Part shown: one piece after another, positions 1-64,000 of the stretch
Layout: every line of letters begins with the position of its first letter
Position numbering within the stretch: position 1 is the first letter of the stretch
Origin: Entophlyctis helioformis
Taxonomy: Eukaryota > Chytridiomycota > Chytridiomycetes > Chytridiales > Chytriomycetaceae
DNA: 64,000 nt
Direction of reading: 5' to 3'
NCBI GenBank assembly: GCA_025526915.1
Contig: JAHLKH010000129.1
Location: 16,237 to 80,236, forward strand
Program-made: the position numbers and the translations under genes
The notes under the pieces: generated by a model
Told to the model about the DNA's origin: nothing
The model's input: only the letters and a program-made list of their open reading frames with translations
Databases searched by the model: none

Positions 1-124
1 GTTGACTTGCAAAAGTCAATCGCAATGTCCGCTGCAGAAGACTGGGCGACTTGGTCCTCGTGGGACTCTGTGCGCGAGCAAAAGCATGTCAGTACCAGAC
101 GCGCTAGGTTCGAGAAGCTGAACA

Positions 125-2188
125 CTACGCACGATTGGACACGAGCGTCAAAAGAATGTCTGCAATGTACAGCAGCAGGTGATTGGGTGCTCGGCCGGCG
201 ACATCGGCAAGAGCATCGATGCCATTCGCATTCAATACGTCTTGCTGTGCAGGGGCTGGAGGGTGGCAGGAGTGTAAGACGGTCGCCTGTCAATGTGGCA
301 AGAATCGCAACATTGAACCGTACCGTGGTCGATAAGCGAGTGCAAGACGACCTGTGAATCAAACAAAAACAAGGCCAGTAAGCGCAACGGTTTCGATAGT
401 GAGCCCATACAACGAATGCTGCAACGTACAACTGCCCAGTAGGGTGTCTCCGTGTCGTCAGACTTGATGGCAGCAATGATGGCAGGGATCAGCTTGCCAC
501 GCTGTGCGTCCTGCTGGAACTTTTCTGTTGGCCAAGAGAAGGTCTCGTGTCAGATCCATGGCGACACTTTCTCTTTTGCCTTGCTGATGGCTACTGACCG
601 TTTCCCTGGCAAAGACACGCCATGATGCGCAGAGTAATGCGTGCCAGGACAACGTTTGGGTTAACCAGACACACTTTCAAAGTGCGGAAGATCCCTTGAT
701 GGAAGCAAGCTCGTCCTTGGCGATATCTACAGTAACTCACAGTAAGCAGGACACGTGACAAGCTGCGAGGGCGGCTGGCTTGCCTTTGACTGCAAACTCG
801 TGCATCAGGAACACTGCCCAAGAGACAAGCTCGACATCGTCTGGTTTGCATCAGTGAATGTCAGTGCATTTCAGTGGGTGTTGCGTGTGCTATTTGATGC
901 AATCCGGTGCTGTATACCTTGGCCAAGACACGATGCAATCATGGCAACCATCTTCATCTCGTGCAGCTGGCTCAGGTACACGGGCGAGACTGCGAGTGGC
1001 GTAAGAATGTCAGTAGAGTGACTAATAGCATGCATAGTGCGCAAGCCTTACTCTCTGCTGGAAGACTGGCAATCAGTCGCACGAGTGCATGCAGGCATAA
1101 GCGCTGCATGTTCGTGTTGCCAAAAGTGAGACGCGACAGATGGGCCAGGAGCGTAATCACGCCATGGGCCACAAGGATAGGCTGAAGGTCGTCGTGCATG
1201 GCAAGCTGGTGCAAGACAAGCATGGACCAGTACTTCAGGTCGCTGTTGAGACGCGGGTTGTACGACAGAGACTGGACAATCGGGTTGAGAACGCCATAGC
1301 GAACAATCTTGACCTTGTTTTCATCTGCCACACAGAGATCAGCATTCGATCGTTGGCGCAAGCATGGCTGCTGCCGGCTTACCGTTGTTGCTGATGAAGC
1401 TGGACAAGGCATTGGTCGCATATCGTCTCGTGTCAGGATCGGATGACCGCGACAGTGCCCGCACAAGGATCTTGAGGATGCCCATGCGAAGCAGCATGGG
1501 CTTGTTCGCCTCTGCGGGATCGCATCCGTGCCATGGTTAGCCTCGGATGGCCAGCCTGACTTGCGGCAAATGCGCAACAGCGCCACATACGCTCTTGCGC
1601 CAGCTGCTGGATCGCATGCACGGAAATCTTGAGCAGGTGCGGATCGTCGGTTGATCTGCATGTGTCGATGATGTATGGAAGGTGCTCCTCTGTGTGCACA
1701 GGCAAGCATGCATGCATGCATTGTCAGATGCCGTTGGATCTCCATGGCAAGATGTGTGGGCAGTGCCTTGAACGCACCAGAAAGTGCTCTGTCCAGCAGG
1801 ATCTGCAACGCACTGTTGGCCAGAGCCAGACGCACACACGTCAGCTCCAATGGCAGCAAGCATGGGCAGCAGGTGCTGCTGACCTGTCCTGGAGGAGCAG
1901 GTTGCCGGACCGGCTCAGCTCGGCAAGCGCATCCAGTCCTAGCGCTGCATGCATCGCCGCACGCAAGCGGTTAGTCTGTGGGCCACCATGCTCAGAGCAA
2001 GCCAGTCAGCACACATGCGGTCGACCCAACACACAGTCCTCGGCCTTGGGCAGCGGCCGCTTCTTTATCTCCACTGTCTTCTTGCGCAGGTACGCAGACT
2101 CGAGCATGTTCTCCCATATGCTGTACGCCATGAGCGTCAAGGCCAGGCCTGTCGTCAGCGCGAGGAGATTGCGCTCGACGGCACTCAT
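125..2188 (-). CDS. Armadillo-repeat protein with N-terminal membrane anchor
   Basis: Spliced gene on the minus strand, read in several exons. The first ATG at 2188 opens a 15-20 residue hydrophobic stretch (around LLALTTGLALTLMAYSIW), which looks like a signal anchor. Downstream exons carry armadillo/HEAT-like helical repeats: one near 1900 (LGLDALAELSRSGNLLL), one near 1480 (ILVRALSRSSDPDTRRYA), one near 1260 (LKYWSMLVLHQLAMHDDLQP) and one near 1120. The last repeat-like exon (NANGIDALADVAG) ends at a TAG at 125. I do not recognise the family beyond ARM repeats, so the role is unknown; a membrane-tethered scaffold is the plain reading. The upstream in-frame start at 2215 is TTG and is unlikely. 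Exon borders are approximate. Confidence 0.6.
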
Positions 2189-2233
2189 TTCGGCGGTTGT
2201 CGACAAAGCGGACAAAGCCGAAGGCTGGCAAAC

Positions 2234-5035
2234 ATGATTGCCACAGAAGAAGCGGCTGCAGGCGATGGTGCGGCCACCTTGCGCTCATGTCTGCTTCGTG
2301 CCACAACACGAGTGCGTGGCCGAACTACCCACAGCCTGGCTCTCTCACACTCTTGTCTTCTCTCTGCTGGTCGATTGGCCGGTCGATTGGTGTTCCAGTC
2401 CAGCAAGAGTTTACAGGCTGCTTTGAACAAGACTATATCGAGGCGTGCCGCCGCATCAACATCAAGCCGTTCCAGCTCCTCAAGTTTGGCCTTCCTCTTC
2501 CACCGCTACCCAACCCGCCTCCGCTTAGCACTGCTGCCACTGCCAATGGCATCGCTGGCATGGGCGGCAACGCCAGCATGATGGGCGACGCGTTTGGTCG
2601 CGCAGGGGCAGACGACCTGCGACGCGCATCCGTCTCGTCGCCACGCATGATTGGCAGCACAAGCCGTCCTTTCCTCATCCCAAACGCAGTCAACGTCAGT
2701 GGCGAGGATCCTGTGATTGACGGCACGGCGGCTGTCGGCGGCACGTCCAACGCCGCGGCTGGTGGCACAGGCACAGCTCAAGGAGCCGGAGGAGCGCAGT
2801 CGACAGCCGCAGCAGGAGTTTCTGCACAAGGGCCACCTTCGACAGCAGCAGGCGCGGCACCAGGTGCATTGGCAGTGTCAAACACAGCCGGCAATGCAGG
2901 TGCCACGGCCGGTGGTCCAGCCGGCAGCAATCCAAACGCAGCATCCAACAAGGGCGGTGCGGCTGCGGGAATGATGCCTCCCTCTACGGCCGGCGGAGTG
3001 GTGGCGACGACCAAGTTCGCAAGGAAAGCAACGCGCTGCTGACAGCAACCTTGTCGCATCGTGGATCGTCCTACTCGCCCGGCAAGTCGTCCATGAACAT
3101 CAACAAGAAGAGCACGCTTGATCTCTTTGGCGGCACGTCCAAGACACGCAACGGATCGGCTGCGGCAAACATGTATTACCACTCTCGGTACAAGTTCTCG
3201 CCCACGATTGATGTCGAAACCAACGAAAACGAGGAGGAGGAGGAGATCTACAAGCTGGAAGTGCGTGGATGGAAGCTGTCGATTGCAGCTGTCGAGTCCC
3301 TCAACATGTCGATTGCAGCCTGCACGACCATCACGACGCTCAAGTAGGGCTGCGGCATTGCTTGGCTCTCTCTCCGGCCTGGTGCTGACACTGCACTCTC
3401 TCAACATGTCGCGCTGACGATCTGTGGCAGCTTCTGGAACTGCGGTCTAACTGAAGCGCACGTGAATTTGCTCGCATCCACCATCTCCGCAGTGAGCATA
3501 CGCACACTGGCCATTGACCAGAACCCGCTTGTGCCCGAATCCTTCTATGCGACCTTTTTGGGCGAAGACTCGATGATCAAATCGCTCTCGCTACGTGGCA
3601 ATGGCATACCGATCACGGCACCAAGTCCTCGCAGCTGCTCTCAAAACAAACCGGGTCCTGATGGTCTTGAACCTATGGGACAACCGCCTAACACGAGAAG
3701 GAGCAGATTCGCTCGCAGAGGTAGATGAAGAGATCAACCGTTGGCGCGCCATCCAGGCCAAGGTTGAATGGCTGACATTATCTTCCTGCCAGGCTCTGCG
3801 ATTCAATCCGGTGCTGCAGTCGCTGTCGGTCGGAAAGAATAGCATCGGGAATGATGGTGCAACGGCGTTTGCCAAGGTTTGTTTGCACCTTGTGGACATT
3901 CTGTGCACCCGATAAACTGACTGCCCCACATCGTCTGTATCTGCAGGTCCTTTCCAACTATGCTCTTACACAGGATGAGCTGCAGGTTCGGCGAAAGCAG
4001 TTGGCTGAAATCGACCGTTTGCGGCACGACATGGAAGATGTAAGCCTGCTGTTCTTGTGGATGTGGAGGCAATGACAGTCGCTCATGTTGGATCGATAAC
4101 AGGACGCGGCGTCCAAGAAGAAGGGGCGTGTTGGACGAGGGGCGTCTGCAAAGCAAGCGTGCGTTTACATGCCATTTGCTCTTGCAGATCCACTGCAGGA
4201 AAGACAATGACTGACATGGTTGCTGTCTTGTCAGCGAGGAGAAAAAGGACGACAAGAACAAGCGTGGGCCAAAGGCGCCGGTCAAGAAGGGCGCCGAGGC
4301 TGTACCGCCACCGCGTCCCGTCAAGACCCAGAGGACGCCAAGAACAAGAAGCAGCAAGCACAAGGTGCTGTTGCTGACGATAAGAAAGGCAAAGACAAGA
4401 AGGGCGTCCTGACGGCCAAGGGCAACAAAAAGGGCAAAGTGGAAGACACAAAAGAAGATGTCGAAGAGGTGTGTGGACTGTGCCGCATCTTGTGTTGCGC
4501 GAGTGCAAGATGGATCGAGAGATGGCTGACTCTTGAACGATGATGGTCAATGGCTGCACATCAGGGTGCTGACACAGCAAACGGGGTTGAGCCCATGTTC
4601 GAGTCGAATGGCCAGTGGTACATCCTCGGCAACCGCGCACTTAATAGTCTGAATCTGACCCACAATGGCGTCGGTATGGCTGGCTCAAGGCTCTGTTGGA
4701 TGCCGTGCTGGACCAAGAAGCCACCAACGATCAAGCGCCAGACGGCATGCTCGGCATTTTCAGAATATCTCTGCAGGTGAGTCCACGCTCGGGCTGGTTG
4801 GAGCAACCTGGCATCGGGCTGATCCCGATCCTGGCTTCCTTGGCGGTGTATAGCACAATCCGGTGGATCTAGAGTCGCCCATGCACGTTCAGCTACAGTC
4901 GTTGCTGAACTCCGAAACCCGTTCTTTGAGCTGTTTGAAGCTGAGATTGTGCCAGACGGCACAGCAGGCGAGCAGCTTGAGGTTGCGCAGAGCGAGAGCG
5001 AGAGCACGCCAGACGAGGCTGGCGCACAGGCCTGA
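2234..5035 (+). CDS. Leucine-rich repeat protein, LRRC71-like
   Basis: Multi-exon gene. Exon 1 is tiny (2234-2267, MIATEEAAAGD) and splices in phase to the exon near 2400 (VQQEFTGCFEQDYIEACRR). A long Ala/Gly/Ser-rich linker (2520-3000) is followed by an acidic patch (NENEEEEE) and ribonuclease-inhibitor-type LRRs from 3240 to 3960, with units such as VLMVLNLWDNRLTREGADSL and VLQSLSVGKNSIGNDGATAF. A Lys-rich, low-complexity region (3980-4470) interrupts the repeats, and a further LRR (RALNSLNLTHNGVG, 4630) precedes the acidic C-terminus ending in EAGAQA at 5035. LRRs, a basic insert and then a late LRR fit the LRRC71 family, which I recall as cilium/flagellum-associated, so a flagellar role in zoospores is inferred. 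Its start lies only 45 bp from the divergent ARM gene. Confidence 0.6.
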
Positions 5036-5340
5036 CGGCCAACAGCTTTGCTTGTCTTGGCGTTGCGGGCTGTCCAATGGCGGTCGCCTTTATAATGAAA
5101 ATCCTGGCTGTGTTTTGCTTGCCTCGCTCCAACCGCGTCATGTCTTTGCGGCCAAAGGTCCGTTCAACGCCAACGGCTGTGGTGTGGCGTGCTGTTTCCT
5201 TGCCAGACGTGGACCGCATGGCGAGACATTGAAGGCACAGCAGCAGCCGGCAAGCGCGGAGGCCACTGACCCAGCGCCCGCCACTGCAGCGTGAAGGTGC
5301 CAACGACTGACAGTGGCTCTCGCTGCTTGACGAGAACAGG

Positions 5341-8533
<3,193 letters not shown>

Positions 8534-8607
8534 GGGAGCCAGAGGCCAGCAGCCAAACGACTGGGATAATGGCTGAATGCTAATGAAGGCGGCTTTAGTC
8601 TGGATAG

Positions 8608-8655
8608 TCCACCAGTGAGTTGTCCAGCGAGTTGTCCAGTGAGCTGTCCGTGCAC
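8608..8655. repeat. Short tandem repeat between CUL1 and MRPS12 3' ends
   Basis: About three imperfect copies of a 13-base unit (GAGTTGTCCAGYGA-like) lie in the 145-base space between two convergent genes. It is probably a simple tandem duplication in overlapping 3' UTRs, with no coding potential. Confidence 0.5.
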
Positions 8656-8678
8656 CAGCATGCAGGTCGACGCTGTGC

Positions 8679-9480
8679 TCATTTCTTCTTGCCACTAGTA
8701 TCCTTGGCGGGTCTCTGCGGTAGCCAGCGGCAGGCGGTCAGCAAGACAGAGCGAGGCAAGACACGCATGCAATAGAAGCAAGCGACCAGCGATTGTCGAG
8801 CGCACCTTTGTTCCGTACTTGGATCTGCTGCTCGCACGGCCGACGACACCCTGACAGTCGAGCGCACCACGGCACACCTTGTATCTCACACCGGGACAAT
8901 CCGACACACGGCCGCCCTGGATGAGCACGACCGAGTGCTCCTGGAGGTTGTGGCCCTCGCCGGGAATGTAGGCGATGACGACCTTGCCGGACGACAGACG
9001 CACCTTGCAGACCTTGCGCTGCGCAGAGTTGGGCTTCTTGGGCTTGGTCGTGTACACCTTGAGACACACGCCGCGCTTCTGCGGGCACGAGTCGAGGGCG
9101 GGCGAGCGGGACTTTTTGACTTCGGGCTTGCGGCAGCCGCGGATGACCTGGTTGAGCGTCGCCATGGAGCGGGCGGCGGGCTGCATCCGCATCTTCTGCA
9201 TCTGCTGTGCCTGTTGGGTGTGCTGCGTCTGCTGCGTGGTGCTGGCGAGCAGCAGTGTCGTTGTGCGCAGGACGGGCTGGATCGCCGACGCAGACGCCGA
9301 CGCAGACAGGGTTGAACGGGAGGCCGGTGCGGAGCCGAGAGCAAGCATCGAGAGGGGGCGGGCAGCGCCGGCCAGCCGTGCGGCCAGCGCCTTGTGTGCG
9401 AGGGGCGTCTGGGCGGGCACGGCGCAGCGGCCGGCTGCTGCGACTGTTGCAACTGCTGCTGCTGCTGCTGCTGCGATCAT
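8679..9480 (-). CDS. MRPS12: Mitochondrial small-subunit ribosomal protein uS12m
   Basis: Decoding-centre protein of the mitoribosome. Two exons: the first runs from ATG 9480 to the codons YGTK near 8806; the second is short ([11 protein letters not shown], stop at 8679), joined by a GT-AG intron of about 90 bp. The core shows the S12 signatures [38 protein letters not shown] and [11 protein letters not shown]. Ahead of the core lies an unusually long Ala/Gln-rich leader of about 105 residues with few acidic residues, suitable as a mitochondrial targeting sequence; its first residues come from GCA/GCT repeats. An internal in-frame Met ([10 protein letters not shown], near 9162) coincides with the conserved start of the mature family core. 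Identity is secure; leader length is less so. Confidence 0.9.
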
Positions 9481-9728
9481 TCGAATGTGCTGTGATTGTG
9501 AAAGGCCGGCGAGCGACTTGCCGGCGGTTGCAATGACGACGGGACCGGACAGCGAAAGGGCAGCACGCTGCACGGCCTGGTCATTGACGGGCTCGACCTG
9601 ACGCCCGAAGAGCTGGCGTGGATCACGGCAGCAGCCAAGACGGCCAGTCACAGCGCACTCACAGTCGCAGTCGCCACAGTCGCAGCACGTTGACGATGCC
9701 GATCTGGCCTCGTCGACCGCTCGGATGA

Positions 9729-12700
9729 ATGCCCACTGCATACACTCTCGCAGGACCTGGCCAGCGGTGGTGCAAGGTGGGTGCAAGTGGAAGTGGTGGC
9801 GGCAGCGGTGGCAGCTCTGGCTCGCCGACAGGCAGCAAGCGGCGCAGAGTGGCTGGCGATGGCAGCGACACCAAGCCAGCCGCCACGGCTTGGCACTCGC
9901 TCGGTCTTGCAAGTGTCCGAACGCCGTCACGAGCTGCGTCTGGACATGGATCGCAACTGTTCAAGGCACTGGCGGCATCGCCATCGTCTGCTTCCACTGC
10001 CGCCACGCCTGCGCAGCAGACCATGGCGCCTGCGATCCAGTTTCCTGCTCTCGTTGGCGACATGACCGTCACGGCCGTCTCGCTGTGCAAGGGCTTCAAC
10101 ATGGCCAAATGCGGTGCTCGAGTCATTCTGTCGCGCACTGCACCAAAGACGCCAAAGAGCGGGCGTGGGCGGCCTGCGGCGAGTGCCAGCAGCGGCAGAG
10201 GCAATCCGGTGTTCAATCGGTCGTCTGCGAGCGCTGTCGACAACCAGCATACGATTGTTCGCGTGTATCTGGAAGACGGCTCGGAGATTGGCCGTCTGTC
10301 CAGCGATGTTGCTCGCATTGTCTCGACGCTTTTGGACCAGAACCTTGTAAGCCACGCATCTCGTCCATGTTACCAGCACGATAGCAGCAGCTGACGGTGC
10401 ACGCCATGCGTAGTGCTTGTTTGATGGGACCATCCTGTATGCCAACAATCCCATCACCATCATGGACGATATCCTCATCTCGCTCAATGTGTCGTTTGTC
10501 AAGGACGCATTCCCACGAAACCTTGTCCGCCAGACAGCGGCAGTCAAAGACGACGGGCCAGATTCCAGCCTGCGTGTGCGGCTGCGCAAACACGCGCTCA
10601 ACTCCATGTTTGTGCGCGTTGGCATCGAGTCCCATCAAGACGCTTCTGATCCGGAACAGGCTGGACTGGCCGGCGAGAGTCTTGGGAGTCTTGGATCGAG
10701 CAACGGGCTCGCCACCAGCGGCGCAATTTCTCCCAGCGACCTCGCCCAACTGTACCGCAAAGCCAACCAGCTGGACAAGGCGATCGGGTCCATGCAGCCG
10801 TCGGATGGCATGAAGCTACAGCTGCATGACTACCAGGCTGTAGCGCTCGCGTTCATGTACTCCAAGGAAAACAAGGCATCCATGAACTCTGAAGGCATGT
10901 CGCCTCTATGGAAAAAGGTTTGTTTCTGAGGCACTTTGATGGGCAGACTGTGCACCTGGTTGACGCCGTGAGGTGGCTTGTTTGCGGCAGTACGAGATGA
11001 AGACTGGCGATCGATTCTACTACAACCGGTACTCGGGCGAGTTGAGTCTTGAGTTCCCGCGCGAGTCGCACTGTTCTGGCGGCATCCTTGCAGACGAGAT
11101 GGGTCTTGGAAAGACGATTGAGATGCTGAGGTATTTGCTATGCGTTTCGTTGCGTGCTGGTCACTGCATGTAGGGCTGACAGACGACGCGTAGTTTGATC
11201 CACACAAGCAGGGCAGTGCGATCGCCCATGAGCCAGATCTCAAGCAGCGTGCCGTCAAGCCATGCCACGTGAGTCTGATGTCAGTGGCTGCTGTCCATCT
11301 GCATGGATACTAAACGCAGCGCAATGAATGCAAACAGGTTGATTGTGTGTCCACTCAATCTGCTAGCCCAATGGCGCGACGAAGCGCTCCGTGCATTTGA
11401 GCCTGGGCTTGTGAAGCCTGATATCTACTACGGCAACGATCGCAGCCGTGTAACGAGCACATGTTTGCCAAGCCAGACGCTCCGTTGATCGTGTACGTAG
11501 TAAGCTGCTTTGGCTGTGTCCTGCAGTTTGCTAGCTGACATCCATCCCTGTGCCGTTTGCAGCATCACAACGTATGGAACACTGGCAAGCGAGCATGCCA
11601 AGAACCGCGAAGACTCGCCCTTGTATGCCATCCAATGGCACCGCATTGTGCTTGGTATGCAACCGCCTGATCGAATGCTTTGTTGCATGTCGTTTTCTGA
11701 CTGGCAGGTGTACGCATGGCTGGCAGACGAAGCACACTATATCAAGGAACGCACAACACGATCAGCCAAAGCCGCGTATGACTTGATAGCCACAAACCGC
11801 TGGGCCGTGTCTGGCACGCCGATTGTCAACAAACTCGAGTATGTGTTGGCACCATGCTGGCTGGCTGGCTGTACTCGTCGCACTTACCTTGGCCCTTTGA
11901 CAGTGACATTTACTCGCTCGTCCATTTCTGCGTGTCGAGCCATGGTGCCAATACAGCTTCTGGAACTCCTTCATCACCATCCCGTTCGAGAAGCGGGACC
12001 CTGCTGCCCTGGACGTCGTGCAGACGATCATGGAACCGCTGATCATCCGACGGACCAAGGACATGCGCAAAGAGGACGGCAGTCTAATTGTTGAACTGCC
12101 TGCGAAGCATATCGATATCAAGTATCTGTCATTCAACAAAGAGGAGCAAGGTGCGTGCTGCATGGCACACGTTGAATTGAATCTGGGAAGTGTGGCTGAC
12201 CTTGGCGGTGTTGATCGTGAGACAGATATCTACAACAGCTTACAAAAGGTGCGTGGCTGACGTGGCACGACTGTGTGGCATCAACACGATCGCTAATGGC
12301 TACCGTTTCATGGCAACAGTACACAAGCCGCAAGCTGTATGATCTCAAGATCATTGGCAAAGCCGACTACCTCCGTGTCTTCCACCTCATTCTACGCCTG
12401 CGGCAAGTATGCGACCATCCGATTCTTGTCAAAGCAAAGGACAGCGCAGGCAGTGGCGATGGAGGCACACATGCTGTTGCCGATGGCAAAGAAGTCATAC
12501 CGCTTGTGATGGAGCTGGACGACTTGATTGCGCGGTACTGCAGCAACGGATCGTCCGAGTTTGCCATGCAGGTTGTCAATGATCTTCGCAACACGGGGAG
12601 TCGCGAGTGCCCGGTGAGTCGAGGGCGTCATTGGATGGGCTTGCATTGGCCTGGTTGTAGCTGATCAGGATCAACGACAGATTTGCGAAGAGCCGTACTG

Positions 12701-13714
12701 GGACGGTGTGATACTGCCGTGCTTGCACATTGTGTGCAAGCCATGCATTGACAGTTGGTTCGAGATGAAGCAGTCGAATGAGGAAGACATGGAATGGCAA
12801 GTCGTTCTGGCGTGAACAGATGCTGGATCTGGTGGCTTGGCGGGCTCACAGACTAGGCATTTTTCAAACAGCACACTCTGCCGAATGCCGTGCTCTGAGG
12901 CGGACATGATGCGCATCCTTGCATCGCGCAAAGAAGACGAGACAGAGAACGTCTCAGGCGTTCACGAGACGGACGCCTCAAGCGACAGCCGCAATGCCAA
13001 CGACAGCAAGACCAATGATCCCAAGGAGGCACCATCAACACAGCCATCGTCGTCGTCAGAGGATGCTGGTCAAAGCGCGACGCTGCCGACAACGCAGCCA
13101 AAGATCATGTTACAGTCCATGCAGTTCCGCTCGTCTGTCAAACTGCAGCCCTCATCAGCGACCTTGAGTCGATCCGCAGCAAGGACACGTCCGAAAAGTC
13201 TGTCGTCTTCTCTCAGTGGACATCGTTCCTCGACCTTGCAGAGATTGTTCTTAAACAGAACGGGTTCGTGTTTGCCCGCATCGATGGGTCGCTGAGCCAA
13301 AAGGCACGCGAGAAGGTCCTGCACACGTTCAAGACGGACCCAAGCACCACGATTCTGCTAGCATCACTCAAATCGACAGGCGTGGGACTCAACCTCACTG
13401 CTGCGTCGCGCGTCTTTATGCTCGACCCGTGGTGGAACGAGAGCGCCGAATTCCAGTTGGTTCCTGCCATGTCCATGGAGCGATGGCCAAGGGTTGTGGT
13501 GACTGACTGGCGGTGATTTTGCAGGGCTATTGATCGTGTTCACAGACTCGGACAGACGCGGCCCGTGTTTGTGACGCGCTACATCATATCCAACTCGATC
13601 GAGGAGAAGATGCTTGCCATCCAGCACCGCAAGGCTCAGTTGGCTGGTGCTGTGACAGATGCCAGCAACTCGGAGCACGCCAAGCTGGATGAGCTGATGG
13701 CCTTGTTTGACTAG
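9729..13714 (+). CDS. RAD5: RAD5/Rad8-type SNF2 helicase and E3 ubiquitin ligase (HLTF family)
   Basis: Acts in error-free DNA-damage tolerance: PCNA poly-ubiquitination with Ubc13-Mms2, and fork remodelling. In order: low-complexity N-terminus; HIRAN domain at 10060-10350 ([20 protein letters not shown]); SNF2 helicase with motif [18 protein letters not shown] near 11080, motif [18 protein letters not shown] near 11730 and motif [19 protein letters not shown]; a C3HC4 RING inserted in the helicase (CPICEE near 12680, then [13 protein letters not shown], then EC-TLCR across an intron); and helicase C ([15 protein letters not shown], 13280; [13 protein letters not shown], 13530). This order is diagnostic. 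The RING intron at 12797-12871 is GC-AG. The frame breaks by one base near 13139. Additional coding potential upstream (9540-9690, around [11 protein letters not shown]) may be a further 5' exon, so the start is uncertain. Confidence 0.9.
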
Positions 13715-13749
13715 ACAGACAATGAATGGATGCCCGTGCATTTGTTTCA

Positions 13750-16109
13750 TTAGTATCGCGATCGCTTGCGAGGGTCGTCACTGTACTGGCGACTGCCACT
13801 CCCACTCCCACTGCGTCCATCCCTTCCATCACGGTTGCTGCTGCCCCTTGAGCCGCCATCACGTCCAGACCCGCGTCCATTGTCGCGCTGGCTGCGATCT
13901 CCATCACGCCGCGAAGCACCCCGGCCCGAGTCCCTGTCGCGAGATCCACCTGCAGACGACTTGAGCCTGTGCATCAAAGCAACCAGGCGTCAGTCGCCAA
14001 TTGCAGCTATTGTGCACATGCATGGCACTCTTACTCTTGGCGAGGATCAATGACGGAATAGTCGTCCACTCTGGCGGCATACACATTGGCGCCAACCTCT
14101 TTGCTGAACTTGAGTGTCGCAGTCATCCACCCGTCGTCGTCGTCGTCCTTTTCGTCCTCGCCAAACGTATCGCGACAGCTCTTGCATCCCTTGATGAAAT
14201 GCAAGTCGCACTCCCACTCGTCGTCGTCGACGACGCCTTGCTGCTGGTGCTTGGCATCTTCGTCGCCATTGTGCTTTCCAGACGATCTGGCCGACGACGC
14301 CTGCTTGAGCATCTGCCGAAAGTCTTGCACTTGGCTGATCACGTCGGTGCCATCGGATGGCTTGCCTGAAGCTGTCCGGCGCTTTCCGGCAACGGCTTTA
14401 CCTGACGAGAGGTAGGCTTTGCGCTGGTCCATGACCGACGGCACACTCGACGACTTGCTGCGTGAGGTGCTCGGGGCGGATCCCGAGTCCCGCTGTGATG
14501 CGTCGGTCGGCTTGCCAATAGCCTTGATCTCATTGCGCAGTTTGCGGATCTGATCTTCGGCCGACAGACTCTGCTTGGATGCGGAGGCGTCGGCTGTGGA
14601 TCGCAAAGGCGCACGGCGGTGGTTGTCATCAGAGTCTTCCGAGTCCATGTCCGAGTCCGAGTCCGAATCCGAGTTTGAATCGGCAGGCTTGCGCTTGAGC
14701 AGAGGTGCAGGTGCAGGTGCTTGCGCAGGTTGTGCAGCAGGCAGTGATTTTACGCGCTGTCGTCATTGCTGTCCTTGGAGAGTTCCTTGGAGAGTTCAGC
14801 AGCGACTTGCTTGCTCAGACGCGGGTCGTCAACGGCATCGTGCAGACTCTTGCTCTTCTTCTTGGATACAAACGCAGGCTCTTCGGCATCCTCTCCAAAG
14901 GACAGCAGAGCCAGATTCCTGCCAAATATTGTGATCAAGTTAGCCGACTGCCGACCAAGAGCACTGCAAGAGTCGACAAACGAATGCACTTTTTGACTTT
15001 GGGCTTGCGCGCATCTTCCTCGGCCTTGAGCAGCTCTTGCTCCAGTTGGCGCATATGAGCACGCTCTTCGGCTGTGCTGCGAGGCAGGATGTCGTCAAAG
15101 GGATTGCTTAGCACGTTGGCCCCAAGGATCTTGGGTGGATTGAGCGGTCTATCGTCCTTGTCTGTGTCCAACTCGCCAATCTTGAGCATGTTGAAGATGG
15201 TGTCTCCAACAATCTGACCATGGCGAGAATAGCTCCGAGTCAGTGGCCGAATGCATGCCATGTCCATGTCCATGCCAAAGCACCAACCTTGCCAAAGATG
15301 GTGTTTCTGCGGTTGAGCTCTTCAGTCTTGTTGAGCGTGAAGAAGAACTGGCTCGTGTTGGAGTTTGGTCCGGTGTTTGCCTATTGCGAGCGATAAACGT
15401 GATGCATCAGCTGCACGATCGGGTCTGCACGCAGAGTAGATGCAAGAAGAGTGGACGCAAGGCAGCATACCATGGCCAGCAGACCGCGATGGGTGAAGCG
15501 AAGTCGCGAGTGGAACTCGTCTGCAAACTAGCCGCGTTGGAGCGTGATCAGCCACGGTGCACAGACAGGATGGCATGCGGTGGCATGCGATGGCGTGCAC
15601 ATGCACTCACAGGCTCGCCGTAGACGGACTCTCCGCCCAGACCCGTGCCTGTTGGATCGCCCGACTGCACGATAAAGTCACGGACGACACGGTGGAAGAT
15701 GACGCCGTCATAGTAGCCCTCCAGACTGCCGATGCCACCACGCATGCAGCAGGCGTCAGCGATCCTGGCGAGATGCAGCGCAGACAGAGGACAGCGCGCG
15801 CCACGCACCACAGCTGCACAAAGTTGCGGCATGCCTTGGGGGCCTCTTTTGGCCACAGCTGTGCATCCACCGCACGTCCTGGTCAGTCTGTCGTCCAACG
15901 GCCCACAGAAGCTGCAACGAACCTCGACCTCGAGCTCGCCGACTGTTGTGCGCAGCACCACCTGCGGCGTGTGGAAGGGCCAGTTCTGTCAGCGTGGACT
16001 CTCTGACTGCATGGCAGCCTAGCCGTCTGACAGTCACCCAGCCAGCCAGTCAGCCAGCCAGTCGCACCTTGCCGCGGGTGGGCGGCTCTGTGTTGTACGC
16101 CGACGACAT
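13750..16109 (-). CDS. CWC27: Spliceosomal peptidyl-prolyl isomerase CWC27
   Basis: Cyclophilin-fold component of activated (Bact) spliceosomes, partner of Cwc22. Exon 1 (ATG 16109) reads [14 protein letters not shown] and joins [14 protein letters not shown] near 15960. Cyclophilin signatures follow: [40 protein letters not shown] (15630-15690), then the SQFFFTL equivalent, [20 protein letters not shown] and [12 protein letters not shown] near 15090. The C-terminal region is acidic and low-complexity and contains the family block [12 protein letters not shown] ... DYSVIDPR (14040-14130). The last exon (13750-13973) adds an Arg/Gly/Ser/Asp-rich tail unlike most homologues. It ends 35 bp from RAD5 tail-to-tail. 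Identification rests on the full-length pattern, not only the cyclophilin domain. Confidence 0.9.
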
Positions 16110-16138
16110 CGTTCTTGGCAAACTATTCGCAAACAGCC

Positions 16139-16867
16139 ATGGCCGATGCGCTTCGCTGGCGAGTGCGCAGCCTGTACAAGCAGGCGAGTGCAGTGGCCTG
16201 CGAGGTCTGCGGCCGCCGTGCAGAGCGGCCATGGCTGACCATGGCTGACCATGGCCCCGCCGCACCCACAGCTGCTGTACATTGGACGGGACTATCCCGG
16301 CGGGTGAGTGGACGCATACACGTCCGCGGGCTGGCGGTGGCTCGGCGCTGGATGATTGCTCACGACAGAGAGGCTGGCCTGCCCGTCAATCTGCTGCGCT
16401 GCGCTGCGTGGTGCTCGCTGTGGATCGAGCGTAGCGCGGACTACTACAGGGGCAAGCTCAAGGGAGCGTTTCTCAAGAAGCGGGACCTGCAGGACCCGGC
16501 CGACATTGAAAAGGCGATTGCACACGGCAAGTGCCTGCAGATTGGCAGCTAGAAGCGTGCGAGAGGCATGCGAGAAGCGTGCGATCTGCGCGTGGCTGTC
16601 TGGCTGACTTGATGGCTGGCTGGCTGTTGGCTGACGCTCGTGTGTGGCCGACAGGCGAGTTTGTGTACAGGGAACTGGAAGCGCTGTGGTTTGTGCGCAA
16701 GTAAGTGCGGGCCGCACGCATGGGCTGGCGGTCTGGACGCTGATCGCTGCGGCAGGTACCGAGCGATGAAGCGCAGCTACTACGACGACTCGGGCGCCAA
16801 GCTCGACTCGCTGCTGGACAAGCTGACGAGAAGCACTGAGCGAGGCCGACGAGCGGCCCTGCAATAA
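16139..16867 (+). CDS. ETFRF1: ETFRF1/LYRM5, LYR-motif regulator of electron-transfer flavoprotein
   Basis: Small mitochondrial LYR-family protein that removes FAD from ETF. Five short exons: 16139-16183 (MADALRWRVRSLYKQ), 16272-16303 (LLYIGRDYPGG), 16435-16526 (ADYYRGKLKGAFLKKRDLQD...), 16655-16700 (EFVYRELEALWFVRK) and 16756-16867 (YRAMKRSYYDD...). Joined, they follow the family end to end, including the LYK/LYR-type tripeptide, GRDYP and RKYRAMK. Introns 1 and 3 use GC donors (GCGAGT, GCAAGT). The TAA stop lies inside an AATAAA (16863-16868), a likely poly(A) signal. An in-frame upstream ATG at 16115 would add eight residues. The start sits 29 bp from the divergent CWC27 start. Confidence 0.9.
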
Positions 16868-17082
16868 AGTTGGTCCAGTTCTCTGTTCATGTTTCAGAGG
16901 CACGCGACGCTCGCTTTGCCCTCAAAACAGACACAGGCGTGAGTTTGCTGCACTGTGCCGCGGCTTGGCTTGGCTGGCTAAGCTGGCTGGCAAGGCTGCG
17001 AGAGGCGCAAGGCCGATGCTGACGTCTGCCTGCTGCTGCCCATCATGGCTGCACGCCCCTGGCCTGCGTGCGGATGCAGGCA

Positions 17083-18658
17083 ATGGCAGATCTCGACAGC
17101 CTCGAGCCCACGCTCCAGAACATTCTGGACCAGGAGAGCCTGCGTTGGATCTTCGTTGGCGGCAAGGGCGGTGTCGGCAAGACCACGACGAGGTGCGTGC
17201 CGCGGCTCTTGCGTCGCTGTGCCGAAGAGCAGCGAACGTGCATGCTGACGGGCTGCCTCGCCTGCTCTCTTGTCTGTCTTGGCCGCCTGTCTTGGCCGCC
17301 TGTCTTGAACGCTGGCCTGGCTTACCAACTGGATGCCGCTCTGCATCGGCTGGGCTTGCATGTGGACTTGGACGGACTTGGACGGCAGCTGCTCGCTGGC
17401 CACCCAGCTGGCCAAGGTCAGAGAGTCGGTGCTGCTCATCTCGACCGATCCGGCCACAACCTGTCCGGTGAGTGCCGTCTCGCTGGCTTGCCCTGCTGCC
17501 GCTGCGTCTAACGCTTGCCCGACGCCACTCTGCAGACGCCTTTGGCCAAAAGTTCTCAAAGAACCCTGAGCTTGTCAACGGCCACTCGAACCTGTACGCC
17601 ATGGAGATTGACCCGACGGGCAGCATCCAGGAGATGCTCGAGAATGGCAAGTCGTTGCACACCAGCACCCACGTGCTGGCCGCCCGTCTGGATTGGATGC
17701 AACTGCTCGGCTGACAGGCGTGCACGCATGGCTGGATTGGATCGTGTAGCTCAGGACTCTGGCATGCAGTCACAGCTGCAGGACATGGCTTTTGCCATTC
17801 CCGGTGTCGACGAAGCCATGAGCTTTGCCGAGGTCATGAAGTAAGCTGGTGGTGGTGGTGCATGCGTCCCAACACATGGACTTGCTTACAATCGCTTCGC
17901 GATTCATCCCCCTCAGGCTTGTCAAGTCGATGGACTACTCGTGCATCGTGTTCGACACTGCACCTACTGGCCACACGCTCCGCTTCCTGTCGTTCCCGAC
18001 TGTCCTGGACAAGGCTCTTGGCAAGTTTGCGCAGCTTGGAAGCCGTCTTGGCCCCATGATGCAGCAGGTGTGTTTCGGGCCACGGTTGGCGTCGTATCCG
18101 CTGGTGTGATGGCCACTGACATGCGCGACCAATTGTGCAGATGGGCGGCATGATGGGCATGGACCCCAACCAGGAGGACATTTTTGGCCGCCTTGAGAGC
18201 ATGCGCTCGATCATCCAGGAAGTCAACACACAGTTCCAGGACCCTGTATGTTGGCCAGTCTGCGTGTTTTCATTGAGCTGATGCCGCAGACTGACGACGC
18301 GCGAATGGCAACCCGACCAACCAACCAACAGGACAAGACCACCTTTGTCTGCGTGTGCATCTCCGAGTTCCTGTCGCTGTACGAGACCGAGCGCATGATC
18401 CAGGAGCTGACGTCGTTCCACATTGACACGCACAACATTGTTGTCAATCAGCTGCTGTACCCCAAGGGCGGCTCCAACTGCGAGCAGTGTCTTGTGCGTG
18501 CCAAGATGCAGGCCAAGTACCTGGAGCAGATTGCAGAGCTGTACGAAGACTTCCATGTCGTCAAGATGCCGCTCTTGACGCACGAGATCCGTGGCGTTGA
18601 GACGATCAAGACCTTTTCCGAGATGCTTGTGAAGCCGTACGTGCCCCCCACCAACTGA
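17083..18658 (+). CDS. GET3: GET3 ATPase for tail-anchored protein targeting
   Basis: Homodimeric cytosolic ATPase that carries tail-anchored proteins to the GET1/GET2 receptor. The deviant P-loop [15 protein letters not shown] is near 17150-17195. The next exon (from 17388) gives [22 protein letters not shown], the switch I Asp motif. Later exons give [12 protein letters not shown], the switch II segment [19 protein letters not shown] (17940), a Met/Gly-rich client-binding helix near 18150 and the zinc CxxC as GGSNCEQC near 18475. The protein ends KPYVPPTN. At 17452 the frame is broken by one base: DPAHNLSDAF requires one more C in the CC run. Because all other motifs are intact, I read this as a consensus error rather than a pseudogene. 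A partner gene, GET2, lies at 32853. Confidence 0.9.
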
Positions 18659-18860
18659 GCTGATGCTTCAATACACCACAGCAAATGCACCATGCCCCCA
18701 ACGCTCTTGTCCCAGCGACAGCATTGCTGATCTGGCAAGATGGCCCGACGGCCCAACGGTGCCACTTGCAGCGGCAATTTTTCCTTTTTTGGAACTGCAT
18801 GCCATTGGTGCGGGCGCCAGTGCAGCGACGGGTTTCCTCGCAAACCAAAATAGACCCACC

Positions 18861-20011
18861 ATGCACTTCAACACCGTCGCCGCTGCCGCCGCCGCTCTCT
18901 TCGTCGCTGGTGCCAGCGCCCAGACGCTGACGATTCCCCTGCCAGACGCCGACCTTGCCCTCTGGAACTCCTTCAAGGGTACGCCGCCCCTGCAGCACAT
19001 GCCGCTCCTGCCACTTGAACCTGTCACACTGCCGCAAGCGAGGCCCTTGACAGCACCAACAGCCAGCCAGCCAACAGCCCGCCAGCGCCAAGCCGTTGCC
19101 GCAGCAGAGTGCAGGCAGAGGTGCACACACGGCTGCTGGCCGGCTCGTTGGCTCGTTGGCTCGCTGGCTTGTCTCGCCCGCCTGGGCTGGCTGTCTGAGC
19201 GCAAGGGCCTCGCCTTGTGGCTGCCGTCTTGTGCACTCCACTCGCCCTGCCGCTTGGCCCTTCTGATTGACTCTGAAACTGACGCCCCCAACGCAACACA
19301 GACACGGCTGCCAACATCACTGTGGCCGACTGCTCGACCCAGATTATCGACACATGGACCGAGGCCAACGCCATCCTCAACCAGTTTGGCTTCTCTGGAC
19401 AGGTGTGTGCTCGCCTGTGCATGCCCTTCCCTTGGCCTTGCGCCAGGTGCAGCAGACTGCACCTGTTGTGTGCGCCTCGCTCGCGCGTGTGTGCGGCATG
19501 CGCCACAAATCGGCTGCCACGTTGGACAGCCAGGACCCGCGCTCGTCCCGTCGACATCGGATCTGTTGTCCGATGCCACCAGCCATCCAGCCATCCAGCC
19601 AGCCAGCCATCCATCCATCCAGCCAGCCCGCAAACACACACGGACCACGGCTGACGCTGTCTCCTGTCTGACTCGTGCCAGTTCATTGATGCCGTGTCCG
19701 TCGTGTCCGTCGTCGCCGGTGACATTCCCGAGGCTGCCCCTCTTCGCAGATCGCTCACCGCTGCCATTGGCACGTTCAAGAACAGTCTCGTCAAGCAGCA
19801 GGCTCTTGCCAGCTCGGGCAACCTGCCCGCCGCCAGCGGCCCCAAGAGCGGCGCTTCGTCCACTGCTACCGTGGCGGGCGACACTGCACAGGCCACTTCG
19901 CTGATCCCCAAGGCCGGTCTCGTGTCTGCCGCTCCCACAAACGCCCTCACCGCCACGTCGGCGGGTATCATGGCCGCTGCTGCCATCTTTGGTGCACTCT
20001 CCATGTGCTAA
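18861..20011 (+). CDS. Secreted, probably GPI-anchored surface protein of unknown function
   Basis: Three exons: 18861-18978, 19302-19402 and 19682-20011, all in phase. The first begins with a signal peptide (MHFNTVAAAAAALFVAGASA, cleavage probably before QTLTIP). The middle carries an N-glycosylation site (NITVADC) and TWTEANAILNQFGF. The last exon is Ser/Ala/Thr-rich and closes with a hydrophobic tail (SAGIMAAAAIFGALSMC), as expected for a GPI attachment signal. Mature length is about 170 residues. I recognise no domain. The pattern resembles small fungal cell-surface proteins, but function is unknown. The introns (about 320 and 280 bp) are long for this genome and full of CCAGCCAGC-type repeats. 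Confidence 0.65.
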
Positions 20012-20705
20012 GCGTGCCATCGCTTGAGCCCTGTGCCGTTTCCCGTCCTCTCTCTCTCCCTCTCTCTCTCCCTCCTTGCATGTCGCATCAGCACATATAA
20101 ACATTCCTTGCTCCTTGCCAACCGCCCCCTGGCCGCCCCTGGCCGCCTCGCTGCCCTTCAATCAGCCTACCGACCAACCGGCGTGGAGATCTGGATTTCA
20201 CGGCTTTCCCCATCAAGCAGCCACGGAAAATGACCAAGGTGCGAGACTGCAGCACCAATCCATTGCCAGATAAGCAGCCGATCAGGGCATGGCATGGCAT
20301 GGCATGGCATAGAAGAGCATGGCAGACATCGTGGCGAGAGAGACATGCAAGCGAATACGTGCATGGCGCAGCTTGCCTGCGTTGTGGCCTGCCTGCCACG
20401 GCCTCGCCGTCTTGCATTCGTCGCCTTTCCAAATGTACCGCAAGCAGAGACTGACAAGCATGCAATCCCATCCGTCTTTCCTTCCGTCGCCCGTCTCGGC
20501 ACCTCTGGATCGCATCACGGCATACCAACGGCACACAAACGGCACACCAACGACAATCGCCACTATCGCACTCATCCGCTCCTGCCCATCCATATCCACC
20601 TGTGACGGCTTGTGACGGCCGTTCCGGTCTGTCGTTGGCAAACGATCGTTTACACAATCGCGTCCACTGCCGCACTTTCCACGGTCCCTGGGTGCCTTGT
20701 GTGCC
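20012..20705. other. Long intergenic or 5' region with pyrimidine tract and CATGG repeats
   Basis: No gene is supported here. It contains a CT-rich tract at 20049-20075, a possible fungal-type promoter element, and a run of four to five CATGG/GGCAT pentamers at 20286-20310. An ATG at 20230 (ATGACCAAG followed by GTGCGA) could be a separate first exon of the next gene with an intron of about 480 bp. Confidence 0.4.
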
Positions 20706-21373
20706 ATGGTATGGCCGCTAGGTCAAGGAGATCGAGAAAAGGTCGAGAGCATCTGCGTGAGACTCAAGAACTTTACAGACAACGGCGGATTCACCGACAA
20801 GGACAGTGCGTCTCTCCCCCATCTGCCTTGCATCGCCCCCGTCCGTTACGCTCGCCTTGCCCTTTTCTGAGCTGCGGCTGCTGGTAGTGGTGGTTGAGAT
20901 TGCGAGACCTGTCACTGACTGCAATCGGTCTGCATCCTCGGCTTTTCTATATGCATATCTTACACTCCTCGGTCTCGATCTGGCCATCTCTTGCGCTGGA
21001 ATCGGTAAACGGTCCTTGGCTGGACGGCAGTCGAGAAGCTGCAAGAAGAACTGCATGCGATCGATGAGCAGGTATGTGTGTCTTGACTCGGGACACTGCA
21101 CTGTATCGAGTTGACCTATTGACTTTATTCTACTATGCATTTGACATGGTCAAGTGGGTCGATGGCGCCATCAAGGAGGCGGATGGATCTATTGCTGCCG
21201 GCCAAGCTGAGCTGTACGTCTTTGGCGATCATGCCCCTGCAATCGCCGCCATATGCTTACTGACTAGCACGGCTGTCTCTTGAATTGCACAACGGTACAT
21301 GGGCAGGTCCGATCTGATCAACGAGGCACACGAAATGATCTCGGACCTCTTGGACCAGCTTCCAGAAAACTGA
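20706..21373 (+). CDS. Small acidic helical/coiled-coil protein, unknown
   Basis: Short gene of about 88 codons in four exons: around 20706-20806 (VESICVRLKNFTDNGGFTDKD), around 21030-21071 (EKLQEELHAIDEQ), around 21153-21213 (WVDGAIKEADGSIAAGQAEL) and around 21308-21373 (SDLINEAHEMISDLLDQLPEN). Joins are in phase with good GT-AG borders. The content is helical and heptad-like, without membrane segments. I do not recognise the family; the size is that of subunits of trafficking or kinetochore complexes, but nothing specific supports this. The start is uncertain: ATG 20706 is in frame, while ATG 20230 plus one extra A in the AAAA run near 20733 would give a more natural coiled-coil N-terminus (MTKVKEIEKK). 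Confidence 0.5.
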
Positions 21374-21518
21374 TGCGGCTCTGATCCGTTCCATTGGTGC
21401 TTCCTCCATTCATCCCATTCGCCTCTTCTTCTTTCTCTCTTTGTTTTCGAATCTTACTTTGATATCAACCGGTCAACATTCTGTTCATTGAGTCGCCATC
21501 TGTCCATATCAAGCCTCA

Positions 21519-22922
21519 TCAAGCCTCCACTTCATCATCATCATCGTCTTCGTCATCACCAACAAGCTGGAGATGGAACGCCAACGCAACCTTTTCGGCC
21601 ATGATGCGTCTTTCCTCGTCGCTCATGGTCTGGCCTTGTGCTGAATCGCGTCCCATGAGTCAGTGCCCGCCATTCCAACATATTGAAGCGATGCTTCTAC
21701 TGCAAGACTGTCAATATGACGCACCTCTCATGTGCTGCAGCATTCTCAGCGTGTTTTCAAATGCGTCCGACTCGCCCTCGATGCCCCGATCGCCATCAGA
21801 GTCGCCTGCACCATCGTCGCCGTCCAATGCACCAAACAGTGCCTTGCCCATATCCTCAACATCTGCGCATGAAATGATGGTTGAGAGGAAGGAATCGCGA
21901 ACACACCATTCGCCGACAACGAACCTCCAAGGCTGTAGCCTCCAAAGTCGTGCGCTGGCCGTGCTGCCTGGCTGGGTCCAGTCTTGCGCTGGAGCGTCTC
22001 CCAAACGTGATTGGTGAACGCCTCCAGTATCCGATCCACACCCACAAGCTCCTGCGCGATATCGCCGTCATCTGCAAACACCATCCCGTGTGAGTCCAAC
22101 GGTCGTGCAGACGAGGCATTAACCATCCCTTACCAGTCAGCAACGATCCAAACGTCCGCGCTTGTGTCGATGCTGACTCGGCTGCTTCGGGCGTCGCGTT
22201 CTTGGCCGACGTCGGTCGCCACAGCACCAGCTCAACGCCCGCATCCAAGCACGCCATCTCAAGCTGCCTGTATTGCCCATCGTCCTGTTCACTCTCGTCC
22301 TGGTCCTCAAGAACCGCTATCGCCATCGCAATGCTGGTGTCATAGTCGCTGACAAACGACTCGATCCATGCAAGAGTCTGCGACAAGCGCTTGCTGCCCA
22401 AGTGCTCTTGGCCCTCTCCGTCTTCGCCGTCATCTGTATGGATGCGGCCGTTCTTGAGATCGCACACCATGTCGTCGTCCAGGATAAACAGCAGTGCGTC
22501 GCAGCGAGCGCCGTTGGTGTCGCGGACGGCAGCGCCATCAATCTCGGTCAGCGACCCTTCGACATCGGCCTGGAGGTCAAAGGCGACCTGCGCTGTGTAG
22601 TACTTGGTGTCGATGGTAAACGGCACGACTGCAGACACCGGGCTGGTGTCTGCGGTGCTAGCCAGCGCTGGCACGACGGATGGCTGTGCCTTGGACAGCG
22701 TCTCTGTTGCCTTGCGTGTTAGAAACGGTGTCGGTGCAAGTGGCCAGGCATTGGGCTGACCTTGGACAAGACGTCGACGCTGGCCGTCTGAGCCGCCAAT
22801 GACGAGGATACGGTCACGCACATGGCAACTGGTTCGTCTGCTGTTTGCGGCTCTGCTGTTTGCGGCTCTGCTGCTGGAGCGGCTTGGCCAGGGTTCAGGA
22901 CAGGCGTTTCCATTGCCAACAT
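21519..22922 (-). CDS. AAGAB: AAGAB-like adaptin-binding protein p34
   Basis: Cytosolic chaperone for AP-1/AP-2 adaptor assembly, with a Rab-like pseudo-GTPase domain. The conserved N-terminal signature RILVIGGSDGQRRRLVQ is near 22780-22815. PFTIDTKYYTAQVAFDLQ is near 22600, CDALLFILDDD near 22490, LAWIESFVSDYDTSIAMAIA near 22350 and LEMACLDAGVELVLWRPT near 22230. The C-terminal exons carry GVDRILEAFTNHVW (22010), an acidic segment and the closing helix SDEERRIMAEKVALAFHLQL (21570), followed by a run of Asp/Glu. The N-terminal extension (METPVLNPGQ..., repeated AEPQT) is in a frame one base off from RILVIGG, with an apparent missing C at about 22824. The start could be 22922 or 22913. Confidence 0.8.
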
Positions 22923-22993
22923 CGACAATCTGGGTCTGTTGGTCGGATATGTTTATTGGACACGGGCAGGAGGCATGGACACCAGACGCACGA

Positions 22994-23636
22994 TCAGGCG
23001 ATGGAGATGGACGTCTTGGCGGCGACAGGCAGCTTGGGGATGAGAATGTCGAGCACGCCGTGGTCGAACTTGGCCTGGATGCCAGCCGTGTCGATGTCTG
23101 TGGGCAGCTGCACGACGCGACGGAAGCGGCCCAGCCGACGCTCATGGAACTGCAGAGTGAACTGCGTGTTGGTCTGTTGGTCGTGCTGGTGCGACTGTTG
23201 CGACTGTGGCTGTGGCTGATCTGTGTTGCTGGTGGTGTCCTGGCTGCTGTGTCGTTGTGGTTGTTGTTGTAGATGCTCGCAGTCTCGCCCTCAATCACCA
23301 GATGGCCGTGGCGGTCAATGTCTGCGCGGATGCCGTCCTTGGACACGCCTGGCAGATCCGCACGACTCGGATGGCCTGAGGCGAGTCCCACACGTCGATC
23401 AGTGGCTTGAAGATAGGCGTCTGCTGGCTGGCTGTGGCTGGCTGCTTGGTGGGCACAGAGTCTGATGCATTGGATGCATGTGCTGCAGCACGGCCGAGCT
23501 GCTCGATGAACACGCCGAGGGGAAGTGTTGGTTGTCTTGCCAGGCGAGGGCTGGAAGCACCAGAGGCGGCATCGAGCAAGGCGTCCATGAATGGATCGCA
23601 TGCGATTGGGGTGCAGTGGATTGTCGTGACGGGCAT
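22994..23636 (-). CDS. Small heat-shock protein (Hsp20/alpha-crystallin)
   Basis: Holdase chaperone. The N-terminus (MPVTTIHCTPIACDPFMDAL) leads into DVWDSPQAIRVV near 23380. The alpha-crystallin domain begins ADLPGVSKDGIRADIDRHGHLVIEGE (23270-23355). A Gln/Asn-rich insert (23170-23270) separates it from QFTLQFHERRLGRFRRVVQLP and the closing strands GIQAKFDHGVLDILIPKLP near 23030. Two frame changes are needed: a missing base near 23361 (between RVV and ADLP) and another inside the Gln-rich insert. Domain content is complete, so I take the breaks as sequence error, but a decayed copy is not excluded. A heat-shock-element array lies upstream at 23776-23853. Confidence 0.8.
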
Positions 23637-23775
23637 TGGATGAGCTGTGTTGTTGTTGTTGTTAAGTGTGCTTGATGGCAGCCAGAGAGGGCGGGCGACC
23701 AGCTGCCCTTTTGTAGTCTGCGATTGCCTGAGGTGTCTGTGCGAGTCTGTGTGCTGCACACAGCCGTCCAGGTGG

Positions 23776-23853
23776 TGTTCGCTGGTGTTCGCTGGTGTTC
23801 GCTGGTGTTCTTGCTTCGCGTGTGGTCGCGACTGAACGCGATGCTTCTCGAAC
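23776..23853 (-). promoter_or_regulatory. Heat-shock element array upstream of hsp20
   Basis: Four identical 10-base units (GTGTTCGCTG type) place TTC at 23778, 23788, 23798 and 23808. On the gene strand these read as GAA modules with 10-bp period, the 'step-type' HSE layout. A TTCnnGAA dyad follows at 23845-23852. Distance to the hsp20 ATG is 140-215 bp. Confidence 0.65.
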
Positions 23854-23866
23854 CATCCAGGCGTGC

Positions 23867-24730
23867 TCAACTGCGCTCCACAGCCTTCTGTGGCTGCTCG
23901 GCTGCTGGCCATGCATCCCTCACACAGGATACACTCGGACATGACATGGAGTGCCTTGCAAAGAGATCACCGTTCATTAGAGGCAGCCACACAAAGCACG
24001 GCGAGTGTGGTGCACAAATCTGCAGCCAACGCACATCGCCATATAAAGCATCAAGATCACCCAGACCGAGTGACACCACGGAACGCGATTTCAGAGGCGG
24101 CGTTCCCAAACAACGCATCCCACCAGCCACTGCCCTTCTGGTGGTCTCAAGGTCGAACGCAACCAGCAGCAGGCCAACAAGCGCCACATCGACGCCTGGC
24201 ATCACAACAATGTCGATCTGCACGCCGCCTATCTTGTTCTTGTATGCACCTTTGTCGATGCGGATGTTGGCAATCGCCGCACCCTCGGTCGCCTCGCTAC
24301 CAAGATAGATGCCGCCGCCCTTGACCTCGCCCTCGACGCACAACTCTGTCTTGTGGCCCGTGGCGGGATCGACAACGGCCAGCCACATCTGGATGTGCTT
24401 CTTGGTGGCGGCGGCAATCTCAAAGAGCACTGGCTCGGCCTTGGCGCCGCTGGCGACTGTGTAGCCGCCGGTCGACTTGCGGATGTTAAGGATGGGCACG
24501 CCGTCAATGTCGACGAGTGTGCGCTTGCCGCCCTTGAGCGAGAAGGTCTCACGAACGTCAAAGAACTTGATGCCGGCGGTGTCCTTGATCTCGAATATGG
24601 TTTCGGATGTGCCAAAGACCGTCTCGATGCGCAGCTCAACCTTGCGGTCAAAGACGAAGCGGCCGTCCGTGGCAACGAGCGGCACTGGCGGCGAGACCAG
24701 CTTGTCGATGGTAGAGTGCGACTTGACCAT
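23867..24730 (-). CDS. LURP-one-related (tubby-like fold) protein
   Basis: The reading frame from ATG 24730 (MVKSHSTIDKLVSPPVPL) shows the LOR/LURP-one beta-barrel pattern: FVFDRKVELRIETVFG, IFEIKDTAGIKFFDVRETFSLKGGKRTLVDIDG, VPILNIRKSTGGYTV and later a hydrophobic helix at VVMPGVDVALVGLLLVAFDL, which is the central helix of the fold. The family binds membranes or lipid-like ligands; the exact role in fungi is unknown. The last 80 or so codons (after about 24120) do not look like the family and may be read-through of an intron or a lineage-specific tail, so the real stop may differ. Upstream ATG-less extension to 24889 is ignored. Confidence 0.7.
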   Translation of the reverse strand: MVKSHSTIDKLVSPPVPLVATDGRFVFDRKVELRIETVFGTSETIFEIKDTAGIKFFDVRETFSLKGGKRTLVDIDGVPILNIRKSTGGYTVASGAKAEPVLFEIAAATKKHIQMWLAVVDPATGHKTELCVEGEVKGGGIYLGSEATEGAAIANIRIDKGAYKNKIGGVQIDIVVMPGVDVALVGLLLVAFDLETTRRAVAGGMRCLGTPPLKSRSVVSLGLGDLDALYGDVRWLQICAPHSPCFVWLPLMNGDLFARHSMSCPSVSCVRDAWPAAEQPQKAVERS

Positions 24731-24820
24731 TGCGGCAGTTGGACGATAACTTGTGGTTGTTGGCTGAAGAAGGCGGAGGGCAATGGCTGATCCTCTTATG
24801 CCGACAGAGTCAGAAGTTGC

Positions 24821-24868
24821 TGCTGCTTGGCCACATGTGCATGCTTGCTGCTTGGCCACATGTGCATG
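24821..24868. repeat. 25-bp tandem repeat with CACATGTG boxes upstream of the LOR gene
   Basis: Two perfect copies of TGCTGCTTGGCCACATGTGCATG (24821-24843 and 24846-24868), 25 bp apart, followed by a degenerate third copy. Each contains the palindrome CACATGTG, an E-box-like site. It lies about 90-140 bp upstream of the LOR start. The rest of 24869-25133 shows nothing I can name. Confidence 0.45.
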
Positions 24869-25133
24869 TCTTGCTGCTTGGCAACACACAGCTGATGCTT
24901 GGTAACATACAGCTGGTGCAGGTGCATGGGCAGTCCTTGACTCGAGGATCTGTCTGCCCGCTCTCAGTCACTCTGCCTGTCGACTCGCTGCCTGGCATCG
25001 CAGTCAAGGCATCTCGGAAGCCTCGGCCGTCAATTATTCCAGTAATATTCTGGCTCGAATTTCAGTGGTTTTGAGTGGCATTGCAACGCATGTATGGGAA
25101 GCGAATGGACGATTTTCGGTCACCAAAAGGGCA

Positions 25134-25204
25134 GCGCCAGTGGTTTAGTGGTAAAATTCATCGTTGCCATCGATGAGCCCCCGGTTCAATTCCGGGCTGG
25201 CGCA
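25134..25204 (+). tRNA. tRNA-Gly (GCC)
   Basis: A 71-base cloverleaf without intron. The acceptor stem GCGCCAG pairs with CTGGCGC. The D-arm contains TGGTTTAGTGG (A box). The anticodon loop TTGCCAT carries GCC between TCATCG and CGATGA. The T-arm has GGTTCAATTCC (B box), and the discriminator base is A. A short T run (CCTTTTG) just downstream can serve as the pol III terminator. Confidence 0.95.
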
Positions 25205-25694
25205 CACCTTTTGCCATTTTGCTTGTTGTCATTTTGCTGCCAGTCTATCGATCCATCCACCTGACCGCCAGTCCGTCCGTCCGTCCGTCCCAGTGTCTGC
25301 TGTCGCTTGCTGTCTGTCGCTGTCTGTCGCCGTCTGTCGCTCTCCCCTCTGTTTGTGATGCGTTTGGGCAGTGTGGCATTCCTCGAGTTGATGTTCTCAA
25401 GAATCACGCGCTGCTGCTTTGGCGCTTGTCCAGCAACCGCCATCGTCAAGACTGCGGCCTGCAAATGACAAGCATCGCTGTCACGGGCACTGGGTACCGG
25501 CCGTCTGGCTGCCAGTGGGCGGCACCGCGATCTCGTGCGGCTGGCAAACAGCCTGCCGAGTCTGCCCCGCCAGAGCAGTCTGCCAAGCAACAGCAGCAGC
25601 CGTCGCTCTCAACACCGTCCTCTGCCATGACGAGGCACGATGATCGAGACGGGATCTCTTGCTGCGTCTCTGTCCGATTTTTCCTTTGTCCGAA
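25205..25694. other. Spacer between tRNA-Gly and RAD18
   Basis: Contains CCGT and CTGTCGC tandem simple repeats at 25265-25345, probably part of the RAD18 leader or promoter. No conserved coding segment or RNA gene is seen. Confidence 0.4.
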
Positions 25695-27944
25695 ATGACC
25701 ACGATGCGACGACCGGCATCGTCGTTCACCAGCGACACAAACCAGTCGCTGCAGTCGCTGCACGAAGACTCGGCCGAATGGCCTCCAGAGCTGGCGGCGT
25801 TCCAGGCCATGGACGACCTGTTGCGATGCCCCATTTGCAAGGAGCACTTCACCACAGCCATGGCGCTGCCGTGTCTGCACTCGTTCTGCTCGCTGTGCAT
25901 CCGTCGGTACTGCAAGGGCAAGAGCACCAGCTGCTGTGCGTCGTGCCAGACAGAGGTCGCTGGCATGCATGTGCTCAAGAACAACACAGGTGTGTGTTGC
26001 TGTGCTGCTGTGTCTTGCTGCATGCTGGATGCACCGGCTGACGGTGGTGGTGGTGGTGGTGGATGCCATTGAACAGTGCTGGATGATCTGGTGCTGCAGT
26101 TCAAGAGCATCCAACGCACGTTCATGGCGCCGTTGACAAGGATCGCCACAACGGCGCTGGCTTCCACATCGACGCAGTACGAATGCCCTCGCTTGTCTTC
26201 GCTCGAGGCCCTTGGAATGCATGACCAGCCAGACGAGCCAGGCCAGCCAGACCAGCCAGACCAGTTGGCTGCAACATCATCGCCATCGCAAAGCCGACCG
26301 TCGAAACGACAGCGAAGGATCGTTGTTATGCCAGATTCCAGCAGTTCGAGCAGCTGCTCCAGTAGCACTGTCGGCAACAGTAGCGAGGCCGATGCGCCTC
26401 TGCCGGGCGATGGTCGCGATGCTGCGACACAGAGCACCACCAAGCGGCTGACACGGGCGAGCCGGTCTGCAGCAGTATCGCATCGAGCAGGACAATCCCA
26501 GCTGATCGATCTGGTGGACGATGGACTGGACGACGGCATGTTTGTCGAGAGAGCCAGCTCTCGGGCTCGGCAGACAAAGACTGGAAGCAGGCAGGCCGAT
26601 GATGACAGTGACTATCGCGATACCCGTGGGTCTTCCAAGAAGCAGAGTGCAGCAAGCCGGTCGTCTTCGCGGGTCTCTGCATCACAGATACTTCGCGCTG
26701 CGGATGCATGTGCTAGTGCACCTGCTGATGCGGCCGGTGGATCGCCTTCATATTTAGGCGATACAGCGCAGCCCATCAGCGAGCGCATGCATGAGCTGCA
26801 GCCTCAAGGTATGACTGAATGTGCTGGCTTATTCTGTCTGTGTTACTGTACTGAGCCACATGGCTTGGATGGTCAAACAGGCGATGTATCGGTTGCGTGC
26901 CCCATATGCGCCAAGCATGTGCTGGCCAAGCGTCTGAACGTGCATCTGGACAACCAGTGTCGGACCGACACGCTTTTATCCCTCGGCAAGAAGCCCCCGG
27001 CGCAGTCCACGCTTCCGTTTTCGGCACCACATCAGTTTTTGGCAGCATCCAAAGGTGTAGCTGATGGCAAGGACGATGCGTTGCCACGCAAACGACCAGC
27101 GCCGTCCAGTAGCAAAACAAGCGCAAGGCTGCTTGAGACTTCCGACTCGACCTCTCATCGATCATTGTCACGATACCAGAGCTTGCCAGCCAATACCGCC
27201 GGCCCATGTGCAGCAGCATCGGCAACAGGACCGTCTATCCCAGCAGCACGCCGCCGCAAACCAAACGTGCATCTGGACATTCTCAACGACGCCAAGCTGC
27301 GCAAGCTGCTGAAAGAAGAAGGTCTATCGTCGGTCGGCAGCCGGCCAGTCCTTGAGCGCCGCATCACCGAATGGATTCTGCTCTTCAATGCCAACCAGGA
27401 CGCGCGCATCCCCAAGCACGACAGCGAGCTCCGACACGATCTGGAGCAATGGGAACGCGCTGTGCACGAGGCGGACGCTGGCGCTGGTGGGAATGTGGGC
27501 GGCGGCAGCGGGAGTAGTGGCGACGGGTTCCGACCGACGGCGAAACACGAGGCAAGCGACGCGGACCGCATGATGGTGCAGGGGCACATGGAAAAGTATC
27601 GCAGCGAGTTTGAGGAGTTGGTTGAGCAGGTCCGTGCACGGCAGCAGGCGAAACGGGAGCAGAAGCGCAAGGAAGCCGCCGAGGCACAGGCACAAGCAGA
27701 GGCACAGGCACAGGCAGAAGGAGAAGGAACGAGCCGACCTGAGCAGCCCGCCATTGCAGACGGTGCAGGCGGCTTGGATGGCGAGGATCGGCGTGCCTCT
27801 TGTACAATGCCGGCGATCGAGACTGCGCAAGAGACTGTGCAAGAGACTGCGCAAGAGACTGCGCAAGAGACTGCGCAAGAGACTGCGCACGAGACTGCGC
27901 ACGAGATGCCCGGCCCTCCTCTGTCGCCACCACCGATCCCATAA
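25695..27944 (+). CDS. RAD18: RAD18-like E3 ubiquitin ligase
   Basis: Mono-ubiquitinates PCNA with Rad6 at stalled forks. In order: N-terminal RING, CPICKEHFTTAM ... CLHSFCSLCIRRYC ... CASC (25820-25950); helical stretch VLDDLVLQFKSIQ; long Ser-rich linker; UBZ4 zinc finger, CPICAKHVLAKRLNVHLDNQC (26900-26960); SAP domain, NDAKLRKLLKEEGLSSVGSR (27290-27350) with ERRITEWILLFN; and a basic coiled coil likely to be the Rad6-binding region (SEFEELVEQVRARQQAKREQ). This RING-UBZ-SAP order is diagnostic. The C-terminus has an Ala/Gln/Glu repeat and a 12-bp repeat encoding QETA units (27820-27905). Exon 1 ends at 25989, and a further intron precedes the UBZ exon near 26880. Confidence 0.88.
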
Positions 27945-27992
27945 AGACGAGATGGCGACATGCACACACGTTGCCACAACGTTCAGAAAGAC

Positions 27993-28954
27993 ATGGCCTC
28001 GAAGAACCTGCGTCTGGGCTTTGTGGGCGGCGGCAACATGGCCGGCGCCATCATCGGCGGCCTGCTCCAAGCCGGCTACTCTGCAGCCAACATGGCCGTG
28101 TCCGAGCCATGGGACGAGGCCCGCACCCGTCTCGCCGCGCAGTTCCCGGGTCTCCACATCACGGACGCCAACCCGTCCGCCGTCGCCTTTGGGCCGTCCA
28201 ACACCCCCGTGGACGTGCTCATCCTGGCGGTCAAGCCGCAGGTCATGAAGACGGTCGCCGAGGGCATCGCTGCCGCCGTGCAGACCCACCGCCCGCTCGT
28301 CATCACCATTGCAGCGGGCATCACGCTGCGGGATCTGCGACGCTGGTTGATGAGCGGGGCGAGCGCTGGTGCCGAGGGTCCTGCGCTGGTGCGGTGCATG
28401 CCCAACACGCCGGCGCTCGTCATTGAGGGGGCGACGGGCATGTATGCGGCCGAGGGCGTCTCGGAGCCGCAGAAGCAGATGGCGATTGCTGTGCTGGGTG
28501 CGGTGTCCAAGTCGACGTACTGGGTCGCCACCGAGGCGCTGCTGGACGTCGTCACGGGCGTGTCGGGTGAGTGATGTGGATCGTGTGACGTGCGTCCTGT
28601 GGCTGCTGCTGACACTGACACTGGTGCGGCGGACGGCGGGCGGCGGCAGGATCGGGGCCGGCGTACTTCTTCCTGCTTGTCGAGTGCCTGGAGGCGGCGG
28701 GTGTCAAGCTCGGCCTGCCTGCGGATGTTGCGCGCGGACTGGCTGCGCAGACGTGCCTTGGTGCCGGCCGCATGCTGGTCGAGACGGGCGAGGATCCTGC
28801 CGAGCTGCGCCGCAAGGTGACGTCGCCCAAGGGCACGACCGAGGCGGCTGTCAACTCGCTCGAGGCAAGCGGCGTACGCGATGCGTTCATGCTGGCTGTC
28901 CAGCGCGCCACGGATCGCGGTGCCGAGCTGGGCGACATCCTCGGCAAGCAGTGA
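27993..28954 (+). CDS. PRO3: Pyrroline-5-carboxylate reductase
   Basis: Last step of proline synthesis, NAD(P)H-dependent. Two exons, 27993-28566 and 28650-28954, join to give the family signature VSGSGPAYFFLLVE. The Rossmann motif LGFVGGGNMAGAIIGGLLQAG is right at the N-terminus. Further motifs are DVLILAVKPQVM, ITIAAGITL, RCMPNTPALVIEGATG and the dimerisation domain with AQTCLGAGRMLVETGEDPAELRRKVTSPKGTT. An in-frame ATG at 27960 would add 11 residues; 27993 fits the family better. It starts 48 bp after RAD18 on the same strand. No targeting signal is obvious. Confidence 0.93.
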
Positions 28955-29091
28955 CTGTCTGCTCTCACATGATCACCCTGTCGGCATCCTGTCGGCATCC
29001 TGCAGAAGCCATGCTTGCAATGAACGACAGGCGCTGTTTCATTGAATGTCTGCACGGGACCTGGACCGGCTGTTTGGCAGACGGCTGCTTT

Positions 29092-30014
29092 TTACAGCTG
29101 GCCGGTGCGCTTGAGGTACGCGTTCCATCCGGCCGCGCGGTACGTCTTTGCGTTCTCGGTCACGTCGCCGGATCCATAGATACCACGGCCGACGATAATG
29201 ACATCGCACCCGCTCTCAAGGATAACCTGGTCGGGGGTGCGGTACTGCTGGCCGAGCGCATCGCCAGCCGCAGCAAGACCGACACCAGGCGTCATGTAGA
29301 CAAAGTCGTCTTCGGACCCTTCCACGAGACCGGCGACCTCGGATGTGGGAATGCGGCGCTGGCCAATGAAGCCAAACACAAAGTCGCGGTTGCGCTGGGC
29401 CATCTTGACTGCCTCGATGGTGTAGGGGCCGGTTGCAAGCGATCCGGCCGACGACATCTCTGCGAGGAGGAGCAGACCACGCGAGAGCGGCAGACCCACT
29501 TCTTTGAGACCGTGCACGATTCCCTCGCCAGGCAGCGGGTGGGCGTTGGTGATGTGCGACCACGACGCGATGTGGTAGATGCCGTCGGCGTACTGGTGCT
29601 TGACGGTGTTGCCAATGTCGGCAAACTTGCGGTCCTCGAAGATGAGAAAGTCGTGCTTGGCGGCAAGAGCGGTCAGCTGGGCCACCAGATCGTCGTCAAA
29701 GTCTGTGACAATGTCAATGTGTGTCTGTTTGGAGTCGCCGTGGATGTGCGGTGGTCAGTCCATGTCTGCGGGCATCTGCCGCGGGAACGTGCACGAGCAG
29801 GTGTGCGACGCTGGCGAGAAAACAGCACCTTGAAGACGCAAATGTACGGGCCGAGAATGTCGGCGAGACGCAGCAGCTCGGCCTTGGTGGACACATCGGC
29901 GGCCACGGACAGGTTTGTCATTTTGGCGTCCATGAGGTGCAGCAGCCGCACGGCCGTGGGGTTGGAGTGGGCGGCCGCTCGTTGGGTGTAGGTCGACGTC
30001 AGCACGGTGCTCAT
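29092..30014 (-). CDS. URA3: Orotidine 5'-phosphate decarboxylase
   Basis: Final step of UMP synthesis; a stand-alone enzyme as in fungi, not the animal UMPS fusion. Exon 1 (ATG 30014) contains [18 protein letters not shown] and [12 protein letters not shown]. One intron of about 100 bp lies near 29730-29830. The next exon has [12 protein letters not shown] and the catalytic block [19 protein letters not shown] (29610-29660, Lys and Asp residues present). Phosphate-binding motifs YMTPGVGL and [10 protein letters not shown] follow near 29290 and 29190. The C-terminus is [12 protein letters not shown]. Length, about 270 residues, is normal. It shares a 74-bp divergent promoter with the ZC3H3-like gene. 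Confidence 0.95.
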
Positions 30015-30046
30015 CGGTACTTGATTTTTGTTTGCTTTTTGGAAGG

Positions 30047-30085
30047 AAACGGTCGAAATCACTGAGCAAAACGGTCGAAATCACT
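30047..30085. promoter_or_regulatory. 17-bp direct repeat in the URA3/ZC3H3 divergent promoter
   Basis: AAACGGTCGAAATCACT occurs at 30047-30063 and again at 30069-30085, 22 bp apart, filling most of the space between the two start codons. The exact repetition suggests a protein-binding site, but no known factor is assigned. Confidence 0.5.
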
Positions 30086-30088
30086 CTG

Positions 30089-32390
30089 ATGGCAGACAGC
30101 AACGACGACCTTGCAAGGCAGATTGCTGTTCTCGAGAGTGGGTGCCCAGCGCCATGCCGATGGGGCCAGGCGCAGATGTCTCACACATGCCATGCCATGC
30201 CATGCCATGCCATGCACCCGACAGACGCCATCAAGCAGCGCAAGCTGGCCCAGGCGCAGCCGCAGCAGCCGGCAGCCTCGTCGTGGTCGAGCAACAAGCG
30301 GCCTGCGCAGGCGTATGCGCAATACCCACAACCGCATGCGACTGCTCCGGCATACAACGCTTACAACGCTTACAACGCACATGGGCGAGGGCGTGGGCGT
30401 GGGCAAGGGCGTGGGATAGGGCGAGACATGGCGGCCAGCCACGTCAGCCACGCCGGCCAGGGTCATGCCCACCAGTCCAAGCATCGCAAGCTGGTCAATG
30501 TGCATCAGCCACAGCCACAGCCATCGCAACCGGCCACAACTGCGACGGCCACAACTGCTGCCGTCGATGCACCTGTCGCTGCCACTGCACCGGTCGCTCC
30601 TGTTGCGTCAGTGTCTTACATTCGCAAGGGCAACAGCCTTGTCCGTGCTGATCTCAAGGCGCAGCCCGCGCACCAGCCGGTGCACCAGCCAGCCGCCCCA
30701 TCGCAGCCAAGCACAGGCAGCTTGCCAGTCATTCCAGCAATCCATGCGCAGGAACAGCAGCAGCGGCAGATCAGGCAGCAGCCGATGCGTCAGAGCGTCA
30801 ACAAGAAGCTGGTCATCAAGGACGGTATCGCGTATCGCACAGACGGCAGATCGCTAGTGGCTGCCGGCCAGCCGTCGTCGCTGTCGTCTCTGCCATCGCG
30901 ATCGTCGCACAAGTCGCTGCAGCCAGGCCGCACACACAAGACCCACAAAGCCCCCAAAGCCCCGATGCTCATCACGATCAACGGCGTGCAGTTTGCCACC
31001 AACGCGTCACGCCGCACGCTTGTTCGTGTCAACGGCCAAGGCCCCGTATCTGCAGACAGCCCCACAGGTATGCGGATGTCTGCCACCTACCGCCTTGTGT
31101 TTGATTGCATGATGCAGCATGGAGACTGGCATCTAACGCACTTGGACGTGTCTATAGATGGAAAAGCGGCGGCTGTGCCCAAGAAGGTCATGGTCAATGG
31201 TGTCAAGTATGTGCGCAGCAAACGTGGCAACATGATCCTGGCTAGCAGACAGACAGGTGCGTCTTCCGTTGCCGCTTCCCATGTCGAGATGGGAGGGCCT
31301 GCCGCAAGAGGGGCAAGAGGGGCAAGAGGGCAGAGGAGCACGAAGTGGCGGGCCAACAGCCGGTGCACGGCCTGGCGCATCCATGACATGGCGGCCCACC
31401 GGATGGAACACACTCAAGCCCAAGCGCAAGGTCATGTACTGTCAGTTCTACCGCTACGGTAAGCGACTCCATCTCGTATGCTGTTTGCCTTGTGACTCAT
31501 GCGACTCACCTGATGGAGCTGCAGGACGATGCACCAAGGGCGACGCATGCCGGTATGCGCACGACCCACGCCACATTGCCCTCTGCCCGTCCTTCCTCAA
31601 ATCCAGCGGCACATGTAGCGACCCTGGCACGTGTGTCCTCTCCCACGTGCCGCTCGACGAAACGACGCCGTTTTGCATCCACTTTGAGCGAGGCTGGTGC
31701 TCCAAGGAAACGTGTCTGTATCTCCATGTCAAGCTGTCGCCAGGCGCTCCCGTGTGCGCCGACTTTGTCAAAGAGGGCTACTGCGAACGCGGCAAGTCGT
31801 GTCTCAAACGGCACGTGTTCCTGTGCCCCGAGTTTGAGGCCGGATCGTGTCCGCGTGGCGACGCGTGCCGGTTTCCGCACTATGTCCCAAAAGCGCGTCG
31901 TGCGGCTGGTGCTACGTCCGTGTCTGCTTCCACCGTTGCTGGCAGTGCTCCTGCAAGTGGCAGTGGCGGCGGTAGCGGTGGTAGTAGTGGTCTGACGGCA
32001 GATGCAGGTGATCCGTGCGAAGAGGACGAGGACGATGAGATGCAGCTGCCGCCCATTCCAGACTTTAGTCGGCTGTTGGAACAGCTTGCGCGGGAAGCCG
32101 AGGTTGAGTTGCAGACAGCTGGCGACCAGGCAGAAGAAGAGCAGGAGGACGAGGCTGCAGATGAGCAGATGCAGTCTGATGGAGAAGACATTGGTGATGC
32201 TAATGAGGACGAGGTGGATGAGGAGGATGGCGAGGAGGACGAAGAAGACGACGAGGAAGACGACGAGGAAGAGGCTGCGGATGATCTGCAGGCGTCGGGG
32301 GCATCTGACGACGACATGCTTGCCATTGATGTGCCAGACGACATCTCCGAGCCCGAGATCGCCGGCACCGAGACCCATGGGGAGGCGTGA
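30089..32390 (+). CDS. ZC3H3-like protein with five CCCH zinc fingers
   Basis: Nuclear RNA-processing protein related to ZC3H3, which acts in mRNA 3'-end formation and export. Exon 1 (MADSNDDLARQIAVLE) joins AIKQRKLAQAQ across an intron that holds ATGCC repeats. The N-terminal half is Gln/Pro-rich with an RG patch (HGRGRGRGQGRGIGR) and short motifs KKLVIKDGIAYRTDG and KKVMVNGVKYVRSKRGN. Five CCCH fingers follow between 31430 and 31880: C-x5-Y-x-G-x-C, CTKGDACRYAH, CPSFLKSSGTC...H, CIHFERGWCSKETCLYLH, CADFVKEGYCERGKSCLKRH and CPEFEAGSCPRGDACRFPH. The C-terminus is extremely acidic. Finger number and spacing match ZC3H3 better than CPSF30. Confidence 0.8.
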
Positions 32391-32438
32391 GCTGCTCGTG
32401 CATGTCCATGAATGTTGTGCAATGAACAGCAAGGCACT

Positions 32439-32810
32439 TTATTGCGATCGCAGTTTCTTGACGGGTGCAGAAGCGGTGTCCATGTCCAGCATGTGGCGAT
32501 CGCCGTCACTGTCGCCGCTCTCGCTCTCTTCCTCCTCCTCCTCGTCGTCGTCGTCGTCGTCCTTGTTGTGGCTGCTGGCTGCTGATGCTCCGTCGGCGGG
32601 GTTCTTGGCAAGCAGGTCCGACAGCAGAGCGTTGCAGGCGGCACGGGTCTCGACCAGCGCGTGTGCAACGGCTGCAGCGACGTCTGTGCGGCTGGCCGGG
32701 GGTGATGCTGCGGGCTGTGGCAGCCGCACAGGCAGCTCCAGCCTGTGTGCGTCTGCGCCGTCGTGGTCAGCGTCTGTGCCTGTCCTGGTGTACTGAACCA
32801 CGATCTGCAT
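32439..32810 (-). CDS. Small acidic-tailed protein, GON7-like (KEOPS subunit) candidate
   Basis: Single-exon frame of about 123 codons from ATG 32810. It begins MQIVVQYTRTGTDAD and has a beta-like segment (AHRLELPVRLP), a helix with VAHALVETRAACNALLSDLL, then a run of Asp/Glu/Ser and a basic end (PVKKLRSQ). This layout (N-terminal Tyr strand, LRV-like strand, one helix with N-x-LL, acidic disordered tail) is that of GON7, the small KEOPS subunit for t6A tRNA modification. Similarity is architectural and weak, so the assignment is tentative. It starts 42 bp from GET2 on the other strand and ends 48 bp from the ZC3H3-like gene. Confidence 0.45.
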   Translation of the reverse strand: MQIVVQYTRTGTDADHDGADAHRLELPVRLPQPAASPPASRTDVAAAVAHALVETRAACNALLSDLLAKNPADGASAASSHNKDDDDDDEEEEEESESGDSDGDRHMLDMDTASAPVKKLRSQ

Positions 32811-32852
32811 TGAGCGTGTGGAGTTGTAGCGACAACGACAAACTCGGCGAGG

Positions 32853-34142
32853 ATGGACGACGGCACAGACCCAGCAGCAGCAGCAGCAGCAGCAGCGGCC
32901 ACGGCCGAGCAGCAGATGGCGCAGGCGGCAGGCGACGAGGCGGGCGGCGAGGCGGGCGACTCGACGCTGAGCGCCGCCGAGAAGATGCGGCTGCGGCGCG
33001 AGGCCCGGCGCACCAAGATCCTGGCGTCCAGCGAGTCCCGCCTCGGCCGCATCACGCAGACGTATGCCAAGGCAGCGCCGTCTGAGCAGGCGTCCGCCTC
33101 TGTGCAGGCCGCCGACAGCGAGCCAGCAGCAGCAGCAGTCGCAGCAGCAGCCACGAGCGAGACGCCCGCCGTGTCCGAGCACCACTGGGACACGCAGTCG
33201 CCGCGCCAGCGCCAACGCCCCGCCTCGGGCAGCGCGCCGTCGCCTGCACGCACCGTCCAGCCACAGTCGCCGCAGTCGCCACAGTCGCCGTCGACGCTGC
33301 TGCAGGCATCCGACTCGCAGCGCTTCCTCAGCGCCGACCACAGCGACGACCGCCTTGACCGCATCCTCCGCTCATCGTCGTCGACCGAGTCTCTGTCGGA
33401 CATGTCGTCGCTGCTCCTGCCAACGGGCACGGCCCGATCGCCGCTCGCTGCGGCCCCCCGGCGGCTGTGCAGCAGCTGCCCAAGGGCCGCGGGATGGACG
33501 TTGTGTGGGCCTGGATCCACGCCGTGTCCATCGCGCTGCTGGCGATCATCGCCGTGGCATCGTTTGCACGCGTCGAGGTTGACGATCAGGCCGGCGACGG
33601 CGTGTGCGGACGTCTGGGCGTGCTTGCCACGGACAAGCTGGTGGTTTTTGAAGACAAGGGCATGAGCAGCGGCATCCGTCTTGGACACGAAAAGCTGGTG
33701 CGTGTGGGCTGCATGTCTCGCGTGCCGCCCGGCTGGCTGTTTGTGGACGCCTGCTAACCTGGCTGGCCCAACCGGCAGTCGATCTGGATCCTGTTTGCAA
33801 GCATCGAGATTGGCATCAACTCTATCCGGCTTGTCTACAACAAGGTGGGCCGCGCTCTGGCCCCCGGCTTTGGCTCGGGCTCTGCTTGTCTGTCGCTGAA
33901 TACAGCTTGGACTGACGCTTCATGACCAGTACATTGATCCTTTGGGTGCCGCACCGACATCTTCCAACAGCATTCTCCAGTTCCTCGGCGCTCGCAGCGG
34001 GTTCATTGCATCTATTCTCAAGTTGGTTGCAGAGTACCACTACATCTACGAGGCGCTCATGGACGATGTGCTGCTGTTTGTGTTCATGGTCGGCGCGTCG
34101 ATTGTGGCTGCGCTCCTTGCCAGCAAGGCCGGCATCTGCTGA
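32853..34142 (+). CDS. GET2: GET2/CAMLG-like receptor for tail-anchored proteins
   Basis: ER membrane receptor subunit that captures GET3. After a poly-Ala start (MDDGTDPAAAA), the N-terminal cytosolic helix RLRREARRTKILASSESRL (32985-33040) matches the Get3-binding Arg cluster of GET2/CAML, followed by GRITQTY. A long Ser/Ala/Gln-rich linker leads to three C-terminal membrane segments: VWAWIHAVSIALLAIIAVAS (33510), SIWILFASIEIGINSIRLVY (33785) and VLLFVFMVGASIVAALLAS (34065-34130). The frame changes at a run of six C (33454-33459); one extra C restores AAPPAAVQQLPKGRG into the first TM segment. Introns lie near 33700-33780 and 33845-33925. With GET3 at 17083, two components of the pathway are in one window. 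Confidence 0.75.
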
Positions 34143-34266
34143 TCATCTCCCCGTCCGATGTTGCATAGCGGCGCTGCCAGTGTGTGGATGGATGCGGATG
34201 GGAATGCGGATGGGAATGGTCCTTGTATTGGCACCTTATGAAAGAAACATTGAAAGAAAGAATGGC

Positions 34267-37194
34267 TCAGAATGCGTCTGAACTGGGGCCGGATCCGGGG
34301 GCAGACACGTCTCCCGACGACGCGACAGAGGGCACCATCATCATCGGCGCGCCATTAGCAACCACCTCCATGTCGTGGGCCAGCGCAACCTCGGCATGCA
34401 ATTGTTTGTGGTCAACGTGTGCTTGCCTTGCATCAGCGACACCATTGTCGTCTGTAGCAACTGTGCTCGCATCATCGCTGTCGCCGCCATCTCCATCATG
34501 GGCGACCGCAGCAGCGGCGGCAGCGGGTGGTGTCGTATCAGCAACCGTTCCAAAAAAGCGAGAAGCAGGCAGAAGCCGGCCCTGTCCCTTTCCGTTCACG
34601 CTAGCCATCTTGACATCGCCGTCATCTTCGCCTTGATCGCGCACCTCGCTCCGCAGACTGTTGCGTGTTCGACGTCCAAACACCTGCCCGCCGCCCACAC
34701 CATTGCTGGCTCCGTCAAGCCCACCGCGCGACCGACCACGCCGCTGTCCACTCGTATCGGCTTCCACCTGTCCACTCCGGACACTTCCACTGTGGCTGCC
34801 ATCGTCGTCGTCATCGCCAGGCGTCGACCGCTCGTCATACGACACCACACGGCGACTCCGACGCACGGCACCTTCGATCTGCCACAGCGCATGCATCTCT
34901 GCAGCGGCCATCTTCTTCTTGGCCGCACGCTCGCGTTTGGTTTGCGCAGCCTCGACAGCCGGCAGCACAATGTCGACCAGATGCGTGTGCAGCGACTCGG
35001 CCCCGTTGTCGTCCTTGTCTGCGTGGACCTGGCTGACCACGCCACGCATTTCGTCGAGCGTGGTGGACAGCACACCCCATTCGCCGCTCGGCTCGTGCGA
35101 TGAGTAGAGACGCGGATACGTGTCTGTGGCATAGATGTCGAGCGAGCGAGCTGGCCAGTGGCCGATTGCACCAAGCTCGGCCAGGTCCGCCGCATCCTCC
35201 ATCTCGGCATCGGCAGTCGAGGACGTGCCGGCGTCTGCGAAATAGCGTGCACGGGCCGCCTCGTCAATGGCGGCGTGGATGGACGGGCATTCTATGAGTT
35301 GCCAGTCAACAAGAGAGGCGAAGAGCCGGATCTTGATGTGTGTCGGGAGCGCAAAGAAGGCGGTTGGGTCGAGAGGTTTGTGTTTGTGGTGACTCTTGGT
35401 CGGGTGGGATGGCGCAGCAGACGCGGCGTTGTTTGGTGTGGACGTCGAGTTGCGCGTGTTGTCTGCGTTGTTGGCCGAGTCGTCATGGTCGCTGGACGAG
35501 CCGTCGCTGCCATTGTCGCTGTCGCTGTCACTATCGCTGTCCTTGCCGTGGGCATCGACTTTGAAGCTCTCGTCTGCCTTGTCGTCATCCTCCTCAGCGT
35601 CGTCGTCGTTGCCTTGCTTTCCAGCATTGCCGCCGCTGGCAGAATTCGCGCCAATGGCAGTATTATAAATGGCTGCATCTGTCTCGCCATCGCCCGTGCC
35701 ATTGCTCAGATCAGAAGCAGGGGCATCAGGAGCAACATCCGTCAGGACCGCATCGCCAGAACCCTTGTCCTTGCGAGGCCTGCCGCCCAGAGACTTTTGC
35801 AGCGGGTTGGTCTCGAGCACCGTATCCAAGGCAGCCAGATGGCGATCAACGCACCGACGGATCCAATGCACCCAGTCTTTTCTACAGGCATACACGCAGC
35901 CGGCCAGTCAGTTGCGCTGTCCATCCATCACTCTCCGTTCGGCGCAAGCTCAAACTCACGGCATCTCCCTGCTGGTCCGCAAGGCCAGGCGCTGCGCAGG
36001 GCCGGAAGCCCCACTGGTAGCAGCGCCACCGTTCTTGCCACCGTTCTTGGGCACGGCGTCAAACCCAGCAGCCCCAAGCACAAGGTTCTGGCAAAACACA
36101 ATCGCCAACTGCTCCAGGAGGTCTGACCGCACGGGCTCCTCAAACGCAGCCTCGAGATCCATGGGCGAGAACACTGGCAGAGCCGCCGCATTCGGGCTCA
36201 CAAACACGTGCTTGAACTTGTCAACAAAAAAGTAGATGTATGCCGTCTGCCACATGGCAGAGGGCGGCAGGTCTGTGCGGGCGAGGAACGGATCGTGCTG
36301 GGCCGCGTCAAGCGGGTGCGGGCCGTTGCGCGGTCTGTGGACAATGATGGGGATAAAGACGGGTGCGGGCGGCGGTGGCGTGGGCGGCGGTGGCTCGGGA
36401 GTCGATGGAGGCTCTGGGGTCGCTGCAGCTGCCCGTTTGGATCTGGATCTGGGTCTTGGCTTGTCGCCTGCTGCCTTATCCGCCCTGTCTGCCCTGTCTG
36501 CCCTGTCTGCCTTGTCTGCCTTGTCTGCCTTGTCAGTCCTGCCCGCCTTGGCGCTGGGCTTGGAAGGCGTGGCTGGCGCGGACGACGACGCGCTTCGAGT
36601 GTTGCCAGCACCCGAAGCGGACAGCCGGGATTTGTTGCTGCGCGCGGGCTGCTGCGAAGGCTGCTCGCGGCTGCTGCTGGACGCATCGTCGGTGCCGGCC
36701 TTTGCAGCCGGCTTTGCCCGCTTGGATGCACTGGGCAGGCTGCTCTTGGGCCCGCTCTCGGGCTCGTCGGTCTTGCGCTTGCTGGATCTGCCGCCGGCCT
36801 TGCCGTCTTTGGTGCTGCTGGCAACCCCGCCCAGATCGGAGTGGGCAGTCGTCGCTGGCTTGGCCGCTGGCTTGGCTGCTGACTTGGCATTGGCCTTTGG
36901 GGTCTGCTTGCTGGATCTGGATGCCGAGCCAGACGCCGGGCCAGAGGCAGGCATGGACACGGCCGAGGACGTCGAGGCCGAAGTGGCCAGCACGGGCTTG
37001 GACAGCACCGACGCCAGCAGCATGGATGCACGTCGGGTTGGACGGGGAAGCGAGGCCAGAGCAGCCGCCAGTTCGGCATCGCCCGACGTGTCTGGCTGGT
37101 GCGGCTGGTCCGGCTGGTCCAGTTGGTCTGGCTCGCTTGGCTCGCTGTCCGGCGCACCGGCCTTGGCTGCCTTGGACGGCCGAGCTCTGGGCAT
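34267..37194 (-). CDS. DDT/WHIM-type chromatin protein (RSF1/CECR2-like)
   Basis: Large nuclear protein, probably an accessory subunit of an ISWI-type remodeller. The N-terminal half (36300-37194) is low-complexity and basic (Ser/Ala/Lys, repeated DKADKADRADRAD from a 9-bp repeat at 36480-36535). Then PPPTPPPPAPVFIPIIVHRP, and FVDKFKHVFVSPNAAALPVF with MDLEAAFEEPVRSDLLEQLAIVFCQNL, which fits a DDT three-helix bundle. After an intron near 35900-35955, KDWVHWIRRCVDRHL, an acidic linker and LPTHIKIRLFASLVDWQLIE match the WHIM1 motif. DIYATDTYPRLYSSHEPSGEW fits WHIM2/3. The C-terminal region is acidic and disordered. Family is inferred from motif order; a precise orthologue is not assigned. Confidence 0.6.
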
Positions 37195-37298
37195 GGCGAG
37201 CGTGGAGTCTGGAGCGTGGAGTCTGTGCGGGAGAGGCCGCTCTTTGCTGATCTCTGAGCAACACCAGCAACACTTTCAGCCAACGCCCAAACAGCAAC

Positions 37299-37997
37299 AT
37301 GAGCGGTGTCGTGGCAGAGGCAGCAGTGCAGGCAGCCGCAGGCGCAGCGTCGACGCTCTCGGCCGCAGTGGCCGCCAATGCCGCAGCCAGCGCCGCAGCC
37401 AGCGCAGCCGCAGCGTCCGCACCGGCAGCCGCCAGCGCCGCCAAGAAGACGTTCCGCTCGTTCCCCGTGCGTGCGCTGCAGGCCAACCTCTCGCTCGGCA
37501 GAGGCTCGGCCCTCCCGCTCACTCCGGCGCTGTCCAAGATCACCGTGCGCTTTGGCCCCGACTCGTGCCCGGCACGGGGCCCCCTCGGGTGCGTGCGCTG
37601 CCCCGCCCGACGCTCGCCAATGTCTCACACATGTCTCACACATGCCTCTCGCATGTCTCACTCATGTCTCTCTCGCATGTCTCTCGCATGCTCACACATT
37701 CATGTCTCACGCAGGTTCTTCTACGTCAACGAGCTGCCCCGTCTGCACGTTGCCAACCCGCGCATCACCTTTGAGACGGAGCACGCCCAGCTCGGCTCCT
37801 CGGCGCTGCTGCTCACGCTCGCCGGCCGCACAGACACCATCGATCTGCGAGACTGCAGAACCACCACCGACATCTGGACGCTCTTCACCCGGAAAGCCAC
37901 CCGCGCCGTGCCGGCTGCTGCTTCCTCTTCTCCAGATGCTGCCAGGCCCGCTGCCGAGTCTGCTGCCGAGTCTGCCGAGCCGGCCCTCTCGGCATGA
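37299..37997 (+). CDS. Mitochondrial ribosomal protein mS25-like (L51/S25/CI-B8 domain)
   Basis: Two exons. The first (from ATG 37299) carries a long Ala-rich leader suitable for mitochondrial import, then KKTFRSFPVRALQANLSLGRG and LSKITVRFGPDS, matching the start of the thioredoxin-like L51/S25/CI-B8 domain. The intron (about 37570-37715) is packed with ATGTCTCACAC-type repeats. The second exon has RFFYVNELPRLHVANPRITF, SALLLTLAGRTDTIDLRDC and DIWTLFTRKA, where mS25 has its conserved FF-N-P-Q strand and the last helix. The C-terminus is Ala/Ser/Glu-rich. The same fold occurs in mL43, mL61 and complex I B8; FFYVNELP followed by NP fits mS25 best. Confidence 0.7.
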   Translation: MSGVVAEAAVQAAAGAASTLSAAVAANAAASAAASAAAASAPAAASAAKKTFRSFPVRALQANLSLGRGSALPLTPALSKITVRFGPDSCPARGPLGCVRCPARRSPMSHTCLTHASRMSHSCLSRMSLACSHIHVSRRFFYVNELPRLHVANPRITFETEHAQLGSSALLLTLAGRTDTIDLRDCRTTTDIWTLFTRKATRAVPAAASSSPDAARPAAESAAESAEPALSA

Positions 37998-38082
37998 TCC
38001 AGTCCATGTCGCATTCACCCACCAATACAGCTCGTGAGACACGCATATCAGCATGCATCTGTACATGTGCACTCGGCTTTCT

Positions 38083-39831
38083 TCAGTAGTCTGCAAACGC
38101 CTGAAAGACTGGGACGCCAACTTCCATGAGCGAGTCTTGGCCGTCGGCCGACTCAAACACTCGCCGGCGCTTGTGGCGATGGTCAGACAGCATTTCTTGC
38201 TGCTGCGGCCCTTGGCTCGACGGCGGCGGTGCACCGGGCACGTCACGACTGCTGTGCAGACTGCTACTGGAATGTGCACTGCTGCCAGCATGGCTGTTGC
38301 TGCCACGTGTTGCCATGGCGCTGCTCGACGCCGCAGACATGCCCTGCGTGTTGGACGGCCGTTGTTGCGACGATACCGGCCTGCGATGCGCGCGGCTCTG
38401 CTGGAGCTCAGACTCGTACTGCAGCTGCGCTTGCTGCCGCGTGGCTTGCATGTTGCCCCGCAGCTCGGGATACGTGGGCAGGAAGATGGGTGCACACGCA
38501 CGCGGACTCTCGTCGAAATACGAGTGCCGCAACGCGTCGCGTGCCGTCATTCGGCTCTCTGGCCGGTACACCAGCATTGCCTTGAGGAACCGCTGCGTCT
38601 TGTCCGTGAATCGGGCAAACACTGACCGGATGTTGTCGTACTCGATCCGCGGGAACTTGAACGACGAGTAAAAGGGCAGCGACGGCAGTTCGGGCCAGAT
38701 GGAAGGCGTCGGCGACCCGAGGAGGCCGCAGATGAGCTCGAGTTGGTGTCGCTCGATCTTGCCCGCCAGCAGTGGCTCGGAGCGCAGCAGCTCGCCGAAA
38801 ATGCACCCGACGGACCACATGTCGATGGCTGTAGTGTAGATCTTGACGCCAAGAAGAAGCTCTGGCGAGCGGTACCAGAGTGTCACGACGCGCGGTGTGA
38901 GCGGCTCTGGCGGATCGCTGTACAGGCGAGCGAGTCCAAAGTCGGCAATCTTGAGAATGCCCTCGGATGTCAGCAGGAGGTTCGACAGCTTGAGGTCCCT
39001 GTTTGGTGGCGAGTAGTCAGCATACGCACTGCCGATCTAGTTTGTGCGTGTGATTGCGTGTGCGTACCGATGGATAACGTGGTGGTCATGCAAGTAGGCT
39101 TGTCCGTCGCATTGTGTTAGATCTCCATGCACGCGCATGTAGACTTGCATTCTCCAGGCTTACCAACACCCTTGAGCAGCTGCTGGATCAGACACTTGAC
39201 TGTTGCATGGCAAGAGGTTCAAGTGGTCAGCAACGCGACGATCGCTTATGTCCACTGCAATGCCATGGCTCGCATTCCAAACCTTCGGCAGGCTGGAACA
39301 CGGTTGTCTTGCCGCGAGCAACAACCGTGTCCATGAGATTGGCCATGTCCTGAGCAACGCCCGTCCATGTTTAGTGCCATGCTTCGAAGCGGCCTCACCC
39401 ACGACGCTGACGATCGACCAACACACCTGCTCGCAGTACTCCATGACCAGAAAGATATCCTCTGGCGCCGCTCCAACAGCAACGTCCAGCACCTGCATCA
39501 CATTCTCGTGATCCAGGGACCGGAGCAGCGAGATCTCTCGCAGCGAGCTCAGCGGCATGCCCTCGTTCTCCTGGTCCATGCGGACTCGCTTGAGTGCCAC
39601 AACGAGCCCCGTTGAGCGGATGCGGGCCTTGTACACGACGCCGTACGTGCCTTCGCCGAGACGCCCCAGCTTCTCAAAGCTGTCGACCGAGGGCGATGCG
39701 CCAGAGTAGGAGCGTGGCACGAGTGCGGGCGGCTTGCTCGGGTCCAGCGAGTGGATGCGTATCATGTTGCTGGCCTGTGCTGTTGCTGCTGTCGCTGTTG
39801 CTGCCGTCGCTGTCGTCGCTCGTGCCGCCAT
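38083..39831 (-). CDS. CDK10: Cyclin-dependent kinase CDK10-like (PISSLRE type)
   Basis: Ser/Thr kinase. Exon 1 (ATG 39831) has an Ala/Thr-rich leader, then FEKLGRLGEGTYGVVYKARI (Gly loop), VALKRVRM (catalytic Lys), the cyclin-binding helix MPLSSLREISLL and the hinge IFLVMEYCEQDMANLMD. The catalytic loop VIHRDLKLSNLLL spans an intron near 39005-39065. Then IADFGLARLYSDPPEPLTPRVVTLWYRSPELLLG, DMWSVGCIFGELL, LLGSPTPSIWPELP and the CMGC C-lobe. PLSSLRE is closer to PISSLRE (CDK10) than PITSLRE (CDK11), and the tail has a basic KRRRVF cluster as in CDK10. The C-terminal 110 residues are Ser/Gln-rich. The ATG at 39766 (MIRIHSL) is an alternative start. Confidence 0.85.
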
Positions 39832-39901
39832 CAATATCGGTTTTTGGCGGTACGAATTCAACCAGAAGGTTGCCTCAAAAGTGCGAAAAGTGGCAGTAGC
39901 A

Positions 39902-41063
39902 ATGTCCAGCAAGACCTTCGCAGTGTTCCTGGTCCTCTTCACCATCTCGCTCGGGTTCTCCATCTATGCGACCGTCACGCCCGACTTTCTGCGCATCAAG
40001 ACCGGCCCGCTCTTTGGCCCGTCGTCCATGCTCACCTTTGGCCTGTTCGAGTCGTGTGAGTGCTCCTTGTTCGCAGACGCCGTTTCCGATGCTTCGCTTG
40101 CAAGCAATGCCCATCGCTGACCCGCTCTGCCTGGCTGCCTGCTCGACCGGCGGGTTGGTGCTGTCTCTGCAGGCTTCTCGTCGTCAACAAGCAACAGCTG
40201 CGAGAGAGTGAGTTCCTGCCAGGGGATGGCTGTCTGCGCTGACTGCCTTGTCCGCTGACGCTTTCGGCGTGTCTCGTGGAGTAGTTTCCGACGCAGGAAT
40301 GCAAGCTGAGCTGCCCAAGAATCCCAATGCAGACGACCTGTCGCTGTGCCAGACGTTCCTGACTGCGCGCTGGCTCGAGGTGCGTTGGCTGCGTCTTGTC
40401 GCACGAGTGCCTGCATCTGCATGCACCCCGCCTCCGTCCCTTGGACTGGACTCGACTGGGCTGACTTGGCTCGCTGCATTGTCACCTTGACTGGATCTGC
40501 AGCTGCGCCACAGCCCGGCTGTCTCACCCCTGAGTCATCCACTGACCATGGCGCATGGCGCTGGCCCATGAACAGGTGAGCGCACTCGGCTTTGGTGCCG
40601 TTGCGTGGCTCGGATGGCTGCTGCTTGTCAGCAACGTGATCCATCCCATCGCTGTGGGCTTGAGCTTCTGGTGCACAGGCATCCATGGTAAGTCGTCCCC
40701 ATCTCTTGCTATTGCTCCCACTCCTGCTCCTGCTCCTGTAACCGACACTGCCCATCGCTGCATGCCTGCATAGCGCCAGCCGCCCGACTGATCATCCCAC
40801 CACCCTCAGCCGTGTCGCAGGTGCTGGTCAACTACCTGGTCATCCGCAGACGCGACGATGCGCTCTTTTACATTGGCGGCGACTACGGCTTCTCGCACAC
40901 GTTTGTGATGGTGTCGTGGGTGCTGGACGTGTTCCTGCTGGCGGGTCTGGCCCTGAGCCTGTGGCTGAGAGGATCCACGGTCTATATCATGCGTCCGCAC
41001 GCATCCTATTACTATGTCGCTGTGCCCAGCGCGCCTGTGCCTGCTCCAGCTCCGCATGCCTGA
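39902..41063 (+). CDS. Four-transmembrane protein, unknown
   Basis: Spliced gene starting MSSKTFAVFLVLFTISLGFS, a first TM segment or signal anchor, followed by YATVTPDFLRIKTGPLFGP. Middle exons encode a Cys-containing loop (CKLSCP or, in the other frame, NADDLSLCQTFLTARWLE). The later exons carry TM segments LGFGAVAWLGWLLLVSNVIHPIAVGL (near 40590), then VSQVLVNYLVIRRRDDALF and FVMVSWVLDVFLLAGLALSLWL (40900-40975). The C-terminus is Ala/Pro-rich. A first TM, an extracellular loop and three later TMs resemble SUR7/PalI or claudin-like tetraspans, but no signature is clear. Exon borders in 40060-40560 are not resolved, so the middle of the protein is uncertain. Confidence 0.5.
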
Positions 41064-41944
41064 GCAGCTCTTTTTCGCTGCGCACTTGGTGCCCCGTGCC
41101 AGCCTGCGGTCCTTCAATGAATCGAATGAGGATGGAATCCTTCAGATCACCTTGTATGGCCTGTGCATATTGCCCCTGGATTACCCAACATTTCGGGCAC
41201 CGAATGCATCCGATTTTCAAATTTCGGATGTCGCGATTTGCGTGGCCTGTTTGGGTTTGCTCCTCACATTGACAATGGTAATTTCGGTTGCGGGCAGCAC
41301 GCCAGCCAGCCAGCCAGCCACAAACGTCGAGGAGCAGGCCAGCAGGCATCCCATCCCATCCCATCCCATCTGCAGCATCTGCTGGATGGATGTGCATGTG
41401 GATGGTGTGGATGTGTGTCTCGAGGCCGTCCCCCTCGCCGGCTGTCCCACCGACACATGCAGCCGTCTGTCCCATCCGTCCATCCTCGAGCCCCCACAGC
41501 AGCAGCCGACAACCGAGTCGGCGAATCGATTCGACAAAGCGGCAGCAGCAGCAGCAGCAGCAGGAGCAACCGAGTCAGCACCCAACTGCCGCACCGACAT
41601 AGGGCCGTCGGTCGCCTGCTGCCGCTCAGGCTCACCGCAGCACACAACGGCCGCTCCGTCGCTTGGTCTGCAACGGCCGTGACAGTCGCTTCAACGACAA
41701 CTGGATTGCAAACGGACTTGCCAACAGCAACGGCTTGCACTGGGCTGCGGATGCGGGGGACAGACGGCTGCTGTGCCGGGACTACCCGGCTGACACGGGG
41801 CAATCTTTCTGCTGCTGCTTCTGCTACTCGACGCTTGGCGATGGCCCCTCTGGCTGGCTAGGCTGGCTTGCTGGCTCAGCATTGATGTGTGGGCATTGCG
41901 AGCAGCCGTACTGACGAGATTCCAATGGGCGGTGCTCTGGACAG
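41064..41944. other. Promoter and probable first intron of the uS19 gene
   Basis: No independent gene is supported in this stretch. It holds paired palindromes at 41189-41230, a candidate lone start codon ATG|GTAATT at 41275-41277, a CAG-type trinucleotide run near 41541-41565, and CCATCC/GGATG repeats. A long first intron is common in ribosomal protein genes. I found no convincing snoRNA boxes. Confidence 0.4.
41189..41230. promoter_or_regulatory. Paired palindromes upstream of RPS15
   Basis: Two adjacent inverted repeats: CATTTCGG-GCA-CCGAATG (41189-41206) and CATCCGA-(10 bp)-TCGGATG (41207-41230). They precede the putative uS19 start by about 50-85 bp. They could bind a dimeric factor controlling ribosomal protein genes; the factor is unknown. 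Confidence 0.4.
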
Positions 41945-42400
41945 GCTGACAACTTCGAAGTCGACGCTGCCGCTGACGCACGCAAGAAGCGCTCTTTCCG
42001 CAAGTTCAGCTACCGTGGCGTTGACCTTGAGCAGCTCCTCGACCTCAACTCGGAGCAGCTTATGGAGCTCGTCCACGCGCGTGCCCGCAGGAGATTCCAG
42101 CGCGGCCTCAAGCGCAAGCCCATGAGCTTCATCAAGAAGCTCCGTGCTGCCAAGAAGGCTGCCGGTGCCAACGAGAAGCCCGCTGTCGTCAAGACCCACC
42201 TCCGCAACATGATCATCGTGCCCGAGATGATCGGCTCTGTGGTCGCTGTCTACAACGGCAAGACCTTCAACCAGGTCGAGATCAAGCCCGAGATGACTGG
42301 TCACTACCTTGGCGAGTTCTCCATCACCTACAAGCCCGTCAAGCACGGCCGTCCCGGTATCGGTGCCACCAACTCGTCGCGCTTCATTCCCCTCAAGTAA
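41945..42400 (+). CDS. RPS15: Cytosolic ribosomal protein uS19 (RPS15), main exon
   Basis: 40S head protein near the decoding site. The exon begins after the acceptor CTGGACAG at 41944 with [17 protein letters not shown], then the family block [77 protein letters not shown], and ends [14 protein letters not shown] with TAA at 42400. Codon use is strongly biased to C-ending codons, as in highly expressed genes. Only the initiator codon (perhaps with nothing else) is missing from this exon. The candidate first exon is ATG at 41275-41277, which would make an intron of about 667 bp, but a closer ATG|GT (for example near 41402) is possible. Confidence 0.93.
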
Positions 42401-42752
42401 ACGGTTTCACCAACTGCTCTCTCTCTTTCTGCCTGCTTTCTCGCTCCGCACGTTGGACTGGATGGTTGGAGAGTTGCTGCGACTGTAATGAAGTTAAACA
42501 CGATCCGATTTCTTGCAACCCGCCGTCCCTTTCTACTTGCCAATGATCTCGGTGATCCATTACTGCTGCTTCTGCTTCTGCTTCTGCGATCTACGCGCGC
42601 ATGCGCCAGGCCGTCTCCCATGCCATAAGAACGGCTCTACATCAACATCGGATTGTTGGGCAGTAGCTTTTATTGGCTGCACTCCCTCGTCCTGCTGCTT
42701 TTCTTGGCAACGCAAAAGAAGATGTAGATGTTGCGATGAGCGGCTGCCACGA
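42401..42752. other. Convergent 3' spacer between RPS15 and the RAX2-like gene
   Basis: CT-rich run after the RPS15 stop and a CTTCTG repeat near 42560-42590. No coding or RNA signature is seen; these are probably two 3' UTRs. Confidence 0.4.
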
Positions 42753-45700
42753 TCAGCGGCTATCGCGCTTGCTCAGGGCCGTAAACGATGCTGGAAACAG
42801 ACCGACATGCGTTGGCTTGCCGACGATCCTGCCTGTCCACCAGTACGGGTCTGTGCTGTCAAGCACCTCGATGCGGTCGCCGCCATGGAATGCTGCCAGC
42901 CACCATCCGCGTGTCAGTGTATTTACTCCTCGCCACATCTGTATGCCCTTCAACCACACGAGGCCACGCGGATTCACATACTCAGCTCGGTGCCGTCTTG
43001 GGCAATGTACGAGTCGCGTGCCAGCACCGTCTCTCTTGTCCCATGCAGCCATGACGATACCTGCCGTCGGCTGTCGCCACTGCCATCCCCGTTTGCGCCT
43101 CCTGATGCGGCCGTCGTCTGTGGCGGGATCGCTGGCAATGCCGGTGCGGCGTACTCTGTCTCAGGTAGTCCTGCATCACGAAATACTTGGACACGTCGTC
43201 TGTGAGCAGGCCGTTGACATCATCATCGCATCGTCGTCATGGTCGTGGTTGGCGTTGGTGTTGGCGTTGGCGTTGATGTTGGCGTTGGCATTGACGTTGT
43301 TGCTGACCGCGTCGGCAATGTCGTCTTCGAGGTCCTGCTGTTGCTGTTGCTGCCGAGAGTGCGAGTGCAGCCGTTGCTGGTACTCTTGGTAGCCAATGAC
43401 GGGCGGACGCGGTGGGCGGTGGATCGGGTCAATGACAGTAATGTCATCAAACGATGAGTGCGCCAGGTGTGTGGCAGATGTTGGTGTCGATGGCGAATGG
43501 GCAGCATGGTGAGCCTTGAGATCCGGTGCACTCCACGTGAACGACGAGTGCTTGATGCCCGAGTAGTGCATGGGAGATGTGGGCGAAGCCGGCGACGTCA
43601 ATGGAGATGGCATGGTGAGAGGCGACGGATGCAGCCGGCTTCCACGTCGACTGGTGGGCGGTTTCTCCGAGAACGAGCCGAGCGAGTCGCGCGAGTCGTG
43701 TGCCGCAGCGCGTGATTGGCGTGATGTCTCGCCTGTGATGATGACGTAGATCATCCAGCCAATGACCACGGCCGACACGATACACGCAATGACAATGAGG
43801 GCGATGGCCCAGCCTGGCAGACCGGCCGGCCCCTCGCCATCGTGTTGCAGCACGCGCATCGGGATGCCGCCAGCCACCCGGACACGCGTCACCAGCCCGC
43901 CTGCTGTCGACACGGCATACGGTGCAAGCGTGCCGTCGGCCGGATCAAACAGAACGGCCGCGTACATGACGGCGTCTGGCGTTGACGTGAGCGGGAGGCG
44001 GCCGACCAGCAGCATGCCATCGATCTGACCCCTGCTGCTGTTGCTAGACATCCAGCGCATTGGTGTCATGTCCGTGATAACAGCCCGCGTGCCAAGGGGA
44101 ACAGTCGAATACAATGCGCCGTCGTACGCCGAGAGGATAACCATGGCATCCATGTCGCGGACAGAGACAATGTAGAGGCTGCCGTTGAGGCTGGTGCGCA
44201 TAGCAAGGATGCGGCCGTTGATGGTCAGCGGTGTTGCTGGGCCGAGCATCACGGGCTTGAAGGCTGCGGACGAGGACGGGCCGGTGAGCGACAGCAGACT
44301 GACAGGTGCGGGGACAGCGTCGACCGTGAATCTGCCGCCCACGTACGTGACGCCCTTGGCACGGCATCATGTCAGTGCACACACTCCCGAGCCGCGCTGA
44401 TGAAAGAGCATTTGCTTACAGTCGTTGTGGTCTCGATGCCCTGGAAGTCGCCGCGTATACCAACAAACGGTTGCCGTCCCAGGACTGCTGAGACGAGTCC
44501 CACAGACAGATACCTGTGCATCCAGCGGCTGATACACTCAGATCGCCAAGTACCACTGTGCGACCGCTGTCCAGCTGATGCACGCGTTTGATCGTTGGCC
44601 CTGTCGAGCTCGTTGGACCTGCCACATCGCGCACAGGCGTCACGGTCAGAGACTGAAGGCTGATGAACGCCATTCCAGTTGACGGCTGTGCGGCATTGGT
44701 GCCCGACTGGACAGATGTGAACGATCCGGCGACGATGACTTTGCCAGTCTGCCTGCTGAGTGTCAAACCCGTGACCATGCCGCCTGTGATGCGGATGCCT
44801 GTATCCGTGTACGCACCGCCGGCCTCATTGATGGTCGCCAGAGTCGTGTCAGCCGACACAGTGCCGTTGACTATCGCTGATACAGCCAGGAACGCAGTCT
44901 TGCGGTCGGTGTCCCAGACTAGATCGTGGACACGGACAGACGCAGGGAGAGAGGGAAATCCGGCCAGACCAGCTGGGCCGAAACTGGCCAGTTGGGGACC
45001 GCCGCCACCGCTGGACAGACTGGTGATATTGCCGGCAATGACGTTGACAGGCGATCCGGCGACCATAACAGCGGCAGACAGGTCCAGCTGTCCGCTAATG
45101 CCATCTGATTCTGGGATCCATTGCCTGGACTCGATCGAGTATATGAGCACGCCTGACGTTGAGGCGGGTGCCACGCCATCCCGGTCGTCTGCTGACATGT
45201 ACACACGCGTATCGGCCGCTACGCCGATGCGCAGTAAGCGGCCCGCAGTATCCGCCGTCAGCTCAAAGGCGGCCGACTGAGCCCGAACCCAACACTCGCC
45301 CACGTGTCTGCAACCGAATCGTACACAGCAAGCCGGCGCAATACCGTGACGCCATCGCCCGTTGCTGTAAACGCGCCGCCAGCAATCACCAGCGTGCCGA
45401 GAGTCGCGAGGTGCGTCACTTGGTCGTTGAGGCCACCGTTGGAAAGCGCCATCCACCCGCTCACACTCGATCCTGGCGCGTACTTGATGAGATGCGTCAT
45501 CGTCGCTGATGCTGTCATCCGCCCGCCCACAAACAGCGTGTCGTTGCTTGTGACGGCCAGCGCCAACACAACAGACCCGTCAGGCAGCGGTGCGGCATCC
45601 AACGGCGTGAACGGATGTGCTGTCCAGCCGCCGCTGCCGCCGCTGCCGCCACTTGCATCGCCAGTCCGGCTTTTCGCAAGATACTTGAGCCCGCTCTGTG

Positions 45701-47759
45701 TTGCCAGTTTTGTGAAATGCACGCTGTCAATGAAGACATGGTTGCCGTTGGATACGCCTGACAGCACCACGACGGCCGTCGACGTGAGGTTGAACGAGCC
45801 GAGCTGCGCGATAAGAGGTGTCGCCGACCGGCTATCAATACGCACCGTCCCCAGCGCAGTGGCTGGTCGCGGCACCACACCGCCCGTTGTCGACGCGTAC
45901 ACATAGAACGTCAACACACCCCTGCCCGTGCACGCCGTTATCGCTGTGCTGTTGGCAACACAGGGCGGGATATGGGCAGTGACGCGATAGAGGCCCGCGG
46001 TAGGGATGGACGGGTAGAAGGCAGCGTAGGACGTGTCGAGTGTTGCGCGCGAAGACGTGGCAAAGACGACGGTTGGTGCTGTGGGCGATAGGATGGACCA
46101 TGCTGGACCGACCAGCAGTGACCGCGACAGGACAGCCGACCCGCTGCATCCGAACGGCGGGTTGAACCCCGCGTTGGCATACACGACAATCTCTGTATCG
46201 CATGGATGGGATTTGCTGTTGGTTAGCAAGAGCGATGGAGTGCAGCAGGCTCATGCCAAGGCGGCACGTACCGCGTTGGAAGATCTGCACAGATGCGAGA
46301 CCGGTGCCGGTGACACGGTACGAGTCCAGCACTTCAACCAGGATGTCATTGGTCTGTGGCGTGAGCTCTGGCGTGGCGACATAGTACATGTGTATATCCT
46401 CGTCTTTGGGGAGAGTGCATTCGACACAGGTGGCTACTGGTTGGCCAGCAGCGTTGGTCTGGATGAGCGTGTAGTGTTTGCCAGGGGCGACGGCGGGCGA
46501 CGAGACTCTGCAGTGAAAGTGAGTGAGATGAGCAGTGCGGTACAAAGAGAGAAACAAGAAGCAGCTGTTACCGGAATGTCTTGACACCGTCGTCCGAGTC
46601 AACGAGGTTCTGGAGTGCGATGGCCGAAAGCGTAATGGGTGTGCCGAGCTGGATATCAGCACGCTCGTCGGCGTATCCGTGAACCAGCCATTGTTGCGGT
46701 TGTTTGGACAGGCAAGCGCGACAAGAGCCAGTCTTCCTGGTGCGATCACCTTGGCATCACGAGTGGCATAGCATGTACATGTAAGCTGCAGCAGCTCCGA
46801 GAACACCCCCTGTCACGCATCCAACTTACATTGCCAACAAACAGAGACGTCATCTGCGACGACGGCGGCACGCTCCACGACCCATCGGCCGTCTCGCGAA
46901 ACGCGCCTGCAAAGTACACTGTCCCCTGGCTGTCGCTCTTGATGTCCGTGACAGGCCCGCCCAGCCCCTTGCCAGGCAACGGCACCCAGCCATCGCCGGC
47001 CCATAGCGCGACATTGCCGCCAAACTCGCCCAGCCTACCTGCGGCGAATCCGGCGACCGGCGCATTGGATCCAGCGGCAGACGACACCCACAGCGACGGC
47101 GGCAGCGACGGGCTGTTGATGCATGCCAGCGCCGAGACCGGCCCGCTGAGACCGCCTGCAAGAGGATCGATGAGTCCGGTGTCGACGTTGAATGCAAAGA
47201 CATTGGATACAGGCGTGCCCGACACCGCTGTGAGTCGGCCGCCAAGAACAAGCTTGGTGCTGCCGCCGGCAACGGGATCGGTAAGGAGGCACGCCTCTGC
47301 GACAATCGATGTCGTTGGGTAGGTGCCAATGACGCGCACACGCGAGCTGTTTGAGGGCGTCTGTGAAGCGGTCTGGCTGAGCATGAGGACATGGTTTTCG
47401 GGGACAGAGAAGTCGAGCGGCGGCCCATCTGCAGCGAGCGACAGCCGAGTAAAGTTGCCGACAAGGGTAATGGAGTCGCCGACGGCTTGCCAGTCGACCG
47501 ATGCGATACCTGGTGGTTTGCCTTGAGCAGCACGAGCGATGGTGTTGGATCTTGTGTTGAGACCGGACGCGACTTTGGCGACTTGTGGCTGGGTGATGGG
47601 GGCAACGGGTGCAGGCGGCGATGGAGATGCAAGAGTCGGAGTTGAAGCAGTCACGATGAGGCAGAGTGCGAGAAGCGCAGAGAGCGATAACGTTGGGCGT
47701 GGCGAGGGGGCATGGGCAGCCGACAACGACGGGAGGGAGGCCAACGGACGGTGGGTCAT
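42753..47759 (-). CDS. RAX2: RAX2-like polarity membrane protein with C-terminal SH3 domain
   Basis: Large multi-exon type I membrane protein. The N-terminus (ATG 47759) has a signal peptide (LSLSALLALCLIVTASTPTLA). The ectodomain (44400-47600) consists of Rax2-type kelch-like repeats, for example GDSITLVGNFTRLSL, TKLVLGGRLTAVSGTPVSNVFAFN, TVYFAGAFRETADGSW, TLFVGGRMTASATMTHLIKY and TLVIAGGAFTATGDGVTVLRRLAVYD. One TM helix, WAIALIVIACIVSAVVIGWMIYVIIT, is near 43770. The cytosolic tail is Ser/Pro- and Asn-rich. It ends in an SH3 domain made from two exons: ARDSYIAQDGTEL (43000-43030) plus FHGGDRIEVLD...DPYWWTG...GLFPASF (42775-42890), with the ALYDY-like, WW and GLFP positions conserved. RAX2 marks growth sites in fungi; an SH3 tail suggests direct coupling to actin or Cdc42 regulators. 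Confidence 0.75.
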
Positions 47760-48355
47760 GACGGCTGGTGTGGGGAGTTTAGATCTAGCAATGTATGCGT
47801 GCCAAGGACGCTATGTAGTGGACAACAAGAGTGCCGGACAGGCAGAGAGCCAAGCCAAGGACGACGAGAAACAGGAGCTTGAACGACGATGGTGAGTGCG
47901 ACTTGAATGCAACCGACGGTCTGCGGAGCAAGGCATGCAGGCAGGTCAGGACGTTGGCTGAGCGGCCGTTGTATGGCAGTGCGGAATGCACATGCACGCA
48001 CGGCAAGGGAGGCCAGGACAGATAGGCACACGAGGCGAGCAGGCAGACAGGCAGACGGGGCAGCTTACCAGAAGAAGCGCGGTTGCGAGGGGAGGAGCGA
48101 GGAGCAAAGGCAAGCTGGCCAGATATTTCCTCGGCGGTGTTGGCGGCGCAAGAGCAGGTGCATGCACGCAGCAGGGCGGACACGTTGATCCGGGTCGAGT
48201 GGTGTGCTGCACAGCGCCAGCACCCCCCGTGTGCGCCGCGTGCGGTGCGCGCGGTGTGGCTTCCCCCCTGTAAGAGCCGACGGACGGCACCAGATCCGAT
48301 GATGGCGCGTTGTCGTGTGCCACGTCTTTCCCAGCAGATCAACATCGACAGCCCC
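47760..48355. other. Divergent region between RAX2-like and YIP1
   Basis: 596 bp with no conserved coding segment. In-frame ATGs at 48299 and 48302 could extend YIP1 by about 19 residues (MMARCRVPRLSQQIN). The open minus frames here are not conserved-looking. Confidence 0.4.
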
Positions 48356-49553
48356 ATGGCCCACAACGTGCTGTTCCCGACAGCAAGCGCACAGCCAGCA
48401 GCCGGCAGCAGCAGCAGCCAGCAAGGCGGCTACTACGCACCGGCATCGCAGGAAGACCTCTCGTTCCAGCAGTTTTCGTACGGCGACTCCACGGGCCAGG
48501 GCTACGCTGGAGGCAGCGTTGGCGGCGGCGCAATAGGGTCGGGCGGCTCTGGGTTCTCGTACGACGCCAACTACAGCGGGTCGAATGCGAGCCTGCGGGT
48601 GGACATGTCGAGTGGAGTCACCTGGCAGACCATCCGGGCTGCTTTCTCGACAGGCGGCTTTGCAGACGAGCCGCCGCTGCTGGAAGGTGCGTCGTGGTGT
48701 GGTGCCTTGGTGTGTGCCGTGTGCGAGCAACAAGCCGGCTGACGCTTGCTGTCGGGCTGGCTGGTGGACGGACGGACGGGCAGAGCTGGGCATCAACTTT
48801 GGACACATCAAAGCCAAGGTGCGTTGCTGTGTGGCCGCTGGACGGTGCGCTACTGCATCCGCTGCTGCTTACCTGCTGCTGCTGCTCGCCTGCTGGCACC
48901 GACCGACAGAGCCTCACGGTCATGAATCCGCTCAAGGCCGTGGACCGCCACATCATGGACGACTCGGATCTGGCCGGCCCGCTCATCTTCTGCTTCCTGT
49001 TTGGCGGATTCCTGCTGCTGGTGCGTTGCGTCTGTGCGTGCATGTCTATAAGCGTGCCTATAAGAGTGCCTATAAGCGTGCCTATAAGCGTGTGGCCTGA
49101 CCTCGTGTGGATGCGACAGTCGGGCAAGGCGCACTTTGGATACATCTACGGCGTGGCCATGCTCGGATGGCTGGCCATGTACACGATCCTCAACCTCATG
49201 AACGACGTGGGCATCGATGGCTATCGGACAGCCAGCGTTCTGGGCTACTCGCTGCTGCCCATGGTGCTGCTGAGCTCGACGTCGACGCTTTTGAATCTGC
49301 AGTGCGTGTGTTGCCTTGCGCTGCTGTCTGCCCATGCCGCGTGTGTCCAGTGCCATGGCCGCTCACACCACGCATGCACACGGCCTGCAGGGGATGGCTG
49401 GGCTTCGGGCTCAGCGGGCTGACGGTGCTGTGGTGCACCACGTCGGCATCGGCCATGTTCGTCTCGGTGCTGTCCATGACCGACCAGCGCCTGCTGGTTG
49501 CATACCCCGTGGCCCTGCTGTACAGCGCGTTTGCCCTGCTGGCCGTCTTCTGA
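48356..49553 (+). CDS. YIP1: YIP1/YIPF5 family Rab-interacting membrane protein
   Basis: Golgi/ER five-TM protein involved in COPII budding. The start MAHNVLFPTASAQ is followed by a Gly/Ser/Tyr-rich cytosolic N-terminus (FSYGDSTGQGYAGG), then the Yip1 signature around ELGINFGHIKAK (48785) and LTVMNPLKAVDRHIMDDSDLAGPLIFC (48920-48990), whose D-L-x-G-P motif is diagnostic. TM segments run to LVAYPVALLYSAFALLAVF at 49551. Four introns, all under about 150 bp; the one near 49025-49110 contains repeated CTATAAGCGTGC units. Start choice is based on the strong context CCCCATGG; an upstream in-frame ATG exists at 48299. Confidence 0.88.
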
Positions 49554-49587
49554 GCCGCTCTCCGAGCCGCTCTCTGCGCCGTCTTCT

Positions 49588-49649
49588 AGGCTGCCGTCTT
49601 ATAGGCTGCCGTCTTCTAGGCTGCCGTCTTCTTGGCTGCCGTCTTCTGG
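49588..49649. repeat. 15-bp tandem repeat just after YIP1
   Basis: Four imperfect copies of GGCTGCCGTCTTCTA-like sequence follow the YIP1 stop codon by about 35 bp, with smaller CCGAGCCGCTCT repeats before it. Probably within the 3' UTR. Confidence 0.6.
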
Positions 49650-49886
49650 CCGCGTCCTGCAATGAACGCAACTGCCTTCTTCCGGCCCGATAAAGATACA
49701 ATTACCAAGCATTTTGGAGTTAAATTCGACCCGAGAGGCGTCGAATGGAAGCCCGCATATCACACGATGGAAGGTTCGAGTCAGCAACGAGCATGCGACG
49801 ACAGGCGGGCGAGGCACATCCAACGAGGGTCTTACCTTTATCGTTAGAAAAAGTGACCCGTTAGGTCGATCGGGAGGTGCCCCGAT
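49650..49886 (-). ncRNA. Candidate guide-RNA (fRNA/omega-RNA-like) region after the Fanzor stop
   Basis: The 237 bases directly downstream of the Fanzor-type stop codon are more AT-rich than their surroundings (for example 49690-49725). They contain a perfect 6-bp hairpin ATCGGG-AGGTGC-CCCGAT at 49868-49885 and, on the gene strand, a TTTTT run near 49849-49853. In known Fanzor and TnpB loci the guide RNA comes from this position and overlaps the end of the ORF. No further structure or conservation can be shown here, so this is a positional prediction. Short frames crossing it in both directions look like chance. Confidence 0.3.
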
Positions 49887-50380
49887 TCAAAGTTGGTAGT
49901 CAAACAAGTCACTGTGTGGGATGCAGGTCAAGTGACTTGAGGGCAGGCTGTCTGCGTGTTGGTCGCAGCTGGTCGACGGATGGACCGTGTCTTGAACGCC
50001 ACAGGACGGCAGGCTGATCTGGTCCCATGTGGCCACATGCGACTTGAAGTGTTTCCGCGTTTGAGGCTGTGGGACAACAGACGGAGCATTTCGTGCACGC
50101 AGCTGGATGGAGATATGCATTGCCTCGATGTCTGCAAGGTACTCTGACGTGGCTGGATTGCTGTCGGCTTTGGTGTGCGTCAAGTAGAGCGGCCGGTGTC
50201 CAAAGAGCAGATGCCACAGTGCGACCATCCCGATGTTGGTGGCTCCAAGCACGTCTCGGTGGTAGACGGTCTTGCATGGTATGCACTCGTAGCGTCGCAG
50301 GTTGGTGCGGTTCTCGTATGGGATCCGCTGCTTGCACTGCGGGCACATCTGGCTGGTCAGGTTCTCATTGCAGCGGTAGA

Positions 50381-50431
<51 letters not shown>

Positions 50432-53400
50432 ATGATCGTGTGTCAGTTGGTGCACAGATGAATGGATGGATGGATGGACAGCATGGCATCAGACGCACAT
50501 AGGCATATCCAGATGACCGCAGATGCCTGATGAGAAACCTCTCAAACACAGCGTGCCGGCCACCTTGACCTGTAAAGTCAATGCCAAATGCCCAGACAAC
50601 GGGAATGTCCTTCTCTGTTGGCTTGTCACAGCGGCCTTGAGAAGCAGCAGATGCGCGCTCTCCAGTGGTCGAGCCTGCCAGCTGCATGATGCCCTCGAGA
50701 GCGTGTCCGCGATCAGACGTGCGGCTGCTGCGCATGGTGAACCGCTTGGCCTTGACCTTCTGTGGAATGCCATGCCATGCCATGCCATCCAGTGCGATCA
50801 GCAGGCGATCAAGCAGCATGGCGGTCATGTCAATGGGCATCCAGAAACAGAGAAAACGTACCCGTGCATTCAGGAATGGCGTGCAGTACGCATGGCAGCG
50901 CAGATCCCAAAAGGCTCTCTCGCCTGCTGTGGCGTTTGGATCGGCATGCTTTGCTGTCTTGAATGCAATGGCCGCCTGGATGTCGAACGCCTTGGCATAT
51001 CGATTGTTGAACCTGGCACAAGAGGCAGGCACTGTGAGTTGATCTGGTCAAGAGTGCGCGTGGCAGAGTCATTGCATGCATACCACCGCTGAAAGTCACG
51101 CTCAGCTTGAAACATGCCAGAGGAGAGCACGTAGTTGGCCTCGAGCGTATACGAAAAGTCTCTGAGATCGACCAAGATGCTGGACGCGCCATACATGTAC
51201 CGCTGGCCCCAATCAAAGCTGACAACACGAACAGTCTGGTAGCCTTGGTCAGTGAACAGATTGTTGGCGTTGATGATGTCGCGCAGTCGCTGCGAGGCGT
51301 AGAAGCTGAGCTTGCCCTGTCATGCCATGGCATGAGTGAGGAATGCCAATGCATGTGCACCAATGCGCGAGTTTAGCATGCAAGTGGCTTACAGGATTGG
51401 GCGTGTATGGCTTGGCGGCTGACGGGTTGGCTGGATTGGCGGCTGTGGATGGCATGTCAGTCGGTGTGGACAACAAGTGTGCGTCTGGATTGGCACAGCA
51501 ACTCACATTCGCCATTAATGTAATCGGGCTCGCCATCAGCCTCGTCAACAAGCCACGGCTGCTCGCCTGAAGACGCCGTGTTGGGATCTGCAGAGCAAGG
51601 CAGTGGTCAGAATCAATGTGTGCACCATCGCATTCAAGCACACCACATACACCAAGGTGACTCTGGACGGTTTGTGCGGCAGTCCAGTGCCAGCTGGTAG
51701 ATGCTGTATCCATCCGTCATGATGCTGCCAAGTAGGATCGCCTTGGCTGGTCTTGCTGGACGCACAGCATCAATCACAGCCTTGATATGCTTCTCGCGCT
51801 CCTTGCCATCCAGACCCTGCTCATCGGCCTCTCGCGTCGCCTTGGCTGTGGCATCGGCAACCGCGTCCATCTCATCTTTGGCTTCTGAAGGTGTCTGGAA
51901 GCGACCTTTCTTGGGCCGGAGACCTGGGAGAAGGATGTCAAAGATGCAAACCTCGCGACTTGCGCTGAATGCGTCTTGGATGTCCTTGTTGGATGACGCA
52001 AGAGCTGACTTGGCATCTTTGTAGCCTTGGAGAAAAGTGCAGAGTCAGCATCAAATTGTGTACACATGGCATATACAGGCAGTGCGACCAACCAAGTGCA
52101 GCCAGAAGCTGTAGTCTCAATGCCTGCAAAGCAGGATCCTGATTGCCACGGATGCGCTCATCCTTTGTCCTCATCACCGCCCAAAAGAGGGTGGTCTCAG
52201 TGATGAGGACAAACGGATCGCGGCCTGCAGGCTGCGGACACAACTTGAGGGATGAGCCTGCGAGATCACACAACTGCTTGAACTTGCCGGCCTCTGACAG
52301 CGACTTGTTGCGCACAACCGCCGTGAGCCTGTGCAGTGCTTGTGGGATCTCAACAACGCGTCCGTCTTGTCTGGTCGACAGTGGCGTGCCAGACGTGGCG
52401 TCCCCGGTGGCTGTATCCATTGCCTTGGCAAATTCCGCTGCCTTGTCAGCAGATATACCAGGAATCAGTCGGTGGATTGCCCAGTCAATGAGCATCGACT
52501 GGTGGGTCATGAAGTGCACAGCAAGCATGCCACAGATGCCCCGTGCCAGATTTTTGTAGATGTCGTTCCGAGCAGCTGCACACAAACTGTCGTCAAGCCT
52601 GCCAGGCAAAACGGCATGCATCGTGCTTGCGTCCATGTGCACAATGGCTGACAGCAATGAGCCGGCCTGCGTCGCGTCCATCTTGGCTGCCCGCGCCACA
52701 CCAGCCCGCATCTTGGTCATGCTGTCCCGGATCATCTGCTGCGTCCATTCGCGGTTGATGATCATCTGCATGACCGTCACAATCCACGAGTGGGCCACAT
52801 GCTTTGTTGCCCGCGGCATGACCGACTCCTGACCGGTGAGAATGTAGCCCAGGTATCGCAGAAGCATCGTGACGGCTCCCTCGCCACTAGAGGTGCTGTT
52901 TGTGAGCACCTTGAGCAGATCATTTGCCGATGGTACTGCCCGTTGTAGTGGTGGCTCGATGGCTGGTGGTTGGGCATCGGTGCTGCTGGATGCGGCGGCT
53001 ACTGCTGCTGGTGCTGCTGTTGCTACTGCTGGTGCTGTGTCGTCGGTGAAGGTGCAGATCTTGACCATTGTGCCCGCCTCAAGTCTCACCAAGTCGCCAT
53101 AGTGAGCAATGTCGGTGTTGCTGCAGAGCGGGCCTTCGCCGTACATGCGCCGGGCATTAACTGGCCATCTGAGGACGCATCCAGCGGCGTAGAGCCACGC
53201 GCTCTCATCCTTGAAGTGATCAGGATCAATATACACATATTCCATCTCACCATTCCTCCTGGCCTCCATGACGCAGAACTTGAGTGGCAGCGGTGCATCT
53301 GGGTCAAGTGCGACGAGCTCTTTGACGATGGCGCCGATCATAGTGATGCATGCACGCCGCACGTCGGCCGTGTATCGGTACACGCCATTGAAGATGCTTT

Positions 53401-56400
53401 CTGAAAGTGAACCGCGGGTCTGTGTTGCCGGCGCCGTCTTGGCCTGGCGTCCAAAATACTTTGCAAGCATTGGATCTCCAGAGAGCATTTCCTGTGTGTA
53501 GCACAAGTCAACATACACAAAGCCAGACATGCAGAGCAACATGGCAATCCAAACTCATACCTCCATTTTGACAATCTGCTCAGGGCGATCGTATGTGCTC
53601 TCCACTGGCCTTGCCTCATTGCCATGGATGGCAGCAGCAGCTGTCATGACTGGCAATGCCATCATGCGGTGGATCTTTTCAAGCATCTGCTCTATCGCCG
53701 ATCTTTCACCACGCTCGTATCTGTCAAAGAACGCACCGGTCAGCACACACACTCAAGGCACATGCCATGCCATATGCCACTTACGCCCGTGTCTCGTCCT
53801 CAGATGGAGCCTGGCGGGCTTGCCTGCTTGCATCCTTCTTGTGCTCCTGGATGAACTTCTTGGTCTTGGCCTTCTCAGCTCGCTCAGCTCGCTCCTTATC
53901 ACACTCAGCCTGCATGGCCGGTGTGACCAGGTATGGATCCTGCCGTGGTTGAATGCAATGTTAGGCATGCATCTTGAATGTGCACAAGATGCTCGCAATC
54001 ACAAGCCTGCAGTTCAACTCACAGTCGTCCTTGTGTCTTGAAGCACACCAATGTGAAAGACCTTGTCGCAATCTGTGCCTCTATCATCTGCGGCTCGAGG
54101 TGGCAGCAGCATCTTGCATGGTTTTGGTGGCTTGACGGCCTGTTGAGTGGAAGGATAAGCAATCGCAGCAAGCCGTCACATGCAAACAGAGCCAGCAAAT
54201 GCAAAGACGCACCGGTACTCGATTGATAATCGACTGCAGCATCTGCTTTGCTTGGTCATAACACTCGCCAAATTCTGACACTTGGAAATCAGCATGCCTG
54301 ACATCCGTTGGGTTTGTCAGGGCATTGAGCGTCTTTATGGCCGTTTCGCGAATATCGGCAACAGCTTCTGGGGTCGCAATCCGTGTGCTCCTTCTGAGCG
54401 GCTGCTTTGTCTTTTTACCCTTGACTGTCACACAAATGCCGTGATCAGTGGTGAATACACAATGCCACACTGTGTCAACCCGTGCAGAGCAACCTGGCTT
54501 TTTAGACGCCTGAAAGATGCGCATTTCAAGCCTGGATACTTCTTGAGCCGCTCATTCAGTCTTGCTATCACCTTCTGCTCGCCCAGTAATGGATCAAGCC
54601 GGCAGCATTGAAGATCAGCAACAGCATGCAGTGGACAGCCAAGACACGCATCCAAGCCTCGCAAAACCCACCAATGCTGATAAAGAATCTTGCCAGCCGG
54701 GCTGAGCCTTGCATATGCTTCTTTAGCGATACGCCAGTCATGCACAGCCTGCAGCAGCTGCTTGCTTGCATTCTCGCAGATATCAGCAAGGATGTCGCGG
54801 CCGTTGAGAATGTCGTTGGCGAGGAGGTCTGCCGTGCATCGGAGAACGCAGCTAAACACGACACGGCAGCCATTGAGCATGACAAAAACGTCGTCCAGTC
54901 GCCTTGTGTTGACAATGTGCTTGGCGAGCACCATGACTTCATCCCGTGTAAGGTGCCAAACCGCACCACTGGCATTGCCCTTCAGCTGCTGTGCCGTGTG
55001 GCTCAAGCAGCAGCCACTGCGGCCGTGCATGCAGAGGCAGATCTGCCAGTGGCATCCATCAGAGTCAGTGCCATGAGAATCCTCCAGAGATCACAAGCAC
55101 GCCTACTTTTTTCGAGCCGAGGCGGCCCTGTTGGCAGTCCTGCTGTTGCCATTGGATGATGCATGCATTCATGTCAATGCCATGCTGTCCAAGTGCATCC
55201 AAAGCAAGACTTACAGCGGTATCATTTGAGCAAAAACATCCCCATAACAACCATGGCTTTGGTCTGTGAACTCTCCAATATCCGCTCCAGTTTCGTCACG
55301 GTCGAGAAACACCGCGAAGGCATTGCTGAACGATTGAGCAAGAGGCTTGCCGCCAATCTTGTACATCTGCAACATAAATGAGGCCTTGAAGACGTCCACA
55401 AACATCCTGGCAAGGTCTGGGTCTTGCAGGCGTTGACAGAACTCTGCGACAGTGATCCCTGCCCATGTTGCCTCAAAACGAATGCATGCCATAATGCACT
55501 TTGCAGCCGTGACGATCCCTTGCAAGTCATCATTGCAGCATCACGAGTAAGTCAAGGTCGCAGCGCATGGCATCCAAAATTGCAAAGCAGGCAAGCCAAC
55601 TTACCAATCTCATCACAATGAAAATAGTCATTTCTCGCTGCGGCTGCCGCCAACCGGCAGATGTCAAGAATCTCTGGCAAGTCAAAGGTGGCTGCAATAG
55701 ATGCTACACCTGGGTGGTTGTACGATCTCATCTGTGCAATCTGTCTGCCGCGCATTTGCAGCAGCAGGACAGGGCAAATAGCCGGCACAATGAAAGATGA
55801 GGTCGGTATCACCACTGATGACGACGACTGGCACATTGCTGTCAAGAAAGGCGTCGTGAGCCATGGATTGGAGAGGCATGCAGAAGATCCAACCAACCTT
55901 GCTTCGCGCACACGGCATGCAATGCAAACATCCGCCTCATTCTTGCAAAGGCACACAGATGACCCTTCCCCAAAGTATCCAAGAAGACCCCCAATGGCCC
56001 CACAGATTGCCGCCTTACGCTCGCATGTCAATGGAAACGCCCACTGGAGTGACTGGATCTCGTCCCTGGAAGGCACTCAGTCAGCACGGCATGCAAATCA
56101 ACAGCAGCAAGTGGCATACTTTGTGAGCCTGTTGCCTTTCTGGTCTGCTTTTCGCTTGGCCACCATTGTCTGGATTGACAATGCTGCTTCCAAATTTACC
56201 CGTGCCCGCTCAGTGCGGACAGCCTTGATTTGGTGTTGAGAAGCGAGCCATCGACATGGAGCCGGACCGTGTGGAGCTTTCCAATCGATGCTGCGAGGCT
56301 GGCAATGAGCGGCTCGAGTGTCGGCGTCCAGTTTTCCTCTGGCTGTGCCAGCAGTATTGGTGCTGCTTTGTAGATATCGCCGGCAAAAAGACTGAGAACG

Positions 56401-56568
56401 TCCACATGCACAACACACTGGATGGGCGGACGCTCTTGTGTTGTGCTGCTGCAGTGTTTGAGGGGGCTGTACCACGACCTGAATTGCACCCGAGAGAGGG
56501 TTTGTGGGATCAAGGTTTTGCTACCACCTGCTTTGTCGATGGGAGGAGTCGCGCCGACGACTCCCCAT
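49887..56568 (-). CDS. XPG/FEN1-like nuclease joined to Fanzor (TnpB-like) RNA-guided nuclease
   Basis: Long spliced gene of roughly 20 exons. 5' half, XPG superfamily: MG start at 56568; CVVHVDVLSLFAGD and LHVDGSLLNTK (XPG-N, 56240-56430); KNEADVCIACRVREA (XPG-I, 55890-55950); VVVISGDTDLIFH (55790-55825); and ARNDYFHCDEI-GGIVTAAKCI across an intron at 55500-55640, like the H3TH motif of FEN1. Middle: helical, charged segments (54080-55030, 53550-53960) and a large exon at 51938-53500. 3' half, TnpB/Fanzor: SIMTDGYSIYQLAL (51710), RuvC-I VVSFDWGQRYMYGAS (51190-51230), VVWAFGIDFTG at the RuvC-II position (50570-50605), then NLTSQMCPQCKQRI ... YECIPCKTVYHRDVLGATNI (50230-50360), a zinc ribbon plus RuvC-III. 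Intron joins I checked between 56 and 50 kb are in phase, with no stop-start gap. At least three homopolymer frameshifts (near 56229, 55760, 55215) interrupt the XPG part. Confidence 0.65.
50383..50430. repeat. (TG)24 microsatellite in a Fanzor-gene intron
   Basis: Forty-eight bases of perfect TG dinucleotide lie immediately upstream (on the gene strand) of the zinc-ribbon exon. On the gene strand this is a CA run ending in the acceptor CAG. Confidence 0.95.
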
Positions 56569-56984
56569 GCGTGTTGGGCGTGCTTGTTGGTTTGTTGTTG
56601 CGTGTTGTTGTGTGTCGTGGCAAGTCGCGATCTGGTGTTTGTTTGCATTGACATGCTCTGATTGTTTGGCAGCAATGCATGGAGCACTGGTCTGTGTGTG
56701 TGGAATGGCATGCTCCTCAGAGAGAGAGAAGGAGAGCGTTGCACATGACTATGCATTCGCCCCTCTTTATTCATGGAGGACACACACGCACGGCCCAGCG
56801 AGACAGCAGGCGCTGCTCCTGCACCACGGCCGTTGCTGTGCTCGCATCGCGCAGTGTCAGCACTGTCGCAAGGGCTCTCTAGATCGGACCAATCACAGCG
56901 ATTCCACCAGGATTGACCAATCACAGCAATTCCACCAGGGGTAATGGTATGAGAACCGGGCCGAACTTTGCCCTCAGTCACAAC
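56569..56984. other. Divergent region between Fanzor-type gene and EROS-like gene
   Basis: 416 bp without coding evidence. On the minus side just upstream of ATG 56568 the sequence is rich in CAACA/ACAAC triplets, as in a 5' UTR. On the plus side it carries the CCAAT repeat listed separately. Confidence 0.5.
56887..56939 (+). promoter_or_regulatory. Tandem CCAAT-box repeat upstream of the EROS-like gene
   Basis: A 25-base unit, GACCAATCACAGCRATTCCACCAGG, occurs twice (56887-56911 and 56915-56939) with one mismatch. Each copy has CCAATCA, the binding site of HAP/NF-Y. Distance to the start codon is about 45-100 bp. Confidence 0.55.
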
Positions 56985-58005
56985 ATGAACGTGTTGGCGG
57001 AAATGCGACGCATTGCGCCGCGAGTCGAGCGCTCAGACGACAGACTGTCTGTCTGCGCCATTGAGCCACGGCTGGGCGACTTTGTTGTTGCTGGGTGGTG
57101 TCACTGGTGAGCGATGTGGAGTGGGCATGCAGGCTCTGTGCCGACGAGGATGCCGTTCGCTTGCTCGAGTCACTGACACGGTGCCACCTCGCGCACTTGT
57201 CTGGGCCGTTTGCCGACGGATGGGCGATGCATCTGCGACAACGCAACGCAATGGGCATGCCATGGACGTGCGGTAGCTCGGGGCGGCGGCGTGCTACTAC
57301 ACAACCACCGGCTTGACGCAGTTTGGCCTTTCGTTTGTGCTGTTTGTGGTGCTCGCATACTCGCTCATCGACGACACGTTCGAGGTGCTCATTGACAAGA
57401 CGATCGGCCAAGTCTCGGTGACCAAGAAGAAGCTGGGCCGCATCAAGTGGATCCGTGTGTCCCAGGCAGACGAGCTTGTGAATGTATGTGCCGTGCAAGT
57501 GCCGTGCTGATGGCGTGGCACTCATCGCCAAGACTGTGTGGCAACACGGACAGTGCGAAGTCGTGACCACCAAGGAGCGGAATCTGACATCGCACAGGTA
57601 CACCGCCTGCCGTATGCCTGCCGTGTGCCTGCCGACCTGCCTGCCATTGGATCCGTGCATAAGATCATTGCCACCTGGCTGCGGGTTCTCTGCTGACAGA
57701 TCTGCCGCACATGCATGCATCAACTGGATAACATCGCGGTGGCTGGATGCCGCTTGGGCCATTGCCGACGGGCTGCAGACTGGAGCTGGAGTTTATGAGC
57801 GACATGGGCTACTACCGCATGCCCATGGCAGAGAGCACGGTCGTGGGCGAATTACAACAAGGGAAAGCTGGAAGAGGTTGCGGCCATTGTGATCGACTAC
57901 ATGAAGCTCAAGCCCCTGCCGGCCCGCTCTCAAGGAAGAGAGCCTGGCTGCCAAGCTGCCGCCGCGATCCCGCCCTGTCAAGCCCACAAAGAAGAGAGAA
58001 TAGGA
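56985..58005 (+). CDS. CYBC1/EROS-like membrane protein
   Basis: Spliced gene beginning MNVLAEMRRIAPRVERSDDR at 56985. A following exon gives YYTTTGLTQFGLSFVLFVVLAYSLIDDTFEVLIDKTIGQV (57290-57410), a hydrophobic hairpin then VLIDKTIGQVSVTKKKLGRI, which mirrors the TM region and the FDKSTGKVVLKT segment of CYBC1/EROS, the chaperone of NADPH oxidase gp91phox. Later exons read VALIAKTVWQHGQCEVVTTK, LEFMSDMGYYRMPMAESTVVG and VAAIVIDYMKLKPLPAR, a PH-like beta domain. A small frame change near 57935 is needed to reach the basic end (VKPTKKRE, stop 58005). Similarity is moderate and exon borders in 57100-57290 are unclear. If right, it suggests this organism has a Nox-type oxidase. Confidence 0.5.
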
Positions 58006-58103
58006 CAAGGCGTGCCCATGCCCCTCATACCAGTCTTGTGGCCGTCCAGTGGTCTCGTCGTGAGCTTTGGTCAAACGCCATATTGAAGCTTCATCAACTC
58101 GGC

Positions 58104-59640
58104 ATGAACATGTTGCTGCAGCGCGCGAGATCGTTGCCGTCGTCGCGTTCCTTCCAGACTTGGGCAGCCTTGGCACACCAGAACCCTCTGGTAAGGCTGC
58201 TGTGTCGCTGCCCGTCCGCTCGCTGGAGCAGGCTGCGGTCATCACGATGGCCGGAACCGACTGAGGCCGTGACTCTCTGTCCAACGCTTGGCTGTCGCTG
58301 CAGGGCTTGCCGCCGCTGCCTGCCGCTGCACACAACCACAACCACAGCCATGGCCACCAGCAGCCGTCTCGATTCAACGACCCCAACGAGCCAAAGCTGC
58401 CGAGAGCCGCCAGAGGCCTGCCTATGCGAACTCCTATCGCAGGCGTCAAGCACACCATTGCCGTTGCCTCTGGAAAGGGCGGTGTGGGCAAGTCCACGAC
58501 CTCAGGCAAGCGCAGTCGCATCAATGCTGGTTGAACGGCAGCGCATTGACCTCGGATGCACCTCCAAACATCCTCCCAACAGTCAACCTGGCCGTGGCCC
58601 TCTCAAGACTCGGCCAGCGAGTCGGACTGCTGGATGCCGATCTGTTTGGCCCGTCCATCCCTCGCATGATGAACCTGTCTGGCGAACCCGACATTGATCC
58701 CAAAAGTAGGCTCAATGCCAAGTGGCTCTTGGACACTGCAAAGGAAGCTGCAGTCTGACACGACTCCTGCGTTGATCGCCAGCCCGCATGCTCATCCCAC
58801 TTACCAACTACGGCATCCGATGCATGAGCATGGGGTTCCTTGTCGGCCAAGATGATGCGGTCGTGTGGCGCGGTCTCATGGTATGCATTCATGCACAACA
58901 ACCACCTCTTACTCAGCCAGGCGTGCAGGCTCAATATCTTGCTGATCGTTTGCATTGCAGGTCATGAAAGCCCTAGAGCAGCTTCTGCGCCAGGTGGACT
59001 GGTCTGGACTCGATGTCCTCGTATTGATATGCCGCCCGGAACAGGCGACACTCAGCTGACCATCACGCAGCAGATTCCCTTGGCTGGTTTGTTGCCGCTG
59101 GATTTGCCGCGCTACTGGATCAGTCGCGCCTAACACTTGTCGAGCAGGTGCAGTGATTGTGTCGACGCCGCAAGACGTCGCTCTCCTCGATGCCAAGAAA
59201 GGCACCAACATGTTTGGCAAGGTCAATGTGCCCGTAAGTCCGGCTGCGCTGATCTCGGTCGTATGCTTCCGCGACGCACAATCTCTACTTGGCTTGGCCG
59301 CCAAAGACATAAACTCACACATTGCTCGTGTATGGATGCATGTCTGTGCAGATCCTTGGCATGGTGCAGAACATGAGCTTTTTCTGCTGTCCGAAATGTA
59401 ACCACCAAAGAGCACATCTTTGGAAAGGACGGCGTGGTGCAAACAGCCAAGGGCTTGGGCATTGATATTCTTGCTGACGTGCCACTGCACTCGGACGTTG
59501 TCACCACCTCGGACAATGGCAAGCCCATCACGGTGTCTCAGCCAGAGAGCATGCATGCCAAGGTGTACATGACCATGGCCGAGCGCGTACTTGCTAAGCT
59601 GGATGCACTGCCCTCTGCCTCAACGTCTTCTCGACCGTAA
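58104..59640 (+). CDS. IND1: NUBPL/IND1, Fe-S assembly factor for complex I
   Basis: Mitochondrial Mrp/NBP35-type P-loop NTPase that delivers 4Fe-4S clusters to complex I. Exon 1 (ATG 58104) is a targeting sequence, [17 protein letters not shown]. Exon 2 has a His/Asn-rich patch, [29 protein letters not shown] (deviant Walker A), then [30 protein letters not shown] (58583-58672), [13 protein letters not shown], the switch segment equivalent to [21 protein letters not shown] (59020-59085), [16 protein letters not shown], and the cluster-binding MSFFCCPKC near 59380. The intron at 58506-58582 uses a GC donor (GCAAGC). The frame is broken by one base near 59023 (LDVLV then IDMPPG). AATAAA lies at 59659. 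Confidence 0.88.
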
Positions 59641-59658
59641 CGTGATAATCGCATGCTA

Positions 59659-59664
59659 AATAAA
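59659..59664 (+). terminator. AATAAA poly(A) signal after IND1
   Basis: AATAAA sits 19 bp after the IND1 stop and 5 bp before the convergent SIKE-like stop, so the two 3' UTRs overlap. Confidence 0.5.
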
Positions 59665-59668
59665 TGAT

Positions 59669-60705
59669 CTATAAATGCAGCAGGATCATGGTGGCGTGTA
59701 AAAATCGGATACTGTTCAATCGCAAGCAAGACTGCAGGCCAACTGTTGTTGCTCTGGATCGTTTATGCGCTCTTGACGACGGATAGTGGCATAGCATGAT
59801 TGTCTGGAGATGACGATGGACTTGGAAGTGACGATACTCTGAGCATGTCGCGTAGTGCCTGATTTCCTGCATAACACCAGCCATCTGGCCTGCGGCTTGG
59901 ATGTCGTCGTCTTCCTCGTTGGCATGCAGAGCCTCGCGCATCACTTGCACACACTTGGCCAGATGCTCCATGAGACGCGCGTTTTCAGACCTAAGCAATG
60001 CATTCTCGGCCTGGACAGAGCGGCAGCTTGGTGAGAGACGGCTCCATGGCAGCTTCCTCGCTCCCACTCACCCGCTCTTCCTCAAGCAGCCGCTCGACTT
60101 CTCTCTTCTTTTCTTGGCGCTCTCGTTGAACGTATTGCTGTCAAGGAGGGCCAGTTGGTATCTCCTTGGACTGCGCGACAGTGGCATGTATCCAGCGTGC
60201 ACAGTTGCAGCGATGCCAGCCAGCGACCTACTGTCTGTGTGCGAAACTTGGCCATGATCACCTCGAGCGTCGACTCGTACTGCTTGACCAGCTGCGCCAG
60301 GATCTGGTTCTCTCGTTGCATGTCCATGAGCCACATCCGGTCGTCGTCTGTCGGTTCAGGGCCGAGAAGAGTGGATGCTTGTCCAGGTAAGCAAAACATC
60401 CAGGGCTGGCTCCTGCCTGGCACACGACAGCCCACTTGTCGCCAAGCATAGCCTGCAGAGCATCCATGCTGGACCTGCCTGGGCCTTTGGAAGCATATGC
60501 GGTCTGCAGCGCACCGTTGAGATAGACGTCAGTTGGCCATGCCTCTTGTCGGAACGTGTGCAAGTATTCAGTGGCCGGTGAACATGCACGATACAACCTG
60601 CAGCTCTGCAGCCTTTCTCTTGAACATCTCCATCTCCTTGGCATTCTCTCTCCACTGTGCGCTCAGCTGCTGCAGCTTTCTGCGGAGCACATCGATGTCC
60701 GCCAT
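59669..60705 (-). CDS. FGFR1OP2/SIKE-like coiled-coil protein (STRIPAK component)
   Basis: Mostly helical protein starting MADIDVLRRKLQQLSAQWRE at 60705. A central exon reads MWLMDMQRENQILAQLVKQYESTLEVIMAKFRTQ (60240-60345), matching the QQEN-x-LRxx ... LELIMSKYREQ block of FGFR1OP2/SIKE. A Glu/Arg-rich coil (60060-60140) follows. The last exon has ENALLRSENARLMEHLAKCVQVMREALHANEEDDDI (59890-60010), aligned with the second coil and its VMRKAIEIDEQ motif. Family members sit in STRIPAK complexes with striatin and SLMAP. The final 50 residues after HYATCSEY look unconserved and may include retained intron. A Cys-rich exon at 60380-60520 is of uncertain frame. Confidence 0.6.
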
Positions 60706-60771
60706 GGGGTTGTCAACGTGGCCTTGAGAGTGCGAAAATGATTGGCGTGCCGTTGTGGCCCTTCACCAAGT

Positions 60772-60788
60772 CACGTGAGTTACACGTG
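60772..60788. promoter_or_regulatory. Two CACGTG boxes in a divergent promoter
   Basis: CACGTG at 60772-60777 and again at 60783-60788, one helical turn apart, in the 99 bp between the SIKE-like and poly-Q gene starts. This is the core site of fungal bHLH factors (Cbf1/Pho4/Usf type). Confidence 0.6.
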
Positions 60789-60804
60789 ACCCAAATGCCA
60801 CCCA

Positions 60805-61001
60805 ATGATTCCCAACATTGATTTATCGGCTCGGATCGACCTCAACAGTCGCATACAAGTAGGTGGCCAGCTCGCTGATGTGCGTTGTTCACTGGCCGTC
60901 TTTGCAGGCAGCTGACTCTTGTGTATTGGCATGGCTCACTAGCCTAATACCGCAAGTTGGAATGGGCGAGTCTAATGAGGCAGCAGCAACGACAACAGCA
61001 A

Positions 61002-61035
<34 letters not shown>

Positions 61036-61640
61036 GACAACGACAACAGCAACAGCACAGCCAATCGACCTTGCAGGTGCTCGAAACCCGTGCAGAGCTG
61101 TCGGTTGGCATCGTGCATAGCATGGTGAACTCATGGCTGCCTGCAGAGTACGCCGACCGTTCGTCTGAAAAGTCGCAGGTGTCTAGGTTCGTTTGCTCAT
61201 CACAGACTCTGTTGTGCAGAGGATGGCATCAACAGCCAAGCCATGGCTTGGCTCCAGTTGCAGTGTGCAGGTCGCTGACGAGTTGCTGTGGATCGCTGGC
61301 ATATCTAGCACGCTGCTGTATGGCACATCTGCAGGTGCCAAGTCGCAGCAGCAGCAAAGTCGAAACAAGCTTCAACGAGCCATCCTTGGCCGCGGATTCA
61401 GCAAGCAGTCGCAGGACAAGTCTGGCAGCAGCAGCTGCTGCTGCAGCTGCAGGAACGCTGCAAGCGTCTCAGGAGTCGCCGGACAAGGACGGATCTGCCG
61501 CACCAGAGAATAGCAAGCTGTCAGAGAGTCTTCAAACGCGTCCGACTCGGCCGCGACCCATGGACCCTTTATCCATGTATCTCAACAAGACAGGCGGTGC
61601 ACGGAAAAAGCGAAAGATGATGAATGAAGACGCAGCATAA
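60805..61640 (+). CDS. Nuclear-type poly-Q protein (possibly DUF3245)
   Basis: Exon 1 (60805-60858) reads MIPNIDLSARIDLNSRIQ and joins LEWASLMRQQQ at about 60958 in phase. A Gln run of about 25 residues from CAG/CAA repeats (60977-61060) follows, then LQVLETRAELSVGIVHSMVNSWLPAEY (61072-61150), a helix ending in a Trp-Leu-Pro motif reminiscent of fungal DUF3245 proteins. After an intron the chain continues with VPSRSSSKVETSFNEPSLA, a poly-Ala run and a C-terminus DPLSMYLNKTGGARKKRKMMNEDAA containing a likely nuclear localisation signal. Function is unknown; the family name is a weak suggestion. The ORF ends 173 bp from the convergent CBP3 stop. Confidence 0.55.
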
Positions 61641-61812
61641 GACGCAACGCTGGCAGCGGCAATCTTTGGTTGCAGCAGTCTGGCTCCAGACTGGACAGGA
61701 TTGTGAAGAAGCATGGTCATTGAGATGAAATGATGGTGGTGTGGTTTGTTGGCAGTCTCAGCTTGCAAGGAGGGTGAATGACCACGAGAGATGAGCGTGC
61801 CCCGAAGGAATA

Positions 61813-63120
61813 TTAGTTGGGTAGGAACTGGAAGCGACCCTCAAGGATCTCTTCAAACGGCGCCTGCTCAATGTGCGACAATTGCCTCCGCGTGTAGTCG
61901 ACCAAGAGAGCAAGCTGCGCCGCATCCAGCTCGCGTCCTCCAAAGAAGTTGCTGTTGAGCAATGCATGCTCGTGTCAGTCAACAAGCCATCCCATCTGAT
62001 CGGTCCATTGGCCGACGCGCCTCCCGATGAAACCACGCGGACATACCGCCACAAAGCCGATCCCAGAACCGCGTCTCCGTAGTATAGTCCCTCGTCGTAT
62101 GCAAGCGTCTGGCCGTAGTACGAGTCCAGGAGGTTTTCTGTGATCTTGGAGATGTTGGACTTAACCTGCAAAAGGTGGCCGCATTGGCATGATCAGTGCC
62201 TGTGTTTTGTTGAACCAAGCATCTGGCAGAAGCGCATGCAATATGCAAAAGCATGGACTTACGCCAGCCTGGTGGAGCTTCAGCTCCACATCCAGCCAGA
62301 TGTGGTTGAAGATTTCCTGCTTCAGATCCTTTCCACTGGCACCTTCGCCGCGCAGCCGTGCATTCACCATCCAGACGTGCAAGATGGTCATGCTGAACCA
62401 GCCCTGGAAGTTTTCCTCGACACCGAGAGCTGTATGCAGCAGCCGAGATGCAGCGTTTGTGATGTGAGAAGACGGATCTTTGGATGTTTGGATCGTTGGA
62501 TCGTTGGGCTCTGTGGAGCGATGGCATTTCCGTCCGACTCAGAGCGCATTTCCACAGGCTGCGGTGCCGGACGGCATGGACAGCGGGGAAATGCTGCAAG
62601 AGACGCAAGATGCAGATGCTCACCCTTCATGAGAGCAGACTGCTGCTCAAACTGGGCGGCACAGACCTCGTAGGTCAGGCGAGCGCTGTCGATGACGTTC
62701 ATCTTCCACTTGAGGTAGCCGACTGGGTTGAGCAGGCGAGAGAGGCCGTCAGGGTAGGGCAGGTCGTTGTTCTGGCCATGAGAGTGGAGAGGTGCAGAGT
62801 CAGCCAAACGAATCGGCCAAGAGCATGCATGGCCCGCCTCTCTGCACAGCATGCCTGCTGTTGCATGCACACTGCTGCACATTGCTGCCATCTACGGGGG
62901 TTGGACTCCAAAAAAGAAAAGGCGGGCTCACAATAACGGCCTTGGAGAGTGCAGAGCCCCGAGTGGACCATGCGCGAGGGCATGGCAGGCACATGTGTGT
63001 AGACTGCAGCTGCCTTTGCGGCCGCGCATGGGCCGGCTGCTGTTGAGGCGGCCGCTGCTGTTGCTGCAAGTGCAGATGTCGCTGCTCTTGATGCGGGTTC
63101 TCGTTACTCGTGAAAATCAT
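61813..63120 (-). CDS. CBP3: Ubiquinol-cytochrome c chaperone CBP3/UQCC1
   Basis: Mitochondrial factor binding newly made cytochrome b for bc1 complex assembly. Exon 1 (ATG 63120) is Gln/His-rich with a basic stretch usable as presequence. Next exon: NNDLPYPDGLSRLLNPVGYLKWKMNVIDSARLTYEVCA (62640-62770). Then FSMTILHVWMVNARLRGEG and LKQEIFNHIWLDVELKLHQAG (62260-62400), and VKSNISKITENLLDSYYGQTLAYDEGLYYGDAVLGSALWR (62050-62170), the family's most conserved block. The protein closes with LVDYTRRQLSHIEQAPFEEILEGRFQFLPN at 61813. These features match CBP3/UQCC1 throughout. It starts 30 bp from VPS34 on the other strand. Confidence 0.88.
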
Positions 63121-63150
63121 GCTGGTTGTTTGGATAACCACAAACGAGCG

Positions 63151-64000
63151 ATGGCCCAGACAGGCGGCGGCAGTCCAGACGGCGGAGGCGCCTTGGACGC
63201 AGCGAGCGGCTCAGATATCAGACTTTTCGTACTGCCTCTCGTCCGAGCTGGACCTCAACGTCAGGTTCAAGATGTGTGTGGCCCTCTGCCGGTGTGCTCC
63301 GATGCACTTTGATGCTGCCGACAAACACACTCACCCTGCCCGCCGAGGCTCTGAAGTGGATCTGTCCAAGGGTTCAGGCCCAGACCAAGCTTATCCAGGG
63401 TGCTGGCCGACCCATACTTGCGCACCGGTCTTGGCAGCAACTTTCCGAGCAGCTTCAGCACGGGTAGTGCAAGTAGCAGCAGTAGCGGCAACGGCAGCAG
63501 CAGTGCAGCTGGTGCCACATCTGGCGCAAATGCGAGTAGCATCGTGGCGAAGGTGTTGGAAACGGTGGATGAGCGGCGCAGCAGGTGGGGCTGCTGGCGA
63601 CGGCGGCAATGGCTGCAATGTGTACATTAGCTGCCAGCCATACGCAGAGAACAAGCCGCTGGCCCTGCCTGTCCGCTCGGGATTCAAGATCCTTGATGGA
63701 AACAGCCTCGTGTACGTTGCCAGTGCGCGATGGCCTGTCGACGAAACGCACTGTTTGCTCATTGCGGCACACACAGATGGAACGAATGGGTCGAGCTGCC
63801 GCTCACATACGGCAACCTCCCGGCATCAACCCAGCTCGTCTTCACCGTGTGGGATGTGTATGCCCCGCGACGGCCGGTTGCCATTGCCGGCACGTCCTTT
63901 GCCTCTTTGGCAAGAACAAGTATGTCGACCGCCGCGTCCAACAATCTCTACGCACGTACAGGCGCTGACCATTGCTGCATGGGTGGATCAGCACGCTCCG
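63151..64000 (+). CDS. VPS34: Class III phosphatidylinositol 3-kinase VPS34, 5' part (cut by window end)
   Basis: Only the N-terminal C2 region is in the window. The start MAQTGGGSPDGGGALDAASG (63151) leads into YCLSSELDLNVRFK (63230-63270), the usual first strand of VPS34. A Gly/Ser/Thr-rich insert (63430-63560) is followed by YAENKPLALPVRSGFKIL (63640-63690) and WNEWVELPLTYGNLPASTQLVFTVWDVYAPRRPVAIAGT (63779-63895), then CLFGKNKYVDRR. This is the VPS34 C2 domain pattern. Two small frame changes are needed, near 63220 and at the TTT run at 63898-63900. The kinase domain lies beyond 64000. Confidence 0.85.

Follow-up and report, generated by a model that had tools for sequence, protein, structure and literature searches.

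A transposon-borne gene of Entophlyctis helioformis apparently joining an XPG/FEN1-type nuclease to a Fanzor/TnpB-like RuvC nuclease

Introduction

In the window, i.e., the 64,000-nucleotide stretch of Entophlyctis helioformis contig JAHLKH010000129.1 that was analysed (assembly GCA_025526915.1), successive exons on the minus strand carry the motifs of an XPG/FEN1-type nuclease and then those of a TnpB-derived RuvC nuclease. A first-pass annotation, made from the letters alone, read them as one protein with a Fanzor as its second half. The locus thus raises the question of whether the two nucleases form one protein, what kind of nuclease each half is and what carries the gene.

Exon structure and the join between the two nucleases

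The 18-exon gene model, which was built on another copy, C139, and projected onto the window, runs on the minus strand from ATG to stop over exactly 49887-56568, the span that had been annotated (Table 1). The motifs that had been listed, DG, NEADVCI, ISGDTDLIF, RNDY, the H3TH-like exon, SFDWGQR, CPQC/CIPC and HRDVLGATNI, are all found in this order on that strand. Copy C139 reads without a break into 1761 aa across 17 GT-AG introns. The window copy retains all 17 GT and AG sites of this model, but the earlier statement that each of its splice joins keeps phase fails literally, as the exons contain seven 1-bp indels relative to C139 (Table 1). At least three of them (55778, 54678 and 54491) lie at or adjoining positions that are variable among other copies, as expected of a collapsed-repeat consensus. 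The indels may thus be an effect of such a consensus, with decay also being possible. In the window's subfamily only one of the five complete copies is free of exonic frameshifts. The fusion is therefore real as a gene family, of which the window copy is a non-intact member.

Table 1. Features of the transposon copy and of its gene, in window coordinates
Feature	Positions	Strand	Basis or remark
Whole transposon copy, ~7279 bp	49684..56962	-	blastn of window against 64 loci: sharp stop at ~49684 and, in many copies, also at ~56962
5' terminal inverted repeat GGCCCGGTTCTCATACCATTACCCC	56938..56962	-	common to copies with unrelated flanks
3' terminal inverted repeat, TTGGTAATTGTATCTTTATCGGGCC in gene sense	49684..49708	-	genome-wide end-pattern matches
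Exon 1: start codon, XPG_N-like segment (HVDVLS, LHVDG)	56120..56568	-	C139 model; window indels at 56566, 56514, 56437, 56230
Exon 2: first part of XPG-I (NEADVCIA)	55898..56065	-	C139 model
Exon 3: second part of XPG-I (ISGDTDLIF, RNDY)	55605..55838	-	C139 model; window +1 bp at 55778
Exon 4: H3TH-like region, end of XPG part	55215..55518	-	C139 model; in-frame stop after exon 4 overlaps splice donor
Exon 5: small linking exon, 36 nt, phase 2-2	55107..55142	-	C139; 30-66 nt in six other divergent copies
Exons 6-10, linker region: 55016-54672, 54493-54213, 54139-54023, 53939-53785, 53720-53561	53561..55016	-	C139 model; window -1 at 54678, 54491
Exon 11: long middle region, without known domain	52093..53491	-	C139 model, Pfam
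Exons 12-14: 52016-51651, 51587-51507, 51442-51393; TDG motif (MTDGYS)	51393..52016	-	C139 model
Exons 15-17: 51316-51084, 51012-50862, 50759-50499; RuvC-I (SFDWGQR) and RuvC-II region (VVWAFGIDF)	50499..51316	-	C139 model
Exon 18: NENLTS-CPQC...CIPC zinc ribbon, HRD RuvC-III, stop codon	49887..50381	-	Pfam PF07282 E=2.9e-9
3' non-coding end; possible guide-RNA region	49684..49886	-	strong conservation between families

In all seven divergent copies that were examined, an in-frame stop follows the XPG exon, and a GC instead of a GT donor is required at four of the seven joins. In this genome the fusion is predicted from gene models. These features would suit two adjacent genes, an XPG and a TnpB-like one, that share one transposon, the fusion being an artefact of the splice model. 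By contrast, in 7/7 copies a donor (GTAAGT, GTATGT or GCAAG[TA]) with equal leftover phase lies before the stop or shares bases with it, the small exon comes next, and with acceptors picked by hand the join is in phase in every copy. Moreover, gene predictions made by others give single fused proteins with the same domain order in Mortierellomycota and in an aphelid. Because the seven joins are in phase and fused proteins exist elsewhere, we reject the two-gene reading, which we regard as highly improbable. Among the 132 H3TH exons of the genome, 78 are followed on their own strand by a RuvC-III exon at a distance of 5.1-12.7 kb, while none has one upstream and one has it on the opposite strand. 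The intact C139, the in-phase joins and the occurrence of this order in other fungi strongly support, as judged from gene models, the predicted single XPG plus TnpB/Fanzor-type protein, as first proposed.

Relatives in other genomes

If homologues had always been independent genes, the proposed fusion would have been in doubt, and the opposite was found: 56 of 76 proteins (C139 included) have an XPG match followed by a RuvC match, and 18 match the RuvC profile only, eight of these being named partial. Three of the eight proteins scanned (P0014, the Mortierella alpina homologue P0015 and P0019) pass the Pfam cut-offs for both XPG_I and Cas12f1-like_TNB. A later protein search with alignment A1 yielded at least five proteins, and the same alignment gave 38 pattern matches in viral contigs, with no relative confirmed among them. 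Besides the organism of the window, at least two fungal phyla appear to have this layout, which is common to unnamed fungal proteins; in the literature searched, where related papers were judged by title or by the start of the abstract, no description of an XPG-Fanzor/TnpB fusion was found.

The XPG half

Direct profile search of the window bears out one half of the annotation: Cas12f1-like_TNB is matched in the last exon (E=2.9e-9), but the XPG half alone, in a rough hand-joined translation, stays below the Pfam cut-off (XPG_I_2, E=0.11). None of the four XPG_I matches in the same genome falls at the places listed for the XPG exon of this gene. A significant XPG/FEN profile match is direct for the fungal relatives and is reached for the window family only via the fungal profile. 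The XPG half of C139 aligns with that of the fused fungal family (hhalign 96.8%, E=2.1e-10) and is matched by the fungal-family HMM at E=8e-10, with none of 20 shuffled controls matching; in the PDB the fused-family profile matches Rad2 (1.4e-13), FEN1 (4.6e-11) and human XPG (7.9e-10).

Seven XPG acidic residues are kept in C139 (D56, D106, E193, D195, D216, D218 and D276), which we take to occupy the active-site positions of FEN1, with one E replaced by D. The corresponding columns of A1 are kept in 87-100% of the non-gap rows (D 24/25, D 33/34, E 35/36, D 36/37, D 34/39, D 40/40 and D 41/42). Within the subfamily dN/dS is 0.14-0.34 for this half and 0.33-0.44 for the RuvC half, i.e., below 1 for both. 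The gene thus resembles XPG, Rad2 and FEN1 in its XPG_N-like, XPG-I and H3TH-like regions and acidic positions, while, unlike these host repair genes, it is multicopy, lies in a transposon and is joined to a RuvC nuclease.

The RuvC half

The RuvC D-E-D triad is kept in C139 and, among the non-gap rows of A1, in 50/50, 42/47 and 44/45. According to the accessible text of PMC3627910, Fanzors were defined in 2013 by D-X(125,275)-[TS][TS]XX-C4 zinc finger-X(5,50)-RD, and C139 shows this motif with D1417, TS 1606-1607, CPQC/CIPC and RD 1639-1640. The signature of 2023, an alternative RuvC-II Glu six residues ahead of the zinc finger, as given in the available portion of PMC10711439, is seen at E1603 of C139 (42/47 non-gap rows of A1). 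A further 2023 feature, a near exclusive DPG at RuvC-I, is replaced by DWG in the window and C139 and occurs in only three of the 50 rows of A1, the position after the D being L in 35, G in 8, A in 3, P in 3 and M in 1. The TDG motif, which in Fanzor1 belongs to the WED domain, is matched in C139 by MTDGYS (D1318), aligned with the TDG of the fungal family, and in A1 its letters are kept as T 48, D 39 and G 49 (n=50).

The fused-family profile matches the TnpB-like LaTranC (478-aa chain) in the PDB at E=5.6e-4, and NCBIfam guided_TnpB is matched at E=1.4e-8, under its curated cut-off. No chain named Fanzor was matched by the C139 half alone or by profiles A1 and A2, in a PDB copy of unchecked Fanzor content and by a search that distant relatives escape. 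The earlier naming as a Fanzor thus holds for the 2013 motif, the alternative Glu and the TDG, but not for DPG, where DWG or DLG stands; from its motifs this half may be called Fanzor/TnpB-like, and a Fanzor in the strict sense at most tentatively.

Consensus folding of the final 200 nt at the 3' end of the element does modestly better than that of shuffled columns (z -2.2, reached by 2/100 shuffles), and for a 200-nt stretch about the stop codon z is -3.4 (0/100 shuffles), giving a weak signal of a structured 3' RNA. We infer that the C-terminal half would be RNA-guided. It might instead be a TnpB-derived RuvC that now simply cuts or binds DNA. This would be consistent with the D-hydrophobic-G in place of DPG, the PDB searches without a Fanzor-named match, the weak RNA signal and the much longer middle region of the window family, while the retained triad, alternative-E position, zinc ribbon and TDG motif argue against it, and we consider this re-use rather unlikely, with about one chance in four.

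The 2013 motif, the alternative RuvC-II Glu and the TDG motif are shared with Fanzor1 (SPu-1 of Spizellomyces and the MuDR-like ROr-4, PBl-3 and MCi-4), which likewise comprises TIR elements with a TnpB-like protein and without transposase; differences are the N-terminal XPG nuclease and the length of 1761 aa here, against 633 aa for SPu-1-1p (PMC3627910, in the part available), and DWG/DLG in place of DPG. With prokaryotic TnpB, including LaTranC, the RuvC-III and zinc ribbon region is alignable, whereas those proteins have a few hundred aa and no XPG domain.

The transposon

The gene lies in a DNA transposon of 7.28 kb (49684-56962), of which the coding span occupies 6.7 kb. The inverted ends of the transposon, ~25 bp long, are imperfect, and its target duplications measure ~8 bp. 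This high-copy element around the gene, as well as the frameshifts of the window copy, had been overlooked in the first-pass annotation. It occurs at more than 100 places in the assembly, many of them partial, with at least 177 matches to exon 11, split pieces counted, and at least 150 to exon 18. A single-copy host gene is ruled out because copies are spread throughout the assembly. The 5' TIR matches the commoner 3' end at 19/25 bases and the 3' end of the window copy at 17/25. With three mismatches allowed, the end pattern has 255 matches genome-wide versus 2 for the reversed control, and in a by-eye comparison of part of the 100 listed among these 255 the TIR ends adjoin exons of the XPG-RuvC gene. 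The 8-bp flanks match at 6/8 or more in 6 of 11 copies versus 2 of 110 mispaired flanks; in the other five copies, the window copy among them, no convincing duplication was found.

A six-frame search, which an intron-split domain could escape, gave no MULE transposase domain, and a MuDR partner was set aside on this ground. No second gene was noticed beside the XPG-RuvC gene, the antisense frames lying outside the domain search.

Note that the nuclease encoded by AcademX is an XPG nuclease. A possible reading is that the fused protein itself acts as the transposase, its XPG and RuvC sites excising and inserting the element with or without RNA. This would be consistent with the share of the element taken by the gene, the lack of a noticed second gene or MULE domain and the ends that adjoin its exons, and AcademX is likewise a transposon lineage encoding a nuclease (PMC10045372, as far as its available text goes). 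By contrast, the target duplications of ~8 bp here differ from the 3-4 bp of AcademX and the 9-10 bp of AcademH (same text), and Academ belongs to the DDE/D superfamilies (PMC10294476, in its available part) while a TnpB-like RuvC is present here; the comparison is by description alone, and by description the mismatch to 3-4 bp sets the element apart from Academ. The fused protein as transposase is rather improbable in our estimate. We know of no TnpB or Fanzor that acts as a transposase.

Discussion

We propose that the gene encodes a fusion of an N-terminal XPG/FEN-type nuclease, a long linker and a C-terminal Fanzor/TnpB-like RuvC/zinc-ribbon nuclease with RNA-guided cleavage, regardless of the enzyme that mobilises the element; we give this reading a probability of roughly 0.7, the readings overlapping one another. 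It is noted that XPG relatives cut bubbles and 5' flaps. In the pathway that we consider the most likely, a guide RNA read from the 3' end of the element would partner with the C-terminal half, the complex would form an R-loop at a target, e.g., the empty site after excision, and the RuvC site would cut there, while the XPG half would cut the displaced-strand or flap junctions of the R-loop. The resulting break would favour homologous repair that copies the element back. The movement itself would probably be brought about by a transposase in trans, because other Fanzor1 elements are known with TIRs and without a transposase (PMC3627910, in its available text).

A bolder possibility, which we deem quite unlikely, is a self-sufficient RNA-guided transposition enzyme, a single polypeptide in which the TnpB/Fanzor half would use a guide RNA to pick and open the site and the XPG half would make a second, structure-specific cut, so that excision and insertion would occur without a DDE transposase.

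Two kinds of nuclease, both with their active sites kept, appear to be joined here and might act on both faces of an R-loop. This makes testable the role of auxiliary nucleases for TnpB/Fanzor elements, how R-loops turn into breaks in eukaryotes and the existence of a ready-made two-nuclease RNA-guided tool. Moreover, the Mortierellomycota entries named hypothetical protein or Cas12f1-like TNB gain a coherent identity.

Finally, we note that in longer families of the transposon open frames that might represent a second gene are seen upstream.

Fused proteins in fungi and their proposed function

The fused dual-nuclease (XPG plus Fanzor/TnpB-like) transposon proteins form a real family. With the C-terminal part as the query, the protein search gave one relative, P0001 of Benniella (1174 aa), which carries Cas12f1-like_TNB at E=4.7e-13 and, short of the curated cut-off, XPG_I at E=2.6e-4; the RuvC part of P0001 gave 71 proteins. 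Two of the 71 are from Amoeboaphelidium (Aphelidiomycota), and the others, apart from P0058, are named after Mortierella-type genera, of which Benniella and Gryganskiella are Mortierellomycota, as presumably are the rest.

The profiles of A1, the alignment of the fused fungal family, were applied to 76 proteins, i.e., the 75 found and C139, the reference element copy with the intact gene. Both halves are matched in 56 of the 76, C139 included, with XPG first in 56/56, the order of the XPG and TnpB-type fusion that the first-pass annotation proposed; RuvC only is matched in 18 and XPG only in 2, with the test being circular for the members of A1. C139, which is outside A1, matches both profiles (8e-10 for XPG and 6e-22 for RuvC), with 0/20 of its shuffled versions matching either. 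By hhalign, residues 1146-1672 of C139 align to A1 at 99.3% (E=3.5e-20) and residues 47-365 at 96.8% (E=2.1e-10).

The Pfam cut-offs for both families are passed by P0014, P0015 and P0019 (eight proteins scanned), while XPG_I is below the cut-off in P0017, P0010 and P0044, the aphelid P0067 has a weak XPG_N alone (E=0.0035, below the cut-off) and no XPG domain was found by the Pfam scan in P0068. NCBIfam fen_arch gives 5e-4 for P0067 and 4e-3 for P0068, and guided_TnpB and fen_arch occur together, below the curated cut-offs, in P0001, P0014 and P0019.

By analogy with the TnpB/Fanzor and XPG/FEN1 families, a guide RNA, an R-loop and a division of labour between the two nucleases would be expected; the literature consulted comprised PMC3627910, PMC10711439, PMC10432273, PMC11423790, PMC10045372, PMC10294476 and PMC10799480.

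Gene model and the join

The C139 sequence was assembled from overlapping loci and its gene model was made by an ab initio pass and then hand curation, giving 18 exons, every intron GT-AG and an uninterrupted frame of 1761 aa, with the model least certain at one 179-nt intron (see the table) and at the exon 7 and exon 12 acceptors. Among the five complete copies compared (C139, window, C18, C60 and C30) only C139 lacks exonic frameshifts. The splice joins, read earlier as in phase throughout, are so in C139, and the join between the nucleases is in phase in 7/7 divergent copies, C139 included; the window copy is broken by seven single-base exonic indels, at least three of them at or beside sites variable among other copies; this copy is broken or misassembled.

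The join between the nucleases was compared in C139 and L065-L070, six fetched members of other families (n=7), whose middle-exon pieces are, among the matches listed, ~32-54% identical to the window. In all seven copies the frame of the H3TH exon runs into a stop, which overlaps or comes after the splice donor in 7/7. The donor, GT in C139, L065 and L070 and GC in L066-L069, precedes a small 30-66-nt exon, after which comes the next exon. The leftover and needed bases sum to an intact phase in 7/7 joins, where the acceptors were hand-picked with the phase in view, and therefore the constant two-base leftover at the donor is stronger evidence than the phase sum alone.

The searched assembly has 29.57 Mb in 482 contigs, the window being C129:16237-80236, where all the motifs noticed at first are indeed present on the minus strand. 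The introns of the window's genes mark the DNA as eukaryotic. With split pieces counted, the middle exon has at least 177 matches in its own genome, the RuvC-III exon at least 150 and the H3TH-like exon 138, with identities to the gene pieces from 100% down to ~30%; PF07282 by itself has at least 150. Among the matches listed, the position lists place a same-strand RuvC-III exon downstream of 78 of 132 H3TH exons, upstream of none and on the other strand in one case; 11 further H3TH exons were linked by eye from the PF07282 match list. The remaining 43 have no RuvC-III partner within 14 kb among the matches listed. Some of these are near contig ends, and for some the partner may be missing among the matches listed or may have decayed.

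Selection and exchange between families

For C139 versus C18, C60, C30 and the window copy, dN/dS is 0.14-0.34 in XPG, 0.35-0.47 in the middle and 0.33-0.44 in RuvC. For C139 versus L065, which represents family S2, it is 0.40 in XPG, 0.53 in exons 5-10, 0.44 in exon 11, 0.27 in exons 12-14 and 0.75 in RuvC, where dS is only 0.10.

The element body is diverged between families, and the ends are conserved (see the table), with the high 3' similarity extending to introns. In these alignments the families have the appearance of mosaics that have swapped their ends, and for the end similarity recombination between elements is a better explanation than coding constraint.

Coordinates of the features (window positions unless a contig or locus is named)
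Feature	Position	Remark
Element limits	~49684; ~56962	sharp (blastn, window versus 64 loci)
C139 model on the window	56568; 49887	ATG; stop
179-nt intron	C139 2287-2465	
3' ~1.8 kb	49684-51549	RuvC exons, introns, 3' end; 76-90% identical between families (blastn pieces)
5' ~280 bp	~56680-56962	likewise conserved in S2
CA microsatellite	50383-50430	last intron; length variable between copies
Subterminal repeats such as CCTGGTGGAATCGCTGTGATTGGTCAA	~56880-56940	short; number differs from copy to copy
Window 5' flank	56970-57600	common to C67:116171-116801 (100%) and C150:13959-14585 (98%)
XPG_I matches (own genome)	C2:291198-292772	~1 kb from a RuvC-III fragment of the window's gene family, opposite strand
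Similar sequence 5' of the gene (two families)	L068 1-900; L070 1-900	upstream open frames of 253 aa (L068) and 159 aa (L070); possibly belonging to a longer element

Element ends and flanks

The element terminates in ~25-bp inverted repeats that are imperfect, matching at 19/25 with the commoner 3' end and 17/25 within the window copy; the end pattern with at most 3 mismatches occurs 255 times genome-wide versus 2 for the reversed control. With the boundary set at GGCC, the 8 bases on each side were compared in the 11 copies for which both flanks were available. They match at 8/8 in C13, 7/8 in C139, C30, C60 and C186, 6/8 in C69, 5/8 in C150, 4/8 in C166, 3/8 in C10 and the window copy and 2/8 in C18, while at least 6/8 is reached by 2/110 mispaired flanks. 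The boundary was hand-placed in C139, C60 and C166 because their ends carry changes.

The 3' flanks differ among the copies sharing the window's 5' flank (C67 and C150), and no second occurrence of the 3' flank of the window copy was found elsewhere in the assembly. The shared 5' and differing 3' flanks reflect either misassembly (a misjoin) at repeats or recombination between copies or element-mediated rearrangement.

The subterminal repeats are possible protein-binding sites. It is noted that ATTTGCCGGCGG immediately follows the element 3' end in six loci (L066, L067, L069, L070, L071 and L074); either the 3' end extends further in these loci or the element favours this target. The copies in loci L055 and L060 contain insertions of similar sequence (~185-275 bp), which are another small repeat inserting into the element.
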